64,000 nucleotides of DNA from Chryseobacterium taklimakanense. GTDB taxonomy: Bacteria > Bacteroidota > Bacteroidia > Flavobacteriales > Weeksellaceae. Numbering within the stretch: position 1 is the first letter of the stretch; every line of letters starts with the position of its first letter. The translations under genes were made by a program, and so were the position numbers. Below the pieces are notes generated by a model that saw only the letters and a list, made by a program, of their open reading frames with translations, was not told the origin of the DNA and searched no databases. Of the stretch, positions 1-64,000 are shown piece by piece. The stretch lies in NCBI RefSeq assembly GCF_900187185.1, contig NZ_LT906465.1, positions 1,736,001 to 1,800,000 of the forward strand. The letters are read 5' to 3'.

Positions 1-1257
1 GACATTGCGCATTCGGCTCTAGAAAAACAGCTCATTAATTTTGATGCCGTTCACGGCTGCGTGGTAGTGATGGAAGTTGCTACCGGAAAGGTAAAAGCGA
101 TGGTAAATCTGCGCCGCACAGAGCCTGGAATTTATGTCGACGCCTACAATTATATTCTGAAAGACGGGATTGAGCCCGGCTCTACTTTCAAAACGGTTTC
201 TCTGCTTGCTGCCATGGATGATGGCTTTATCACCGAAAAAACAACAGTAAATGTCGGCGGCGGGGTTTGGAATTACGCAGGACAGAGAATTTCTGACGGT
301 CACGGTGGCGGAACTTACGAGATCAGTGATGTTTTGGCAAAATCCAGCAACGTAGGAACTGCGAAGCTAATCACGCAATATTATGCGAGTAAGCCTCAGG
401 TATTTCTGGATCACTTGAAACGGTGGAAAATGTTTGATAAAATGGACATCGAACTTCCGGGAATTACCAAACCGTTTGTTTACACGCCGCAACACTCTAA
501 ATGGAACGCTGCGACTTTAGCGTCTATATCTTACGGTTATTCCACAAACTTCAATTTGCTGCAGCTGACGACTTTCTACAACGGAATTGCCAATAAAGGA
601 AAAATGCTGAAACCGCTTTTCATTGAAAAAATCATGAAAGACGGGCAAACGCTTTATGAGGCAAAACCAGAAGTAATGGTAAACCGAATGGCATCCCCGG
701 AAGCGATCAACATGATGACGCACGCTTTAACCAAAGCTGTAGAAAAAGGAACGGCAAAAAGCATCTTCACCCCAAACCTGAAAATGGCAGGAAAAACAGG
801 AACCGCAAGATTTGAATATTGGTTGCCGGGTAAAATGAAATACCGCGCTTCGTTTGCAGGTTTTTATCCGGCTGACAATCCGAAATATACATGTTATGTG
901 ATGGTGAGTGAGCCTGATGTTGCAAAAGGATTTTACGGAGCTACGGTTGCTGCACCAGTCTTTAAGGAAATTGCCGGAAAGACTTTCCTGAAAACTCCAC
1001 AAAATGTGGAACAGGAGCTTTTGGTTGATAAGAAAGTTGATTTGTCAAAACTGACAGAAGCCAACGTGAAAGTGACTGTGAACAACCGCAAAATGCCTAA
1101 AGTAACCGGCCTGATCGGGAAAAATGTCATTCCGCAGCTTGAAAATGCAGGCTACAGAGTAGATTATAAAGGTGTAGGGAAAATAAGGGAGCAATTCCCG
1201 CTGGAAGGCACTGTAATTAATAAAAACCAAAGAATTTATCTGCAGCTGCAGAATTAG
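1..1257 (+). CDS. ftsI: Peptidoglycan D,D-transpeptidase FtsI (PBP3), 5' truncated by window edge
   Basis: Septal class B penicillin-binding protein that cross-links peptidoglycan together with FtsW. The frame is open from base 1, so the N-terminal membrane anchor and pedestal lie outside the window. Counting from base 1, the active-site motif STFK is at residues 61-64 (bases 181-192). The SSN motif lies in KSSNVGT near base 343 and the KTGTA motif near base 793. The last 60 or so residues form a PASTA-like domain (KMPKVTGLIGKNV and onward). It is the first gene of the dcw cluster here, 57 bp before murE. The identification is firm; FtsI rather than another class B PBP is inferred from the position before murE. 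Confidence 0.95.
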   Translation, partial: DIAHSALEKQLINFDAVHGCVVVMEVATGKVKAMVNLRRTEPGIYVDAYNYILKDGIEPGSTFKTVSLLAAMDDGFITEKTTVNVGGGVWNYAGQRISDGHGGGTYEISDVLAKSSNVGTAKLITQYYASKPQVFLDHLKRWKMFDKMDIELPGITKPFVYTPQHSKWNAATLASISYGYSTNFNLLQLTTFYNGIANKGKMLKPLFIEKIMKDGQTLYEAKPEVMVNRMASPEAINMMTHALTKAVEKGTAKSIFTPNLKMAGKTGTARFEYWLPGKMKYRASFAGFYPADNPKYTCYVMVSEPDVAKGFYGATVAAPVFKEIAGKTFLKTPQNVEQELLVDKKVDLSKLTEANVKVTVNNRKMPKVTGLIGKNVIPQLENAGYRVDYKGVGKIREQFPLEGTVINKNQRIYLQLQN

Positions 1258-1276
1258 AACGGATAAGCAAAAACAC

Positions 1277-1300
1277 CTTAAACTTGAAATCTTAAACTTG
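1277..1300 (+). repeat. Short direct repeat in ftsI-murE spacer
   Basis: The decamer CTTAAACTTG occurs at 1277-1286 and again at 1291-1300, separated by AAAT. Similar CAACTTGAAACTTTGAA text lies before mraY (2813-2835). It looks like low-complexity spacer sequence; no function is visible. Confidence 0.5.
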
Positions 1301-1314
1301 TAAAAAAAGATTTA

Positions 1315-2775
1315 ATGAACCTCACAGAGCTATTACAAAGAATTCCAACCCTGGAAACTTCCGGAGCAATGAACCGCAAAGTATCCGGAATTGTTTTCGA
1401 CAGCCGGAAAGCTGTGGAGAATTCGCTGTATGTAGCCCTGAAAGGAACACTTGCTGACGGGCATTCATTCATAGATTCTGCTGTTGAAAAAGGTGCGAAA
1501 GTCATTATTTGTGAATTTTTGCCTGAAAATTTCAATCCGGAAATCACTTATATTAAAGTAAAAGATTCATCAAAAACTTTAGGGCAACTGGCTTCTAATT
1601 ATTATGGTAATCCGTCCGAGCAGCTCACTTTGGTGGGAATTACGGGAACCAACGGTAAAACTTCGGTCTCCACGCTGCTTTTTGATGTGTTCACGGCTTT
1701 GGGTTTCAAATGTGCCTTGATTTCTACCGTTGAATACAGAATTGCCGGTGAGGTCATTCCATCCACGCACACCACTCCGGACGTGGTCACGCTCAACCAG
1801 ATTTTGGCAAAAGCGGTTTATGAAGGTTGCGAATATGCCTTCATGGAGGTAAGCTCCCACGGGATTCATCAGAACAGAACCGAAGGACTGCACTTTAAAG
1901 TTGGCGGCTTTACCAACATCACCCACGACCATCTGGATTATCATAAAACCTTTGAAGAATACCTGAAAACGAAGAAAAGATTTTTCGATGAACTGCCGGC
2001 AGAGGCTTTTGCCATCACCAATGTAGATGATAAAAACGGAAAGATAATGCTTCAGAATACGAGAGCAAAAAAAGTTTCCTACGCAATGAAAACGATGGCG
2101 GATTTTCACGGCCGAATCCTGGAAGTAGATTTTAACGGAATGCTTTTAAATTTCAACGGCAAAGAATTCTGGACCACTTTAACCGGGAAGTTTAACGCTT
2201 ATAATTTGCTTCTGGTTTTTGCAGTGGCGGTTGAATTGGGATTTAATGAAGAGGAGGTTTTGCAGGTTATTTCAACTTTGAAAAGAGTGCACGGCAGGTT
2301 TGAAACCATCAAATCCCCATCGGGAATTTATTTCGTAGTGGATTATGCGCATACGCCGGATGCTTTAGAGAATGTCTTAGACAGCATTAATGAAATCCGT
2401 ACAAAAAATGAGCGGTTGATTACCGTTTTTGGCTGCGGAGGCGACCGTGATCATGCGAAACGCCCGGAAATGGGAAAAATTGCGACACGGAAATCCACTT
2501 TGGCGATCATCACTTCAGACAATCCGCGGAATGAAAACCCCGCTGATATCATAAAAGATATAGAACAGGGTGTCGAGGCTCAGAATTACAGCAAATACAC
2601 GTCGATCCCCGACCGGAAAGACGCCATAAAAATGGCTATAAAATTTGCGGAACCAAGGGACATTATCGTAGTTGCCGGAAAAGGCCACGAAAACTACCAG
2701 GAAATCAATGGTGAAAAATACCATTTTGATGACCGCGAAGTGATTGAGGAATTATTAAAGATTATGGGAAAATAA
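1315..2775 (+). CDS. murE: UDP-MurNAc-L-Ala-D-Glu:meso-diaminopimelate ligase
   Basis: Cytoplasmic Mur ligase adding the third stem-peptide residue to the peptidoglycan precursor. At 486 aa it has the normal length. The ATP-binding loop ITGTNGKTS is at residues 109-117, followed by the central ligase motifs (HTTPD, EVSSHG). The DNPR motif at residues 402-405 is the family signature for meso-diaminopimelate specificity, so the organism should make mDAP-type peptidoglycan. It lies between ftsI and mraY in dcw order. The ATG at 1315 precedes the conserved N-terminal domain and no Shine-Dalgarno sequence is present, as is usual for this phylum. Confidence 0.97.
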   Translation: MNLTELLQRIPTLETSGAMNRKVSGIVFDSRKAVENSLYVALKGTLADGHSFIDSAVEKGAKVIICEFLPENFNPEITYIKVKDSSKTLGQLASNYYGNPSEQLTLVGITGTNGKTSVSTLLFDVFTALGFKCALISTVEYRIAGEVIPSTHTTPDVVTLNQILAKAVYEGCEYAFMEVSSHGIHQNRTEGLHFKVGGFTNITHDHLDYHKTFEEYLKTKKRFFDELPAEAFAITNVDDKNGKIMLQNTRAKKVSYAMKTMADFHGRILEVDFNGMLLNFNGKEFWTTLTGKFNAYNLLLVFAVAVELGFNEEEVLQVISTLKRVHGRFETIKSPSGIYFVVDYAHTPDALENVLDSINEIRTKNERLITVFGCGGDRDHAKRPEMGKIATRKSTLAIITSDNPRNENPADIIKDIEQGVEAQNYSKYTSIPDRKDAIKMAIKFAEPRDIIVVAGKGHENYQEINGEKYHFDDREVIEELLKIMGK

Positions 2776-2786
2776 CAAGTTAAACT

Positions 2787-2813
2787 GTCATTCTGAACGA
2801 AGTGCAGAATCTC
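2787..2813 (+). repeat. REP-like palindromic repeat fragment (CATTCTGAACGAAG type)
   Basis: The murE-mraY spacer carries ATTCTG (2790-2795), nine bases, then CAGAAT (2805-2810). The text GTCATTCTGAACGAAGTG resembles a dispersed palindrome type I know from many bacterial genomes, including Bacteroidota; membership in a named family was not checked. Confidence 0.55.
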
Positions 2814-2844
2814 AACTTGAAACTTTGAATTTGAAACAAAAGAT

Positions 2845-4086
2845 ATGTTATACTATCTCTACGAATATTTAACCGCAAACGGGATTCACATTCCGGGACT
2901 TAACCTGTTGAGGTACATCTCTTTCAGAGCTGCAATTTCTGTTCTGATGTCGCTTGCGATCGCGCTGATTTACGGAAAGAAAATCATTAATTTCCTTAGA
3001 CGCAGACAGATGGGCGAACTCGTGCGGGATCTCGGCTTGGAGGGGCAGAAACAAAAGGAAGGAACACCAACAATGGGAGGTTTAATTATCATTTTGGCAA
3101 CCATAATTCCGGTGCTGCTTTTCACAAAGGTTCTGAATGTGTACATTCTTTTGCTGCTGATTTCAGTGGTTTGGATGGGAGCTATCGGGTTTATTGACGA
3201 TTATTTAAAGAAAATTAAAAAAAATAAAGACGGCTTAAGCGGGAAATTCAAGGTTATCGGTCAGGTTGGCTTAGGATTGATCGTGGGCGTCACGATGTAT
3301 TTCCATCCGGATGTGGTTGTAAAAAGAAAATATGCTGATGCACAGGTGGTTAACCGTAACAATGTGGAGCAAAATTTTATGGAGACAGAAAAAGCAACAG
3401 TTTCCACCGTGCCATTTGTGAAAAACAATGAGTTCGATTACAGCGGCGTTCTGTTCTGGATGGATGCTGATGAGAGACACGAAAATGCGTGGATGGTATT
3501 CATTCCGCTGGTGATTTTCATCGTAACGGCGGTGTCGAACGGCGCCAATATTACTGATGGAATTGACGGGCTTGCGGCCGGGACCAGTGCCGTCATACTT
3601 CTGACGCTGGCATTTTTCGCGTACGTTTCAGGGAACATCATTTTTGCAGATTATCTGAACATTATGTTCCTGCCAAATATGGGTGAAACCACCATTTTTG
3701 CCGTCGCGATGGTAGGTGCCGTGATTGGATTTTTCTGGTACAATACTTATCCGGCCCAGGTTTTCATGGGCGATACCGGCAGTTTGATGCTCGGCGGCGT
3801 GATCGCGGTTTTAGCAATTATTTTAAGAAAAGAACTCCTGATTCCGGTGCTTTGCGGGATTTTCCTCATCGAAAATATTTCCGTGATGCTGCAGGTGGGG
3901 GTCTTTAAATACAGAAAAAGAAAATTTGGGTTAGAATATGCCCAGGCCAACAGATTGTTCAAGATGTCACCTCTGCACCACCATTATCAGAAAAGCGGTT
4001 ACCACGAGAGTAAAATCGTTAACCGTATGATTATCATTGGGGTTATGCTGGCGATCATCTGTTTGATTACGTTGAAAGTGAGATAA
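2845..4086 (+). CDS. mraY: Phospho-MurNAc-pentapeptide transferase
   Basis: Integral membrane enzyme that moves phospho-MurNAc-pentapeptide onto undecaprenyl phosphate, making lipid I. Family motifs are visible: GTPTMGG near residue 74, the GFIDDYLKK aspartate pair near 115-123, the [12 protein letters not shown] block near 235-247, and [11 protein letters not shown] near 375. At 413 aa it is longer than the roughly 360 aa of enterobacterial MraY. The extra length is a polar loop of about 60 residues between two membrane segments (roughly residues 155-215), an insertion I associate with Bacteroidota. It lies between murE and murD in the usual dcw order. Confidence 0.97.
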
Positions 4087-4088
4087 GG

Positions 4089-4133
4089 GAATCCGAAGGA
4101 TTCAGTTTGAATGGCCGTAGGTGAATCCTGCGG
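4089..4133 (+). repeat. Tandem hairpin repeat in mraY-murD spacer
   Basis: There are two adjacent hairpins. GAATCC (4089-4094) GAA GGATTC (4098-4103) is perfect. CCGTAGG (4115-4121) TGAAT CCTGCGG (4127-4133) pairs fully with one G-U. It looks like a dispersed palindromic element rather than a terminator, since no T-tract follows. Confidence 0.65.
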
Positions 4134-4155
4134 ATAAAAAGAGAGAAAGCAAAAA

Positions 4156-5505
4156 ATGAGAATTGTAGTTTTAGGAGGAGGCGAAAGCGGTTTTGGTGCA
4201 GCGTATCTTGCCAAGAAGAAAGGGATGGAAGTATTTCTTTCCGATAAAGGTGAGATCCGGGAAAGCTATAAGCAGCTGTTGATGGAAAACGGAATTGATT
4301 TCGAGGAAGGCATGCACACTGAGGACAAAATCCTCAATGCAGACTGGATCGTGAAAAGCCCGGGAATTCCAAAGAAAGCGGACATCATTTTCAAAGCCAA
4401 TCAGAAAGGGATCAGGCTTTCATCTGAAATTGAATTTGCTTCGGAATTTACCAATGCAAAGATCATCGCCATTACCGGCAGCAACGGGAAAACCACGACA
4501 ACATCGCTCATTTACCATATTTTAAAAAATGACGGACTGAATGTCGGGTTGGGCGGAAATATCGGAAAAAGCTTTGCAAAACAGGTTGCGGACGAGAGTT
4601 TCGATTACTATGTTCTGGAGGTGAGCTCCTTCCAGCTCGATGATATTCAAAACTTCAGACCGTATATTTCTATGTTGCTGAATTTAAGTCAGGATCACCT
4701 GGATCAGTACAATTACAATTATGAAGAGTACGCTTTAGCCAAATTCAGAATCGCTGAAAATCAGGAGAATGACAACTTTTTCATCTATAACAAGGATGAT
4801 GAGATGAGCATGAACCTTTTGGAAAAACTTGCCATAAAAGCGAAAATGTTGCCTTTCACTATGAAAGAAAAAGTCTCCGAGGGTGCTTATGCGACTGAAG
4901 ATAGGATCTTTGTGAAACTGCAGGAAGAATTCTCGATGAAGATCAAAGATTTATCATTGGTCGGAAAACACAACGTTGCGAATTCTCTTGCTGCTTCAAT
5001 TGCGGGTAAGATTTTGAAAATCAGTAACGAAAGCATCAGAAACTCCCTGATGACCTTTCAGGCCGTGGAGCACAGGTTAGAAATAGTAGCGGATATTGAA
5101 GGTGTAAAATACATCAACGACAGTAAGGCGACCAACGTGAATGCCTGCTATTTTGCTTTAGAAAGTATGAAAACACCAACCGTCTGGATCGTTGGCGGTG
5201 TGGACAAAGGAAATGACTATGCCGAGATCGAAGATCTGGTAAAGAAAAAAGTAAAAGCGATCATCTGTCTGGGCGTTGACAATGAGAAGATTATAGAATT
5301 TTTCAGAGATAAAAAGGAATTTATATACGACACGTCTAGTATGGAGGAGGCCGTGAAAATCAGCAAATCTATATCTGAAAAAGGAGATACCGTGTTGCTG
5401 TCACCGTGTTGCGCAAGTTTCGATTTGTTCAAAAACTACGAAGACAGAGGAAAAAAATTTAAAGAAGAAGTCTTAAAAAATGAACAGGTAATAATTGAGA
5501 ATTAG
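4156..5505 (+). CDS. murD: UDP-MurNAc-L-alanine:D-glutamate ligase
   Basis: Cytoplasmic Mur ligase adding D-glutamate to UDP-MurNAc-L-Ala. At 449 aa it has the normal length. It begins with a Rossmann-like UDP-binding region (VVLGGGESGFGAA). The ATP loop GSNGKTTTT is near residues 106-115, followed by EVSSFQL, HLDQY and the C-terminal HRLE...NDSKATN region of the ligase fold. It sits 69 bp after mraY, with the spacer filled by a palindromic repeat, and 27 bp before ftsW. Confidence 0.97.
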   Translation: MRIVVLGGGESGFGAAYLAKKKGMEVFLSDKGEIRESYKQLLMENGIDFEEGMHTEDKILNADWIVKSPGIPKKADIIFKANQKGIRLSSEIEFASEFTNAKIIAITGSNGKTTTTSLIYHILKNDGLNVGLGGNIGKSFAKQVADESFDYYVLEVSSFQLDDIQNFRPYISMLLNLSQDHLDQYNYNYEEYALAKFRIAENQENDNFFIYNKDDEMSMNLLEKLAIKAKMLPFTMKEKVSEGAYATEDRIFVKLQEEFSMKIKDLSLVGKHNVANSLAASIAGKILKISNESIRNSLMTFQAVEHRLEIVADIEGVKYINDSKATNVNACYFALESMKTPTVWIVGGVDKGNDYAEIEDLVKKKVKAIICLGVDNEKIIEFFRDKKEFIYDTSSMEEAVKISKSISEKGDTVLLSPCCASFDLFKNYEDRGKKFKEEVLKNEQVIIEN

Positions 5506-5532
5506 TAAAAATATCAATTTTTAATTCATAAA

Positions 5533-6774
5533 ATGAACGAACAATACACCGGAGAAAGCAAACTTGAGTATCTGAAGGGCGATAAAGTCCTCTGGATAAC
5601 CATTATTTTGATTTCTGCGTTTTCCATTTTCCCGGTATATTCTGCCAGTTCAAACCTGGAGTATATCGTGAACACCGGAACCACGACCGGCCACCTGATG
5701 AAGCATATGTTCTTCGTTGTGCTGGGCCTTGCGGTTATGCGTGCAGTGGGTTTTGTAAAATATGAACACATTGGTAAACTCAGTGCGATTTTGCTCGGTT
5801 TCTCAATTCTCTTATTGGTGATTACTATGTTTTCGGGGCAGCAGATCGATGGAGCCAGTGCGTCGCGATGGTTAAGGATTCCGGGAACACCGTTTTCATT
5901 CCAGCCGTCGTCTTTTGCTTATTTAATGCTCATCATTTACCTCTGCAGATATTTAACCAAAAAAATAAACCGGGAAAGGCTCCCGATTGAGAATGTTATT
6001 TACATATTCGGACCTATCCTTGTGGTTTTCTTACTGGTAGCCAAAGACAACGGCTCTACGGCTCTGATGATTATGATGGTGTCTATTGCTGTTTTAATCA
6101 TCGGTCAGCTGAACTGGAAATATGTCGCGGGATTCATTTCTGCAGCGTTTATTGCCGGGGCAATGTTCATTATTGTAGCACTGAATACCAATATGATCGG
6201 CGGAAACCGTGTTCATACATGGATGAGCCGTATAGAAACCTTCACCACGGCGAAAACAAAACCTTCAGAAATTGAATCTGAGGAAATGAAGGCAAAAAAT
6301 TACCAGGTAATGCAGGCCAAAGCCGCCATTGTACACGGGGGAATCACAGGCATGGGACCAGGCAAAAGCGCCTTGAAACAGATGTTGCCACAGTCAGCAT
6401 CCGATTTCATCTTTGCAATTATTGTTGAAGAATATGGATTTATCGGTGCATTTTTCCTCATCACACTTTACCTGATTATGATTATCCGTATTGTGATGAT
6501 AGCCAGTAAAATGCCGGCGTTTTTCGGATCGCTGCTGGTTTTGGCGATGGGGCTGATGATTTTCGTGCAGCTTGCTGTGAACATTGCCGTTGCGGTGAAT
6601 TTAATTCCAGTTACCGGACAACCTTTGCCACTGATAAGTTATGGCGGGACATCGATGCTAGTCACCTATTTCCAGTTGGGAATTGTGCTGAATGTAAGTT
6701 CCAGAATTCAGGTTTATGATGAGGAAGGAATGGGCAAAAAACAAAGTATTGAAGAGATAAACGATATCGCGTAA
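5533..6774 (+). CDS. ftsW: Septal peptidoglycan glycosyltransferase FtsW (SEDS family)
   Basis: Polytopic inner-membrane SEDS glycosyltransferase that polymerises lipid II at the septum with FtsI. At 413 aa it has about ten membrane segments. The SEDS landmarks are KDNGSTALM near residue 170 and the C-terminal PVTGQPLPLISYGGTS signature near residues 358-373. FtsW rather than RodA is supported by its place in the dcw cluster directly before murG; the window encodes a separate RodA in the mre operon. Its stop codon abuts the murG start, suggesting translational coupling. Confidence 0.95.
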   Translation: MNEQYTGESKLEYLKGDKVLWITIILISAFSIFPVYSASSNLEYIVNTGTTTGHLMKHMFFVVLGLAVMRAVGFVKYEHIGKLSAILLGFSILLLVITMFSGQQIDGASASRWLRIPGTPFSFQPSSFAYLMLIIYLCRYLTKKINRERLPIENVIYIFGPILVVFLLVAKDNGSTALMIMMVSIAVLIIGQLNWKYVAGFISAAFIAGAMFIIVALNTNMIGGNRVHTWMSRIETFTTAKTKPSEIESEEMKAKNYQVMQAKAAIVHGGITGMGPGKSALKQMLPQSASDFIFAIIVEEYGFIGAFFLITLYLIMIIRIVMIASKMPAFFGSLLVLAMGLMIFVQLAVNIAVAVNLIPVTGQPLPLISYGGTSMLVTYFQLGIVLNVSSRIQVYDEEGMGKKQSIEEINDIA

Positions 6775-7887
6775 ATGAACAGAAAATTAAAAATTTTAAT
6801 GAGCGGCGGCGGAACCGGCGGACACATCTTTCCGGCGGTGGCGATTGCAGACGAGATCAAGAAAAGGTTTCCGGATGCCGAATTTCTGTTCATCGGAGCC
6901 ATTGGAAAAATGGAAATGGAAAAAGTTCCGCAGGCAGGCTATAAAATTGAAGGACTGAACATTGCAGGCTTCCAGCGGGGCAATATTTTAGCCAACTTTA
7001 AACTCCCCTTCAAAGCAATTGCAAGTGTTTTGAAAGCAAAAAATCTGGTGAAAAAATTCAAACCGGATTTTGCGGTGGGAACCGGCGGCTTTGCGAGCGG
7101 ACCTGCGCTGTATGCGGCGGCAAGTCTGGGTATTCCTACTTTTCTTCAGGAGCAGAATGCGCATGCAGGGGTAACGAATAAATTTCTGAGTAAAAAGGCA
7201 AAAGCGGTTTTTACGGCTTTTCCCAATGTGAATGGCTTCCCGCCAGAAAAAATTAAGTTTTTAGGGAACCCAATCCGGCAAAATATTGCGGACGGACTGA
7301 TTGATGCCAAAACCGCGAAAGAAAAATTGGGCTTCAACCCTTATAAACTCACAATTCTTTCGGTTGGCGGTTCCTTAGGTTCGCGGACTTTGAACAATGC
7401 CTGGAAAGAAAATTTGGAGAAAGTTTTAGAGAAAGATTATCAGCTTATTTGGCAGACCGGGCGCTTAGATTACCAAAATTTGCTGAAGGAGACACAGGCT
7501 CAAACTTCAAACCCAGATACTGGAATCCACCTGAAGGAATTTATTGCCGATATGGCGCTGGCATATTCCGCGGCGGATGTTATTGTTTCCAGAGCCGGTG
7601 CGATTGCCATTTCCGAATTGGCGGTGGCACAGAAACCGGTGCTTTTGGTACCGTTCCCGTTTGCCGCAGAAGACCATCAAACCGTAAATGCGATGAGTCT
7701 GGTTGAAAAAAATGCAGCGAGAATGGTGAAAGATTCCGAAATGAAAGAAAAATTCTGGCCCACTTTGATGGTAATCACGGGAAGTGAAACCTTGGGAAAG
7801 GAAATGTCAGAAAACATGAAATTCTTCGCAAAACCAAACGCAGCGAAAGAAATTGTAGATGAAATAATTAAAGCTGTACAACTGTAA
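6775..7887 (+). CDS. murG: UDP-GlcNAc:lipid I N-acetylglucosaminyltransferase
   Basis: Peripheral membrane GT28-family enzyme that converts lipid I to lipid II. At 370 aa it has the normal length. The N-terminal glycine-rich loop SGGGTGGHIFPA is at residues 10-21, and a second acceptor-binding element GTGGFASGP is near residue 101. The C-terminal UDP-GlcNAc site includes SGSLG-like SVGGSLGS near residue 197 and SRAGAIAISEL near residue 272. The ATG directly follows the ftsW stop codon. Confidence 0.97.
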   Translation: MNRKLKILMSGGGTGGHIFPAVAIADEIKKRFPDAEFLFIGAIGKMEMEKVPQAGYKIEGLNIAGFQRGNILANFKLPFKAIASVLKAKNLVKKFKPDFAVGTGGFASGPALYAAASLGIPTFLQEQNAHAGVTNKFLSKKAKAVFTAFPNVNGFPPEKIKFLGNPIRQNIADGLIDAKTAKEKLGFNPYKLTILSVGGSLGSRTLNNAWKENLEKVLEKDYQLIWQTGRLDYQNLLKETQAQTSNPDTGIHLKEFIADMALAYSAADVIVSRAGAIAISELAVAQKPVLLVPFPFAAEDHQTVNAMSLVEKNAARMVKDSEMKEKFWPTLMVITGSETLGKEMSENMKFFAKPNAAKEIVDEIIKAVQL

Positions 7888-7898
7888 AAGTATTAGGC

Positions 7899-7926
7899 AT
7901 TATGTGCATTTCACTTTGTACATAAT
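7899..7926 (+). repeat. Imperfect palindrome in murG-murC spacer
   Basis: ATTATGTGCA (7899-7908) and TGTACATAAT (7917-7926) form an inverted repeat with one mismatch around an 8-base loop. There is no T-tract, so it is unlikely to be a simple terminator. Function unknown. Confidence 0.5.
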
Positions 7927-7941
7927 ACATAACAACAATAA

Positions 7942-9297
7942 ATGATAAATTTAGACACATATCAAAACTTCTATTTCGTTGGCATTGGCGGCATTGGGAT
8001 GAGTGCTTTGGCGCGTTATTTCCACGCTTCCGGCAAGAAAGTTCTGGGCTACGACAAAACGGAAACCAAACTTACTTCAGCCTTGATGTCCGAAGGAATT
8101 GATATTGTTTTTGAAGATAAAATTGATGAAAGAATTACCGGGCTCGACAAAGAAACTACCCTGGTTATTTACACGCCGGCCATCAAAGTGTTGGGAATTC
8201 TTGATTATTTCAGTCAAAACGGATTTACCGTTCTGAAGCGTGCAAAAGTCCTTGGCCTTATCACCGAAAATACTGAGTGCATCGCTGTTGCAGGAACTCA
8301 CGGGAAAACAACGACTTCAACTTTGGTGGCGCATCTTTGCCTGGTGGCGGATTTGCCTTTCTCATGTTTTTTAGGCGGAATTTCTGAGAATTTTAAATCA
8401 AATTTCCTGTACAACGGAAATCAATATTCAGTGCTGGAAGCCGACGAATACGACCGAAGTTTCCTGAATTTGTCACCGGACTGGGCGATTATCACGTCAA
8501 ATGATGCCGATCATCTGGATATTTACGGTGATGTAGCTACCATTGAGAGAGGCTTCAATGAATTTGCGGCGCTGGTTCCGGACAAAGATCAACTTTTTAT
8601 AAGAAAAGGCATTGATATTGGCCGGGCGGGTAAAACGTATGCAGTGAATGAGGTAGCAGATTATTACTCTGACAATCTGCGTGCGGAGGATGGAATGATG
8701 CATTTTGATTTCCACAACGGAAGCCAAACTGTTCCTTTTGAGTGGCATATTCCGGGAATTCATAATGTGGAAAACGCAACGGCGGCCATCGCCATGCTGA
8801 ATGCCGTTGGGGTTGATTTTGAAACGCTGCAGAAAGGCATCAAATCTTTCAAAGGCATCAAAAGGCGCTACACCATCAACAATTTTGATGGTGGAAAAGT
8901 CTATATCGACGATTACGCCCACCACCCAACCGAACTCAATGCGGTAATCGGCTCTATCAGGACGTTTTATCCGGATAAGAAATTATTGGTTGTGTTTCAG
9001 CCACATTTGTTCAGCCGGACCAGAGATTTTGCAGAGGGGTTTGCCCAAAGCCTTGAAAACAGCGATGAGCTCCTGCTTTTAGACATTTATCCGGCGCGCG
9101 AACTTCAGGAAAACTATCCCGGAATAAGTTCGGATTGGCTTTTGGAAAAAGTAAACCACCAAAAGAAAGAAGTTTCGTCTTTAGGCGAAGCATTTAATAA
9201 AATAAAAGAAAAAGATTTTGACATCCTGCTCACCGTCGGCGCCGGAAATATCGATACGCTGTACGACCCGATTGTGGAATGGCTTGGAAATCTGTAA
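7942..9297 (+). CDS. murC: UDP-N-acetylmuramate:L-alanine ligase
   Basis: First Mur ligase of the stem peptide. At 451 aa it has the normal length. The nucleotide-sugar binding start FVGIGGIGMSALA is at residues 12-24, and the ATP loop AGTHGKTTTST is at residues 117-127. Then follow EADEYDRSFL and the C-terminal DDYAHHPTE motif typical of MurC. It belongs to the dcw cluster. The next expected gene, ftsQ, is separated from it by an inserted small ORF. Confidence 0.97.
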   Translation: MINLDTYQNFYFVGIGGIGMSALARYFHASGKKVLGYDKTETKLTSALMSEGIDIVFEDKIDERITGLDKETTLVIYTPAIKVLGILDYFSQNGFTVLKRAKVLGLITENTECIAVAGTHGKTTTSTLVAHLCLVADLPFSCFLGGISENFKSNFLYNGNQYSVLEADEYDRSFLNLSPDWAIITSNDADHLDIYGDVATIERGFNEFAALVPDKDQLFIRKGIDIGRAGKTYAVNEVADYYSDNLRAEDGMMHFDFHNGSQTVPFEWHIPGIHNVENATAAIAMLNAVGVDFETLQKGIKSFKGIKRRYTINNFDGGKVYIDDYAHHPTELNAVIGSIRTFYPDKKLLVVFQPHLFSRTRDFAEGFAQSLENSDELLLLDIYPARELQENYPGISSDWLLEKVNHQKKEVSSLGEAFNKIKEKDFDILLTVGAGNIDTLYDPIVEWLGNL

Positions 9298-9342
9298 ACG
9301 CAATGACAAACAAAGATTTTTTGCAACAGCATGAAAATATAA

Positions 9343-9810
9343 GATAAACCAGGATTCGCTGAAGCGAATTGCAAAGAGACACCAGATGACCGAAAATGAC
9401 ATTTCTAAAATTGTTTTCAATTGTGGATTAAAAATTCACCGGAAACTGGGTGTCGGGCTTTATGAGCGGGTGTATGAGGAATGCTTGATTTATGAACTTC
9501 AAAAGGCGGGATTAAATGTTGAGAGACAAAAACACCAGCATATTGAATATGAAGATTTAAAAGTTGAAAACGCGTATAAAATGGATGTTGTAATTGAAAA
9601 TAAAGTTGTCCTGGAGATTAAATCTGTAGAAAATCTGACAAGTTTTGATAAGGCTCAACTTAAAAACTACCTCAGACTTGGCAATTACAAATTAGGAATG
9701 TTATTAAACTTTAACCAAAGATTATTTAAAGACGGAGTTAAAAGAATTGCAAACGGGCTTGACGAAGATTAGTTTAACCTTGTAACCAAGCGAAGCGCTC
9801 TTTGTTTATC
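9343..9810 (+). mobile_element. Putative GxxExxY gene cassette inserted between murC and ftsQ
   Basis: The GxxExxY ORF is bracketed by inverted text. GATAAAC (9343-9349) and CAAAGAG (9372-9378) lie on the left, and the matching CTCTTTG (9798-9804) and GTTTATC (9804-9810) on the right. Read inward, the right end is GATAAACAAAGAG. The left end is the same string interrupted by about 22 bp that contain a palindrome, ATTCGCT-GA-AGCGAAT (9354-9369). The boundaries are inferred and the repeats are short. Confidence 0.45.
9386..9772 (+). CDS. GxxExxY protein (PD-(D/E)XK nuclease-like)
   Basis: A 128-aa protein of the GxxExxY family. The name motif is visible as GLYERVY near residues 27-33, inside the conserved RKLGVGLYERVYEE block. 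A PD-(D/E)XK-type core follows: MDVVIEN with Asp, then LEIKSV with the E-x-K pair near residues 72-76, then the L-x-x-Y-L-x-x-x-x-x-x-G-x-L-L-N-F ending typical of the family. Function is not established; a nuclease-like fold is inferred from these residues. It is out of place inside the dcw cluster between murC and ftsQ, which normally adjoin, and it is flanked by short inverted repeats. Confidence 0.85.
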   Translation: MTENDISKIVFNCGLKIHRKLGVGLYERVYEECLIYELQKAGLNVERQKHQHIEYEDLKVENAYKMDVVIENKVVLEIKSVENLTSFDKAQLKNYLRLGNYKLGMLLNFNQRLFKDGVKRIANGLDED

Positions 9811-9868
9811 AAAAAAAAGTAAAAAATTGTAAAAAACCCTAGTCTATCCTTGCGATTATAAAGAAATA

Positions 9869-10846
9869 ATGAAAAACAAGTGGAGAATATTAAAGATCCT
9901 TAGCACCGTAATCATTTTCGGGTTTTTGCTGAGTTTTTCATTGAAACGTTTCAATAACGCTTCGATGGAAAAGGTGTCGGTTAATATGGTGTATCCACAT
10001 AACGATGAAAAAGTATATTTCATTGATGAAAAGGACGTGAAAGACTTCATAAAAAAATCAAATCCAAGCAAAAGAATCGGGGATATCGATATTCCGATGC
10101 TGGAAAAAGAAGTCAACAACTTCCCGTCGGTAGACAGCGCCAATGTGTATCTGAATCTTAATGGTAACCTGAACGTAGACATTGTGCAGAAAGTTCCGGC
10201 ATTCAGATTGAATAAAAACGGACAGGATTTTTATGTGGATAAAAAAGGCTATGAATTCCCGATTTCCAAAAATTATTCGCACCCGTCAATGTTGGTGACG
10301 GGCGATGTGAAGAGAGGCGAATATCTAAAACTTGCAGAACTGGTGGAAAAAATTAATAAAGACGATTTCAGCCGCAAGTATTTTATAGGGATTAAAAAAG
10401 AAAAGAACAGCTATTATCTGCTTACCAGCGAAGGAAATTTCAGGGTAGAAATCGGTGATCTGGATCATATTGAATTTAAGGTTAAAGGTTTCAAGGCCTT
10501 TGTAGAGAAATTTCTGGTTTATCAGGATCCGCAGAAATATTCTAAGGTTTCGGTACGGTACGATAATCAGATTGTGACCACCCTAAATCCAAATTACAAG
10601 GAGAACGACAGCATTATCTCCGCGCGGAAAAAAGAATTTGACAAAGCGCCCGAGATTGTACGGAAAAAAGCCCTCGCACAGGCAACGCAGAATAATTCAG
10701 TAAAACCCGTTGAAAAAAAGCCTGAAGCTGCCAAACCTGCAGAAAAAAAGGTAGAAAAGAAAACTGAATCCAAAGCCAGGGAAAAACCAAAGGTCACGGA
10801 AAAGAAGGAAGAACCGAAAAAGAAAAACACAGATAAAAAGAACTAA
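9869..10846 (+). CDS. ftsQ: Cell division protein FtsQ
   Basis: Bitopic inner-membrane divisome protein with a periplasmic POTRA domain. There is one membrane segment at about residues 5-25 (ILKILSTVIIFGFLLSF). A POTRA-like segment follows (KRIGDIDIPMLEKEVNNFPSVDSANVYLN), then an FtsQ beta domain ending near residue 250. The last 70 residues are a low-complexity tail rich in Lys, Glu, Pro and Ala. Sequence conservation in this family is low, so the call depends on the topology and on the position directly before ftsA. Confidence 0.9.
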   Translation: MKNKWRILKILSTVIIFGFLLSFSLKRFNNASMEKVSVNMVYPHNDEKVYFIDEKDVKDFIKKSNPSKRIGDIDIPMLEKEVNNFPSVDSANVYLNLNGNLNVDIVQKVPAFRLNKNGQDFYVDKKGYEFPISKNYSHPSMLVTGDVKRGEYLKLAELVEKINKDDFSRKYFIGIKKEKNSYYLLTSEGNFRVEIGDLDHIEFKVKGFKAFVEKFLVYQDPQKYSKVSVRYDNQIVTTLNPNYKENDSIISARKKEFDKAPEIVRKKALAQATQNNSVKPVEKKPEAAKPAEKKVEKKTESKAREKPKVTEKKEEPKKKNTDKKN

Positions 10847-10870
10847 AAAAAATCAAATCGACATAAACAA

Positions 10871-12235
10871 ATGGAACATCAGGAGTATTCAGTAGGACTA
10901 GACATTGGGACAACCAAGATTGTCGCCATTGTCGGCCGCCGGAACAGCCGCGGGAAAATTGAAGTTCTCGGTCTCGGCAAGGCCAAAAGCCTCGGCGTTC
11001 ACAAGGGAATTGTGAACAACATTTCGCAGACCATCAGCTCAATAAAAACAGCGGTGGAGGAAGCGCAGAAAAGCGCCGGCGTACCAATTCACAAGGTTAC
11101 CGTGGGAATTGCGGGCAAGCACATTCGCTCGTTGCAGCACTCGGATTATATCATGCGTGAAAATCCGGACAAATTCATCTGCGATGAGGACATCGAAGCT
11201 TTAAAGGAACAGGTAAAAAAATTGGTAATGCTGCCGGGCGAGGAGATTATCCACGTTCTTCCGCAGGAATATAAAGTGGATTCTGAAGGTGAAATTCAGG
11301 AACCTATCGGGATGCACGGCAAGCGTCTGGAAGCCAATTTCCACGTGGTTGTGGGGCAGATGGGCAGCATCAGAAACATTGCCAGATGCGTGCGCGAAGC
11401 CGGCCTCGAAATGGAGGCCCTGACGCTGGAACCGTTGGCATCTTCCGAAGCGGTTTTAACAAAAGAAGAAAAAGAAGCCGGCGTTGCCATTGTAGATATC
11501 GGCGGCGGTACTACGGATATTGCGATTTTCAAGGATAACATCATCCGTCACACCTGCGTAATTCCTTACGGTGGCGGAATTATTACTGATGATATTAAAG
11601 AAGGTTGCTCCATCATCGAAAAGCATGCTGAGCAGCTTAAAGTAAAATTCGGTTCCGCAGTTCCTGAAATGGAAAAAGACAGTACATTTGTCACTATTCC
11701 TGGTCTGCATGGTCGTCAGGATAAGGAAATTTCTTTGAAAACTTTAGCGCAGGTGATCAATGCCCGCGTCGAGGAAATTCTCGAAATGGTCAATACAGAA
11801 CTGAAAGCTTACGGCGCCTTTGAACAAAAGAAAAAACTGATTGCAGGAATCGTACTTACAGGCGGCGGATCCAATTTGAAGCACATCCGGCAGCTGGCAA
11901 ATTATACCACCGGTTTCGACAGCCGTCTGGGGTATGCCAATGAATATATTTCGAACGATAAAAACCAGTTATTAAAGGGTCCGGAATATGCTACAGCGAT
12001 CGGACTTTTAATGGAAAGTTTGAAAATCAGAGACAAAAAGACGTCTGTAAACGAGGAGGAAGAAGTCATTTCTGAACAGCCGGCAGTGGAAAAGGTAAAT
12101 TCTGAAATTGAAGCTTCGATCCAGAACGAAGAACCGACAATTGTAGAAACTGCCGAAGCCAAAAGAAGAACTAAACTTACTATTGGCCAGAAGATTATGG
12201 AAAGCGTTAAAAAATTTTTTGAAGAAGTAGAATAA
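10871..12235 (+). CDS. ftsA: Cell division protein FtsA
   Basis: Actin-like ATPase that tethers FtsZ to the membrane. The phosphate-1 motif VGLDIGTTKIVAIVG is near residues 8-22, phosphate 2 is IVDIGGGTTDIAIF near residues 208-221, and the adenosine motif is GIVLTGGGSNL. At 454 aa it ends in a Glu-rich linker followed by a basic/hydrophobic amphipathic segment (KIMESVKKFFEEVE) that should be the membrane-targeting helix. It is 15 bp before ftsZ. Confidence 0.97.
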   Translation: MEHQEYSVGLDIGTTKIVAIVGRRNSRGKIEVLGLGKAKSLGVHKGIVNNISQTISSIKTAVEEAQKSAGVPIHKVTVGIAGKHIRSLQHSDYIMRENPDKFICDEDIEALKEQVKKLVMLPGEEIIHVLPQEYKVDSEGEIQEPIGMHGKRLEANFHVVVGQMGSIRNIARCVREAGLEMEALTLEPLASSEAVLTKEEKEAGVAIVDIGGGTTDIAIFKDNIIRHTCVIPYGGGIITDDIKEGCSIIEKHAEQLKVKFGSAVPEMEKDSTFVTIPGLHGRQDKEISLKTLAQVINARVEEILEMVNTELKAYGAFEQKKKLIAGIVLTGGGSNLKHIRQLANYTTGFDSRLGYANEYISNDKNQLLKGPEYATAIGLLMESLKIRDKKTSVNEEEEVISEQPAVEKVNSEIEASIQNEEPTIVETAEAKRRTKLTIGQKIMESVKKFFEEVE

Positions 12236-12250
12236 AAAACACTATACAAA

Positions 12251-14116
12251 ATGGAAAACATAGGAACACAGGGATTTTCATTTGACTTACCGAAGGGAAA
12301 TTCATCAATCATAAAAGTTATCGGTGTTGGCGGCGGTGGCAACAATGCTTTGAAGCACATGTACGAAACAGGAATTCACGGTGTAGATTTCGTGATCTGT
12401 AATACCGATGCGCAAACACTCGACAATAATCCGGTGGCCAACAAAGTTCAGCTTGGAGTTTCTACTACAGAAGGGCTTGGCGCAGGCGCAGACCCGGAAG
12501 TGGGTGAAAAAGCAGCCATCGAAAGTATCGACGAGATTAAAGCGGCTTTGGGGCAAAACACAAAAATGGTCTTCATCACTGCAGGGATGGGAGGTGGAAC
12601 CGGAACTGGTGCAGCGCCGGTTATTGCAAAGGTTGCCAAGGAAATGGGCATTCTTACCGTAGGAATTGTCACCGTTCCTTTCAGCTTTGAAGGTAAAAGA
12701 AGATTGGAGCAGGCAGAAAGCGGGCTAGACAGATTGAGAAATAACGTGGATTCACTTATCGTGATCAATAACGATAAATTACGCCAGCAGTTCGGAAACC
12801 TTGGTTTCAAGCAGGGATTCTCGAAAGCTGATGAGGTGCTTACCAACGCTGCGAAAGGTATGGCAGAGGTAATCACCGGATATTTCGATATCAATATCGA
12901 TTTCCGCGATGCCAAGACCGTTCTTGCAAATTCAGGTACGGCACTGATGTCAACAGGTAAAGCTTCCGGAGAAAATAAAGCTGAGGAAGCCGTGAAAAAA
13001 GCGCTTGATTCCCCATTATTGAATGATAACAAAATCACGGGTGCTAAAAACGTTCTCCTTCTCATCAGAAGTGGTGCCGAAGAAGCTACGATGGACGAAA
13101 TCGGGGTAATCATGGACCACATCCAGAAAGAAGCAGGACATACCGCAGAAATTATTTTTGGTGTTGGAACTGATGAAGAATTGGGTGATGCAGTGAGCGT
13201 TTTGGTGATTGCGACAGGTTTTGCGAAAGACAATCCGAAACACGACGGGCCAACAGAAACCATTAAAATTCCTTTGGATGAAGCTTCGGAAACAAGAGTT
13301 CAGAAGGAATCTCCATTCAGAACCAAAGCTGAAAGGGAGGAGCAGAAAATTGAGAAATTTGAAGGCAAAAGCCTTTTCAGGTTAGATGATGAGGAAGATG
13401 ATGCACCGCAGTTCCGGGTGAGCAGTTCTGAAAAAAAAATGATTGTTGAAGAAGAGCCTAAAACTCAGGTAAAATTCTTTGCTGAAGAAGAGGAAGAAGA
13501 AATTCATGAACCGGTTTCTTTCAGAAAAGAGCCTGAAATGATGCAGGAGCCCGATTTATTCACTTACGAAGGCTTCGGGGAAGAGCTTGAGCCACAGTCT
13601 TTTTCATTTGAAGTTGAAGAACCGGTTCAAAAAGATGAGCCTCAGAAATCATCTTTCTCCGAGGAAAAACCGGTAGAATTCAGCTTCTTTGTAAACGAAC
13701 CTGTAGAAAATGAGCCATTCCTCAAAGAAGAAAAAATAGAAGAAGCTGAGCAGGTAAAAAACGAAATTCCTGAAGAGCCGGTTGCAAAACCAACTCCGGT
13801 TCCGGCACCGGTTTACAAAGAGCAGCAAATTATTACTGAATCCAAAGTTGAGGTAAAAGAAGAATTCACCTTCATCAGCAAATCTACAGCAAACGATAAA
13901 GTAAATGAAAGAAGAAACAAGTTGAAGGAATTCAATTCCCGTTACCAGAATTTTGATGAAAGTTCTGATTTTGAGACCGTTCCTGCCTTCAAAAGAAAAA
14001 ATATTTCCATTGACAACTTCAATGCTTCCGAGCAGAGCATCAATACTTTTCTTTCTGAAAACAACGGAAAAATGCAACTGAGAGAAAACAGATTTTTAAA
14101 TAAAGATGTTGACTAG
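12251..14116 (+). CDS. ftsZ: Cell division protein FtsZ with long acidic C-terminal linker
   Basis: Tubulin-like GTPase forming the Z-ring. The tubulin signature GGGTGTG is at about residues 113-120, with NTDAQTL near 52 and the T7-loop region NIDFRDAKTVL near 215. The globular core ends near residue 325. A linker of roughly 240 residues follows, very rich in Glu, Pro and Phe, so the protein is 621 aa against about 380 in E. coli. The conserved C-terminal peptide appears as TVPAFKRK, but 38 more residues follow it. It is the last divisome gene of the cluster. Confidence 0.97.
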   Translation: MENIGTQGFSFDLPKGNSSIIKVIGVGGGGNNALKHMYETGIHGVDFVICNTDAQTLDNNPVANKVQLGVSTTEGLGAGADPEVGEKAAIESIDEIKAALGQNTKMVFITAGMGGGTGTGAAPVIAKVAKEMGILTVGIVTVPFSFEGKRRLEQAESGLDRLRNNVDSLIVINNDKLRQQFGNLGFKQGFSKADEVLTNAAKGMAEVITGYFDINIDFRDAKTVLANSGTALMSTGKASGENKAEEAVKKALDSPLLNDNKITGAKNVLLLIRSGAEEATMDEIGVIMDHIQKEAGHTAEIIFGVGTDEELGDAVSVLVIATGFAKDNPKHDGPTETIKIPLDEASETRVQKESPFRTKAEREEQKIEKFEGKSLFRLDDEEDDAPQFRVSSSEKKMIVEEEPKTQVKFFAEEEEEEIHEPVSFRKEPEMMQEPDLFTYEGFGEELEPQSFSFEVEEPVQKDEPQKSSFSEEKPVEFSFFVNEPVENEPFLKEEKIEEAEQVKNEIPEEPVAKPTPVPAPVYKEQQIITESKVEVKEEFTFISKSTANDKVNERRNKLKEFNSRYQNFDESSDFETVPAFKRKNISIDNFNASEQSINTFLSENNGKMQLRENRFLNKDVD

Positions 14117-14127
14117 AGTTAATTAAA

Positions 14128-14184
14128 GTATCAATGGACCAATTTACCAATGTAGTTGTTGGGGGTAGATTGGTAAATTGATAC
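14128..14184 (+). repeat. Inverted-repeat element between ftsZ and yqeY
   Basis: AATTTACCAAT (14141-14151) is a perfect inverted match of ATTGGTAAATT (14169-14179). The outer part GTATCAAT (14128-14135) matches the end ATTGATAC (14177-14184), with GGACC inserted on the left arm. The 17-base centre is GTAGTTGTTGGGGGTAG. This looks like a small palindromic insertion, possibly the empty form of a cassette. Confidence 0.65.
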
Positions 14185-14201
14185 GCTATTACATTAAAAA
14201 A

Positions 14202-14648
14202 ATGAGTTTAGAAGACACCATCAACGAAGCGATTAAAACCGCAATGCGTGAGAAAGACAAAATAGCTTTGGATTCACTCCGCGCCGTTAAATCGCAGATT
14301 CTTCTGCTTAAAACTGAAGGAAAAGGCGCCGAAGTTTCCGCTGAGCAGGAAATTGCAATCCTTCAGAGGATGATCAAGCAGAGAAAAGATTCTTACGAGC
14401 AGTTCGCAGCGCAGGGAAGAAATGACCTGGCAGAAGTGGAAGAGGCGCAAATGAAAGTCATCGAGCAATTTCTGCCGAAGCAGTTGACTCCGGAAGAGCT
14501 CGAAACAGAGATGAAGGCCATCATCGCCGAAACGGGCGCTGAAACCCTTAAAGATTTAGGAAAAGTAATGGGTGTGGCGTCCAAGACTTTAGGCGGTAAA
14601 TCTGACGGTAAAAGCATTTCCGAGATGGCGAAGAAACTTCTCTCATAG
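14202..14648 (+). CDS. GatB/YqeY domain-containing protein
   Basis: A 148-aa YqeY-family protein, helical, related to the tRNA-binding tail domain of the GatB amidotransferase subunit. Its exact role is not established. Visible blocks include the LRAVKSQILLLKTEGKG region, EQFLPKQLTPEELE and the ending GKVMGVASKTLGGKSDGKSISEM. I chose the ATG at 14202 (MSLEDTINEAI). The TTG eight codons upstream at 14178 falls inside the inverted-repeat element and is not needed by the family. The gene follows ftsZ and precedes a terminator. Confidence 0.9.
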   Translation: MSLEDTINEAIKTAMREKDKIALDSLRAVKSQILLLKTEGKGAEVSAEQEIAILQRMIKQRKDSYEQFAAQGRNDLAEVEEAQMKVIEQFLPKQLTPEELETEMKAIIAETGAETLKDLGKVMGVASKTLGGKSDGKSISEMAKKLLS

Positions 14649-14750
14649 TTAGGTAAGAGCGGAAATTCAATTTTAAATAAATTGTATTGTGCATCTCCTG
14701 GCGCAAATATTTTTTAGGATATCCAACCTTTGCATATCGATTTGATTGTT

Positions 14751-14787
14751 AACCCGGAGCAGGCGATTGTTCCGGGTTTTCTTTTTT
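14751..14787 (+). terminator. Rho-independent terminator at end of dcw cluster
   Basis: Stem AACCCGGA (14751-14758) / TCCGGGTT (14771-14778), 8 bp perfect, followed by TTCTTTTTT. It lies about 100 bp after yqeY. Confidence 0.9.
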
Positions 14788-14808
14788 AAATTAAAAATAA
14801 AGGTCATT

Positions 14809-14863
14809 TTGTCCACAATTCAAAAACGGAATAATTTTGATAACATAAATCAATAGAATTGAT
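14809..14863 (+). promoter_or_regulatory. Bacteroidetes-type promoter with a palindrome, upstream of the bacilliredoxin gene
   Basis: A -33 TTG (14809-14811), a 20-bp spacer and the -7 element TAATTTTG (14832-14839). Just downstream is ATCAAT-AGA-ATTGAT (14849-14863), a perfect inverted repeat placed near the expected start site and a possible operator. Confidence 0.6.
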
Positions 14864-14926
14864 ATAGATATTTGATTAAATTTGAATTCTCAAAATTTAA
14901 ATAGTTAAACCTTAAAACAACGAGTT

Positions 14927-15337
14927 ATGTATCCAGAAGAATTAGTAATGCCGATGAAGGCTGAACTTACAGATAAAGGGTTCCAGGACCTTACAACAGC
15001 AGAACAGGTGAACGATGCGCTTAAGCAATCCGGGACAACATTGGTAATGGTAAATTCCGTGTGTGGTTGTGCAGCCGGAGCTGCAAGACCAGGCGTGATC
15101 TATTCCTTAACCGGAGATAAAAAGCCTGACCAACTGGTGACTGTCTTTGCCGGCTTCGACAGCGATGCCGTTGCAGAAGCCAGAAAACACATGGCACCGT
15201 TCCCGCCAAGTTCCCCAAGTGTAGCACTTTTCAAGGATGGAGAATTGGTTCATATGCTTGAGAGACACCATATTGAAGGAAATCCGGCAGGTGCCATCGC
15301 TGCAAACCTTCAGGCGGCGTACGACGAGTATTGCTAA
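14927..15337 (+). CDS. Bacilliredoxin, BrxA/BrxB (YphP/YqiW) family
   Basis: A 136-aa thioredoxin-like protein. The family active site is the CGC motif, here Cys46-Gly-Cys48 in NSVCGCAAGAARPG. Other family blocks are HMAPFPPSSPSVALFKDGE and the RHHIEG segment before the C-terminal helix. In the described family these proteins remove bacillithiol from S-bacillithiolated proteins. Bacillithiol use by this organism is an inference. The gene is monocistronic, between a terminator and its own promoter upstream and a bidirectional terminator downstream. Confidence 0.92.
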   Translation: MYPEELVMPMKAELTDKGFQDLTTAEQVNDALKQSGTTLVMVNSVCGCAAGAARPGVIYSLTGDKKPDQLVTVFAGFDSDAVAEARKHMAPFPPSSPSVALFKDGELVHMLERHHIEGNPAGAIAANLQAAYDEYC

Positions 15338-15360
15338 AAAGTGTAATGATTAAATAATCG

Positions 15361-15384
15361 AGGCTGCAGATTTGCAGCCTTTTT
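15361..15384. terminator. Bidirectional terminator
   Basis: AGGCTGCA-GATT-TGCAGCCT (15361-15380) is a perfect 8-bp stem followed by TTTT. It separates the convergent bacilliredoxin gene and the minus-strand small ORF. Confidence 0.85.
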
Positions 15385-15764
15385 CATTTCAGTTCGTTGA
15401 TCCTGCCCATTACCGGCAAAGAGAAAATCTGGCTTTTTTGCAGCCACAGTTCATAGAATGTTCTGGCTTTATCTGCAAAATCCCTTTTACCTTCATCTTT
15501 GAATTTATAATAAAATAAATGCCCGAGAAGTTCATAATAAGCCGTGTGATGCGGCTCATCCTTGGCATTCACCCAGGACGAAATCTCGTTGATGCTCATC
15601 TCAGAAAGTTCCTCAAAACCCATCTTGAAAACATCCTTCATCTGGGTTTCAAAAACCATTTGCTGTTCTTCCAAAGTTCCTTCATTCTTACCTAAAAGCA
15701 TATTGGCAATCATTTCGGAGAACTGCTTTACAATGCGGATGATGTAGTCTTTATCGTGAATCAT
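15384..15764 (-). CDS. Conserved hypothetical helical protein
   Basis: A 126-aa protein I do not recognise. It is predicted mostly helical, with no signal peptide, membrane segment or metal-binding motif. The N-terminal third carries LVKQFSEMIANMLLGKN-like amphipathic sequence. The C-terminal part has regularly spaced aromatic residues (HTAYYELLGHLFYYKF, ARTFYELWLQK), which resembles a TPR-like helical hairpin. Coding is supported by the length, a clean ATG start and a shared terminator downstream. It stands alone on the minus strand between two unrelated genes. Confidence 0.7.
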   Translation of the reverse strand: MIHDKDYIIRIVKQFSEMIANMLLGKNEGTLEEQQMVFETQMKDVFKMGFEELSEMSINEISSWVNAKDEPHHTAYYELLGHLFYYKFKDEGKRDFADKARTFYELWLQKSQIFSLPVMGRINELK

Positions 15765-15892
15765 AAGTTTTGTTTAGGAGTTATAGTTGCAAATGGTTCA
15801 GAGTTTCAGTTTAAATTATGTTTAAGAAAATCCGTGTAATCTGTCCGATTCAAAAACACCAGCGTCAATCTGCTCAGTCTGCGGGAGATCAA

Positions 15893-17296
15893 TTACCCAA
15901 AAAACAAATACGCCAGTGTAATCGCCGTGATAATCCCCACCAGATCCGCCAATAGCATCGCACCAACAGTATATCTCGTGTTTTTAATGGCCACCGCGCC
16001 AAAATACACCGCAATCACATAAAAAGTAGTATCCGAACTGCCCTGTAAAACACCTGCCAATCTGGAGGGAAACGAATCTGGTCCGAACGTCGTCATCGTA
16101 TCCACCATCATTCCTCTGGCGCCGGAACCGGAAAGCGGCTTGATGAGCGCTGTCGGAAGTCCATCCACAAATCTCGTGTCCGCCCCGGCAACATCGGCAA
16201 TCCATTTCATACCGTCGATAATCACCTCAAAAACACCGGAAGTCCTTAAAAGTGAGATCGCAATGAGCATTCCCACCAAATACGGAATAATTTTCACTGA
16301 GGTCCAGAATCCTTCTTTTGCCCCTTCAATAAAGGAATCGAAAACGTCGATTTTCTTGTAAACGCCACCCAAAACAATGGCAAAAAATATCAACAGGATA
16401 ATTCCGTTGCTTAATACCTTTGAAAATTCTGCCAATTCAGACTGATTCAGTTTTAATAAAAACACCACCAAGGCCGCGATAACGGCAGAGATCCCGCCCA
16501 CATAAGCCAAAACAACGGGCTGAAACAAATTGATTTTCTGTTTGATGGAAACAATAATCATCGCCGCCATCGTTGCAGCAAAAGTCGCAATGAGGCACGG
16601 CAGGAAAATATCGGTGGGGTTTTCCGCGCCCATACTGGCACGGATGGCGATAATCGACACGGGAATTAAAGTTAAACCACTGGCGTGAAGTGCCAGAAAC
16701 ATAATCTGGGCGTTGCTTGCGGTATCTTTGGATGGATTCAGTGTCTGCAGGCTTTCCATTGCCTTCAACCCAAAAGGTGTTGCGGCATTATCCAAACCTA
16801 ACAGATTTGCGCTGAAATTCAGCATCATATGTCCGAAAGAAGGGTGGTTTTTAGGAATTTCGGGAAAAAGTTTCGAGAAAAACGGCTGAATTAACCTTGA
16901 AAGCAAATTGATGCCGCCGGCTTTTTCAGCAATGCTCATAAAGCCCATAAAAAGCGTCATGATTCCAATCAATCCCAGGCAGATTTTTACCGCGGTTTCG
17001 GAGGTTCCAATCACGCCGTCGGCAGCTGAAACACGGTAAACCTGAACATTCTGTTTCAGCGAATCGGTTTTGTAACTGATGTGGCTTTCAGTATAATCGG
17101 CTTTTTTCAGAAGGTTCTGCTGTATTTGAGGACTGAGTTCAGCCATCGGTCTGGTCGCAATCTGCACGGTATCGCCGCCCTTGCCGACCACCATATCATT
17201 GTAAATGTCTTTATAATTCGGCGAAAAGAGATACTTAATACTTGCCACCACAATGGCCACGATAATAAATGCCGACCAAATTCTGCTTAAAACCAT
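15893..17296 (-). CDS. Fused SpmA/SpmB-type nucleoside-recognition (Gate) membrane protein
   Basis: A 467-aa polytopic membrane protein with both halves of the SpmA-SpmB pair in one chain. The SpmA-like half holds an N-terminal membrane anchor and the LNFSANLLGLDNAATPFG block, followed by FLALHASGLTLIPVSI. The SpmB-like half contains FWTSVKIIPYLVGMLI, then PLSGSGARGMM and VLQGSSDTTFYVIAVYFGAV. SpmA and SpmB take part in spore dehydration in Bacillus. This organism should not sporulate, so the role is unknown, probably solute transport through the Gate domain. It is transcribed away from the EF-G paralogue. Confidence 0.88.
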   Translation of the reverse strand: MVLSRIWSAFIIVAIVVASIKYLFSPNYKDIYNDMVVGKGGDTVQIATRPMAELSPQIQQNLLKKADYTESHISYKTDSLKQNVQVYRVSAADGVIGTSETAVKICLGLIGIMTLFMGFMSIAEKAGGINLLSRLIQPFFSKLFPEIPKNHPSFGHMMLNFSANLLGLDNAATPFGLKAMESLQTLNPSKDTASNAQIMFLALHASGLTLIPVSIIAIRASMGAENPTDIFLPCLIATFAATMAAMIIVSIKQKINLFQPVVLAYVGGISAVIAALVVFLLKLNQSELAEFSKVLSNGIILLIFFAIVLGGVYKKIDVFDSFIEGAKEGFWTSVKIIPYLVGMLIAISLLRTSGVFEVIIDGMKWIADVAGADTRFVDGLPTALIKPLSGSGARGMMVDTMTTFGPDSFPSRLAGVLQGSSDTTFYVIAVYFGAVAIKNTRYTVGAMLLADLVGIITAITLAYLFFG

Positions 17297-17541
17297 TCCG
17301 AAAAATTTAAGTAAAAATAAAGAATTGGAGTGAATTCACGAAGGTTTTTCTTGTTCCAATTATTAAAAGATTTGTGAATAATCTTTGGCTTTTTTGCAGA
17401 ATTGTGTCAAATATCACATTCCTTCTCATCCAGATTCTACATTTTCAATTAAAAACTTTCGTAACTTTAGTTTTCCAAAAATTCAAATGCACACCATTTC
17501 TTTTTTGCAGCTCAAGAAAATAATTTAAAATAATACATACT

Positions 17542-19668
17542 ATGAGTGCAACAACCAAAGATCTACGGAATGTGGTTTTGCTGGGTCACTCCGACAGCGG
17601 TAAAACTACGCTTATAGAGACGATGTTATACGAGGGCGGGGCCATCAGGCGCCGCGGTTCTGTGGAAGGGCAGAACATGGTCGGCGATTTTACGGATATT
17701 GAGCACGAAAAAGGCAAAACCATTTTCTCGCACCAGATGTTCGTGAACTGGAAAAACAACAAGATCAATATTATAGACACGCCGGGATTCGACGATTTTG
17801 TAGGCGAAGTGGTTTCTTCCCTCAAGGTTGCAGATACGGCGCTCATTGTTTTAAACGCCGCTGCGGGCGTGGAAGTGGGTACCGAACTGGTGTGGGAATA
17901 TGTTGAAAAATACAAAACTCCTGCAATTTTTGTCATCAACCAGATGGATCATCCTAAAGCAGATTTCGAGACCACTTTAACTCAGGCAAAAGAACGTTTT
18001 GGCAGCAAACTCGTGCCGGTTCAGTATCCTTTAAATTCCGGGGAAGGCTTCAACAAAATTGTGGATGCTTTGCGGATGGTGATGTACGAGTTCCCTAAAG
18101 ACGGCGGAAAACCGGAGAAAAAACCCATTCCTGAAAGTGAAATGGCGCGCGCCAATGAGATGCACAACGCTTTGGTGGAAATCGCTGCAGAAAACGAGGA
18201 AGGTTTAATGGAAAAATATTTCGAAGAAGGTCATCTTTCCGAAGAAGAACTCGCCAAAGGAATTACCATTGCGCTCGCCCACCAGCAGTTTTTCCCTGTT
18301 TTTGTGGCTTCCGGACTGAAAGATATGGGCAGCGGAAGAATTATGGGCTTTATCGACGATATCGCACCTTCGCCGATGGACCGGCCAAAACGCGTGATGG
18401 AAGACGGCAGCGAAGTGGCTTACGACCCGAATGACAAGACCACGATTTTCATTTATAAAACAACTTCTGAGCCGCAGGTTGGTCTGCTTTCTTATTTTAA
18501 AGTATTGAGCGGAACCCTGAAGCCGGGCGATGAACTCATTAACGCGGATAATGGTGAAATTGAGCGCATTTCGCAGTTATTTGTAGCCGAAGGTAAAGAC
18601 AGAACTCCCGTTAATCAACTGGAAGCCGGAGATTTGGGCGTTACCGTAAAACTAAAATCCGCACACACCAATAATACTTTAAATGCTAGAGGGTTGAACC
18701 GGAAAGTCCGTCCGATGGAGTTCCCTGAAAGCCGCGTGAGAAAAGCGGTTTCTGCCGAATCTTCTGCTGAAACCGAGAAACTTTTCGCTGCTTTAAACAA
18801 AATTAAAGAAGAAGACCCAACGCTGAAAGTGGATATAGACCACGATACGCACGAAGCCATTCTTGGCGGGCAGGGGCAACTGCACATCGATTTGGTAAAA
18901 CAGCGTCTGGAAAAAGAATTCGGTGTGAAAATGCAGATGAAAAACCCAAAAGTCTCATACCGCGAGACGATCACCGGAAAAGCAGACGCCGATTACCGGC
19001 ACAAAAAACAGTCGGGAGGTGCCGGCCAGTTTGGCGAAATTCACATGCGTGTTGAAAATTTCTACGAAGGCATGGAAGACCCGCAAGACTTCAATATCCG
19101 CCAGAAAGAGATTGAGGATTTGCCTTGGGGCGGAAAATTGGCCTTTTATTGGTGTATCGTGGGTGGCGCCATCGATTCCAGATATATCGGCGCCATCAAA
19201 AAAGGAATTATGTCGCAGATGAAAAACGGCTCTTTGACAGGTTCACCTTGCCAAAATATCCGCGTTTCTGTTTACGACGGCAAAATGCACAGTGTGGACA
19301 GTAACGATATTTCTTTCCAGTTGGCAGCATCAGGAGCATTTAAAGAAGCCTTCCAAAACGCAAAGCCGCAGTTGCTTGAGCCAATGTATCACGTAGAAAT
19401 CCTTTGTCCGAACGATGCTACTGGCGACGTGATGGGCGATTTGCAGGCGCGCCGCGCTGTTATTTCCGGAATGGATTCCGAAGGGCATTATCAGAAAATC
19501 ATCGCTGAGGTTCCTTTGGCTGAAATGGATGATTATGGTTCCACTCTTCGCCAAATTACCGGTGGGAAAGCGAAATTCTCGATGAGTTTTTCCGATTATA
19601 AACTTGTTCCGCCAAATGTACAGCAGGATTTGGTGAAAAAATACACTGCGGAAAGGGTGGACTCGTAA
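17542..19668 (+). CDS. Elongation factor G paralogue with degenerate GTPase motifs
   Basis: A 708-aa protein with the EF-G domain order: G domain, domain II (KTTSEPQVGLLSYFKVLSGTLK region), domain III, domain IV with the GGAGQFGEIHMRVE block, and domain V. The P-loop GHSDSGKT (residues 15-22) is intact. Other G motifs deviate: HEKGKT replaces ERGIT (55-60), DTPGFDDF replaces DTPGHVDF so the catalytic His is Phe83, and NQMD replaces NKMD (133-136). It stands alone, with no rpsL/rpsG/tuf neighbours, so it is probably a second EF-G. It may resemble the Bacteroides EF-G2 reported to work without GTPase activity. TAACTTTA (17462-17469) is a one-mismatch -7 candidate in its 245-bp upstream region. 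Confidence 0.85.
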   Translation: MSATTKDLRNVVLLGHSDSGKTTLIETMLYEGGAIRRRGSVEGQNMVGDFTDIEHEKGKTIFSHQMFVNWKNNKINIIDTPGFDDFVGEVVSSLKVADTALIVLNAAAGVEVGTELVWEYVEKYKTPAIFVINQMDHPKADFETTLTQAKERFGSKLVPVQYPLNSGEGFNKIVDALRMVMYEFPKDGGKPEKKPIPESEMARANEMHNALVEIAAENEEGLMEKYFEEGHLSEEELAKGITIALAHQQFFPVFVASGLKDMGSGRIMGFIDDIAPSPMDRPKRVMEDGSEVAYDPNDKTTIFIYKTTSEPQVGLLSYFKVLSGTLKPGDELINADNGEIERISQLFVAEGKDRTPVNQLEAGDLGVTVKLKSAHTNNTLNARGLNRKVRPMEFPESRVRKAVSAESSAETEKLFAALNKIKEEDPTLKVDIDHDTHEAILGGQGQLHIDLVKQRLEKEFGVKMQMKNPKVSYRETITGKADADYRHKKQSGGAGQFGEIHMRVENFYEGMEDPQDFNIRQKEIEDLPWGGKLAFYWCIVGGAIDSRYIGAIKKGIMSQMKNGSLTGSPCQNIRVSVYDGKMHSVDSNDISFQLAASGAFKEAFQNAKPQLLEPMYHVEILCPNDATGDVMGDLQARRAVISGMDSEGHYQKIIAEVPLAEMDDYGSTLRQITGGKAKFSMSFSDYKLVPPNVQQDLVKKYTAERVDS

Positions 19669-19690
19669 AGGTTTAATCAAAGCTAACCTT

Positions 19691-19722
19691 AAAATGCCGG
19701 AAATATACTTCGGCATTTTTTT
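19691..19722 (+). terminator. Terminator after EF-G paralogue
   Basis: AAAATGCCG (19691-19699) pairs with CGGCATTTT (19711-19719), followed by further T residues to 19722. Confidence 0.85.
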
Positions 19723-19745
19723 AGATCATTTCCTGATTAATAATC

Positions 19746-19753
19746 TAATTTTG
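19746..19753 (+). promoter_or_regulatory. -7 element of globin gene, near-leaderless
   Basis: TAATTTTG matches TAnnTTTG. Only four bases separate it from the ATG at 19758, so the mRNA probably begins at or next to the start codon. Confidence 0.6.
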
Positions 19754-19757
19754 CAGA

Positions 19758-20141
19758 ATGAAAAAACTTGAAACACGGGAAGATATTGAACTTTTGGTCA
19801 ATACTTTTTACCAAAAGGTTCAGAAAGATGAGACCATTGGTTTTTTCTTCAATGATGTGGCCAAGGTAAACTGGAATGAGCATCTGTCAAAAATGTACAA
19901 ATTTTGGGAAACGCTGCTTTTCGGACAGATTTCTTACAAAGGAAATCCTATGGCTGCCCATTTTCCAATCAATGAAATGGTTGCGATGGAAAAATACCAC
20001 TTTGAGCACTGGCTAAAACTGTGGACAGAGACCGTGGAGGAACTCTTCACAGGGGTCAAAGCTGATATGGCGGTGTATAAGGCCAATAACATCTCCCAGC
20101 TTATGGCATATAAAATGGAGATGGCGCGACGCCTTTCCTGA
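19758..20141 (+). CDS. Group III truncated hemoglobin
   Basis: A small haem-binding 2-over-2 globin of 127 aa. It contains the segment FYQKVQKDETIGFFFNDV near the N terminus, the WNEHLSKMYKFWETLLFG region, and the proximal-His block HFEHWLKLW, where His81 is the likely F8 ligand. Group III members are little studied; proposed roles are in oxygen or NO chemistry or redox reactions. No partner gene is adjacent. The start is fixed by a promoter element ending five bases upstream. Confidence 0.88.
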   Translation: MKKLETREDIELLVNTFYQKVQKDETIGFFFNDVAKVNWNEHLSKMYKFWETLLFGQISYKGNPMAAHFPINEMVAMEKYHFEHWLKLWTETVEELFTGVKADMAVYKANNISQLMAYKMEMARRLS

Positions 20142-21224
20142 TTACATAAAGCGTTCGCCTTTCTTGAAGTTCTTTAGGTCGAGTACATAATCTTTGATAA
20201 GCTGATCGTTGTCGCGCGGACAGATGAGAAGCGCTTTATCGGTATCGACGATGATGTAGTTTTTCAACCCGTCTATAACAGCGGCTTTATTTTTATTTTT
20301 CAGCCTCAGGATATTTCCTTTCGAATTGTACATCAAAACGTTTTTGGAATTCAGGGAATTATTGGAGTCATCTTTTTCTGCATTTTGATACACAGACGTC
20401 CACGTTCCAAGGTCGCTCCAGCCGAGGTCTGCCGGTATTACGTAAACATTTTTAGCCTTTTCCAGAATTCCGTTATCGATTGAAATTTTTGCAACTTTCG
20501 GATAAATCATGTCAATGCAGTCACCTTCAGCATTAGAATTATATTCGCAATAATTGAATTGCTGAACCATTTCCGGCAGATATTTATCAAATGCCGATAA
20601 GATTGATTTACAACTCCATACAAAAATGCCCGCATTCCAAAGGAAGTCGCCACTTTCGATAAACGTTTTGGCGATCTCAAGACTGGGTTTTTCGGTAAAG
20701 GTTTTCACTTTAAAGACTTCATCCGTGTCATTCGACAGATACTGAATGTAGCCGTAGCCGGTATCCGGACGCGTTGGTTTGATTCCCAATGTCACCAGGT
20801 AATCATTTTCAGAAACAAGTTTGAAAGCCAGCTCTATTTTCGCAATGAATTTTTGCTCCTTCAGGATCAGGTGGTCAGCAGGTAATACGACCAGTTTTGC
20901 CTCAGGATTAATTTGGGCAATTTTATTGGCCATGTACAGGTTGCAGGCTGAGGTGTTTTTCATCATGGGTTCGCCCACGATATTTTCTTCCGGAATTTCC
21001 GGGAGCTGCAGTGCGCAGAGTCCCACATATTCTTTATTGGTGATTACGAAGATATTTTCTCTCGGGATCAGCTGGCTCACACGGTCATAGGTTTGCTGGA
21101 TCATCGTTCTCCCCGTACCTAAAATATCCTGAAACTGTTTCGGGAACTTCATGGTACTCATTGGCCAGAAACGGCTACCGATGCCGCCGGCCATTATCAC
21201 ACAATAATTATTTGATGTAGGCAT
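20142..21224 (-). CDS. Mannose-1-phosphate guanylyltransferase (GDP)
   Basis: A 360-aa nucleotidyltransferase making GDP-mannose for polysaccharide or glycolipid synthesis. The pyrophosphorylase signature MAGGIGSRFWPMS is at residues 11-23, LPADHLI near residue 113 matches the second nucleotide-binding element, and FTEKPS near residue 174 supplies the catalytic Lys region. DLGWSDLGTW near 266 completes the ManC pattern. The isomerase domain of bifunctional ManC is absent. It lies one base after sprT and is likely co-transcribed with it, with a further candidate promoter inside the sprT 3' end. Confidence 0.93.
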   Translation of the reverse strand: MPTSNNYCVIMAGGIGSRFWPMSTMKFPKQFQDILGTGRTMIQQTYDRVSQLIPRENIFVITNKEYVGLCALQLPEIPEENIVGEPMMKNTSACNLYMANKIAQINPEAKLVVLPADHLILKEQKFIAKIELAFKLVSENDYLVTLGIKPTRPDTGYGYIQYLSNDTDEVFKVKTFTEKPSLEIAKTFIESGDFLWNAGIFVWSCKSILSAFDKYLPEMVQQFNYCEYNSNAEGDCIDMIYPKVAKISIDNGILEKAKNVYVIPADLGWSDLGTWTSVYQNAEKDDSNNSLNSKNVLMYNSKGNILRLKNKNKAAVIDGLKNYIIVDTDKALLICPRDNDQLIKDYVLDLKNFKKGERFM

Positions 21225-21225
21225 T

Positions 21226-21819
21226 TTATGGATTTAATTTCTGTACGCTGGCTAAACCTCTGAAGCTGTAAGTTTTGCCATTGTCCAAATTCCTGCAAAG
21301 GTAATTTTTTTTTAACTTTTCAATTAAGATATATCTTTGTTTGTTGTAAATGAACTCGTTATGCGGTTCAAGCTCTTCAACAAAAACATGGCCGCCGGCA
21401 TTATCTTTTAAACGAAAATACCTTACGAGGTCCGGGCTTGCCATGAAGTTTGCTTTTGGCGACTTGGCAAATTCCAGAATTATTTTTTGTAAATCCTGAT
21501 GGTAGATGGATATGCTTTCGACGAGCATATTCCGAAAGGTTTGTTTCCATTCACTGCCGTGCGGCGCGATCCGGTGGCCAAACTTTTCAAAAGACAGCAT
21601 ATGTGCCAGTTCATGGGTGAGAACAAAGAAAAACAGTTGCGGTTCCAGTGTTGAATTTATCGTAATCTCGTGGCTGTTGTCGCGCAGTTTCCGGTAATCG
21701 CCTAATTTTGAATTTCGTTCTCTGGTTATTTTGATGTGGATAAAATACGGTCCAAACCAGTTTTTAAGAAAAGGCAGAGTGTTTTCCGGCAGATATTTCT
21801 TTAAAGTTTCAATAGACAT
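21226..21819 (-). CDS. SprT-like zinc metalloprotease-domain protein
   Basis: A 197-aa SprT-family protein. The zinc motif HELAH is at residues 69-73 and further His residues follow in GHRIAPHGSEW (82-87), matching the SprT HExxH...H pattern. The C-terminal part (YLCRNLDNGKTYSFRG) resembles the degenerate zinc-ribbon-like end of the family but lacks a full Cys set. Eukaryotic SPRTN cleaves DNA-protein crosslinks; the bacterial role is not settled. It is 26 bp downstream of tolC and one base upstream of the guanylyltransferase gene. Confidence 0.85.
   Translation of the reverse strand: MSIETLKKYLPENTLPFLKNWFGPYFIHIKITRERNSKLGDYRKLRDNSHEITINSTLEPQLFFFVLTHELAHMLSFEKFGHRIAPHGSEWKQTFRNMLVESISIYHQDLQKIILEFAKSPKANFMASPDLVRYFRLKDNAGGHVFVEELEPHNEFIYNKQRYILIEKLKKNYLCRNLDNGKTYSFRGLASVQKLNP
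21296..21323 (-). promoter_or_regulatory. Candidate internal promoter for mannose-1-P guanylyltransferase
   Basis: Read on the minus strand: TTG (21323-21321), 17 bp, TACCTTTG (21303-21296). It lies within the 3' end of sprT, about 70 bp before the next gene. Confidence 0.45.
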
Positions 21820-21845
21820 TTCTACATCAAATATCCGAAAAAGTT

Positions 21846-23156
21846 TTATAAAGACAAGGGAATTCCCGCATAGAAATTCAGCAGTTTCAGGCTGAAAAGA
21901 TAGTTGTATTTCGCCTGTGCCACGGCTCCTTTTGCGCTGGCATGGTTATTTCGGGCGGCATTCAGGTCATAAATGGTTGTTCTGCCGGCGGCATAACTTT
22001 TCTCCGCAAAATCCAGTGCCAATGCGGAACTTTTTTCAGCTTCCACGGCAGCGAGGTAATTTTCGTAATTGCTTTCGGCGTCGAACTGCGCTTTTTGTAC
22101 GTTCTGTCTTATTTCCTGTTTTTGTTGAAGCAGAGAAGTCCTGGCTGCGTCTTCATTTATTTTGGCTTGTTCTACCTGAATTCGGGTGATCCCTTTATTG
22201 AAAATCGGAATGTTGGCACTTACGCCGGCATACTGCCCAAAATTGTCCGCATACTGTTTAAAAAAACCGTTGTTATTGGCGTTGAACGGATTAAAATAAT
22301 TAGTCTGCAGCCCAGCATTTCCCGTGATGGTTGGGAAAAAAGCGGTTTTGGTGATTTCTGTTTGAGCTTCGGCCGCTTTGATGCGGTTTTCAGCCGCTTT
22401 GATTTGTGGCTGCTGCTGATACGCCGTGTTCATAATGGCGTCAGCGGCATATAAAGGAGCTTCGATATTATTCTGTAGCGGAACATCCTCGATATCAAAA
22501 TCTTTATAATCGGGTAGTTGAAGAAGTTGGGCTAAAGAAAACAGACTCCTGTTCACATTAATTTCAGAGGCTTTTAAATTTTGCTTTTCGCGCGCCAGTG
22601 CTGCTTCAGCTTCAGCCAGAATTGTTTGCGGTGTTGTTCCTACTTCCGTAGTTATCTTTGCCCGTTTGTAAAGGCGTTCAGCATTATCCACAGCACTTTT
22701 ATTGATGGTGACAATTTCTTTGTTTAAAAGCGCCGAGAGATATTCCTGTGCAATCTGGAGCGAGATGTTGTTCTTGATGCTTTCTACATCATATTTAGCG
22801 GCTTCCACCTCGAATTCAGTTTTACGGTACATTTTTTCGAGCCTGCCGTTGTTATAAAGCAATATATCAGCACCTACATTTGCACTGTTGGTAAAGTTGT
22901 CATTTCGCTGTGTGACGTTGATATACCGCTGTTGCCCGAAGCTGAAATTATTTGAAACGCTCCCTGAAACTGAAGGAAGTTTTTGCCTGCGTGCGATTTC
23001 CAGATTTTTGTCCTGCAGCTGCTTGTTGTAGCTGTTTGCAATCACCTGATGATTGTTCTGCACCGCATAATCCACTGCCTCCTGCAACGTCCATTTTTTC
23101 TGCGAAAAAGAAAGTATAAACGCCAAAGAAAATATACCCGCAAAAGCTCGTTTCAT
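21846..23156 (-). CDS. TolC-family outer-membrane efflux protein
   Basis: A 436-aa outer-membrane channel protein with a signal peptide (MKRAFAGIFSLAFILSFSQ) and two repeats of the TolC/OEP fold. The first starts WTLQEAVDYAVQNNHQV, and the second includes ISEMA-like IKAAENRIKAAEAQTEITKTAFFPTITG. The C-terminal YAAGRTTIYDLNAARNNHASAKG matches the family. It would form a trimeric barrel and periplasmic tunnel for an efflux or type I secretion pump. No membrane-fusion protein or pump gene is adjacent, so the partner is elsewhere. Confidence 0.93.
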   Translation of the reverse strand: MKRAFAGIFSLAFILSFSQKKWTLQEAVDYAVQNNHQVIANSYNKQLQDKNLEIARRQKLPSVSGSVSNNFSFGQQRYINVTQRNDNFTNSANVGADILLYNNGRLEKMYRKTEFEVEAAKYDVESIKNNISLQIAQEYLSALLNKEIVTINKSAVDNAERLYKRAKITTEVGTTPQTILAEAEAALAREKQNLKASEINVNRSLFSLAQLLQLPDYKDFDIEDVPLQNNIEAPLYAADAIMNTAYQQQPQIKAAENRIKAAEAQTEITKTAFFPTITGNAGLQTNYFNPFNANNNGFFKQYADNFGQYAGVSANIPIFNKGITRIQVEQAKINEDAARTSLLQQKQEIRQNVQKAQFDAESNYENYLAAVEAEKSSALALDFAEKSYAAGRTTIYDLNAARNNHASAKGAVAQAKYNYLFSLKLLNFYAGIPLSL

Positions 23157-23241
23157 TGTGATAATTTATTGGATTAGACGCTTTATTCCATTTTTTGTTA
23201 CAGATATCTACCGGAAGCTTATTATTTCCTTTAAGATTGCC

Positions 23242-23257
23242 TATGAAATATTTCATA
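23242..23257. promoter_or_regulatory. Perfect 16-bp palindrome between tolC and cupin gene
   Basis: TATGAAATATTTCATA is fully self-complementary. It lies in the 180-bp divergent spacer, 85 bp from the tolC start and 54 bp upstream of the cupin -7 element. Candidate operator. Confidence 0.45.
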
Positions 23258-23310
23258 ATACGAGTTTCAATATCAAGATTATAATTTACATTTTCTTATT
23301 CCATTTTTAA

Positions 23311-23318
23311 TAATTTTG
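23311..23318 (+). promoter_or_regulatory. -7 element of cupin gene
   Basis: TAATTTTG matches TAnnTTTG, 18 bases before the ATG at 23337. Confidence 0.55.
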
Positions 23319-23336
23319 CAGCGAAATATATAAGAG

Positions 23337-24215
23337 ATGGGATTAATTTTGAACCCGATTGACGTTGTAGAAGACATCACACAGGAAGAGTTCGTGATAA
23401 AATATCTGAAGCCCAGAAAACCTGTGGTTATCAGGAATATGGCGCGTAAGTGGCCGGCCTACGAAAAATGGAACCTGGATTATATGAAAGAAGTCGTTGG
23501 AGATGTGGAGGTGCCATTGTATGACTCTTCGAAAGCAGACCCAGCGGCACCGATCAATGCATCTGCAGCCAAAATGAAATTTGGGGATTATATAGATTTG
23601 ATTAAAGAAAAACCTACCGATCTGCGGATTTTCCTGTTCGACCCTATTGTCCACGCACCGAAGCTTTTACAGGATTATATTGCACCAAAAGAACTGATGG
23701 GAGGTTTTCTGGATAAATATCCCAATATGTTTTTTGGCGGGAAGGGTTCGGTAACCTTTCTGCATTTCGATATTGATATGGCGCATATCTTCCATACCCA
23801 TTTTGGCGGAAGAAAGCACATTATGCTTTTTGATTACAAGTGGAAGGACCGCCTCTACCAAATACCGTACGCAACCTACGCTCTTGAGGATTATGACATC
23901 GAAAATCCTGATTTTGAGAAATTTCCGGCGCTTAATGGCGTAGAAGGCATTGAGTGTTTCCTGGAGCACGGTGATACGCTTTTTATGCCGACAGGATGGT
24001 GGCACTGGATGAAGTATGTAGACGGCAGTTTCTCCATTTCGCTAAGAGCCTGGGACAAATGGAAGGTTAAAGCCCATTCATTATGGAACTTAACTGTTCA
24101 GCGAAGTTTTGATAATTTTATGAAAAAGCGCTTCAAGAAAAAATATATGGAATGGAAAGAGCGTAAAGCCATTTCCAGAGCTAATGTAGCTTTAAAGAAG
24201 GGCTTGCCGAAATAA
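23337..24215 (+). CDS. Cupin-like (JmjC-domain, cupin_8) dioxygenase-type protein
   Basis: A 292-aa protein of the cupin_8/JmjC-like group of Fe(II)/2-oxoglutarate oxygenases. The opening RKPVVIRNMARKWPAYEKW is the usual start of these domains. Metal ligands appear as His-x-Asp in FLHFDID near residues 143-145, with a distal His in GWWHWMKYV near residue 223. FGGRKHIMLFD fits the 2-oxoglutarate-binding strand. The C-terminal 40 residues are very basic. The substrate cannot be told from sequence; hydroxylation of a protein or small molecule is possible. Confidence 0.85.
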   Translation: MGLILNPIDVVEDITQEEFVIKYLKPRKPVVIRNMARKWPAYEKWNLDYMKEVVGDVEVPLYDSSKADPAAPINASAAKMKFGDYIDLIKEKPTDLRIFLFDPIVHAPKLLQDYIAPKELMGGFLDKYPNMFFGGKGSVTFLHFDIDMAHIFHTHFGGRKHIMLFDYKWKDRLYQIPYATYALEDYDIENPDFEKFPALNGVEGIECFLEHGDTLFMPTGWWHWMKYVDGSFSISLRAWDKWKVKAHSLWNLTVQRSFDNFMKKRFKKKYMEWKERKAISRANVALKKGLPK

Positions 24216-24229
24216 AAATGAATAACACC

Positions 24230-24340
24230 AAAAAAGCCGTCTCACAACTGGTGAAAACGGCTTTTTTTGCGTTTTTTTCCTCGTAATAGATAGAGGTTTT
24301 AGACGATGCGCAGCCTACATCGTTTGGCTTTGAGACATTT
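24230..24340 (-). repeat. Structured repeat, copy 1 (three hairpins, terminator-like), 3' of lepA
   Basis: Read on the minus strand from 24340. A conserved leader AATGTCTCAAAGCCAAA is followed by hairpin 1 (ACGATG / CATCGT), hairpin 2 (CCTC / GAGG around 24279-24296) and hairpin 3, GCCGTTTTCAC / GTGAGACGGC (24261-24236). Hairpin 3 is followed by TTTTTT. It begins 43 bases after the lepA stop. A second copy lies at 63526-63640. It can act as the lepA terminator; a small RNA or 3'-UTR element is possible. Confidence 0.7.
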
Positions 24341-24383
24341 GATTTTATTATTAAAAATTAAAACTAAACTTGTCTTTTTCGCC

Positions 24384-26180
24384 CTAATCATTCAATTTTA
24401 AAACAGCCATAAATGCTGATTGCGGCACTTCAACGCGGCCGATTTGCTTCATCTTTTTCTTACCTTCTTTCTGTTTTTCAAGAAGTTTACGCTTCCGAGA
24501 GATATCACCACCATAACATTTTGCTGTTACGTCTTTCCGTAGTGCTTTGATCGTTTCCCTGGCAATGACTTTTGTTCCCAGGGCTGCCTGCACTGCTATG
24601 TCAAACTGCTGTCTTGGAATCAGCTCACGGAGTTTTTCGCACATTTTTTTACCGATGTGGTAAGCATTGCTTTCGTGGATTAATGAAGAAAGGGCATCGA
24701 CCATATCGCCATTAATCAGGATATCCATTTTCACAAGTTTCGATGCGCGGAAACCTATTGGATGGTAATCAAATGAAGCGTAACCTTTGGAAATGGATTT
24801 TAAACGGTCATAAAAATCAAAGACCACTTCCGCCAAAGGCATATTGAACACCAATTCCACACGGTCTGAGGTTAAATAGGACTGGTTCACAATTTCTCCC
24901 CTTTTCTCGATACAAAGAGTCATCACCGCACCTACAAAATCAGATTTCGTGATAATGGAAGCTTTGATATAGGGCTCTTCAACCCGGTCGAGGATTGACG
25001 GATCCATCATTTCAGAGGGGTTGTTGATCAGAATTGGCGTTTCGGGTTCTTTTTTGGAGTATCCAATATACGATACGTTCGGAACGGTTGTGATGACGTT
25101 CATATCAAACTCGCGGTCCAGACGCTCCTGCACAATTTCCATGTGAAGCATTCCCAAAAATCCGCATCGGAAACCGAATCCTAAAGCTGCAGAACTTTCA
25201 GCTTCAAAAACCAGTGAAGCATCGTTCAGTCTTAATTTTTCAAGAGATGTTCTTAATTCTTCAAAATCTTCGGATTCCACAGGATAAATTCCAGCAAATA
25301 CCATCGGTTTTACTTCCTCAAAACCTTCGATTGCTTTCGGTGCAGGGTTATCGGTGGAGGTGATGGTGTCGCCAACTTTTACTTCGCGGGCATCTTTAAT
25401 TCCTGAAATTATATAGCCTACGTCACCACATTTAATTTCCTGTTTCGGCGCCTGTTTCAGCTTCAAAGTTCCAACTTCATCAGCATCGTACGTTTTGTCC
25501 GTCGCCATGAATTTTACTTTCTGGCCTTTTTTAATGCTGCCGTTCACCACCTTAAAATAAGCCTCAATTCCACGGAACGGATTAAATACGGAATCAAAAA
25601 TCAGTGCCTGCAGGGGCCCGTTTTCATCACCTTGTGGTGCAGGAATTCGCTCTACAACCTGCTCTAAAAGATTATGAACACCTTCGCCCGTTTTCCCCGA
25701 GACACGCAGAACATCGTCTGGTGAACACCCCAAAAGATTCACAATTTCATCCGTAACCTCCTCAGGATTTGCAGAAGGCAGGTCGATTTTGTTTAAGATC
25801 GGAATGATTTCCAGGTCGTTTTCAAGCGCCAGATAAAGATTAGAAATGGTCTGTGCCTGTATACTTTGCGCAGCATCAACAATCAAGAGCGCTCCTTCGC
25901 AGGCAGCGATTGAACGGGAAACTTCATAGGAAAAATCCACGTGTCCCGGTGTATCAATGAGGTTTAGAACGTATTTCTCACCTTTATATTCATAATCCAT
26001 CTGGATCGCGTGCGACTTGATTGTGATGCCACGCTCTCTTTCCAGGTCCATATCGTCCAGGGTCTGGGTCTGCAGTTCCCTTTGCGTCACCGTGTTGGTG
26101 TACTCCAGAAGCCTGTCTGCAAGCGTAGATTTACCATGGTCGATATGCGCGATTATGCAGAAATTCCTTATGTTTTTCAT
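24384..26180 (-). CDS. lepA: Elongation factor 4 (LepA)
   Basis: Ribosome-associated GTPase of 598 aa, the normal length. All G motifs are canonical: AHIDHGKST (11-19), ERGITIKS near 49-56, DTPGHVDF with catalytic His80, and NKIDLP. The LepA-specific C-terminal domain is present with [21 protein letters not shown] near the end. It is transcribed away from mreB. Its -7 element TAAATTTG on the minus strand is at 26208-26201, and the structured repeat downstream provides a terminator. Confidence 0.98.
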
Positions 26181-26200
26181 TTAATTTTTAAAATAGTGTG

Positions 26201-26208
26201 CAAATTTA
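26201..26208 (-). promoter_or_regulatory. -7 element of lepA
   Basis: TAAATTTG on the minus strand, 20 bases upstream of the lepA ATG. Confidence 0.5.
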
Positions 26209-26249
26209 AGTTTTTTTAAATGATTATATAAGTTTTGTTGGGGCTATCC

Positions 26250-26277
26250 TTCTGTAAATTATACAGAAATACAGAAA
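26250..26277. promoter_or_regulatory. Inverted plus tandem repeat between lepA and mreB
   Basis: TTCTGTA (26250-26256), five bases, then TACAGAAA (26262-26269) repeated at once as TACAGAAA (26270-26277). Three half-sites in the divergent spacer suggest a protein-binding site. Confidence 0.4.
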
Positions 26278-26339
26278 ACTTTAATAAAATTTTAACCAAA
26301 TATTAGAGGATATCAATTTTTAGAATAGCTCTAAATTTA

Positions 26340-26347
26340 TATCTTTG
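26340..26347 (+). promoter_or_regulatory. -7 element of mre operon
   Basis: TATCTTTG matches TAnnTTTG and lies 25 bases upstream of the mreB ATG. Confidence 0.6.
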
Positions 26348-26372
26348 TACACTTATTAATTTAGAAGAAAGA

Positions 26373-27398
26373 ATGGGTTTATTTGATATGTTCACGCAAG
26401 AAATTGCGATTGACCTCGGGACGGCTAACACACTGATTATACATAATAACAAGATCGTAATTGACCAGCCATCAATAGTGGCAATTGAGCGTACCAGCGG
26501 TAAACCGATTGCAGTTGGGGAGCAGGCCAAACATATGCAGGGGAAAACGCATGAAGACATCCGCACAATCCGTCCGCTGAAAGACGGTGTAATTGCAGAT
26601 TTCCACGCCTCTGAACACATGATCAAGGAATTCATTAAGAAAATTCCGGGAATCAAAGGAAAACTGATTCAGCCAGCACTTAGAATTGTAATCTGTATTC
26701 CATCAGGGATTACCGAAGTTGAAAAAAGAGCCGTTCGTGACTCTGCGCAGAAAGTAAACGCTAAGGAAGTAAGGTTGATTTATGAACCGATGGCAGCGGC
26801 AATAGGTGTTGGGATCGACGTGCAAAAGCCTGAAGGTAACATGATTATCGACATAGGCGGCGGTACGACAGAAATTGCAGTAGTCGCGCTTGGCGGAATT
26901 GTTTGCGATAAATCTGTAAAAATCGCGGGCGACGTTTTCACCAGTGATATTGCTTATTATTTAAGAACACACCACAACCTGTACATCGGTGAAAGAACTG
27001 CGGAAAGAGTAAAAATTGAAGTTGGTTCAGCGGTTGAAGAACTTGATGTAGACATCGAAGATATCCCGGTTCAGGGACGAGATCTGATCACAGGGAAGCC
27101 AAAAGAAATCATGGTGGGTTACAAGGAAATCGCAAGAGCTCTTGATAAATCGATCATCAGAATTGAAGATGCGGTGATGGAGACGCTTTCGCTTACACCT
27201 CCGGAACTTGCTGCAGATATCTATAAAACAGGAATTTACCTTGCCGGCGGCGGAGCGCTTTTAAGAGGTTTGGCAGACAGGCTTCACAAAAAGACAGGTT
27301 TGCCGGTTTTCGTAGCGGAAGATCCTTTGCGTGCGGTAGTTCGTGGGACAGGTATCGCTCTGAAAAACATGGATAAATTCAATTTCCTGATTAGATAA
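26373..27398 (+). CDS. mreB: Rod shape-determining actin homologue MreB
   Basis: A 341-aa bacterial actin guiding lateral wall synthesis. Phosphate 1 is AIDLGTANTLI near residues 11-21, phosphate 2 is IDIGGGTTEIAVVALGG near 160-176, and the adenosine motif is YLAGGGALLRGL near 289. It starts the operon mreB-mreC-mreD-mrdA-rodA. The 26-bp gap to mreC is short and the remaining genes overlap, so one transcript is likely. Confidence 0.98.
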   Translation: MGLFDMFTQEIAIDLGTANTLIIHNNKIVIDQPSIVAIERTSGKPIAVGEQAKHMQGKTHEDIRTIRPLKDGVIADFHASEHMIKEFIKKIPGIKGKLIQPALRIVICIPSGITEVEKRAVRDSAQKVNAKEVRLIYEPMAAAIGVGIDVQKPEGNMIIDIGGGTTEIAVVALGGIVCDKSVKIAGDVFTSDIAYYLRTHHNLYIGERTAERVKIEVGSAVEELDVDIEDIPVQGRDLITGKPKEIMVGYKEIARALDKSIIRIEDAVMETLSLTPPELAADIYKTGIYLAGGGALLRGLADRLHKKTGLPVFVAEDPLRAVVRGTGIALKNMDKFNFLIR

Positions 27399-27424
27399 TT
27401 TAAAATTTTCACGGCTTTTTTTGG

Positions 27425-28276
27425 ATGGGGTTTTTGTTGAGATTATTTTCGAAGAACGGATTGTTCGTCTTCTTTATATTCTTGCAAATCTTTGCTCTTG
27501 TATTGATTTTCAGCAGAAACTCTATGCAGCAGAGTTGGATTGCAGGACAGACAGCGGCATTCAACTCCACTGTTTCGGGATATATTGATGAAGGTACTTC
27601 TTACCTCAAACTGAAACAGACCAATGAGCAGCTGGTTGCTCAAAACAAGCAGCTGATGGAGCAGCTCTACGGAAAACAGCAGGGGAATTATCCGGTTTTC
27701 AGAAAAGTTCATGATACGGTCGGCGGCGGACAGATCTATACATTTGTTGATGGCGACATTGTTTATAACAGTATCAATCGTAAAGACAATTATTTCACCA
27801 TCAACCGCGGAAGGCTGCAGGGCGTAGGCCCGAAAATGGGCGTCATTGCGCCGAAAGGTATAGCCGGGATCGTGGTGAATACGACAGATAATTACGCGCT
27901 GGTGCAGTCGGTCCTAAGCACTAATAAGATTAAAATCAATGCGGCGCTTAAGAAGTCGGGATATTTCGGAACTTTAAGCTGGCGCGGCGAAAATTCCAGA
28001 CTGATGCACCTTTCGGATATTCCTAAATATGTTCCTCTGAAGGTTGGCGACACGGTGGTTACAGACGGCAAGTCAGCGATCTTCCCGCAGGGAATTATGA
28101 TTGGCCGCGTTGCCGGCTATGAGGTTGACACCAAAACAGGATTCTGGGATATTTCAGTAGAGCTGAGCGAGACGATGGGCAATATCAGTAAAATATACGT
28201 CGTTAAAAACCTGAAGAAAGCTGAAGTCCGCAAGATCGAAGACACTCTAAAAGCAGCAATGGAGAGAGATGATTAG
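27425..28276 (+). CDS. mreC: Rod shape-determining protein MreC
   Basis: A 283-aa bitopic protein of the elongasome. It has one N-terminal membrane segment (LFVFFIFLQIFALVLIFS), a coiled-coil stretch (residues about 60-85, TNEQLVAQNKQLMEQL), and the beta-barrel periplasmic domain with GVIAPKGIAGIVV near 140. It overlaps mreD by 8 bp, a sign of translational coupling. Confidence 0.95.
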   Translation: MGFLLRLFSKNGLFVFFIFLQIFALVLIFSRNSMQQSWIAGQTAAFNSTVSGYIDEGTSYLKLKQTNEQLVAQNKQLMEQLYGKQQGNYPVFRKVHDTVGGGQIYTFVDGDIVYNSINRKDNYFTINRGRLQGVGPKMGVIAPKGIAGIVVNTTDNYALVQSVLSTNKIKINAALKKSGYFGTLSWRGENSRLMHLSDIPKYVPLKVGDTVVTDGKSAIFPQGIMIGRVAGYEVDTKTGFWDISVELSETMGNISKIYVVKNLKKAEVRKIEDTLKAAMERDD

Positions 28277-28775
28277 CAGAAATATAGCCACAGATATATT
28301 GATGATCGCACTGCTTACGGCACTGCAGATCTTTGTGCTGAACCGCATTACGCTTTTTGGTAAGTTTACGCCGGTGCTCTATCCTGTATTTGTGATGTTC
28401 TACCCGTTTTTCAGAAACCGGTATGTGTTTCTGGGACTTAGTTTTCTGCTTGGTCTTACCATAGATGCATTTTTGGGAACCTGGGGAATCAACGCTTTTG
28501 CGACTACGATCGTCGCGTATTTCAGGACAATCATTTTTAGGACATCCACAGATACGTCAACTGATTTCTTCTCTTTTCAGTCACTGCAATGGTCGCAGTT
28601 TTTATTTTTCATACTTTCAAGCATATTTTTTCACCAGCTGGTGGTGCAGCTCCTCGAGTTTTTCAAACTGAGCCGTTTTTTTGAGGTATTTTTCAATATT
28701 TTAGCAACAAGTTTAATTTCATTTGTGTTTATTTTGATTTATGCGTTGGCATTAAAGATTAAACAGAAAGTGTGA
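28269..28775 (+). CDS. mreD: Rod shape-determining protein MreD
   Basis: A 168-aa protein with about five membrane segments. It carries an MreD-like pattern, including the short NRITLFGKFTPVLYP segment and GLTIDAFLGTWGINAF near residues 63-78. Sequence conservation in MreD is low; the position between mreC and the PBP2 gene and the topology support the call. It overlaps mreC by 8 bp and mrdA by 4 bp. Confidence 0.92.
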   Translation: MISRNIATDILMIALLTALQIFVLNRITLFGKFTPVLYPVFVMFYPFFRNRYVFLGLSFLLGLTIDAFLGTWGINAFATTIVAYFRTIIFRTSTDTSTDFFSFQSLQWSQFLFFILSSIFFHQLVVQLLEFFKLSRFFEVFFNILATSLISFVFILIYALALKIKQKV

Positions 28776-30865
28776 AGTCCCAGTATTTTAAAATATTAAC
28801 CGTCCTTGTCTCCCTTGCTCTCATTTTTATAGTGAGGCTTGCTTATTTGCAGCTGTTCACAGACAGGTATGCGCTTAATGCTGCGAACACTTCCATTAAA
28901 ACCGAATACATCATTCCACAGCGGGGAATTATCTTCGACCGTAACGGAAAAATCCTCGTAGGAAATATGCCTTCGTACGAGATTTCTTTTACACAGGCAC
29001 TACTGAAGCCCGATTTCGATACAATAGGATTTTGTAATTTAATGAAAATCAGCAAACAGGATTTTATTAAAAGAATTCAGAATTTAAAAAAGGAAAAATA
29101 TTATTCGAAGGTCACCCCGATGACTTTTATGAAGAATTTAAGCCGTGAAGAAGTCGCCAGAATTCAGGAAATTATCTTTAAATATCCGGCGTTCAGTATC
29201 GTTCAGAGGCCGCAGCGCCAGTATGAAGTCAATACTTCCGGCAATTTGCTGGGCTATACAAGCGAAGTGAATGATTACGACCTCAAAAAAGATTCTCTGT
29301 ATTATCTTCCCGGAGATAATATCGGGAAGTCAGGTGTTGAAAAGGCTTACGAGAAGGAATTGCGGGGTATAAAAGGTGTTCAGTACATCCAGAAAGATAT
29401 TAAGTTAAGAAATGTGGGCCCGTACAAAAACGGCGAACTGGACAAAGACGTTATTACCGGAAAAGACATTACGTTAACCATCGATTATGACCTGCAGCGG
29501 ATTGCAGAAGAAATGATGGTGAACAAGCGCGGCGGAATTGTTGCGCTGGATCCCAATAATGGTGAGATCCTGGTGCTGGCAACCGGCCCCGATATCGATC
29601 CAAATATTTTTACTGGTCCAAACAAGTCCAAAGAAATCAGCAAACTGGTCAACGATAAATTTAACCAGCCGATGTTTGACCGCTCAATCCAGTCAGCGCA
29701 CATGCCGGGTTCTACCTTCAAGATGTTTACGGCTTTGGCTGCAATGCAAATGGGCGTTATGGACGAGAAAACGGTTTTCCCATGCGGTGGTGGTTTCAAC
29801 TACAGAGGATTGAGAATTAAAGGTCACGGCGGTGCAGATCCGCTTATTCCTTCCATTCAGGTTTCGAGCAACTGTTATTTTTCTTATGCTTACCTGGCCA
29901 TCATTAACAAATATCCCGGAAACCCGAGCAAAGGCGTGGATGAGTGGAAAGCAATTATGAAGAGTTTCGGTTTCGGAGAGTTTCTTAACAATGACCTCGC
30001 AGCCGGGGTGAAAGGCAGAATCCCCACCGGTGAATTTTATGAAAAAAGAATGGCTTCCATTTACAAAGCCAGCGGCAATAAAGCTGATCCGAAAAAATGG
30101 GATCCACTTGCAACAGGAGCCGTTTTTAACGGGATGGGCCAGGGAGACGTCATGCTTACGCCGCTGCAGCTGGCCAATGGTGTTGCAGCTATTGCCAATA
30201 AAGGGTTTTATTACACGCCGCATATTGTAAAATCAATCGACGGGAAACCCAATCCTGATCCCCGCTTTAAGGTAAAACACAAAACATTGGTAGACCCAAA
30301 GCATTTCGAACCGGTACTGAAAGGAATGGAAGCCGTAGTGCAGGCCGGAACGGCGAGAGGCCTTAAATCAAACGATTTCACCATGCTTGCAAAAACCGGT
30401 ACCGCGCAGGTTCCCCAGGGGAAGGACAACTCGGTTTTCGTACTTATTGCTCCGGCCGACAAACCCAAGATTGTGGTGGTAGCGCTTATGGAGCACGCTG
30501 GTTTTGGTGCAACCTGGGCAGGGCCTGCGAGTGCAGTAATTGCAGAAAAATATCTTACCGGAACCGTGAAACGCGAACACCTTTACAAGAAAATGGTGAC
30601 TTCGAGTTTTATGGGCGAATACCGGAGGCAATGGATCGCCGACCTGAAGAGGAAAGGGCTTTATAAAGAGCCGGATAAAGATTCGTTAAGGATCATCAGT
30701 ATCGAGGACAGTTTGCGAACCATTACAGACAAAAATCTCAGAAGCAGCTTAATTTATAAAAGAGATTCTTTAAAACTAAGGTTCAATGAAAGGCAGGCCG
30801 CGAAACAGCGCGAGGCTCTGAAGAAAAAACAGTTACAAACCCAAACACCAAACAAACCAAAATGA
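28772..30865 (+). CDS. mrdA: Penicillin-binding protein 2 (elongasome D,D-transpeptidase)
   Basis: Class B PBP of 697 aa working with RodA in lateral wall synthesis. There is one N-terminal membrane segment, a pedestal domain, and a transpeptidase domain with STFK at residues 314-317, SSN in VSSNCYF near 366, and KTGT from Lys541. About 80 charged residues follow the catalytic domain (RRQWIADLKRKGLYKEPDKD to the end), longer than in E. coli. The start is GTG, overlapping the mreD stop; the overlap with rodA is ATGA. Confidence 0.96.
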   Translation: MKSQYFKILTVLVSLALIFIVRLAYLQLFTDRYALNAANTSIKTEYIIPQRGIIFDRNGKILVGNMPSYEISFTQALLKPDFDTIGFCNLMKISKQDFIKRIQNLKKEKYYSKVTPMTFMKNLSREEVARIQEIIFKYPAFSIVQRPQRQYEVNTSGNLLGYTSEVNDYDLKKDSLYYLPGDNIGKSGVEKAYEKELRGIKGVQYIQKDIKLRNVGPYKNGELDKDVITGKDITLTIDYDLQRIAEEMMVNKRGGIVALDPNNGEILVLATGPDIDPNIFTGPNKSKEISKLVNDKFNQPMFDRSIQSAHMPGSTFKMFTALAAMQMGVMDEKTVFPCGGGFNYRGLRIKGHGGADPLIPSIQVSSNCYFSYAYLAIINKYPGNPSKGVDEWKAIMKSFGFGEFLNNDLAAGVKGRIPTGEFYEKRMASIYKASGNKADPKKWDPLATGAVFNGMGQGDVMLTPLQLANGVAAIANKGFYYTPHIVKSIDGKPNPDPRFKVKHKTLVDPKHFEPVLKGMEAVVQAGTARGLKSNDFTMLAKTGTAQVPQGKDNSVFVLIAPADKPKIVVVALMEHAGFGATWAGPASAVIAEKYLTGTVKREHLYKKMVTSSFMGEYRRQWIADLKRKGLYKEPDKDSLRIISIEDSLRTITDKNLRSSLIYKRDSLKLRFNERQAAKQREALKKKQLQTQTPNKPK

Positions 30866-32091
30866 AGTGGGCGCAAGGATTAGATAAAACCGGAATCGGA
30901 CTTTATATTCTGATTTGCCTTTTCGCTGTAGCCAATATCTACAGTGTGGATGAAGGTTTGGGCAAAAAACAGCTGATTTTCTTTATCCTGTCATTATTCA
31001 TTGGTTTCATCATATTCGTTACGCGATCCAAGTTTTTCGAGAACCTGTCGGGTATCTTCTATATTGGCGGTGTCTTGCTTCTGATCGGGTTATTTCCCTT
31101 CGGAACTGAAATTCTGGGTCAGAAAAACTGGTATAAATTCGGCGGATTTACCATGCAACCGGTGGAGTTTGCAAAGATTGGAACAGCCTTGATGTTGTCC
31201 AACTACGTTGCCGGTCCGGATTTTAATCTCAGATATAAAAAATCATTGTGGACGTCGCTTGCGATTATCGGCATTCCCGCAATAGTGGTCCTAGCAATTC
31301 CGGATGTTGGTTCACTGTTGGTTTTCGGAGCTTTTGTGATAGCGCTTTACCGTGAAGGCTTGAGCGGATGGTTTTTCGGCGTAATAGGGATTTTAGCAGC
31401 GGTATTTCTTATTTCGCTGGCCGTGAATCCACTATATGTTGTTTTCGGAATTCTGGCTTTAGCCGGCATTTTGATTCTATTGAACTACCGCAGAATTTCC
31501 TGGAATGTAATTTCTATTGCTTCAATTATAGGCGCAGTTGGGGTTTTGTGCGGCTTAGCGATGGCTACCCCAAAAATTCTGGAAAAAATGCCTAAGCACC
31601 AACGGGAAAGAATTGAGGTTCTTTATAAAGGCGAAAAAGCATTCCGCGATACTTCAGGCTACAACCTTTTATATTCTAAGACGGCTATCGGATCCGGAGG
31701 TTTTTTTGGTAAAGGTTACAAACAGGGTTCCGTTACTCAGGGAAAGTTTGTGCCCGAACAGGAAACTGACTATATTTTCTGTACAGTAGGCGAGGAATGG
31801 GGCTTTTTTGGAAGCGTTTTACTTGTTTTGGCGTATGCCGTTTACATCGGCCGGATTTATTTTCTCGCTGAAAATCAGAAAACCATCTTCAACCGGGTCT
31901 TCGGTTACTGTTTTGCCTCAATTCTTTTAATTCACTTTGGAATTAATCTCGGGATGGTGATGGGGCTTTTCCCTACCGTAGGGATTCCGTTACCGTATTT
32001 CAGTTATGGCGGAAGTTCATTGCTTGCCTTTTCGATTATGACTGCGATTTTCTTTAAGCTTAATTATACTGATAAAAACAGTTTGGTATAA
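30862..32091 (+). CDS. rodA: Rod shape SEDS glycosyltransferase RodA
   Basis: A 409-aa SEDS-family polymerase of lipid II. It has about ten membrane segments, the IPDVGSLLVF element near residue 149 (matching QPDLGT of other RodA proteins) and the C-terminal PTVGIPLPYFSYGGSSLL signature near 372-389. It is longer than E. coli RodA because of an extra membrane pair near residues 165-235. It is the last gene of the mre operon, followed by a terminator. Confidence 0.96.
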   Translation: MKWAQGLDKTGIGLYILICLFAVANIYSVDEGLGKKQLIFFILSLFIGFIIFVTRSKFFENLSGIFYIGGVLLLIGLFPFGTEILGQKNWYKFGGFTMQPVEFAKIGTALMLSNYVAGPDFNLRYKKSLWTSLAIIGIPAIVVLAIPDVGSLLVFGAFVIALYREGLSGWFFGVIGILAAVFLISLAVNPLYVVFGILALAGILILLNYRRISWNVISIASIIGAVGVLCGLAMATPKILEKMPKHQRERIEVLYKGEKAFRDTSGYNLLYSKTAIGSGGFFGKGYKQGSVTQGKFVPEQETDYIFCTVGEEWGFFGSVLLVLAYAVYIGRIYFLAENQKTIFNRVFGYCFASILLIHFGINLGMVMGLFPTVGIPLPYFSYGGSSLLAFSIMTAIFFKLNYTDKNSLV

Positions 32092-32096
32092 AAACG

Positions 32097-32125
32097 AAAT
32101 CCCGTAAAAAAAAACGGGATTTTTT
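32097..32125. terminator. Bidirectional terminator between rodA and response regulator
   Basis: AAATCCCGT (32097-32105) / ACGGGATTT (32114-32122) with T's beyond and A's before; it serves both convergent genes. Confidence 0.9.
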
Positions 32126-32137
32126 ACTTAAATTGAA

Positions 32138-32824
32138 TTAATTCTTTACCAAAAGCCTGAAACCTTCGCCGTGCACGTTGATGATTTCCAGCCCTTCGTC
32201 GTCTTTCAGGAGTTTACGAAGTTTGGCGATGTAAACGTCCATACTTCTTGCGGTGAAATAGTTTTCCTTTTTCCAGATTTTTCTTAATGCTAAATCTCTC
32301 GGCATAAAGTCGTTTCTGTGAATGCAAAGCAGCTTAAGCAGCTCATTTTCCTTTGGCGAAAGCTTGTATTCATTGTCGCCAACACGCAGCTGTCTCAGCA
32401 TGGAATCAAAGAAAATATTGCTGATTTTGAACTGTTCCTGTTCTTCATTTTCAAGAGTTGTGCTGCGCTGAAGAATCGCCTTTATTTTGTAAAGAAGCAG
32501 CTCCGTATCAAACGGTTTTGTGATATAGTCGTCGGCGCCAATCTGATAGCCTTTCAGGATATCTTCGCGCATATTTCTTGCGGTAAGGAAAATAATCGGC
32601 GTGTTTTTATCGATTTTCTTCACATCTTCAGCCAGGCTGAAACCGTCTTTTTTCGGCATCATCACGTCAAAGATGCAGATATCGAATTCATTTTCTGTAA
32701 ATTCTTTCAAACCCTGTTCGCCATCTGTCGCCAGCGTCACTTCAAAGTTATTGATGGTTAAATAGTCCTTAAGCACCGCACCAAAACTCTGGTCGTCTTC
32801 TACTAATAAGATTCTGTTGCTCAT
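32138..32824 (-). CDS. OmpR-family response regulator
   Basis: A 228-aa two-component regulator. The receiver domain begins ILLVEDD and has phosphoacceptor Asp53 in FDVMMPKKDG. The switch Thr is in FLTARN and the conserved Lys in TKPFD. The C-terminal winged-helix DNA-binding domain contains LSPKENELLKLLC and RSMDVYIAKLRKLL. It resembles RprY of Bacteroides. The cognate kinase lies upstream on the same strand, separated by a small inserted cassette that may weaken co-expression. Confidence 0.94.
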   Translation of the reverse strand: MSNRILLVEDDQSFGAVLKDYLTINNFEVTLATDGEQGLKEFTENEFDICIFDVMMPKKDGFSLAEDVKKIDKNTPIIFLTARNMREDILKGYQIGADDYITKPFDTELLLYKIKAILQRSTTLENEEQEQFKISNIFFDSMLRQLRVGDNEYKLSPKENELLKLLCIHRNDFMPRDLALRKIWKKENYFTARSMDVYIAKLRKLLKDDEGLEIINVHGEGFRLLVKN

Positions 32825-32833
32825 ATCTTTATT

Positions 32834-33283
32834 AATTAATAATTAAAAAATAATAATGAAGAATTTTAATCTTCATTGTTTTTACTGGTTTTTAAAATTG
32901 ATGTAAGAATTTTAATAATCTCTTCATTGTCATCAAACATCGATTGAAATTCTTTGTCGTTTAAATATTCTGTTCTGTTTAAAAGCCTCAACCAAAAAGA
33001 CGTCTCGAAAGATTCTTTGTATGAGATTTGATTTTTGGCAATAAATTCCTTTTTACTGAAAGCTGCAGCCGCTTCTTCAATATTTGCTCCGATTGATGTC
33101 CCCGAACGTAATAATTGTTTAGACATTACAAATTCCTTTCTCTCTGACGTAAGCATTTTATATAAATTCACAATTCTAACAGCAAATTCAAAAGACTTAT
33201 GTCTAATAGGATTTTCAGTCGGGTTTTTCATAGTTTGTTTTCGGTTCTAATAATTATTAATTTTTCATTGTTAATTATTAATT
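32834..33283 (-). mobile_element. Four-helix-bundle gene cassette inserted in a two-component operon
   Basis: AATTAATAATTAA (32834-32846) and its exact inverted copy TTAATTATTAATT (33271-33283) enclose the four-helix-bundle ORF. The ends lie 10 bp from the response-regulator start and 5 bp from the kinase stop. An additional hairpin, AATGAAGA / TCTTCATT near 32855-32877, covers the end of the ORF. The element is about 450 bp. Confidence 0.6.
32866..33231 (-). CDS. Four-helix-bundle protein (23S rRNA intervening-sequence protein family)
   Basis: A 121-aa protein of the family first known from ORFs in 23S rRNA intervening sequences. Hallmarks are FAVRIVNLY near residue 16, the QLLRSGTSIGANIEEAAA block at about 39-56, and SYKESFETSFWLRLL near 70-84. 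The function is unknown; structures of the family form pentameric four-helix bundles. It sits between a response regulator and its kinase, within an element with inverted-repeat ends. Confidence 0.92.
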   Translation of the reverse strand: MKNPTENPIRHKSFEFAVRIVNLYKMLTSERKEFVMSKQLLRSGTSIGANIEEAAAAFSKKEFIAKNQISYKESFETSFWLRLLNRTEYLNDKEFQSMFDDNEEIIKILTSILKTSKNNED

Positions 33284-33287
33284 GTAA

Positions 33288-34835
33288 TCAGCTCATCGGT
33301 AGTTTTATCGTAAACGTAGAGCCTTTTCCCTTTACTGATTCTACGTGGATTTGTCCTTTGTGAAGCTCGATGATTTTCTTTACATAAGACAGCCCGAGCC
33401 CCTGGCCTTTTACGTTATGGATATTTCCGGTTTCTTCGCGGAAGAATTTTTCAAAGATTTTGTTTTTATTGATGGCATCCATTCCCATCCCTTTATCGGA
33501 GATTTCGATCACGTACCAGTGGCCTTCGTTTTTGGTTTTCACCTTTATCTCCGGTGCTTCCGGCGAATATTTATTGGCGTTGTCCAAGAGGTTTACCAGC
33601 ATATTCGAGATGTGGAATTCATCCACTTTCACGATGTAGCGGTCCGCATCAAATTCCTGAATCAGTGATCCATTTCTTTCATTGACGATCAATTGGAAAG
33701 ATTGGCTGATGTCCCGAATGAGCTGTCTCATATTGGTTTCTTTCAGGAAAAGCTGTACTTCATTGCGCTCCAGTTTCGACATATTCAATACGTTTTCAAC
33801 CTGTTTTTTCATCCGCAGGTTCTCCTGTTTTATCAGCTGCGAATAGTATTTTACTTTTTCCGGATTGGTCGCTATTGTGTCATTTGCCAAAGAATCAGTT
33901 GCTACAGAAATTGTTGCCAAAGGCGTTTTGAACTCATGCGACATATTGTTGATGAAATCGGTCTTCACATCCGCAATACGTTTCTGCTGCATCATATAGT
34001 TGATGGAAGTGATGTAAATCCCAAGAATGGTGAGCAGTGACAGGAAAGTTCCCAGCAGCATCGGAAGATTGTTTTTTATCAGCGAAACATCTTTTCTCGG
34101 GAATACCAAAGACAGCGTATAAAGCGGGTTGTCTTTGCTGTCCCTGAAAAGGACTTTGTCATACTTTGTGTTGGTTTGCTGTTTTCTGTAATCTTCGTTG
34201 GTAAGCGTGGTAAGTTTATTGTTTTTATCAAAAATGCCGTAGCCGAAACCGCTCGTAATCCCATTGTTTTTCAATGCATTCGACACCACAGAATCAATGG
34301 TTTGCGGAGAAACCCGTTTTTCAATCGGTCTGTTGCTGCCTTCCACGCGGACAAATTCCTTCAGACTGAATTCCCCGGAATTTATGGATGAATTGAGCGC
34401 TGCGGTCAATGCTTCACGTTTCGTGGTGTCGCGCTGGATTTTTATCAGGTTTTCATCGGTCCACAGTTTTATCCGGTTCAGGCTGTCGCCGGTATTGGAA
34501 ATGGGAAGGTTTTCTCTTTCGATGATGTTTTTCTGGTAGGTAATCGTTCTTTTGCTCGCAGAATCTTCAGTTTGCTGAATGATGGTTGAACTCGGCTGCG
34601 CATTGTTGGCCAGAACAGTCTTCCCGAAATTCTTGTAATTTTCATTGATAAGCTGGTTGTATTCGATGTCCTCGATTTTTTTCACCGACTGGTCAAGAGC
34701 GATGCTCACTTTGTTTGAAAAATCCTGATCCAAAGCGCCATAATATTCCTTCAGCCATTTGATCTGCAGCGTGACGAAAATCACGACAGAGATGGACATC
34801 AGTATTGAAATTATCGGAATAAATCTTTGATTCAT
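33288..34835 (-). CDS. Sensor histidine kinase
   Basis: A 515-aa membrane kinase. A first membrane segment lies at about residues 5-23 and a second near 255-275, enclosing a periplasmic sensor domain of about 230 residues. The dimerisation box is NNMSHEFKTPLATIS with the phospho-His. The N box is LLDNANKYS and the G boxes are DKGMGMD and GQGLGLSYVKKI. No clear HAMP domain separates the second membrane helix from the His box. It resembles RprX of Bacteroides and pairs with the response regulator downstream. Confidence 0.93.
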   Translation of the reverse strand: MNQRFIPIISILMSISVVIFVTLQIKWLKEYYGALDQDFSNKVSIALDQSVKKIEDIEYNQLINENYKNFGKTVLANNAQPSSTIIQQTEDSASKRTITYQKNIIERENLPISNTGDSLNRIKLWTDENLIKIQRDTTKREALTAALNSSINSGEFSLKEFVRVEGSNRPIEKRVSPQTIDSVVSNALKNNGITSGFGYGIFDKNNKLTTLTNEDYRKQQTNTKYDKVLFRDSKDNPLYTLSLVFPRKDVSLIKNNLPMLLGTFLSLLTILGIYITSINYMMQQKRIADVKTDFINNMSHEFKTPLATISVATDSLANDTIATNPEKVKYYSQLIKQENLRMKKQVENVLNMSKLERNEVQLFLKETNMRQLIRDISQSFQLIVNERNGSLIQEFDADRYIVKVDEFHISNMLVNLLDNANKYSPEAPEIKVKTKNEGHWYVIEISDKGMGMDAINKNKIFEKFFREETGNIHNVKGQGLGLSYVKKIIELHKGQIHVESVKGKGSTFTIKLPMS

Positions 34836-34889
34836 TGAATTATTTTAAATTACGAATGTTAAAATTACTGATTTTAACATTATGAGAAC

Positions 34890-34920
34890 AAAAAATGCAC
34901 CAAAATATTGTGCATTTTTT
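34890..34920 (-). terminator. Terminator of the prolyl oligopeptidase operon
   Basis: AAAAAATGCAC (34890-34900) and GTGCATTTTTT (34910-34920) form a perfect 11-bp stem ending in a T or A run on either strand. It lies 40 bp past the minus-strand small gene. Confidence 0.88.
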
Positions 34921-34961
34921 CTTAAAAAACTGATTTTTAACGAATTTAGTTTAAACAACGT

Positions 34962-35330
34962 TTAGCCCAATGAACTTAAAACTTCTTCATCAAATAGTTT
35001 TTCATCAATAAAATACTGTATCACAGCCTTTTTCATAAGAAGCGACTGTTCATTTGGTTTTAATTCCGGGATTGGTTCCTTCTCAGTAAAATGCGGAAAA
35101 CCATCATCGTCGTAATGTGAAAATTCAAAAAATCCGAAGGGCTGCAAAAGCCTGCAAACCGCGATGTGAATGAGATTCACCTTGTCATCCTTGCTGTATT
35201 CCTGTTTGCCGGAGCCCAATTCCTGGATCCCGATTAAATATAGAATGGTCTCAATAGGAACATTGGGTTCAGTTCCAAAATTGTCCTGAAAAAACCGGTC
35301 AACTATTTTCCAAAGTTCTGATTCATTCAT
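34962..35330 (-). CDS. Conserved hypothetical protein
   Basis: A 122-aa soluble protein I cannot assign to a named family. It is acidic, with a helical N terminus (WKIVDRFFQDNFG), a central LIGIQELGSGKQEYSKDDKVNLIHIAVCRLL segment and a C-terminal helix. Its ATG overlaps the stop codon of the prolyl oligopeptidase gene by 4 bp, so the two are translationally coupled. No catalytic motif is visible. Confidence 0.8.
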   Translation of the reverse strand: MNESELWKIVDRFFQDNFGTEPNVPIETILYLIGIQELGSGKQEYSKDDKVNLIHIAVCRLLQPFGFFEFSHYDDDGFPHFTEKEPIPELKPNEQSLLMKKAVIQYFIDEKLFDEEVLSSLG

Positions 35331-37366
35331 TTTCTTTCAAGTTTTAATAAAAATGCATATTCCAGCGCATCTTCCTTCAGCGATTCGAAACGCCCGCTCG
35401 CTCCACCGTGACCGGAACTCATATCTGTTTTGAAGATCAAAATATTGCTGTCGGTTTTCAGGTCGCGAAGTTTCGCTGTCCATTTAGCAGGTTCCCAATA
35501 CTGCACTTGCGAATCGTGTAACCCTGTGGTGATTAGTATATTGGGATATCTTTTTTGTTCGATGTTGTCGTATGGTGAATACGATTTCATATAATCGTAA
35601 TATTTCTTCTGATTCGGATTTCCCCATTCGTCATATTCTCCGGTTGTGAGCGGGATCGTGTCGTCCAACATCGTCGTCACCACATCCACAAACGGAACCT
35701 GTGCCACAATGCCGTTGAAAAGTTCCGGCTCGAAATTCATCACAGCGCCCATCAAAAGGCCACCGGCACTTCCACCCATCGCGTAAAGGTGTTTTGGTGA
35801 GGTATAATTTTCTGTAAATAAATATTTTGCAGCATCGATGAAATCAAAGAAAGTATTCTTTTTATGCAGCATTTTACCATCCTCGTACCAGTCCCGGCCA
35901 AGATATTCTCCACCGCGGATGTGGGCAATCGCATAGATAAATCCACGGTCGAGAAGCGAAAGCCTTACGTTCGAGAAACTCGCGTCTACGGTATGTCCGT
36001 AACTTCCGTAGCCGTATAACAACAATGGCGTTTCCGCTGATTTCACCGTATTTTTATGGTAAACTAAAGAAACCGGGATTTTTTTTCCGTCGCGCGCTGG
36101 CGCCCAAATCCGTTCTGAAATATAATTTTCCTGAAAAAATTTTCCGCCCAAAACCTCCTGCTGTTTTAAGATTTTGGATGTTTTTTCCTTCATGTCAAAT
36201 TCCAGGGTGGCGCTTGGCCGGGTCATTGAGGTATAACCATAGCGTAATTTTTCTGTGTCAAATTCCAGATTCAACCCAATATAAGCTGTATAGGTGGGGT
36301 CGGAAAACGGAATATAATACGATTCTCCGGAATGGGTTTCAATAATCCTGATTTGAAGGAGTCCTTGATTTCTTTCCTCCAGAACCAGATAATTTTTAAA
36401 GATTTCAAAACCTTCAAGCAGGATGTTTTCGCGGTGCGGAATGACATCTTCCCAATTTTCGATGCCGCAGTTCCCAACTTTTGTTTTTACGAGTTTAAAG
36501 TTGGTTGCCCCGTCAGCATTGGTTATGATATAGAATTCATCCTCAAAATGTTCGACGGAATATTCCAGACCGTCTGCTCTTTGCTTAACCACTTTCCACT
36601 CTGCAAAAACATCCGCCGCCGGAATAAACCGGTGCTCATCTGAAATGGTGCTTGAGCTGGCAATAAAAATGTATTCTAATGATTTTGTTTTAAAAATATT
36701 GACATCAAATGCTTCATTTTTTTCATCAAAAACCAAAACGTCTTCACTGGAATCGGTTCCGATTTTATGGCGGTAAACTTGGAAAGCCCGCAGGTTCTTA
36801 TCCTTCCTGATATAGAAAACATGCTGGTTGTCGTTCGCCCAAACTGCCTTTCCCGTTGTATTTGGGATTTGGTCCGGAAGAATTTCGCCGGTTATTACAT
36901 TTTTGATTTGTATGTTGTAAATCCGCCTCCCTACATGATCCGAAGAAAAAGTTGCCAGCTCATTATTTGGGCTCACAGCTACGCTTCCTACTTCAAAAAA
37001 CTGTTTACCTTCAGCTAAAATATTCACATCAAGAATAATTTCTTCAGGGTTTTCAAGCGTTAGATGTTTTCTGGAAAAAATGGGATATTCGTTGTTGTCC
37101 TGATATTTTACGAAATACCAGTATTCATTAAAAAAATACGGAAGCGACTCGTCATCCTTCTTGTAGCGGGCTTTCATTTCCTCAAAGAGTTCGTTCTGCA
37201 ATTCCTGCGTGTCTTTCATCACGAAGTCGCAGTAGGCATTTTCCTCTTCCAGATATTTCAGGACTTCCGGATTTTCGCGTTCATTCATCCAAAAATAAGA
37301 ATCCACGCGACGGTCGCCGTGTATTTCCAGGATTTTGTCTGTTTTTTTTGCTTTTGGTGGCTGCAT
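35327..37366 (-). CDS. S9A prolyl oligopeptidase family peptidase (oligopeptidase B-like)
   Basis: A 679-aa serine peptidase with an N-terminal beta-propeller (about residues 70-400) and a C-terminal alpha/beta hydrolase domain. The nucleophile Ser lies in AMGGSAGGLL near residue 530, the oxyanion GYGSYG block near 455, and the catalytic His in SGHGGASGR near 650. The ending matches oligopeptidase B, which cleaves after basic residues. No signal peptide is seen, so it is probably cytoplasmic. It is the first gene of a two-gene minus-strand unit. Confidence 0.93.
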   Translation of the reverse strand: MQPPKAKKTDKILEIHGDRRVDSYFWMNERENPEVLKYLEEENAYCDFVMKDTQELQNELFEEMKARYKKDDESLPYFFNEYWYFVKYQDNNEYPIFSRKHLTLENPEEIILDVNILAEGKQFFEVGSVAVSPNNELATFSSDHVGRRIYNIQIKNVITGEILPDQIPNTTGKAVWANDNQHVFYIRKDKNLRAFQVYRHKIGTDSSEDVLVFDEKNEAFDVNIFKTKSLEYIFIASSSTISDEHRFIPAADVFAEWKVVKQRADGLEYSVEHFEDEFYIITNADGATNFKLVKTKVGNCGIENWEDVIPHRENILLEGFEIFKNYLVLEERNQGLLQIRIIETHSGESYYIPFSDPTYTAYIGLNLEFDTEKLRYGYTSMTRPSATLEFDMKEKTSKILKQQEVLGGKFFQENYISERIWAPARDGKKIPVSLVYHKNTVKSAETPLLLYGYGSYGHTVDASFSNVRLSLLDRGFIYAIAHIRGGEYLGRDWYEDGKMLHKKNTFFDFIDAAKYLFTENYTSPKHLYAMGGSAGGLLMGAVMNFEPELFNGIVAQVPFVDVVTTMLDDTIPLTTGEYDEWGNPNQKKYYDYMKSYSPYDNIEQKRYPNILITTGLHDSQVQYWEPAKWTAKLRDLKTDSNILIFKTDMSSGHGGASGRFESLKEDALEYAFLLKLERK

Positions 37367-37394
37367 CGTATTTTCTACACTTTAAAAGTAATAA

Positions 37395-37427
37395 AAAACC
37401 ATCTTATCCATAGGAAAAGACGGTTTT
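37395..37427 (-). terminator. Terminator after hemD
   Basis: On the minus strand AAAACCGTCTT pairs with AAGATGGTTTT (one G-U) and is followed by TT, then ATTACT. Confidence 0.75.
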
Positions 37428-37447
37428 GTTCAATATTTCTCAACGGT

Positions 37448-38188
37448 TTACTTACCGTTTCTTATAAATTTCTCAATCGCCATCGTCATGGATGGGGTTT
37501 CTTTTGTGGGAGCCATTACATCCACTCTCAGTCCCGACTGTTCTGCAGCATTCTGTGTTGTAGTACCGAAAACTGCGATCTTGGTGTCTCCTTGTTTGAA
37601 GTCTTTAAAGTTTTCGTGCAAAGATTTGATTCCCTGCGGGCTGAAGAATACCAGCATATCGTAATCCTTGATTGTGATATCAGAAAGATCGGAACATACG
37701 GTTCGGTACATCACTGCTTTGGTCCAGTCAACATTGGCTTTGTCGAGAACAGTAGCAATATCAGAATTCATGATATCAGAAGCCGGCACGAGATATTTTT
37801 CGTTCGGGTACTTCTTGAAAAGCGGCAGCAAATCAGCAAAGTTTTTCTCTCCGAAACTGATTTTTCTCTTTCTGTAAACTATATGCTTCTGCAAATAATT
37901 GGCAATTGCTTCAGACTGGCAGATATACCTCATGGCATCCGGGACAGCAAAACGCATTTCTTCAGCGAGCCTGAAGTAGTGGTCGATGGCGTTTTTACTC
38001 GTGAAGATCACCCCGGTATATTGCGACAGATCAATCTTTTGAGTTCTGAGTTCTTTCGCATCAACACCTTCTACATGAATGAAAGGCCTGAAATCAATCC
38101 TGATTTTTTCCTTTTTTGCGATTTCCAGATAAGGTGAAGATTCCGCGGGAGACGGTTGTGAAACTAAAATAGACTTAATTTTTGCCAT
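37448..38188 (-). CDS. hemD: Uroporphyrinogen-III synthase family protein
   Basis: A 246-aa protein of the HemD family, which cyclises hydroxymethylbilane to uroporphyrinogen III in haem synthesis. Family features are the first-domain start KSILVSQPSP, GVIFTSKNAIDHYF near residue 63, and the second-domain FFSPQGIKSL and AVFGTTTQNAAEQSG. ATG at 38188 is chosen; a TTG one codon upstream is possible. It is 10 bp downstream of the DUF4271 gene. A TATATTTG candidate promoter lies inside that gene at 38258-38251. Confidence 0.9.
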   Translation of the reverse strand: MAKIKSILVSQPSPAESSPYLEIAKKEKIRIDFRPFIHVEGVDAKELRTQKIDLSQYTGVIFTSKNAIDHYFRLAEEMRFAVPDAMRYICQSEAIANYLQKHIVYRKRKISFGEKNFADLLPLFKKYPNEKYLVPASDIMNSDIATVLDKANVDWTKAVMYRTVCSDLSDITIKDYDMLVFFSPQGIKSLHENFKDFKQGDTKIAVFGTTTQNAAEQSGLRVDVMAPTKETPSMTMAIEKFIRNGK

Positions 38189-38198
38189 CAATTTTGTT

Positions 38199-38840
38199 TT
38201 AATAAAAAAGCAATTTCCACAGCGCTAAAACCGGTGCAAATTGCAGCGTGCAAATATACAAAAATTTATAATACCATTCGTTTGGCAGGATGTAGTTGCG
38301 GTTGAACGCGTAGAAGAAATTCTTGAAAATGAATATCATAGCAGCTGAAAGTACCGAAATAGCAAATAGCTTTTCGCGGTCAGTATTAAAGTAATAATTC
38401 ACCATATTGGCGATAATCAGCAGGATAGAAACCGCCATATAGAATTTCGAACTCACAAAATACAGCCGACCCCATTTTTTGTCCTGCCCGATTGAGGAAT
38501 ACAAAAAGAACGTAAAGAAAAACTTGAGGATGTAAAATACCGAAACCGCCAGCAGCGCAAACCCAAATTTATTCAGCGAATAGCCAAAAAAACTGAATTC
38601 TTCGATAAATTTTGGCAGTATTGGGATATAGGACGAGATAAAAGTCGCCAGCAAAACAGCGTAGACTACTGAGACAATCAGCCAGGTTGGGAAAATGTTT
38701 CCAGAATCAATAAAATTTTGAGTGAAAAACGCGCCAAGTCCCGATTGCCTCTGCAGATACTGCATCACGATTATAAATACCAGTATCGCGCCCAGTATTA
38801 TGAATATTACCCAATCATTTTGTTGTGCCAGTCTTACCAA
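38199..38840 (-). CDS. DUF4271 membrane protein
   Basis: A 213-aa protein with about six membrane segments, matching the small membrane family DUF4271 that in Bacteroidota commonly precedes hemD. The TTG at 38840 is the likely start. It keeps the first membrane segment (WVIFIILGAILVFIIVM) and lies 14 bases after a minus-strand TATTTTTG element. No function is known. The topology and the gene pair are the basis for the call. Confidence 0.8.
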   Translation of the reverse strand: MVRLAQQNDWVIFIILGAILVFIIVMQYLQRQSGLGAFFTQNFIDSGNIFPTWLIVSVVYAVLLATFISSYIPILPKFIEEFSFFGYSLNKFGFALLAVSVFYILKFFFTFFLYSSIGQDKKWGRLYFVSSKFYMAVSILLIIANMVNYYFNTDREKLFAISVLSAAMIFIFKNFFYAFNRNYILPNEWYYKFLYICTLQFAPVLALWKLLFY

Positions 38841-38854
38841 AGGTAAATTTTTTG

Positions 38855-38862
38855 CAAAAATA
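38855..38862 (-). promoter_or_regulatory. -7 element of DUF4271-hemD
   Basis: TATTTTTG on the minus strand with CAA (TTG on minus) 23 bp away at 38886-38888. The TTG start is 14 bases downstream. Confidence 0.5.
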
Positions 38863-38900
38863 AGAATTATTCAGCCCGAAAAAAACAAAGCAAAATAGAT

Positions 38901-38908
38901 TATCTTTG
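38901..38908 (+). promoter_or_regulatory. -7 element of glycosyltransferase gene, near-leaderless
   Basis: TATCTTTG matches TAnnTTTG; eight bases separate it from the ATG at 38917. Confidence 0.6.
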
Positions 38909-38916
38909 CACCCGAA

Positions 38917-39633
38917 ATGAAGAAACTCGTCATCATCCCTACTTACAACGAGAAAGAAAATATAGAAACCATCATCACTGCTGTTTTTGGGCTGAATGAT
39001 GATTTCCATATTTTGGTCGTTGACGATTCCTCACCCGACGGAACCGCGGAAATTGTAAAAAAATTGCAGCAGAAACATCCCGGTTTTCTTCATCTAACTG
39101 TTAGAAGAGTAAAGGACGGCCTCGGGAAAGCCTACATCCACGGATTTAAATGGGCCATTGACAAAGGTTACGACTACATTTTCGAAATGGATGCAGATTT
39201 TTCGCACAATCCGAATGATTTGCCCAAACTTTATGAAGCCTGTAAAAACGCTGATATGTCGGTGGGTTCCCGGTATTCACAGGGTGTAAATGTGGTGAAC
39301 TGGCCCATGGGGAGGGTTTTGCTTTCTTATTTTGCTTCGAGATATGTGCGTTTCGTGCTGGGAATTCCGGTTTACGATACCACTGCCGGTTTTGTTTGTT
39401 TTAAAAGGGAAACGCTGCAAAAAATAGGATTGGACAAAATAAAACTGAAAGGTTACGGTTTTCAGGTTGAAATGAAATACCGCGTTTTCCAGAAAGGAAT
39501 GAAAATCGTGGAAGTGCCGATCATTTTCACCAACAGGTTATTGGGTGAAAGCAAGATGAATGGCGGAATTATCGGAGAAGCCATCTTCGGAATCCTGAAG
39601 CTCCGCTGGAAATCATTAATCGGAAAATTATGA
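38917..39633 (+). CDS. Polyprenol monophosphomannose synthase-like glycosyltransferase (GT2)
   Basis: A 238-aa GT2 enzyme of the dolichol/polyprenol-phosphate mannosyltransferase type. The N terminus VIIPTYNEKENIETII, then VVDDSSPDGTAEIV near residue 33, the metal-binding FEMDADFSHNP near 92, and GYGFQVEMKYR near 180 all fit. There is no C-terminal membrane anchor, so it is the short single-domain form. It likely charges a polyprenyl phosphate with mannose or a related sugar. It overlaps the DUF4296 gene by 4 bp. Confidence 0.92.
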   Translation: MKKLVIIPTYNEKENIETIITAVFGLNDDFHILVVDDSSPDGTAEIVKKLQQKHPGFLHLTVRRVKDGLGKAYIHGFKWAIDKGYDYIFEMDADFSHNPNDLPKLYEACKNADMSVGSRYSQGVNVVNWPMGRVLLSYFASRYVRFVLGIPVYDTTAGFVCFKRETLQKIGLDKIKLKGYGFQVEMKYRVFQKGMKIVEVPIIFTNRLLGESKMNGGIIGEAIFGILKLRWKSLIGKL

Positions 39634-40007
39634 AAAAACTGATTTTTCTTTTTGTGCTGATTTTGTTTTCGTGCAAAGATTCAAAACCGGTCAACCGTCC
39701 TAATAACCTTATCGAAAAGGATAAAATGGCCGCGCTCATTGCCGATTTTGCAATCAGTGACCAAATGGGCATGATGAATCCCAGCGGAAATCTGGATACC
39801 AGCGCAAGATTTATTCTGAATAAGCACGCCGTTACTGCAAAACAGTTTACAGAAAGCTACGAATATTACCTTAGCTCACCCGCAACCGTAAGAGATATCT
39901 TGGAAGAAGCCCAGGACATCATAAAGTCCCAGGATGCGGATGCAGAGAAGTTTATTGATAAAAAATTGAAGGAAATTGGCAATACTGTGCCGCCTTCAGC
40001 ACGATAA
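39630..40007 (+). CDS. DUF4296 lipoprotein
   Basis: A 125-aa predicted lipoprotein. The signal peptide MKKLIFLFVLILFSC ends in a lipobox with Cys15, and the DUF4296 pattern NNLIEKDKMAALIADFAISDQ follows. Function unknown. The start overlaps the stop codon of the glycosyltransferase gene (ATGA). It is followed 5 bp later by tgt, so it belongs to a glycosyltransferase-DUF4296-tgt transcript. Confidence 0.85.
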   Translation: MKKLIFLFVLILFSCKDSKPVNRPNNLIEKDKMAALIADFAISDQMGMMNPSGNLDTSARFILNKHAVTAKQFTESYEYYLSSPATVRDILEEAQDIIKSQDADAEKFIDKKLKEIGNTVPPSAR

Positions 40008-40012
40008 AATTT

Positions 40013-41149
40013 ATGGAAAAGAAGTTTTTTGAAATAGAAAAAACCACGGAAAGCAAAGCCAGAGCCGGCGTAATCACGACCGACCACGGGCAGGTTCAGA
40101 CGCCGATTTTTATGCCGGTAGGAACCGTGGCGTCCGTAAAAACCGTGCATCAGCGTGAATTGAAGGAGGACATCAAGGCACAGATTATTCTTGGCAACAC
40201 TTACCACCTTTACCTCCGTCCGAAAATGGATGTGATGCAGGAAGCCGGCGGGTTACATAAATTCATGAACTGGGATTTGCCGATTCTCACCGATTCCGGC
40301 GGTTACCAGGTTTTTTCGCTTTCAGATACCAGAAAAATCACCGAAGAAGGTTCGAAATTCAAATCGCATATCGACGGCAGTTATCATTTTATTTCTCCTG
40401 AAAAATCCATGGAAATACAAAGACAGATCGGGGGAGATATTTTTATGGCGTTCGATGAGTGTACGCCCTATCCATGCGAATACAACCAAGCTAAGGAATC
40501 GATGGAAATGACGCACCGCTGGCTTAAAAGATGTATCAAGTGGTGCGATGAAAATCCTGAAATTTACGGCCACAGGCAAAGGCTTTTCCCTATTGTGCAG
40601 GGTTCAACCTATTCGGATTTAAGAAAGATTTCTGCGGAATTTATTTCAGAACAGAATGCTGAAGGAAACGCGATCGGTGGACTTTCCGTGGGCGAACCGG
40701 AAGATGAAATGTACCGGATTACCAATGAAGTTACTGACATTTTGCCGATCGAAAAACCAAGATATCTGATGGGCGTCGGAACTCCGTGGAACATTCTGGA
40801 AAGCATTGGTTTGGGCGTAGATATGATGGATTGCGTGATGCCAACCAGAAATGCCAGAAACGGAATGCTCTTCACGTGGCAAGGCGTCATCAATATCAAA
40901 AATGAAAAATGGAAGAACGATTTTTCGCAGCTGGATGAGTTTGGGACGAGTTTTGTGGACAGGGAATATTCCAAAGCTTACGTACGGCACCTTTTCGTTT
41001 CCAGGGAATATCTTGCGAAACAAATCGCCTCAATCCATAATCTTGCGTTTTACCTGGACTTGGTGCGTGTAGCGAGAGAGCATATTTTGGCAGGAGATTT
41101 CTATCAGTGGAAAGATTCTGTGGTCCCTGTATTAAGACACAGGCTTTAA
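40013..41149 (+). CDS. tgt: tRNA-guanine transglycosylase lacking the usual zinc cysteines
   Basis: A 378-aa TGT that exchanges guanine-34 for a queuosine precursor in tRNA. The base-binding and catalytic parts are intact: LTDSGGYQVFSL near residue 92, GGLSVGEP near 222, and MDCVMPTRNARNG near 270 with the nucleophilic Asp. The C-terminal zinc site is unusual. Canonical TGTs have a Cys-x-Cys-x-x-Cys cluster before the YSRAYLRHL block. Here the sequence is LDEFGTSFVDREYSKAYVRHL and contains no Cys. The His of that block is present. Confidence 0.95.
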   Translation: MEKKFFEIEKTTESKARAGVITTDHGQVQTPIFMPVGTVASVKTVHQRELKEDIKAQIILGNTYHLYLRPKMDVMQEAGGLHKFMNWDLPILTDSGGYQVFSLSDTRKITEEGSKFKSHIDGSYHFISPEKSMEIQRQIGGDIFMAFDECTPYPCEYNQAKESMEMTHRWLKRCIKWCDENPEIYGHRQRLFPIVQGSTYSDLRKISAEFISEQNAEGNAIGGLSVGEPEDEMYRITNEVTDILPIEKPRYLMGVGTPWNILESIGLGVDMMDCVMPTRNARNGMLFTWQGVINIKNEKWKNDFSQLDEFGTSFVDREYSKAYVRHLFVSREYLAKQIASIHNLAFYLDLVRVAREHILAGDFYQWKDSVVPVLRHRL

Positions 41150-41185
41150 AATTTTTATTTTTATCAATAGTTATTATTTTTAAGA

Positions 41186-42280
41186 ATGCCAATAATTGAC
41201 CGCTACATCATCAAAAAATTCCTGGGTACACTCGGGTTTATGCTGCTGTTGCTGTCAATCATCGTTGTGGTGATCGATGTGCAGAGTAAATCACCGCGTA
41301 TCGAAGGCAACGGTTTTACGGTAGGATATTTTCTCGTACATTTTTATCCGTTCTGGATGATTTACCTGGTCATCACTTTCATGTCGATTCTTGTTTTCAT
41401 CTCGGTTATTTATTTTACTTCCAGGATGGCGAATAATACTGAGATTGTAGCCATTATCAGCAGTGGCGCCAGTTTTCACCGTTTTGCAAGGCCATATTTC
41501 ATCGCTTCGGCGATTATCGCGCTGTTTGCGCTTGCCACCAATCATTTTATTTTGCCGTGGGCTAATGTGCAGAAAAACAAGCTCGAAGTTTATACCTACA
41601 GCGAAGGCAACCGGGAGAAAATATTAGGAAATGTGGAGATTGCAACCCAGCTTTCACCTACTGAATATATTTTCATCAACAATTACAACCGGAAGGAGAA
41701 GCGCGGTTCTAGTTTTCTTTTTCAGAAATTTGATAAAAACCGGAAGCTGATCGAAGAAACTTCAGCTAACGAGATTTTTTGGGACGCTAAAAAGAAGAAA
41801 TTCACCATTAGCGCCTATCTGCATAGAAAAGCTTCAGTAAACGAATCTGAAATTCTTACCAACGGCGATACCAAAGACCTGGATTTCGGCCATTCGCCGG
41901 AAGAGCTTTTCCCAGATGAGCTCTTGGGGCAGACTAAGACCACGCCCGAACTTCTGAAACTCATCCGCCAGGAAAAAGAAAAAGGCAACAAAAACCTGAA
42001 TTTCTTCCTTAATGAGCTTTATCAGCGGACTTCGATGCCGGTTTCCATCATTGTGCTGTCGATTCTGGCCTTGTCGCTTTCATCACAAAAGAAGCGTGGT
42101 GGGCTTGGTGCGAACCTCGCTATCGGGATTTCGCTGGCGTTCATTTTCGTTTTTTCTTTTGAGGTCTTAAAGGTGGTTTCCGAGAACAATACCATTTCAC
42201 CACTGCTCGCGATGTGGCTTCCCAACATCATTTTTGCACCGCTGGCTGCATTTCTTTATTTTAAAAGAGCCAATCAGTAA
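41186..42280 (+). CDS. LptF/LptG-family permease (YjgP/YjgQ)
   Basis: A 364-aa inner-membrane permease of the lipopolysaccharide exporter LptBFG. It has three membrane helices at the N terminus (RYIIKKFLGTLGFMLLLLSI and two more), a periplasmic domain of roughly 150 residues, and three helices at the C terminus (SIIVLSILALSLS onward). Bacteroidota LptF/LptG sequences are hard to tell apart. It follows tgt by 36 bp. Its last 7 bases overlap the convergent birA gene. Confidence 0.88.
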   Translation: MPIIDRYIIKKFLGTLGFMLLLLSIIVVVIDVQSKSPRIEGNGFTVGYFLVHFYPFWMIYLVITFMSILVFISVIYFTSRMANNTEIVAIISSGASFHRFARPYFIASAIIALFALATNHFILPWANVQKNKLEVYTYSEGNREKILGNVEIATQLSPTEYIFINNYNRKEKRGSSFLFQKFDKNRKLIEETSANEIFWDAKKKKFTISAYLHRKASVNESEILTNGDTKDLDFGHSPEELFPDELLGQTKTTPELLKLIRQEKEKGNKNLNFFLNELYQRTSMPVSIIVLSILALSLSSQKKRGGLGANLAIGISLAFIFVFSFEVLKVVSENNTISPLLAMWLPNIIFAPLAAFLYFKRANQ

Positions 42281-42987
42281 AGGAGTTCAATTTCTTTGTT
42301 GTTGAATTTTTGCAAACCGTCTTTTTCCATGTCTATCCAGAGAAAACCATTTTCGTCAGCGTATTTTATTATGCCATTTTGTCGCACGCCATTCAGTTGA
42401 AAAACAGAAATCTTATTTTTACGGAACAAATTTTCATTAAAATCTTCCAGAATGTCTTCTGCTGAATGCTCATTTTGAAATGAGGAGCAGAAATGAGTGT
42501 GAAGTTTTGCCGTAAAGTCTTCAAGGTCAAATCGCTGCTGAGTTTGCGTCAATATGGAGCCTGCCTTCGGCAATCCGGAGAAATCAGTCTGTAAAATATT
42601 GATTCCGATGCCCGCGATGTAATAGTCTTCACCCTCAATTTTCTGTTTTTCAATCAGCATTCCGGAAACTTTTTTACCATTAATGATAATATCGTTGGGC
42701 CACTTCGTTTCAACACTGTTTTTGGTCAATTTGGCAATAAAATCCCGCAAAATCGAGGCGGTACGAAAATTGAATAAACTACCGGAAATCTGAAAATCCC
42801 GAACTTTCAGAGCGATGCTGTAAGCAAGGTTGCGATCTTTGTTGGTTTTCCACGTGTTTCCATACTGGCCTCTGCCATTGATTTGGTTAAATGTGTAAAC
42901 GGCTGCAGGCAAGCGATTTTCCTTTACAAAATAAAGAATTTCGTCGTTGGTCGAGCTGCATTTTTCAAGATAAAAAAGCGGAAACAT
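42274..42987 (-). CDS. birA: Biotin-[acetyl-CoA-carboxylase] ligase
   Basis: A 237-aa biotin protein ligase without the N-terminal DNA-binding domain, so it probably does not repress transcription. The biotinyl-AMP loop appears as NGRGQYGNTW near residues 37-46, KWPNDIIINGKKVSGMLIE near 92-110, and GIGINI near 126. It attaches biotin to acetyl-CoA carboxylase. It is divergent from rsfS and convergent with the LptF/G gene. Confidence 0.93.
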   Translation of the reverse strand: MFPLFYLEKCSSTNDEILYFVKENRLPAAVYTFNQINGRGQYGNTWKTNKDRNLAYSIALKVRDFQISGSLFNFRTASILRDFIAKLTKNSVETKWPNDIIINGKKVSGMLIEKQKIEGEDYYIAGIGINILQTDFSGLPKAGSILTQTQQRFDLEDFTAKLHTHFCSSFQNEHSAEDILEDFNENLFRKNKISVFQLNGVRQNGIIKYADENGFLWIDMEKDGLQKFNNKEIELLY

Positions 42988-43047
42988 TTAAGAAAACTTT
43001 ATGAGTATAAATGCTTAAATTACAGTAGTACAATAAACAAAAAACAA

Positions 43048-43055
43048 TAAATTTG
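43048..43055 (+). promoter_or_regulatory. -7 element of rsfS-ftsH
   Basis: TAAATTTG matches TAnnTTTG, 18 bases upstream of the rsfS ATG. Confidence 0.55.
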
Positions 43056-43073
43056 CAGATTATACCTTTTTGA

Positions 43074-43442
43074 ATGAGTAAAAATACACAAAAGCAACAA
43101 TTAATTGATAAAATCGTAGAAGCGATTCAAGATACAAAAGGTGAAGACATCAAAATCTTTGACCTTTCAAAAATCGAAAATTCCGTGGCAGAAACTTTCA
43201 TTATCTGCAGCGGAAATTCAAACACCCAGGTGAATGCTATCGCCGGAAACATCGAAAAAAAAGTCCGTAACGAAGTAAAGGAACGACCTTGGCACGTAGA
43301 GGGTACCGATAATGCCATGTGGATCCTTATGGATTATGTTTCCGTGGTAGTACACGTATTCCAAAGACAGATCCGTGATTACTATGAGATCGAAGAACTT
43401 TGGGGCGATGCTAAAATCACCGCGATAGAAGATATTTTATAA
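43074..43442 (+). CDS. rsfS: Ribosomal silencing factor RsfS
   Basis: A 122-aa RsfS (YbeB/Iojap) protein that binds ribosomal protein uL14 and blocks subunit joining in poor growth conditions. Family blocks include DIKIFDLSKIENSVAETFIICSG at about residues 21-43 and RPWHVEGTDNAMWILMDYVSVVVHVF near 71-96. It heads the run rsfS-ftsH-LUD-cdsA-psd and is 22 bp before ftsH. Confidence 0.95.
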   Translation: MSKNTQKQQLIDKIVEAIQDTKGEDIKIFDLSKIENSVAETFIICSGNSNTQVNAIAGNIEKKVRNEVKERPWHVEGTDNAMWILMDYVSVVVHVFQRQIRDYYEIEELWGDAKITAIEDIL

Positions 43443-43464
43443 CTGATTTTGAGAATAATATATA

Positions 43465-45444
43465 ATGAACAATAAAGGATTTAACTGGTTTTTCCCGATT
43501 GCGATCGCTGTGATACTTTTCCTGTTTTTGCAGCCTATGATGTCTAATACGGAAGGCCAAAAAATTGATGAAGAGCAATTTTACCAACTCGTGCAGGAAG
43601 GTAAAGTGCAGGAGGTGATGGTGTACAAAGACACCGATAAAGCCGATGTTTACCTGACCAAAGAAGCCAAAACGGCCACAGTACAAAAAACCGAGAACGA
43701 CAGTATGCCGTTCAATGCATTTCAGTTTACACCATCAGCCGACTATTCACTCACTTTTGGTGATTTAAAATATTTTCAGGAACGCTATAACGAGATTAAA
43801 AAAGCCAATCCGAACATCAAAACCAAAATGGAATTCGGACTTGGCAAAAACCCGATTTCAGAACTTCTGTTTTCGGTTCTGATCTGGGTGGCGGTTCTTG
43901 GGCTTTTCTATTTCTTCCTTTTCAGAAGAATGAGTGCTGGCGGCGGCGGTCCCGGCGGACAGATTTTCTCTATCGGTAAATCCCGTGCAAAACTCTTTGA
44001 CGAAAAAGAAAAAGTAAACGTAACTTTCAAAGACGTAGCCGGCCTGGAAGGGGCTAAAGAAGAAGTACAGGAAGTTGTAGATTTTCTTAAAAATTCCGAA
44101 AAGTACACCAAATTAGGTGGTAAAATTCCGAAAGGTGTTCTTTTAGTAGGTCCTCCGGGAACGGGTAAAACATTGTTGGCAAAAGCTGTTGCGGGCGAGG
44201 CAAAGGTTCCTTTCTTCTCGCTTTCAGGTTCCGATTTCGTTGAAATGTTTGTGGGTGTAGGAGCTTCCAGAGTTCGTGACCTTTTTGCACAGGCGAAGGC
44301 AAAATCTCCGGCAATTATTTTTATTGATGAGATTGATGCGATTGGTAGAGCCAGAGGCAGAGGCAACTTTACCGGCGGAAATGATGAAAGAGAAAATACA
44401 CTGAACCAGCTCCTTACGGAAATGGATGGTTTCGGTACTGATACCAACGTTATCGTAATGGCGGCGACCAACCGTGCCGATATTTTGGATAAAGCCTTGA
44501 TGAGAGCCGGCCGTTTCGACCGTTCGATTTATGTAGACCTGCCGGAACTCCACGAGAGAAGACAGATTTTTGATGTGCATTTGTCAAAAATAAAACTCGA
44601 TCCGTCTGTTGACCGCGATTTCCTTTCCAAACAAACGCCGGGCTTCAGCGGTGCTGACATTGCGAATGTTTGTAACGAAGCGGCACTTATCGCAGCAAGA
44701 AACAATCACGAAGCCGTAACAAAACAGGACTTCCTTGATGCTGTAGACAGGATTATTGGCGGACTTGAAAAGAAAAATAAAGCCATCAAACCATCAGAAA
44801 AAAGACGTGTGGCTTATCATGAAGCCGGTCACGCCGCGATTTCGTGGCTGGTAGAACACGCTGCACCACTTCTAAAAGTAACAATCGTTCCGAGAGGGCG
44901 TTCACTAGGTGCTGCATGGTATTTACCGGAAGAGCGCTCACTGACGACTACTGAACAGATGAGCGACGAGCTTTGTGCCACATTAGGCGGTAGAGCTGCG
45001 GAACAGACTGTTTTTGGTAATATTTCCACAGGTGCACTTTCTGACCTGGAAAGAGTTACAAAACAGGCTCAGGCGATGGTGACGGTTTATGGTTTAAATG
45101 ATAAAGTCGGAAATATCTCATACTACGACAGTTCGGGGCAGAGCGAGTACAATTTTGGTAAACCTTATTCCGAAGAAACTGCTAAGACCATCGACCAGGA
45201 AATTTCAAAAATTATTGAAACCCAATACCAGAGAGCGTTGAATATCCTTGCAGAAAACCGCCCGAAACTCGATGCGCTTGCTGCAAAACTTCTTGAAAAA
45301 GAGGTGATCTTCCGCGAAGATTTGGAGGAAATATTCGGTAAGAGAGCTTGGGATCCGGAACTAACTGAAAACCCGGTTAACGAAAGCCTGAAGGAAGAAG
45401 ATCCTGATGTGGTGATCGGTCCCGAAAACGGAAATCAATTATAA
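43465..45444 (+). CDS. ftsH: ATP-dependent zinc metalloprotease FtsH
   Basis: A 659-aa membrane AAA+ protease. Two membrane helices lie near residues 7-25 and 134-154, flanking a periplasmic domain longer than in E. coli. Walker A GPPGTGKT is at about 229-236, Walker [12 protein letters not shown] near 288, and the second region of homology includes RAGRFDRS. The zinc motif HEAGH is at 452-456. It degrades misfolded membrane proteins and short-lived regulators. A terminator follows. Confidence 0.97.
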
Positions 45445-45451
45445 TATTTAC

Positions 45452-45488
45452 AAATCCTGACTTTAATCTAAGATTGAAGTCAGGATTT
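45452..45488 (+). terminator. Terminator after ftsH
   Basis: AAATCCTGACTT (45452-45463) / AAGTCAGGATTT (45477-45488), 12 bp perfect, with a further paired interior (TAATCT/AGATTG). Confidence 0.85.
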
Positions 45489-45497
45489 TAAGTAATA

Positions 45498-45530
45498 TTG
45501 TTTTTCAATAAAATATATTTTCTATTTTTG
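45498..45530 (+). promoter_or_regulatory. Promoter of LUD gene
   Basis: TTG (45498-45500), 22-bp spacer, TATTTTTG (45523-45530). The terminator just before it isolates the gene from ftsH. Confidence 0.55.
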
Positions 45531-45561
45531 TGTTAATAATTGAATAAAAACCATTGAATAA

Positions 45562-46143
45562 GTGAGCCTTTTCAAGAAATTTGTAGGTAAAATTCTTAAT
45601 CAGCCGGAAACGGATGAGGAGAATGATCTGGTAAAACTTGGCGACCAGCTGAAGAATGCTGACCTCGATTATAAGTTTGCCCAGCTCTTCACGCATTCAG
45701 GTGGGTTTTTCAATTATTGCCAGGATGAAGCGGAAGCTTTGCAGGTGCTTAACCAAATTGTAAAAATTGAAGACATAAAATCGGTCTTTTGCTGCGATGA
45801 GGATTTGAAGAACTTTTTAAATGTCGTGAAAGTTTCTTATACGCCGGAGCTTGAACTTTTCAACGATGCGGCTTTCATTACCTGCGAATACCTTATTGCT
45901 TACGACGGCAGAATTATGCTGTCCCACAACAATATCCTGCATTACCACTCATCACGGCTGCCTGAGAAAATTATTATCATGGCCAACGTTTCGCAAATCG
46001 TTACTAACTTGGGTGACGCTATGATGAGAGTGAAACGCAGAGGCACGCTAAAAAACCTGACTTCAATCAGCGGAAACCAGTCTAAACTCGATACTCCGAA
46101 CAAAGACAATACAAAACTTTTCTTACTTTTGCTCGAAGATTAA
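45562..46143 (+). CDS. LUD domain-containing protein
   Basis: A 193-aa protein of the LutC/YkgG (LUD) superfamily. The visible parts are a central beta-alpha region (ALQVLNQIVKIEDIKSVFCCDEDL), the ITCEYLIAYDGRIMLSHNNI segment and the C-terminal PEKIIIMANVSQIVTNLGDAMMRV, where LUD proteins keep a conserved hydrophobic strand. Some LUD proteins act in lactate oxidation, but no lutA/lutB neighbours are present, so the role is open. In Bacteroidota it commonly sits between ftsH and cdsA. The start is GTG. Confidence 0.8.
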   Translation: MSLFKKFVGKILNQPETDEENDLVKLGDQLKNADLDYKFAQLFTHSGGFFNYCQDEAEALQVLNQIVKIEDIKSVFCCDEDLKNFLNVVKVSYTPELELFNDAAFITCEYLIAYDGRIMLSHNNILHYHSSRLPEKIIIMANVSQIVTNLGDAMMRVKRRGTLKNLTSISGNQSKLDTPNKDNTKLFLLLLED

Positions 46144-46165
46144 ACCTACGGGTTTACTTTTCTTT
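46141..46165 (+). terminator. Hairpin over the LUD stop codon
   Basis: TAAACC-TACG-GGTTTA (46141-46156) includes the stop codon and is followed by CTTTTCTTT. Weak stem; probable terminator or attenuator before cdsA. Confidence 0.5.
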
Positions 46166-46179
46166 AATAAATAAAAGTT

Positions 46180-47046
46180 TTGGACAAAAATTTACTTCAG
46201 CGCCTTATTTCAGGATTTTTTTACGGATTAGTGATTGTTTTGTGCACCACACCTTTAGGCGCAGAATATATCGGTAAAGTTTTCCCGGACATCAAACAGT
46301 ACCAGCTTTACTACGGAATGATTACGTTCTTTATGCTGGTCGGCATCTGGGAATGCATCCGAATCATGAAATTCGGCAAAGGCTGGGAACGTTTTGCGGT
46401 GATTCCGGTTTCAATGTACGTGTTTTATCTCTTTTCCAAAAGATATTTCATGCAAGGGTTTTCCTATAACTTTAATCTTTCGGAATTTTTAGCACTTTTT
46501 CTCATTGTAATTGCGGCAGTTACGCTTTTCAGGTTTAAAGACGAGCTCTATTTCGAAAGTGGCAAACTCATTTTCACCGTGATTTATGTACCGCTGACTT
46601 TCGGCTTTGCGTTGGGTTTGCCTGAATTCAGCGCGGAAGGTTATTTTTCACTGGAAGTTTTTATGCTTTTTGTGCTTATCTGGAGCAGCGATTCTTTTGC
46701 CTATTTCAGCGGCAGGCTTTTTGGGAAACACAAAATGGCGCCGAAAATTTCACCTAAAAAAACCTGGGAAGGCTTCGCGGGCGGCGTGATTCTGACTTTG
46801 ATTCTGGGATTTTTTATCGAAAAATATTATCCTGAGCTGCGCGGCAACTGGATGGTGGTTGGGTTTTTAGTATCCGTTTTTGCACCACTGGGAGATTTGG
46901 TAGAAAGTCAGCTGAAGCGCAATTTCGGCGTGAAAGACAGCGGTAATATCATCCCCGGGCACGGTGGGATTCTCGACCGTCTCGACAGTTTCATTATTTG
47001 TGCGCCGGTTGTATATTTGTACTTTATTTTAGAAAATATAATTTAA
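46180..47046 (+). CDS. cdsA: Phosphatidate cytidylyltransferase
   Basis: A 288-aa membrane enzyme making CDP-diacylglycerol for phospholipid synthesis. It has about seven membrane segments. The C-terminal CdsA signature is clear: KRNFGVKDSGNIIPGHGG then ILDRLDS near residues 247-271, preceded by SPKKTWEGFAGG near 192. The best start is TTG at 46180, directly before the conserved NLLQRLISGFFYG. It is followed 4 bp later by psd. Confidence 0.95.
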   Translation: MDKNLLQRLISGFFYGLVIVLCTTPLGAEYIGKVFPDIKQYQLYYGMITFFMLVGIWECIRIMKFGKGWERFAVIPVSMYVFYLFSKRYFMQGFSYNFNLSEFLALFLIVIAAVTLFRFKDELYFESGKLIFTVIYVPLTFGFALGLPEFSAEGYFSLEVFMLFVLIWSSDSFAYFSGRLFGKHKMAPKISPKKTWEGFAGGVILTLILGFFIEKYYPELRGNWMVVGFLVSVFAPLGDLVESQLKRNFGVKDSGNIIPGHGGILDRLDSFIICAPVVYLYFILENII

Positions 47047-47050
47047 GACT

Positions 47051-47704
47051 ATGAAACTTCACCGGGAATCTAAAGGAACCATAATCGTCGCAAGCGTACT
47101 GTTTGCTGTGCTGGCGTTTCTTGCTGTTTATTACCTTAAGGAATGGTCGCTGTTGGTCATTGTGCCGCTTCTCGTGATTTATGGTTTGGTTTTCTGGTTT
47201 TTCCGTGTGCCGGACCGTGAAATCCTGGATCATAAAGAAAATGTCATTGCGCCTGTTGACGGTAAAGTGGTGATGATAAAAGAGGTTGAGGAAAACGAAT
47301 TCCTGAAAGAAAAAGCCATCCAGATATCTATTTTTATGTCGCCGCTCAATGTGCATATTTGCCGCTTTCCAGTTTCCGGAAAAGTGATTTATAAAAAATA
47401 CCATCCCGGGAAATATCTTGTCGCGTGGCACGAAAAATCCTCTACCGAAAACGAAAGAACTACTGTTGCTGTAGAAAGTTTAACAGGCCATAAAGTGGTG
47501 TTTCGCCAAATTGCTGGTTATGTGGCAAGACGAATAGTTTTCTACTGTAACGAGGGTGATGCTGCAAAAGCCGGCCATGAATTCGGTTTTATAAAGTTCG
47601 GCTCGCGGATGGATGTTTTTCTTCCTTTAGATTCAGAAATTATCTGCAAAATCGGGGATAAAACTACCGGCGGAATCGATGTAATTGCTAAAATGAGAGA
47701 ATAA
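47051..47704 (+). CDS. psd: Phosphatidylserine decarboxylase family protein
   Basis: A 217-aa short-form Psd that makes phosphatidylethanolamine. It has a membrane segment near residues 11-50 in two parts, the VFWFFRVPDRE entry motif, VIAPVDGKVVMIKEVEE near 67, FMSPLNVHICRFPVSG near 97, and the autocleavage region FIKFGSRMDVFLP near 178, where Ser of FGS becomes the pyruvoyl group. The short form is typical of Bacteroidota and archaeal-type Psd. It is coupled to cdsA. Confidence 0.94.
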   Translation: MKLHRESKGTIIVASVLFAVLAFLAVYYLKEWSLLVIVPLLVIYGLVFWFFRVPDREILDHKENVIAPVDGKVVMIKEVEENEFLKEKAIQISIFMSPLNVHICRFPVSGKVIYKKYHPGKYLVAWHEKSSTENERTTVAVESLTGHKVVFRQIAGYVARRIVFYCNEGDAAKAGHEFGFIKFGSRMDVFLPLDSEIICKIGDKTTGGIDVIAKMRE

Positions 47705-47726
47705 TCTGAATTTTATTTTTCATAAA

Positions 47727-49058
47727 TTGCTCCTGATTATTTTGGGAGCATTTTTTTATGACTGGAAAAATAAAGAGGTTTTCAGCCTTTTTACTGAAAA
47801 AGAAGATTTCGATAACGTTAAAGAAAATATAGAAAGCAGCATCCCTTTCAAGGGCACGAACCTGTGGGTTCTTATTTTTGCTGTTTTTATTGCCAGCCTT
47901 GGGCTCAATGTGAATTCAACAGCTGTAATAATCGGGGCGATGCTTATTTCACCTCTTATGGGGCCCATTATGGGGATCGGCTTTTCCGTAGCAATTAGCA
48001 AACCTATGATGCTGCAATTTTCTCTGAAAAATTTTGCTTTTGCAACTCTTACTGGTTTGGCAACCTCTACACTATATTTCCTGATTTCTCCCTTAAGCGA
48101 AGCCCATTCCGAAATACTCGCCCGTACTTCTCCCAATATTTATGATGTACTGATTGCTTTTTTTGGCGGCTGTGCGGGGATGATCGCAAACGGAAGCCGC
48201 CTAAAGGGAAATGTAATTCCGGGTGTGGCTATTGCAACAGCTCTAATGCCACCTTTGTGCACGGCAGGTTTCGGTTTGGCCACAGGCCAGTGGGGTTATT
48301 TTTCCGGAGCACTTTATTTATATATCATCAATACGGTTTTTATAGCATCATCAACCTTCTTGGTGGTAAAGATTCTGAATTTTCCAAAATATCATTTCAC
48401 AGAATCCAAAACTGAAAAAAAATGGAACATCATTATGTGGTTTATTATTGTCATCACTTTAGTTCCCAGTATTTGGTTCGGCTATTTAATGATTAAAAAA
48501 AATAATTTTGAACAAAATGCCAACCGCTTTATAACCCGTGAAGCTACGTTCCCCAACAACTTTCTGCTGGCAAAGAAAATAAATTTTGAAAAAAACCAGA
48601 TCGAACTTATTTATGGAGGGCAAAAACTCAGCGAGGAAGACTTTTCACAACTCATCAGAAAGGCTGTTAAATACGAGCTTATGGGAACTAAAATAATTGT
48701 GAAACAGGGTTTTAATTTTGTTCAGAATAATGATAAAAATCTGGAACTGAACAAGCCCAATTCCCTGGAACAGGATAACATCCGTAAAATGATAAAAATT
48801 CAGGATAGCATCACCAGGGAGCAAAAACTTTCAAAAGAAATTTTCGAAGAACTGAGACTCTTCGATGAACGGGTATCTGGCTTTTCATTTTCCAATGTTA
48901 AAATTGAAAACAACTCAGAACCTGCAAACTCAAAAGTGGTTTTGGTAATTTCAGATGAAAAATTTTCTGCTAAGCAGCAGGCAGCTATTTCGGAATTTTT
49001 GAAAATAAGGCTGAAAGATGCTGATCTCAATATTAATTTTCAGCAAAGAGAAAATTAG
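47727..49058 (+). CDS. DUF389 domain membrane protein
   Basis: A protein of about 443 aa with an N-terminal hydrophobic DUF389 region (residues about 45-260) containing NSTAVIIGAMLISPLMGPIMGIG and KGNVIPGVAIATALMPPLCTAGFG. A soluble charged C-terminal half follows. Function unknown; a transporter-like fold is suspected. The start is uncertain. The only in-frame candidates before the conserved region are TTG at 47727 or 47742, both inside a terminator-like hairpin. The ATG at 47758 is out of frame. Its 3' end overlaps the convergent ABC gene by 4 bp. Confidence 0.85.
   Translation: MLLIILGAFFYDWKNKEVFSLFTEKEDFDNVKENIESSIPFKGTNLWVLIFAVFIASLGLNVNSTAVIIGAMLISPLMGPIMGIGFSVAISKPMMLQFSLKNFAFATLTGLATSTLYFLISPLSEAHSEILARTSPNIYDVLIAFFGGCAGMIANGSRLKGNVIPGVAIATALMPPLCTAGFGLATGQWGYFSGALYLYIINTVFIASSTFLVVKILNFPKYHFTESKTEKKWNIIMWFIIVITLVPSIWFGYLMIKKNNFEQNANRFITREATFPNNFLLAKKINFEKNQIELIYGGQKLSEEDFSQLIRKAVKYELMGTKIIVKQGFNFVQNNDKNLELNKPNSLEQDNIRKMIKIQDSITREQKLSKEIFEELRLFDERVSGFSFSNVKIENNSEPANSKVVLVISDEKFSAKQQAAISEFLKIRLKDADLNINFQQREN
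47728..47757 (+). terminator. Terminator-like hairpin after psd, inside the DUF389 gene start
   Basis: TGCTCC (47728-47733) / GGAGCA (47745-47750) followed by seven T's. It overlaps the first codons of the next gene. Confidence 0.7.
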
Positions 49059-50893
49059 CCGAAATTCTGAAGATCTACCAGTTTTCTGTACACGCCGTTT
49101 TTATCAAAAAGTTCGGAATGCGTGCCCTGCTCAACAATATTACCGCGTTCCATCACCACAATTAAGTCTGCTTTTTGAATGGTGGAAAGCCTGTGGGCAA
49201 TCACTAGCGACGTGCGGTTTTCCATCATGTGCTCCAGTGCATCCTGTACCAGCCTTTCACTTTCAGTGTCGAGTGCGGAAGTAGCTTCGTCCAGAATCAT
49301 AATTGGTGGATTTTTCAGGACTGCTCGTGCGATGGAAACCCTTTGTTTTTGTCCTCCGGAAAGTTTACCGCCATCATCACCAATATTGGTATCATAACCC
49401 TCTGGAAACTGTGAAATGAAAAGATCAGCATTTGCAATTTTTGAAGCTGCAATCACCTCTTCTTTGCTGGCGTCGGGTCTACCCATCAGGATATTGTTGT
49501 AAACGGAATCATTGAACAGGACAGATTCCTGGGTAACCATTCCCAGAAGGTGCCGGTACTGTTCCAGATGCAGTTCTTTGATATTGGTCCCGTCTATCAG
49601 GATTTCACCTTCCTTCACATCATAAAAACGTGCCAAAAGATTGGCGACCGTCGTTTTACCGCTGCCAGACTGGCCTACCAGCGCAACGGTTTTTCCTTTC
49701 GGAATCGTGAGGCTGAAATCCTTCAGGATGACATTATCAGGGTCGTAGTGGAAACCAATGTTTTTAAATTCAATTTTTTCCTTTAAATCTGAAATAGGTT
49801 TCGGATTAGGGACCTGTTCAACTTTAATATCATAATCTAAAACCTCGGAGACCCTATCCAAGCTCGCCAATCCCCCCTGAATGGAAGAAAAAGCATTGGA
49901 TAATTTTTTCGCCGGTTCCAAAATCTGGAAAAACATCGCGATGAAAACCAGAAAAGTCTCAGGATCCATCGATTTCTCGTTCAAAATTTGAACTCCGGCA
50001 AACCAGGTGATCAAAAGTATGGTTACGGAGCCAAGAAATTCACTCATTGGAGAGGCCATTTCACGGCGCTGGCTCATTCCGATGGCGTGTCTTCTCCAGT
50101 TGTCGGTGGTGGTGTTAAACCGGTTTTTCAGGATTTTATCGGCATTGAAAATCTTGATGACCTTGGAAGACTTCAGTGTTTCATCCACCAAAGAAAAAAG
50201 GTTTCCCAGTTCTTCCTGTGCAGATGTTGCCTGTTTTTTAAGGCTTTTACCCACAGCAGAAATCAGCCAGCCCATTACCGGAAAAACCAATAATGAAAAC
50301 ATGGTAAGTTTGGGGGAAAGGATAAATAATGTAATCAGCGACGATATAATCATAAACGGCGAGTTCACCACATCCACCAAGGCTCCCATGATGCCACCTT
50401 CCACCGCGCTAATGTCGTTGGAAATCCTCGACATCATATCACCTTTTCTTTTTTCAGTAAAAAATGAAACCGGAAGTTTTAGAAATTTATCATACATCGC
50501 CGTGCGCAAATCTTTGGTGATTCCCACGCGGTAATTAACCAAAAGAAAAGCACCCAAATACCTGAAAATATTTCTCAGCAAAAATGCAAAAGCGGTAATG
50601 GCACAAAGCATAGCCAGCACTTTCACGGCGCCGTAATTATCGATGCTCAGCTGGATTTTATAATACACCCAATCTTTCGCATGATCAAAGAAATCTGCAA
50701 ACTTTCTGCTGTAGACAGGTTCCTTGGTGGTATCGATCCTTTCCATGGTTCCGAACATCAAACCTAAAATCGGCAGCATTGTGGCTACGGAAAAAATATT
50801 AAGGACAGAATAAAGGATATTGAAAAATATGCTTAGGTAAAGGTGTTTCTGATGGGGTTTTGCGAAATGTAAAATACGCTGCAGCGGTTTCAT
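49055..50893 (-). CDS. ABC exporter, fused permease and ATPase (MsbA-like)
   Basis: A 612-aa half-transporter with six membrane helices in the first 330 residues and an ATPase domain after about residue 370. Walker A GQSGSGKTT is near 405, the signature LSGGQKQR near 513, Walker B IMILDEATSALD near 533 and the H-loop IAHRLST near 565. The homodimer could flip lipid A, as MsbA does, or export other substrates; sequence alone does not decide. It has its own -7 element and is convergent with the DUF389 gene. Confidence 0.92.
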   Translation of the reverse strand: MKPLQRILHFAKPHQKHLYLSIFFNILYSVLNIFSVATMLPILGLMFGTMERIDTTKEPVYSRKFADFFDHAKDWVYYKIQLSIDNYGAVKVLAMLCAITAFAFLLRNIFRYLGAFLLVNYRVGITKDLRTAMYDKFLKLPVSFFTEKRKGDMMSRISNDISAVEGGIMGALVDVVNSPFMIISSLITLFILSPKLTMFSLLVFPVMGWLISAVGKSLKKQATSAQEELGNLFSLVDETLKSSKVIKIFNADKILKNRFNTTTDNWRRHAIGMSQRREMASPMSEFLGSVTILLITWFAGVQILNEKSMDPETFLVFIAMFFQILEPAKKLSNAFSSIQGGLASLDRVSEVLDYDIKVEQVPNPKPISDLKEKIEFKNIGFHYDPDNVILKDFSLTIPKGKTVALVGQSGSGKTTVANLLARFYDVKEGEILIDGTNIKELHLEQYRHLLGMVTQESVLFNDSVYNNILMGRPDASKEEVIAASKIANADLFISQFPEGYDTNIGDDGGKLSGGQKQRVSIARAVLKNPPIMILDEATSALDTESERLVQDALEHMMENRTSLVIAHRLSTIQKADLIVVMERGNIVEQGTHSELFDKNGVYRKLVDLQNFG

Positions 50894-50910
50894 TCAATAT
50901 GATTAATGGG

Positions 50911-50918
50911 CAAAAATA
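50911..50918 (-). promoter_or_regulatory. -7 element of ABC exporter gene
   Basis: TATTTTTG on the minus strand, 17 bases upstream of the ATG at 50893. Confidence 0.5.
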
Positions 50919-50961
50919 CGGAAATTAAATATTTTGATTTTTTGACAAAGACAATAAAAAA

Positions 50962-50984
50962 ACAGCCCCAAAATCTGGGACTGT
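50962..50984 (-). terminator. Terminator after DUF4293 gene
   Basis: On the minus strand ACAGTCCCA pairs with TGGGGCTGT (one G-U), followed by TTTTTTT. Confidence 0.85.
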
Positions 50985-51011
50985 CACACTCAAAAAAAAA
51001 TCGTTGTAAGG

Positions 51012-51401
51012 TTACCGAAGTCTGTCTACAGATTTTACAAGCCTCTCATCCCTGCGGATATATACGTTTGCTAAAAACAAACTTACAATCGCCAGGAACG
51101 GGAATATTGGCTCAATACCCTTCTCAGGAAAATTAATTCCTCCGGATAAGTTTAGCAGCCAGTAAATCAATACACCAATCAACAAAGCGTTTATGAAGAT
51201 GCTGATGTTATTCAGCATGATCTGTCTTTTTCTGTTTTTGAAACTGAAAATACTCAGTGCTCCCAGGATCACCAGCGCAGCGCAGGCTATCATCAGCAGC
51301 GGAGCGTTACCAAAAGCATCCACATCCTGGCCTGTAATAAACAAAAATACAGGTGCCAAGACTGCAATAAGTAACCAAACCGATTGTATTCTCTGTAACA
51401 T
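51012..51401 (-). CDS. DUF4293 membrane protein
   Basis: A 129-aa protein with four membrane segments, matching DUF4293, a family of unknown function common next to rho in Bacteroidota. I chose ATG at 51401 (MLQRIQSVWLLIAV). The longer frame from 51437 would add 12 residues encoded across the gene's own promoter, whose -7 element TATTTTTG lies at 51414-51407, five bases from the chosen start. The mRNA is therefore probably leaderless. Divergent from rho. Confidence 0.85.
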   Translation of the reverse strand: MLQRIQSVWLLIAVLAPVFLFITGQDVDAFGNAPLLMIACAALVILGALSIFSFKNRKRQIMLNNISIFINALLIGVLIYWLLNLSGGINFPEKGIEPIFPFLAIVSLFLANVYIRRDERLVKSVDRLR

Positions 51402-51406
51402 AGGTG

Positions 51407-51437
51407 CAAAAATACCATATTTTTTTGCATTTTTCAA
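51407..51437 (-). promoter_or_regulatory. Promoter of DUF4293 gene, interleaved with rho promoter
   Basis: Minus strand TTG (51437-51435), 20 bp, TATTTTTG (51414-51407). The -33 lies between the two elements of the rho promoter. Confidence 0.65.
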
Positions 51438-51454
51438 AAATTAATGTAGATTTG
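51425..51454 (+). promoter_or_regulatory. Promoter of rho
   Basis: TTG (51425-51427), 19 bp, TAGATTTG (51447-51454). The leader to the ATG at 51545 is about 85 nt. Confidence 0.65.
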
Positions 51455-51544
51455 CACAGATATTGATTCAATAAAGGACAAGTCGCCCGGCTTAACTTTC
51501 TTACTCACATACTTTTAACAAATACATTTTACATACACAATTTT

Positions 51545-53305
51545 ATGTTCAACATTGAAATGTTAAGGTCAAAATCCGATGCGGAATTGGCTCTTATACT
51601 CAAGGAATTCGGTGTGAAACTGGCTAAAAACAGCACCGATAACGATAAAATCTTTGCAATTCTTGACTTTCAGGCTTCTAATCCTAAAATCGCAAAAGAT
51701 TTTTTCACTACTACTGAAAACTCTGCCACCGCCACTGCTGAAACTCCAAAACCAACTTCAGCAACCAAAAAGACTCCCGCTAAAAGAACCGCAAAACCCA
51801 CAGCTGAAAAAACTGAAACGGCTACAGCGGTAAAAGAGGTGGAGCCAAAAACAGAAACTCCTGCTGAAACGGCGGAAACAGAAACGCCGGAACCGGTGCA
51901 AAAAAACAAAAGAAGGAGGATAGCAAAACCGGCTGCAGAAACTTCGAACGAAGAAATTCAGCCAGCAACAGAGGAAATCAAAGAGGAAAAAACTGAAGAA
52001 CCGCAGCCTCAACCTCAACCTCAGCAAAATCAACAGCAGCAGAAAAAGCAACATCCGCAAAACGGAAACAAATCTCACAATAACGGCCACCAAAATTCTA
52101 ACGGAAACAACGGAAATAATAACGGAAACGGCCAGCAAAAAAATCAGAATCAAAATCAGCAGCAGAACGAACAGGAAAACAAATTCAATTTCGACGGAAT
52201 TGTAACGATTGAAGGTGTTTTGGAAATCCTGCCGGACAACTATGGTTTCCTGCGTTCATCGGATTTTTCATATATCTCTTCTCCTGATGATGTTTATGTT
52301 TCTACAGCACAGATCAGAAATTATGGTTTGAAAACCGGTGACACTGTGAAAGGTATCGTCCGTTTGCCAAAAGAAGGGGAAAAATATTTCTCACTTCAGA
52401 AACCTTTGGAAGTGAATGGCAGAGATCTGGATTTCATCAAAGACCGTGTGGCTTTCGAATATTTAACGCCGCTTTTTCCGGAAGAAAAATTCAACCTGGC
52501 CGGCAAAGGGGCAACAGTTTCTACCAGAGTCGTAGATTTATTTGCGCCGATTGGTAAAGGGCAGAGAGCAATGATTGTGGCACAGCCTAAAACAGGGAAG
52601 ACGATGTTGCTGAAAGACATTGCGAACGCGATTTCTGCAAACCACCCGGAAGCGTATATGATGGTTCTTCTAATCGATGAAAGACCTGAAGAAGTTACCG
52701 ACATGGAGCGAAGTGTGAATGCAGAAGTAATCGCGTCAACGTTTGATGAAGCGGCCGACAAACACGTGAAAGTGGCCAATTTAGTTTTGGCAAAGGCCCA
52801 GAGAATGGTAGAATGTGGCCACGATGTCGTGATTTTACTTGATTCCATTACAAGGTTGGCGAGAGCTTACAATACCGTCACACCAGCTTCAGGAAAAGTG
52901 CTTTCGGGAGGTGTGGATGCCAATGCGCTTCATAAACCGAAGAGATTCTTCGGTGCGGCCAGAAATATTGAAGGCGGCGGTTCACTGACCATTATTGCAA
53001 CAGCACTGATCGATACAGGTTCAAAAATGGATGAAGTAATTTTCGAGGAATTTAAAGGAACCGGAAATATGGAGCTTCAACTCGACAGGAAAATCGCCAA
53101 TAAGCGTGTTTATCCTGCAATCGATCTGGTTGCATCAAGCACGAGACGCGACGATTTGCTGCACAACGAATCTACGATGCAGAGAATGTGGATCTTCAGA
53201 AAGTATCTTTCTGACATGAATCCTGTGGAAGCGATGGAATTTGTAGAGAAAAACATAAAAGGATCCTTGAGCAACGAAGAATTCCTGATGTCTATGAATA
53301 AATAG
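51545..53305 (+). CDS. rho: Transcription termination factor Rho with a large disordered insertion
   Basis: A 586-aa hexameric RNA-dependent ATPase (E. coli Rho has 419 aa). After a short N-terminal helical domain (residues 1-60) there is a low-complexity stretch to about residue 215. It is first Ala/Thr/Glu/Lys-Pro rich, then Gln/Asn-rich with many NG and NN runs. The cold-shock-like RNA-binding fold follows ([15 protein letters not shown]), then the RecA domain with P-loop PKTGKT and the Q/R-loop regions. The long leader of about 85 nt may allow autoregulation. Confidence 0.97.
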
Positions 53306-53335
53306 ATGTATAGTTCGACAAAGAATTTCATATAT

Positions 53336-53365
53336 AAACCGTTTCCTTAAGGAGCGGTTTTTTTT
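53336..53365 (+). terminator. Terminator after rho
   Basis: AAACCG (53336-53341) / CGGTTT (53355-53360), with TCCTTAAGGA self-complementary inside, then TTTTT. Confidence 0.85.
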
Positions 53366-53440
53366 ACTTACAAAATTCAGTTCGCTCAGTTTTATAATTA
53401 ATTTAAGAAAATTTATAACGAAGAAATTTTTTTTAAATGC

Positions 53441-53448
53441 TATCTTTG
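53441..53448 (+). promoter_or_regulatory. -7 element of superoxide dismutase gene
   Basis: TATCTTTG matches TAnnTTTG, 25 bases upstream of the ATG at 53474. Confidence 0.55.
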
Positions 53449-53473
53449 GGAAACTTTAAAAACAAATAGTATT

Positions 53474-54070
53474 ATGGCATTTGAATTACCAAAACTAGGC
53501 TATGCTTACGACGCGCTTGAACCAACCATTGATGCAGCAACAATGGAAATTCACCACACAAAGCACCACCAGGCGTATATTGACAATTTGAATAAAGCAA
53601 TTGCAGGAACAGAACTTGAAGGCAAAACCATAGAAGAAATCTGCAAAACAGGAACTGATAAAGCTGCAGTAAGAAATAACGGAGGTGGACACTTCAACCA
53701 TACACTTTTCTGGGAAATTTTAACTCCGGGCGGAAGCAAAGAACCAGTAGGAAAAGTAAAAGAAGCTTTGGAAGCGTTCGGCGGAATGGAAAAATTTAAA
53801 ACTGATTTCGCTGAAGCTGCTAAAACAAGATTCGGCTCAGGCTGGGCTTGGCTTTGCAAGAAAGAGGACGGTTCAGTAACAGTTTGTTCAACACCGAATC
53901 AGGACAATCCTTTGATGCCGGTTTCTGACTGCCAGGGAACACCAATTTTAGGACTGGATGTTTGGGAACACGCTTATTACCTAAAATATCAGAATAAAAG
54001 ACCAGATTATGTAACGGCCTTTTTTGATGTCATCAACTGGGATAAAGTTGAAGAACTTTACAACAAATAA
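53474..54070 (+). CDS. Superoxide dismutase (Fe/Mn family)
   Basis: A 198-aa cytoplasmic superoxide dismutase. Metal ligands are in [11 protein letters not shown] near residue 27, [11 protein letters not shown] near 75, and DVWEHAYY near 159-166, where Asp and His are the third and fourth ligands. [10 protein letters not shown] and [12 protein letters not shown] resemble Mn or cambialistic enzymes more than the strict Fe type, but the metal cannot be fixed by reading. The gene is monocistronic with its own promoter and terminator. Confidence 0.95.
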
Positions 54071-54094
54071 CATGATCTAAACTGTTATGGATAA

Positions 54095-54119
54095 AAGCCG
54101 TCTTTGTGACGGTTTTTTT
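54095..54119 (+). terminator. Terminator after superoxide dismutase gene
   Basis: AAGCCGTC (54095-54102) / GACGGTTT (54108-54115), followed by T's. A second hairpin, AATAAAC-CGAA-GTTTATT, lies at 54124-54141 and may serve the opposing GH3 gene. Confidence 0.85.
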
Positions 54120-54251
54120 ATTTAATAAACCGAAGTTTATTTCAGCTTAGACAGAAATTGAAATAGGGGTTATTTGCGTTAAGAAAATTAAAATTTCTTC
54201 TGTGGCTTTTCTTGAATTTTCCGTTTGTTTTGTTCAGACAAAATAAATGGC

Positions 54252-55766
54252 CTAAGAATTCATTTTCAACAAAGGCTCAATATACTCCCGCTCGTTGCTC
54301 AGCCGTGGAACTTTATTTTGTCCGCCAAGTTTACCGCGCTGCGACATCCAGTCGTAGAAGAGGTTTTCGCGGGCCACATGTATCACTGGTTTTTTCAGGG
54401 TCATGTCATTATAACGCTTGGCTTCATAGTCCGAATTGACGGCTTTTAGTGTTTCATCAAAAACAGCTGCGAACTGCTCCAGATCTTCCGGAAGTTTGCT
54501 GAATTCAAAAATCCATTCGTGCGAACCGCTTTCACCGTCTTTCATATACACCGGAGCTCCTGTGAAATCTTTTATTGATGAATTGGTTTCTGTGCACGCC
54601 TTAGCAAGAGCCGTTTCCACATTTTCAATCATCAGTTCTTCACCAAAAGCGTTGATATAATGTTTCGTACGGCCGGAAATTTTTATTCTGAATGGGTTTA
54701 ATGAGGTGAACTGAACCGTATCACCAATCAAATAACGCCACAAGCCGCCGTTTGTACTGATGACCAGCGCGTAATTTTTACCGACTTCAACTTCCCCGAG
54801 CGTTAGTGTTTTCGGATTTGATGACCCGAATTGATCCATCGGAATAAATTCATAGAAAATTCCATAATCCAGCATCAACAGCAGCTCATCGCTTCCGCTG
54901 CGGTCCTGGATTCCGAAAAAACCTTCGGACGCGTTGTAGATTTCGTAATAATTGATATCCTTACCAATAAGCTGGCGATACTGTTCGCGATACGGTTTAA
55001 AACTGATTCCACCATGGAAAAACACTTCCATATTGGGCCAAAGTTCTGAGATTGATGCTTTTTCGGTTTCATTTAAAACCCTTTGCAGCAGCACCATCAT
55101 CCAGCTCGGAACGCCGGTGATGCTTCCTACATCCTGGTTTTTCACTTCCGAAACAATAGCTTTCAGTTTGGTTTCCCATTCGCTCATCAGGGAAACTTTT
55201 TTGCTTGGTATAGTTGTAATTTCAACCCAAAACGGAAGGTTTTCAATCAAAATTGCAGATAAATCGCCGTACTTGGTATTGTAGCTTTCATAGATCTCGG
55301 CACTTCCGCCCAAACGCAGATTTTTATTGGTAAAAAGCTGATTTTCCGGGTGGTTATTGGCGTAAATCGAAATCAGGTCTTTTCCGGCCTTGTAATGGCA
55401 TTCTTCCAGGCTTTCATAAGAAATCGGGATGAATTTGCTTTTCGCATTCGTAGTGCCTGAAGATTTTGCAAAATGGCGGATGAATCCGGGCCAGATCACG
55501 TCACGTTCGCCGCGCCTGGCTCTTTCGATATAAGGTTCGAAATCCTCATAGGTTACAATCGGAACCTGGTTCTGAAAATCACGGATGGTGGAAATATCAC
55601 GGAAACCAAACTGTTTTCCGTAAGCTGTGTCTTCAGCGTGGTAAAGCTGCGAAAAAAGCACACCTTTTTGGGTATCAACAGGATGATTCATAAAATTCTG
55701 AATCTGATCGATACGCTGCTTGATGAACCAATTTACAACGGAATTGAACAGTGCTTTGGTTGCCAT
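54252..55766 (-). CDS. GH3 auxin-responsive-promoter family protein
   Basis: A 504-aa protein of the GH3 family of acyl-adenylate-forming enzymes. The ATP-binding block KSSGTTNAKSKFIPIS is near residue 90, YNASEGFFGIQ near 294 matches the second adenylation motif, and GLWRYLIGDTVQFT near 345 the third. Plant members conjugate amino acids to acyl acids; the bacterial substrate is unknown. I chose ATG at 55766 (MATKALFNSVV). The longer frame from 55814 would be translated through the promoter, whose -7 element TACTTTTG ends 6 bases before the chosen start. Confidence 0.9.
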   Translation of the reverse strand: MATKALFNSVVNWFIKQRIDQIQNFMNHPVDTQKGVLFSQLYHAEDTAYGKQFGFRDISTIRDFQNQVPIVTYEDFEPYIERARRGERDVIWPGFIRHFAKSSGTTNAKSKFIPISYESLEECHYKAGKDLISIYANNHPENQLFTNKNLRLGGSAEIYESYNTKYGDLSAILIENLPFWVEITTIPSKKVSLMSEWETKLKAIVSEVKNQDVGSITGVPSWMMVLLQRVLNETEKASISELWPNMEVFFHGGISFKPYREQYRQLIGKDINYYEIYNASEGFFGIQDRSGSDELLLMLDYGIFYEFIPMDQFGSSNPKTLTLGEVEVGKNYALVISTNGGLWRYLIGDTVQFTSLNPFRIKISGRTKHYINAFGEELMIENVETALAKACTETNSSIKDFTGAPVYMKDGESGSHEWIFEFSKLPEDLEQFAAVFDETLKAVNSDYEAKRYNDMTLKKPVIHVARENLFYDWMSQRGKLGGQNKVPRLSNEREYIEPLLKMNS

Positions 55767-55772
55767 AGATAA

Positions 55773-55803
55773 CAAAAGTAGAAAAAAAAATTCCGCTGCA
55801 CAA
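55773..55803 (-). promoter_or_regulatory. Promoter of GH3 gene, near-leaderless
   Basis: Minus strand TTG (55803-55801), 20 bp, TACTTTTG (55780-55773), six bases from the ATG at 55766. Confidence 0.65.
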
Positions 55804-55890
55804 GAGGTTTTCATTCCATTAAAATTGAAGAAAATATACAGTAGTTTCCGGAATTTTAGGATGTATCACTATTCAATTAGTGATGTTTTC

Positions 55891-55910
55891 TACATTTGCT
55901 GTAACAAATG
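55891..55910 (+). promoter_or_regulatory. -7 element of outer-membrane protein gene, with overlapping inverted repeat
   Basis: TACATTTG (55891-55898) matches TAnnTTTG. CATTTG (55893-55898) and CAAATG (55905-55910) form an inverted repeat over the expected start site. Confidence 0.5.
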
Positions 55911-55944
55911 AATTTCAAACGATACTTATAACCTAAAAATTAAT

Positions 55945-58632
55945 ATGCAGAAAACTCTCGCCCTGTTGTTTGTATTGTGTTTTACAGTATTTTCTTTCGC
56001 GCAGAAAACTCTTTCCGGAAAAATTATGGATGATGACGGGCAGCCGGTTCCAAGTGCGTCCGTTACGGTTGAAGAGCCCGGCAAAGACGCGATTATCGCC
56101 TACGGAATTTCAAACTCAAAAGGGGAATACAAGGTTACATTTACCTCAAATGAATCCAACGTGGATGTGAAGGTGAAAGCCTTTAACCAAAAACCTCTGG
56201 TTAGACAGGTTTCCAATGAAACGCAAACCGTGAATTTCAGCCTGCAGAGCGAAGCTACAGAGATTAAAGAAGTAAAACTGAAAACCAAACTCATCACCAA
56301 AAAAGGCGATACCATTTCCTATGACATCAGCGAATTCGACAGTAAAGCTGACCGCACTTTATCCGATGTCCTCAAGAAAATTCCAGGAATTGAAGTGAAT
56401 TCTACCGGGCAAATCCTTTATCAGGGAGAGCCAATCAGCCAGTTTACGGTAAACGGGAAAAACCTGATGGAAGGCGGCTACGGAGCGATCGTAAACTCCC
56501 TTCCTAAGGATGCGGTGCAGAAAATGGAAGTGATGGAAAATCACCAGCCGTTAAAAATCCTCCAGGACAAAGTGCCTTCAGATAAAGCTGCCATCAACAT
56601 TAAACTGAAGAAAAGTGTTACCATGACCGGTCGGGGAGAAACCGGTGTTGGGCTTTCGCCGTTTCTCTGGAATTTGAAGCTTACGCCTATGTTTTTTGGC
56701 CAAAAAAGTCAATGGGTTCTGAATTATAAAACCAACAACAACGGCGAGGCTGTGGAAAATGAGAGAAATATGCTGGCATTCGGCAACAGATGGGAAGGCC
56801 GTCGTATACAGGCCTCGCAAAGAAACTGGCTTGGTGTGGATAAAGCCGGAACACCGCAAGTTCCTGAAAAACGTTACCTGATGAACAACGTGCATTATCT
56901 TTCTGCCAATTTGCTGACCAATCCGTTTAAAAACAAAGAATGGGAGCTGAAAATCAACAGCAACTATACCAACAATACCATTACGAGAGAATCTGCTTCT
57001 GAAACGGTCTTTGATGCCAATTCACAGTTTCCGAACGGTAAAGTAACTTCGGAGAGAAGGAATAAATTCTATGATAATGAACTGAAAGGCGAGGTGATCT
57101 TCTCTAAAAATGCTAAAAAAGGATTCTTTAAAAACACCACCACCTGGAACAGTTTCTGGAATCTGGACCGCGGCTTCATAAAAAACACCGACAACACGGT
57201 ACGAAATGAAAATTACCAGATGGATGAAAGTTTCGATACGCCGGCGAGTATGTTCCAGAACTCTTTGAGTACGATTATTCCGTTCAAAGAGAAACTAGTG
57301 AATTTTATGAGCTACGTAAGCTACCAGAAGGATAAGCAGCAGCTTTCTACCTTATACGAAGGGATTGATCTGGCGCAGTTTTTCGGCAGCGGCAGGAATT
57401 ATTCAAGGCTTGACCAGAATTTGTGGCTGAAGACGGGGAACATCAGTCATTCTGCATCCGTAGGTTTCAGTTATAAAAAATGGACGTTTACGCCGAGGGT
57501 AGGTTTGGATTTGTCATTCAACGACATGGAGTCCAAGCTCTATGGCGACAGAACTTTACTCGAAAACAGATTCCGCAACGATATTACGTGGAACGAGCTG
57601 AATCCTTACACAGCTTTGGAACTAAGTTATAAAAACAGCGGACTGAGCTTAAACATCAATATGCCGGTAAACTTCCGGAGTATCGATTACGAAGACCACA
57701 TCACCGGCGTGAGCAAGGAATTGAGCAAAACAGTATTTGAGCCGAGCGTTTGGATGATGTATGATTTCGCTTCGTTCTGGAAATTCTCTGCCTTCGCAAA
57801 TCTTAATTATGATTTTGGAGACTTCGGCTCGGTGTACAACGGTGAAATGTTCACCAGCCCGCTTTCACCAAACGTGAAAAACTCCAGCATTCCGGAAAAC
57901 CGTTTTATCACCTTTGGGCCGCGGATCGAGTACAGAAATCCACTGAATAACCTTTTCTTCAACGTAAGGTATGGCTACAACCAGACGAAAAGAAAACTGA
58001 TCGGAAAAACCTCGCTGATCAGTGGTTCAAAGAGCATCTTCCAAATGGTGGATTACGACAATACCACACAGTCACAGTCCGAAGCCGTGGAAGTTGGCAA
58101 ATATTTCCCGAAATATAAAACCAATCTTTCCCTAAGCTTCTCGAACAGGGATTCTAATTCACTGAGTTTGGATTTTAATGATAATCTTATTGAAAATAAA
58201 AGCAACGGCCAGTCTGCAGGTTTGAAATTCAACAATACTTATTTCTCCTGGATGAGCTTGGATTACAACCTTTCTATGAACTGGAACAAAAACACCAACC
58301 TTTTTAGAAATTCCACCAATAAATCTTCGGGCTGGAACCACAATTTAGCGGCCTATTTCTATCCGAAAGAAAATCATACTTTTGGTTTCTTCTGGGATGA
58401 TATGACTTCTACCCAAAGCAATGAAAGCAGGAGAAATAAATTTTTTGATGCCAGCTACCAATACACCTGGGCAAAGAAAAAAATCGATTTTGAACTGAAA
58501 TGGCTCAATATCGGAAACAATAAAGTTTTTGAAACCATTGGCTACGATGCGGTAAACCTTTCTACATTCAGAAGCGCCATCCAAATCCGTCCAAGCCAGG
58601 TGATGTTCACCGTGAAATTTAATTTTAAATAA
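55945..58632 (+). CDS. TonB-dependent-receptor-like outer-membrane protein with carboxypeptidase-regulatory-like domain
   Basis: An 895-aa outer-membrane protein. It has a signal peptide (MQKTLALLFVLCFTVFSFAQ) and a carboxypeptidase-regulatory-like beta-sandwich (residues about 20-95, LSGKIMDDDGQPVPSASVTVEE). A plug-like region follows (about 115-215, ADRTLSDVLKKIPGIEVNSTGQI and QFTVNGKNLMEGGYGA), then a barrel rich in aromatic and Asn residues, ending in the outer-membrane signature VMFTVKFNFK. The substrate is not indicated and no SusD-like partner is adjacent. Its original terminator has been displaced by an IS insertion ten bases after the stop. Confidence 0.9.
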   Translation: MQKTLALLFVLCFTVFSFAQKTLSGKIMDDDGQPVPSASVTVEEPGKDAIIAYGISNSKGEYKVTFTSNESNVDVKVKAFNQKPLVRQVSNETQTVNFSLQSEATEIKEVKLKTKLITKKGDTISYDISEFDSKADRTLSDVLKKIPGIEVNSTGQILYQGEPISQFTVNGKNLMEGGYGAIVNSLPKDAVQKMEVMENHQPLKILQDKVPSDKAAINIKLKKSVTMTGRGETGVGLSPFLWNLKLTPMFFGQKSQWVLNYKTNNNGEAVENERNMLAFGNRWEGRRIQASQRNWLGVDKAGTPQVPEKRYLMNNVHYLSANLLTNPFKNKEWELKINSNYTNNTITRESASETVFDANSQFPNGKVTSERRNKFYDNELKGEVIFSKNAKKGFFKNTTTWNSFWNLDRGFIKNTDNTVRNENYQMDESFDTPASMFQNSLSTIIPFKEKLVNFMSYVSYQKDKQQLSTLYEGIDLAQFFGSGRNYSRLDQNLWLKTGNISHSASVGFSYKKWTFTPRVGLDLSFNDMESKLYGDRTLLENRFRNDITWNELNPYTALELSYKNSGLSLNINMPVNFRSIDYEDHITGVSKELSKTVFEPSVWMMYDFASFWKFSAFANLNYDFGDFGSVYNGEMFTSPLSPNVKNSSIPENRFITFGPRIEYRNPLNNLFFNVRYGYNQTKRKLIGKTSLISGSKSIFQMVDYDNTTQSQSEAVEVGKYFPKYKTNLSLSFSNRDSNSLSLDFNDNLIENKSNGQSAGLKFNNTYFSWMSLDYNLSMNWNKNTNLFRNSTNKSSGWNHNLAAYFYPKENHTFGFFWDDMTSTQSNESRRNKFFDASYQYTWAKKKIDFELKWLNIGNNKVFETIGYDAVNLSTFRSAIQIRPSQVMFTVKFNFK

Positions 58633-58633
58633 T

Positions 58634-58641
58634 TTGAAAAA
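58634..58641 (+). repeat. Target-site duplication, left copy
   Basis: TTGAAAAA abuts the left IS end and is repeated exactly at 59625-59632. Confidence 0.85.
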
Positions 58642-59624
58642 ACCTGTTGTGCATTTAGCACAAATTAACTTTTAGTTTATTTAAACTTCTTTTAAACACG
58701 AAGAAATTCAGGTATTGAATCATTGTGAAAGAAGTTATTTTTGACACTATTCTTGTCGCAAGACCTTGAAAGGTTTTTGCAAAGTTCGTGTTTATGGTGA
58801 ACTGTCCGCACAGTTGCGAGATATTGGTTTCAATTCTCTTTCTTATTTTTGATTTCGTCCTTGAAAACTCCACAAAACCATGTTGATTCCTGCGCATAGG
58901 AACCGAAAGGTTAATCTTGGAGAAATTGAATAAATCCACTTGCAATTCTTTGCTGATATATCCTCTGTCTCCGATTAATAAACAATTTTGAAAATTTTCT
59001 TTAATATCGAAAAGATAATTTACATCGTGGACATTTGCGGGCGAAAAATCAAAAGAGTGAAAGATTCCATTCTTATCACAAACTGCATGTAGTTTATAGC
59101 CAAAATATCTTGACTTCTGCGCCGCACAATATCCAAATGCAGGTTTGATTTCATCCGTAGAGCAAATTGCGGAACGATTTGCCCTGCTTATTTTACATAT
59201 TTCAATGGGTGTTGAATCCACAATGAAGACGTCGGTAAAGTCTGCAAACTTTCCGCTCAGAGTTTCCCGAATTTTCTCAATGTAAGGGAAAAGTTTTCTT
59301 TTCCTTCTGTTATATACGCTTCTTTCTATCTTTTCGTCCAAACCAGTTCCCGAAATACACCTAAACAACTGTAGTTCAGAGTTAATCGACATGTATTCTG
59401 CGGTAATATTAAGTGCCACAAGTTCCAAGTCGGACATTTTTGGAAGTCTGATTTGCTTCTTAGTGGTGATATGGTTGCAGGTTTTTGTCAATTCTTTTAA
59501 AATAATTTCGTAGTTTTGAATGAGATTGTTCATGTATTTAATGGCTTGGTAACCAATTAAATATACGATTTTTTAATCAAATGAACAATCTTTTTTCTTT
59601 TTAATTTCTAAATGCACAACAGGT
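58642..59624 (-). mobile_element. Complete IS982-family insertion sequence (983 bp)
   Basis: Terminal inverted repeats ACCTGTTGTGCATTTAG (58642-58658) and CTAAATGCACAACAGGT (59608-59624) are a perfect 17-bp match. An 8-bp direct repeat, TTGAAAAA, flanks both ends. The transposase fills almost the whole element. The intact ends, duplication and ORF suggest a recent insertion. Confidence 0.95.
58655..59533 (-). CDS. IS982-family transposase
   Basis: A 292-aa DDE transposase, full length. The first catalytic Asp lies in VFIVDSTPIEIC near residue 105, and the second in LLIGDRGYISKEL near 198, followed by the SVPMRRNQHGF region before the expected third acidic residue. The N-terminal half is helical. 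The stop codon lies inside the left terminal inverted repeat region. It is transcribed opposite to the outer-membrane protein gene. Confidence 0.94.
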   Translation of the reverse strand: MNNLIQNYEIILKELTKTCNHITTKKQIRLPKMSDLELVALNITAEYMSINSELQLFRCISGTGLDEKIERSVYNRRKRKLFPYIEKIRETLSGKFADFTDVFIVDSTPIEICKISRANRSAICSTDEIKPAFGYCAAQKSRYFGYKLHAVCDKNGIFHSFDFSPANVHDVNYLFDIKENFQNCLLIGDRGYISKELQVDLFNFSKINLSVPMRRNQHGFVEFSRTKSKIRKRIETNISQLCGQFTINTNFAKTFQGLATRIVSKITSFTMIQYLNFFVFKRSLNKLKVNLC

Positions 59625-59632
59625 TTGAAAAA
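59625..59632 (+). repeat. Target-site duplication, right copy
   Basis: TTGAAAAA, identical to 58634-58641. Confidence 0.85.
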
Positions 59633-59634
59633 CT

Positions 59635-59660
59635 ATTCCCGAAATCTTTCGGGAATTTTT
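59635..59660 (+). terminator. Displaced terminator of the outer-membrane protein gene
   Basis: ATTCCCGAAA-TC-TTTCGGGAAT (59635-59656) followed by TTTT. Without the IS it would lie just after the stop codon at 58632. Confidence 0.8.
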
Positions 59661-59678
59661 ATTTTCCTTAAAATGAAT

Positions 59679-59686
59679 TATTTTTG
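59679..59686 (+). promoter_or_regulatory. -7 element of kdsC-like gene
   Basis: TATTTTTG matches TAnnTTTG, 68 bases upstream of the ATG at 59755. Confidence 0.5.
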
Positions 59687-59754
59687 GGAATAAATTATCA
59701 GCACATTTCTGGGAGCGTAAATCAATGTCTCCATGTGCCTGAAAAACAAGAAAA

Positions 59755-60273
59755 ATGTCTTACAAAACCAAACTTAAAAATATAAAAGCCTTCGTTTTTG
59801 ATGTTGACGGCGTCTTCACCGACGGAAGCGTTTACCTGATGCCTGGCGGACATATGTCAAGAGTGATGAACGTGCTCGACGGGTATGCGGTAGTGAAAGC
59901 CATCAAAAACGGTTACAAAATCGGTGTCATCACCGGCGGCGACGATCCTATGGTGCGGCACAGAATCAATTATCTTGGGATAACCGATTATTACCCGAAA
60001 TCTCCAGATAAACTGGTAGATTTTGAAGATTTTAAATCAAAAAATAATCTCAAAAACGAAGAAATTCTGATGATGGGCGACGACTTACCGGATATATCGG
60101 TGATGCGACAGGTTGAAATTGCAGCCTGCCCCATAAATGCAGTTCCTGAAGTGAAGGCAATTTCAGATTACATTTCGCCAATTCACGGTGGTAAAGGTGC
60201 GGTGCGCGATGTGATTGAGCAGGTGATGAAAATTCACGGGAAGTGGATTGAGGATAATACTCAGTCGGTTTAA
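59755..60273 (+). CDS. KdsC-like HAD phosphatase (3-deoxy-D-manno-octulosonate 8-phosphate phosphatase family)
   Basis: A 172-aa C0-type HAD phosphatase without a cap domain. The nucleophile motif FDVDGVFTDG has Asp16 and Asp18, motif II is VITGGDD near residue 62, and motif III/IV is MMGDDLPDISVM near 104. KdsC dephosphorylates KDO-8-phosphate in lipopolysaccharide core synthesis; acylneuraminate cytidylyltransferase-linked phosphatases look similar. It is 45 bp before maf. Confidence 0.9.
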   Translation: MSYKTKLKNIKAFVFDVDGVFTDGSVYLMPGGHMSRVMNVLDGYAVVKAIKNGYKIGVITGGDDPMVRHRINYLGITDYYPKSPDKLVDFEDFKSKNNLKNEEILMMGDDLPDISVMRQVEIAACPINAVPEVKAISDYISPIHGGKGAVRDVIEQVMKIHGKWIEDNTQSV

Positions 60274-60318
60274 GTTTAGAAATACGGAGGCAACAGATGT
60301 ATTTGTTGCAAAAAATAA

Positions 60319-60891
60319 ATGACGAAATATAAAATTTTACTCGCCTCAAAATCTCCCAGAAGAAAAGAGCTTCTGGAAAGGTTGGGATACAGTTTTGATG
60401 TGATTTCGATCGATTGTGATGAGGTTTTCCCCGAAAATCTGGAAACCGAAAAAATTGCCGGCTACCTTTCCCGACTGAAAGCTAATGCTTATTCAAGTTT
60501 AAAAAAAGACGAGGTTTTGATAACGGCGGACACCATAGTCGCTTTAAACAGTGAAATTTTAGGCAAGCCAAAAGATGAAGACCATGCGAGGGAAATGCTT
60601 CGGAAGCTCTCCGGCAAAACCCACGAAGTTTATACAGGAATCACCATCAGAACAACAGATTATGAAGTGACAAGGACAGACGTGGCGCATGTTGAATTTT
60701 CAGATTTCAGCGATGAGGAAATCGAATATTATATCAAAAATTTCAAACCTTTTGATAAAGCCGGCAGCTACGGCATACAGGAATGGCTCGGCATGGCAAA
60801 AGTGAAAAGCATCACAGGAAGCTTCTACACGATTATGGGTTTGCCGGCGCATATCATTTATGAAGAATTAAAAAATTTAACCGGAAACTAG
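60319..60891 (+). CDS. maf: Maf-family nucleoside triphosphate pyrophosphatase
   Basis: A 190-aa Maf protein that hydrolyses nucleoside triphosphates such as dTTP, UTP or modified forms. The N-terminal LLASKSPRRKELLERLG is diagnostic. TADTIVALN near residue 75 carries the catalytic Asp, GKPKDEDHAREMLRKLSGKTHEVYTG follows, and KAGSYGIQEW near 150 closes the site. It forms a pair with the kdsC-like gene. Confidence 0.95.
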   Translation: MTKYKILLASKSPRRKELLERLGYSFDVISIDCDEVFPENLETEKIAGYLSRLKANAYSSLKKDEVLITADTIVALNSEILGKPKDEDHAREMLRKLSGKTHEVYTGITIRTTDYEVTRTDVAHVEFSDFSDEEIEYYIKNFKPFDKAGSYGIQEWLGMAKVKSITGSFYTIMGLPAHIIYEELKNLTGN

Positions 60892-61008
60892 AAAAATTTT
60901 CTCCCCGATTTAAAAAATTAATACTTTTGAATCCACTCCGGCGCGGTATAATTCTAAAAATTAGCCTTTTGCACAATAAATCCGGCAAAGTGCAGTTATG
61001 AACCTACG

Positions 61009-63399
61009 ATGAAAAAAAATATATTCTTTCTTTTTACAGTGATCATGATTTTGGTTGCCTGCAAATCGCGGAGCAGCGAGAAAAAAAGTGGCACACTTGC
61101 AGGTTTTTCATCCTATTACAATACGCTTTTCAACAGTAAAGATGCCCTGGAAACAGAACTTCGTTCCCGAAAATCGGCTTATGTAGATAATTTCTATGCA
61201 CCATATATCCCGTTGTTACAATACGATGAACAGCCGCTTGGCGCTGAAATTGGCGATGCCTCTTTCTTTGGTGATAACCCAAGTTTTGTCCCAAAAGGCA
61301 CGGGTTCTTCCAAATCAGCGAGTGTTTTGCAAATTTCCGAGGCTAAAGCATTGAAAGCCATCAATAAATATTCTGTTTTAAAAGATGGCGAGGAAAAGAA
61401 TAGACAGATGTTTAATGCTCATCTTCTCCTGGCACAGTCCAGGCTTTATATGAACAAGCCGCTCGAGGCTCTTGAAGCGCTGAATTATATTTTCAGCAAT
61501 ATGAAAAAGGATAAGCGCATTAATTTGGCCAGGATTTACCAGGCACAGGCTTATGCGAAGATGAAAAATTATTACAGGGCCAATGAAATTTTTCTGGCAC
61601 TGAAAAATGAAGATTTAAAGTCAGAATATCAAAAACTTTATACCGTTTATTATTCCGAAATGCTTTTGGCAGCCGGCAAAAAGGAAGAAGCCGCGAGCCA
61701 GCTGGATGAAGCTTTTTCAAGCAATAAAAACAGGGAGCTTCGAAGCAGGATCGCCTTTCTGCGCGGCCAGATCTTAGCGAATTTGGGGAGAAATGAGGAA
61801 GCGCGGGAAAGTTTCATCACCGCTTACAAATTTTCGAATGATTTTGAGTTTGAGGTGAAATCACAGATTGAAATTGCCAAAACCTTCAACGGCGCCAGTG
61901 ATGATTACGAAGGTGCAAAGAAGTATCTGGAGGATATCAGCAGGAAGGGAACTTATGCCTCCAGAAAAAATGAGTTCTATTACGCATTGGGTTTAATGGC
62001 GAACAAAGCCGGAAAAACCGAAGATGCCCAGGAATTTTTCAACAAAGCAAAATCAGAAAAAGTTTCTGATCCGCAGATCAGAGGTCTTACCTTTTACGAA
62101 ATTGGGAAGTTTTACGCAGACAGAAATGATTATATCTCGGCCGGAGCGTACTATGATTCCGCGTTGGCAGTGATGAGTTATGAACCGTCTAAACAGGATC
62201 TTACGTCTATTTCCAAAAATATTAAGGACGTTTCGCGCAACTATTACCTGATCAAAAAAAATGACAGCATTCTTGCTTTGAGCAAAATGCCGGAACAAGA
62301 AAAACGGGCATTTTTCAACAAGTATATTGAAGGAATAAAGGCGAAAGAAGCCATGGCAGAAGCAGAAAAAAAGAAATCTGAACGTAATAAAGGGTTTGAT
62401 ACTGGTGATTATGATGCCAATTCGGTATTTGCCAACAGCAGAGGAAACAATTTTCAGGATTTTGGCAATATCACCGGTGGTAAAAGCGGGTTTTATTTCG
62501 CAAATTCAAATACGGTTTCTAAAGGCCAGTCAGAATTCAGGCAAATCTGGGGAAACAGGTCGTTGGTGGATGACTGGCGATTTTCTAGCCGTTCCGCTTC
62601 AATAGAGGATGTAAGAAATGAGGCGCTCGGTTTGGAAACCGTCCAGAATCCAAGAAGGTTTGAACCGGAATTTTATATAGAGAAACTCCCTACCGATGCC
62701 CTCCAGCTCCAGGCCCTGAAAAAAGACCGCGATACCGCAAGTTTAGGACTCGGCAGGATGTATGAGAACTATTTTTCTGATACGGAACTGGCTACCAAAA
62801 CGCTTTACGATTTGGTGGATGCCAATCCGGAACAGGATGTTAAACTTCAGGCACTTTACAGGATTTTTGCAATGAATTATGAAAAGAATCCCGCAGCTGC
62901 AGAACGCGCAAAAGCAATGATTTTATCAGAGTTCCCGTATACTTCTTATGCCGAATTTGTTAAAAACCCGAAAAGTACAGGATTTTCCAAGTCAACAACT
63001 GATGTAGAAAAGCTTTATACCGATGCCTTTAATCTTTATACCCAGGAAAAATACAGTGAATCGCAGGCCTTGATCACTCAGGCAATTGAAAAATATCCGA
63101 AAGATGCCTTAGTTCCTAAATTTACCTTGCTCAACGCATTCAATACTGGGAAAACCGCAGGTAAAGAAATTATGATCCTCCAGCTGGAGCAGCTTGCGTT
63201 GAGTTATCCTAAAACCAGCGAAGGTATAAAAGCTGCACAAATGCTTCAATATCTGAAAAGTGACCTGCAGATGGTCCCAACCGATGAGGCTGGAAATCAA
63301 ACGGGATTTCCGGGTCCCGGGCGTCCGGAAAATGCGGGGCCTGTTTCTCAAAAGGAAAGATCGCAAATTGGACGGCCAGAGTCTAACGGTGACAATTAA
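61009..63399 (+). CDS. TPR-repeat lipoprotein, SprE/PorW-like (type IX secretion, gliding)
   Basis: A 796-aa predicted lipoprotein with signal peptide and lipobox (MILVAC, Cys18). The conserved opening block GFSSYYNTLFNSKDALETEL follows, then helical TPR-like repeats across residues about 120-430 and 560-750 (for example ARESFITAYKFSNDFEFE, AQEFFNKAKSEK). The opening and layout match the SprE/PorW family, which supports type IX secretion in gliding Bacteroidota. The C-terminal 40 residues are Pro/Gly/Asn-rich. No other secretion gene lies in the window. The start is ATG at 61009. Confidence 0.8.
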   Translation: MKKNIFFLFTVIMILVACKSRSSEKKSGTLAGFSSYYNTLFNSKDALETELRSRKSAYVDNFYAPYIPLLQYDEQPLGAEIGDASFFGDNPSFVPKGTGSSKSASVLQISEAKALKAINKYSVLKDGEEKNRQMFNAHLLLAQSRLYMNKPLEALEALNYIFSNMKKDKRINLARIYQAQAYAKMKNYYRANEIFLALKNEDLKSEYQKLYTVYYSEMLLAAGKKEEAASQLDEAFSSNKNRELRSRIAFLRGQILANLGRNEEARESFITAYKFSNDFEFEVKSQIEIAKTFNGASDDYEGAKKYLEDISRKGTYASRKNEFYYALGLMANKAGKTEDAQEFFNKAKSEKVSDPQIRGLTFYEIGKFYADRNDYISAGAYYDSALAVMSYEPSKQDLTSISKNIKDVSRNYYLIKKNDSILALSKMPEQEKRAFFNKYIEGIKAKEAMAEAEKKKSERNKGFDTGDYDANSVFANSRGNNFQDFGNITGGKSGFYFANSNTVSKGQSEFRQIWGNRSLVDDWRFSSRSASIEDVRNEALGLETVQNPRRFEPEFYIEKLPTDALQLQALKKDRDTASLGLGRMYENYFSDTELATKTLYDLVDANPEQDVKLQALYRIFAMNYEKNPAAAERAKAMILSEFPYTSYAEFVKNPKSTGFSKSTTDVEKLYTDAFNLYTQEKYSESQALITQAIEKYPKDALVPKFTLLNAFNTGKTAGKEIMILQLEQLALSYPKTSEGIKAAQMLQYLKSDLQMVPTDEAGNQTGFPGPGRPENAGPVSQKERSQIGRPESNGDN

Positions 63400-63423
63400 G
63401 TGCAGTAGAATTAAACTGCATTT
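63398..63423 (+). terminator. Hairpin after the SprE/PorW-like gene
   Basis: AAGTGCAGT (63398-63406) / ACTGCATTT (63415-63423), nine pairs with one G-U, starting at the stop codon. The T-tract is short, so termination is only probable. Confidence 0.5.
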
Positions 63424-63525
63424 AAAAGTCGAAAACACTTAGCGTCAACAAATAGTGCCAGTGCAGAAATTGGATAAGAAAAAAGATTTGTAAAGATAAA
63501 CTTCCCCAAAAAAGATTAAAAAAGC

Positions 63526-63640
63526 AAGCCGTTTCACAACTGTGAAAACGGCTTTTCTGGGCGTTTTTCCCGACCTTCTGATGGAGAAAGGTTTTCATTA
63601 GACGATTCTCAGCTCTACATCATTTGGTTTTAAGACATTC
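63526..63640 (-). repeat. Structured repeat, copy 2, 3' of the tryptophanase-family gene
   Basis: Second copy of the element at 24230-24340, same orientation. On the minus strand it begins 6 bases after the gene's stop. It has the leader GAATGTCTTAAAACCAAA, hairpin 1 (ATGAT / ATCGT), hairpin 2 (CCTT / AAGG) and hairpin 3 (GCCGTTTTCAC / GTGAAACGGC). The T-tract after hairpin 3 is degenerate (TTGCTTTTTT). Confidence 0.7.
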
Positions 63641-63646
63641 TTCATT

Positions 63647-64000
63647 TTATGCTTTATCGAGTTTTACCGTGAAATGTCGCATAATTTCAGATTCCCACGA
63701 GATTTTGTAACCTGAGCTGATTTCGTTCCTACGGTCGAAAACATTCTTGAGCGCAGCAGCGATATAATCCATATGGTTGTTGGTATAAGTGCGCCTCGGA
63801 ATTGCAAGTCTCACGAATTCCGTTTTTGGATAGCGGTTTTCCCGGGTTTCGGGATCTCTGTCTGCGAGGATTGCCCCGATTTCCACACCTCTGATTCCGG
63901 CCTCTTTGTAAATTTCAACAGCTAAAGTCTGAGCAGGAAATTCCTCTCTTTTTACATTTGGTAAAAATTTCAGGGCATCAACAAAAACTGCATGTCCGCC
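63647..64000 (-). CDS. Tryptophanase/tyrosine phenol-lyase family protein, C-terminal part
   Basis: The last 117 residues of a PLP-dependent beta-eliminating lyase; the frame stays open to base 64000, so the N-terminal part, including the PLP lysine, lies outside. Visible family text includes GGHAVFVDALKFLP, YKEAGIRGVEIGAILADRDP, the KTEFVRLAIPRRTYTNNHMDYIA core and the ending SGYKISWESEIMRHFTVKL. Tryptophanase makes indole, pyruvate and ammonia; tyrosine phenol-lyase is close in sequence and cannot be excluded. The structured repeat follows its stop codon. Confidence 0.9.
   Translation of the reverse strand, partial: GGHAVFVDALKFLPNVKREEFPAQTLAVEIYKEAGIRGVEIGAILADRDPETRENRYPKTEFVRLAIPRRTYTNNHMDYIAAALKNVFDRRNEISSGYKISWESEIMRHFTVKLDKA

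Follow-up and report, generated by a model that had tools for sequence, protein, structure and literature searches.

An EF-G2 gene of Chryseobacterium taklimakanense in the clade of Bacteroides EF-G2, with a putative FNR-type operator upstream

The EF-G2 gene and its genomic setting

The window analysed here (a stretch of DNA of 64,000 nucleotides) carries a fusA2-like gene on its plus strand. The open reading frame call coincides exactly with positions 17542–19668; it starts with ATG and gives a complete frame of 708 amino acids, in which Pfam recognizes all five EF-G domains (GTP_EFTU, EF-G_D2, EFG_III, EFG_IV and EFG_C). The features of the gene and of its product are as follows:

17542..19668, +, fusA2-like gene for an EF-G2 (EFG II) of 708 amino acids (ORF, domains, profiles and tree)
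17584..17607, +, P-loop (G1) GHSDSGKT, residues 15–22; G15, G20 and K21 are invariant in a 47-member alignment
17698..17727, +, switch I IEHEKGKTIF, residues 53–62; the RGITI motif is lost and Thr60 is kept (alignment)
17776..17799, +, switch II (G3) DTPGFDDF, starting at Asp79; the codon of Phe83 (17788–17790) is at the position of the catalytic His (alignment)
17938..17949, +, G4 motif NQMD, which is NKMD in EF-G1 (alignment)
19000..19029, +, domain IV tip loop 1 HKKQSGGAGQ, residues 487–496, almost all invariant in EF-G2s (47-member alignment)
19060..19119, +, domain IV insert, approximately residues 507–526, 20 amino acids longer than in EF-G1 (alignment)
19288..19302, +, domain IV tip loop 2 H583-S-V-D-S, with His583 invariant (alignment)

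The initial annotation had read a Phe in place of the catalytic His and had noted deviations in switch I and in G4. All of these are borne out in the complete frame (DTPGFDDF from Asp79, IEHEKGKTIF and NQMD, respectively); Thr60 and Asp79 are retained. Named relatives of the gene include those of Chryseobacterium, Kaistella, Cloacibacterium and several Flavobacterium species. Of the 34 named relatives that were fetched, 33 have DTPGFDDF (the last one, a Balneolales MAG, has Thr at the His position) and dN/dS between close relatives is 0.02–0.06; Phe83 is therefore real, and neither a chance event nor an artefact. The gene is under strong purifying selection, and more than 30 relatives have complete open EF-G2 frames.

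As previously noted, the gene lies outside any ribosomal operon. No conserved operon was found around it among the fetched loci, and a divergent gene for a Gate-domain transporter next to EF-G2 is common to some relatives only. Directly downstream and in the same orientation lies a small gene for a bacterial-type globin (19758–20141), which was not found beside EF-G2 in any fetched relative locus.

The genome consists of one contig of 2.76 Mb. The initial annotation had proposed a search for a second, canonical fusA; there is one such EF-G (G000:C1:1962705-1964810), it has DTPGHVDF and it is part of a str operon with the order rpsL-rpsG-fusA-rpsJ, so the window protein is not the only EF-G of this genome. 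The two proteins have the five-domain architecture and the domain IV tips in common, but they are only 32% identical and EF-G1 is without the insert. LepA, encoded in the window at 24384–26180 (minus strand), keeps the His as well as NKID, and the His is likewise present in all further translational GTPases seen in this genome (EF-Tu, TypA, RF3, IF-2 and CysN-like proteins, names that were assigned by reading the sequences); the loss is thus not a genome-wide feature, in agreement with the initial annotation. A pair of IS3-type transposase genes (L048:682-2081) is located a few kb upstream of the str operon.

Family assignment and inheritance

The best NCBIfam match of the window protein is EFG2_Bacteroid (NF058620), with 948.5 bits and thus under the curated cut-off of 1000; the EF-G2 sequence of B. 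thetaiotaomicron (B. theta) scores 1377.5 bits with the same model. The model of the elongation factor G subfamily NF009381 (PRK12740.1-5) was passed (888.3 bits for a curated cut-off of 583), and that of canonical EF-G1 (TIGR00484) was not reached (553.7 bits for a cut-off of 659.4; the window protein has Phe83 in place of His). The best sequence match in the PDB is 7uvp/8dmf (E = 3.4e-229). An AlphaFold2 model (pLDDT 90) gave 8dmf as the top Foldseek match, with a TM-score of 0.91. The VIA-align ranking put other ribosome-bound EF-Gs first, with 8dmf at Z = 48.6, an order which may reflect domain arrangement. The chain of 7uvp is labelled as tetracycline resistance protein TetQ and has the same sequence as 8dmf, which is titled B. 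thetaiotaomicron EF-G2; the EFG2_Bacteroid score of 1377.5 bits and its absence from the Tet(Q) matches likewise speak for EF-G2 and not TetQ.

In a 91-row tree, EF-G1 and EF-G2 are separated with 100% SH-aLRT support, a long-branch warning concerning the root between the two and not the placement of the window protein. The insert-bearing EF-G2s form a clade of 44 rows (100%), and inside it a subclade of 35 rows (99%) contains both the window protein and B. theta EF-G2; a tree built for the insert clade under a mixture model again puts the two together (98%). Across the two trees this subclade has 33–35 rows. The phylogeny including Bacteroides EF-G2 for which the initial annotation had called therefore places both in the same clade. 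Features described for EFG II are the loss of RGITI in G2, a Leu ending the P-loop and a Lys-rich loop 1 of domain IV (Margus et al. 2011, PMC3150367). The window protein has all three (IEHEKGKTIF, GHSDSGKTTL and HKKQ), except that the Ser of G2 in EFG II is a Thr here. On these sequence grounds, we assign the gene to the EFG II subfamily and to the insert-bearing clade of Bacteroidota that contains B. theta EF-G2.

With B. theta EF-G2 (BT2167, fusA2; 7uvp, 8dmf), the window protein shares 48% identity along its whole length, the lack of the catalytic His (Ser in B. theta), NQxD, a domain IV insert at the same place and a gene separate from the EF-G of the str operon; it differs in having Phe instead of Ser, Thr60 instead of Ser in switch I and an insert shorter by 9 residues. 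Other EFG II proteins, including T. thermophilus EF-G-2 (1wdt), have in common with it the loss of RGITI, the Gly and Leu changes of the P-loop (GHSDSGKTTL), a non-His residue and the HKKQ loop, whereas EF-G2s outside the insert clade are without the domain IV insert.

The distribution of EF-G2 is patchy, since it was found in only 25 of 296 genomes of Flavobacteriales; on an evolutionary scale it is therefore dispensable. Most Bacteroidota outside the host's class have two EF-G-type matches. Monophyly was rejected by AU tests both for the Flavobacterium-type EF-G2s (P = 3e-60) and for the EF-G2s of the order (P = 2e-93), although in the 91-row tree the Flavobacterium-type genomes concerned have EF-G1s that group together. 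Vertical inheritance across the whole order is thereby ruled out, and either horizontal transfer or an old paralogy with differential loss is required; we prefer the former. Three genomes of Bacteroidota (G101, G192 and G247; loci L169-L171, L173 and L174) have two EF-G1-type genes besides EF-G2, one of them long-branched.

The upstream region and the shared palindrome

Comparison of the regions upstream of EF-G2 genes brought out two elements:

17405..17416, +, CRP/FNR-type palindrome TGTCAAATATCA, with the extended form TGTGTCAAATATCACA at 17403–17418 (comparison of upstream regions)
17462..17469, +, promoter −7-type box TAACTTTA (TAnnTTTA, Bacteroidota type), inside the invariant GTAACTTTA

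GTAACTTTA is invariant upstream of EF-G2 in 17 Weeksellaceae loci, in which the palindrome is also present, and 10 Flavobacterium EF-G2 loci have TGAYAAATATCA-like sites upstream. With one mismatch at most, the palindrome occurs in 26 of 29 upstream regions, which include related and non-independent loci; in 300 shuffles the number averaged 4.6 and never exceeded 11. Measured from its centre, the palindrome lies 29, 40, 50–51 or 61 bp from the box, depending on the group, and the spacing thus varies in steps of one helical turn; the palindromes would lie at about −41, −51, −62 and −72 if the box is assumed to start at −11. Such helically phased spacing is typical of CRP/FNR-type activator sites, and the palindrome is regarded here as a putative operator. 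A site of the BT4338/Cur type (TATGTTnTAnAACATA) is absent upstream of the window gene, the best match having 5 mismatches (chance level); in this respect the gene differs from B. theta fusA2, with the FNR-type palindrome instead. The palindrome suggests control linked to respiration or energy rather than control by BT4338/Cur. A genome-wide scan for the palindrome (2 mismatches at most) gave 163 matches versus 82 for the reversed control; because the best other matches were mostly inside genes, no regulon was called.

There are two genes of the CRP/FNR family in the genome. An FNR-like regulator gene (G000:C1:1462615-1463325, locus L189, minus strand) is divergent to a heavy-metal ATPase gene which, from its sequence, reads as ccoI-like (cbb3-oxidase-type copper ATPase). 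The intergenic region between the two contains TGACAAATATCA, a site that also occurs in some of the Flavobacterium fusA2 promoters. In 14 of 16 genomes (L189 and its relatives L190-L204), the regulator is accompanied by a perfect TGANAAATNTCA match. This FNR-like protein may bind the fusA2 palindrome, and an FNR-type operator in common would provide a simple link between respiration and the choice of elongation factor. The conserved operator-like site common with a respiration-linked regulator goes beyond the initial annotation, as does the extent of the His loss described below.

The histidine position, the domain IV insert and the proposed function

From the loss of the catalytic His, the initial annotation had suggested a possible counterpart of the Bacteroides EF-G2 reported to support translation without GTPase activity; wider sampling does not support the argument from the His. 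His is absent from all 130 EF-G2 rows, which are related and not independent sequences (Phe in 53, Leu in 39, Tyr in 31, Ser in 5 and Thr in 2), and present in all 30 EF-G1 loci; Tyr is found there in the EFG II proteins of Thermus, Ilyobacter and Paraburkholderia. As far as sampled, the missing His is a trait of the whole EF-G2 subfamily; hence, it is not what distinguishes the window protein, and it is weak evidence on GTPase activity. Nor would it prove by itself that the activity is lost, because T. thermophilus EF-G-2 (Tyr) is reported to hydrolyse GTP in a ribosome-dependent manner, though its activity with poly(U) is low (PMC3832671; see also PMC3150367), and because the H91A variant of E. 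coli EF-G still hydrolyses GTP (ribosome-stimulated hydrolysis is about 7-fold slower and phosphate release far slower; PMC4532990). The proposal that the window protein is a counterpart of Bacteroides EF-G2 is not supported by the His but is supported by the common clade, the insert region and the best Foldseek match, 8dmf.

The insert common with Bacteroides EF-G2 is more telling than the loss of His. Between GQFGE and WGGKL, 29 residues are aligned in the window protein, 9 in EF-G1 and 38 in B. theta EF-G2; the last is 29 amino acids longer than EF-G1 at the place where the window protein is 20 longer. Between these anchors, full-length EF-G2s belonging to the insert clade invariably have 29 or 38 residues, and those outside the clade have 9. 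The flavobacterial insert would be a shorter form of the B. theta region. Han et al. reportedly ascribed (EMBO J, 2023) the missing GTPase activity of B. theta EF-G2 to a region of 26 residues that EF-G1 does not have, which we take from the alignment to be this insert region. At the tips of domain IV, the 47-member alignment shows no variation in H487-K-K-Q, GG, GQ or H583-x-VDS, a pattern that fits a working translocase.

We consider it rather probable that the window protein is a slow, GTP-form translocase with little or no hydrolysis, the counterpart of Bacteroides fusA2. Domains I–V, the P-loop, the guanine-binding Asn/Asp and the domain IV tips are intact, and a canonical EF-G1 is encoded alongside. 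The protein would bind GTP and the ribosome and promote slow tRNA–mRNA translocation; as in the reports on B. theta EF-G2, the binding of its GTP form would suffice to drive this step. The insert (20 versus 29 extra residues) and the loss of His would suppress hydrolysis and help the factor to leave the ribosome. A CRP/FNR-family activator at the upstream palindrome would raise transcription under respiratory or energy limitation, so that EF-G2 would take over as growth slows. A stress-induced, slow, low-GTP translocase is then its most likely identity. Carbon limitation in B. theta raises fusA2 mRNA 238-fold, mostly via BT4338, while fusA falls, and fusA2 is required for gut colonization (PMC6989115); papers that cite Han et al. 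report that EF-G2 enables GTP-independent translation (PMC10294740; PMC12775393). We infer the lack of hydrolysis, the translocation activity and the expression condition of the window protein; use when GTP is scarce, as the initial annotation had suggested, may likewise be supposed, and the promoter evidence fits energy-linked control. Several points go against this reading: an EFG2_Bacteroid score below the cut-off, the shorter insert, Thr60 as in hydrolysing EF-Gs, the GTPase of Thermus EF-G-2, the absent BT4338 site and the presence of EF-G2 in so few genomes of the order.

The main rival, which we hold to be less probable, is a protein of the Thermus type whose GTP hydrolysis on the ribosome is slowed but not lost and which has a backup role in translocation instead of a role in GTP-free translation. 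The Thermus protein itself and E. coli H91A, in which phosphate release is hit harder than hydrolysis, speak for it, as do the retained Thr60 and Asp79; however, the window protein shares its insert region, which insert-free EF-G2s lack, with a B. theta protein for which absence of GTPase is reported, and ribosome-dependent GTPase was not seen for M. smegmatis EF-G2 (PMC3832671). Some EF-G paralogues, such as mitochondrial EF-G2 and the Tet-type protection proteins, have roles in recycling, protection or idling. That the window protein chiefly serves such a role instead of elongation seems improbable: Borrelia EF-G2 has one (PMC3832671) and the window protein is weakly similar to Tet protection (tet_protect) models, but its scores are far under the cut-offs of these models, the domain IV residues needed for translocation are invariant and support of translocation is reported for B. 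theta EF-G2, the closest of its relatives that have been studied. A decaying duplicate of no important function, which the lost catalytic residue and the patchy occurrence in the order might suggest, is scarcely credible and is contradicted by the selection test (dN/dS 0.02–0.06), by the complete frames and by the conserved promoter architecture.

A broader version of the preferred reading, a low-GTP translocase, is speculative and rather doubtful: the loss of His would go back to the common ancestor of all EF-G2s, and translocation without hydrolysis would be a general bacterial back-up, not something peculiar to gut Bacteroides, which in flavobacteria would have been wired to the FNR-like regulator beside the cbb3-type copper ATPase gene as a GTP-saving switch for when respiratory energy falls. 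Should the mechanism extend beyond Bacteroides, GTP-free translocation would be a widespread means by which bacteria make protein under energy stress. The natural inserts of 0, 20 and 29 residues, together with the subfamily-wide loss of His, offer a set with which the effects of the insert and of the His on GTPase activity could be separated.
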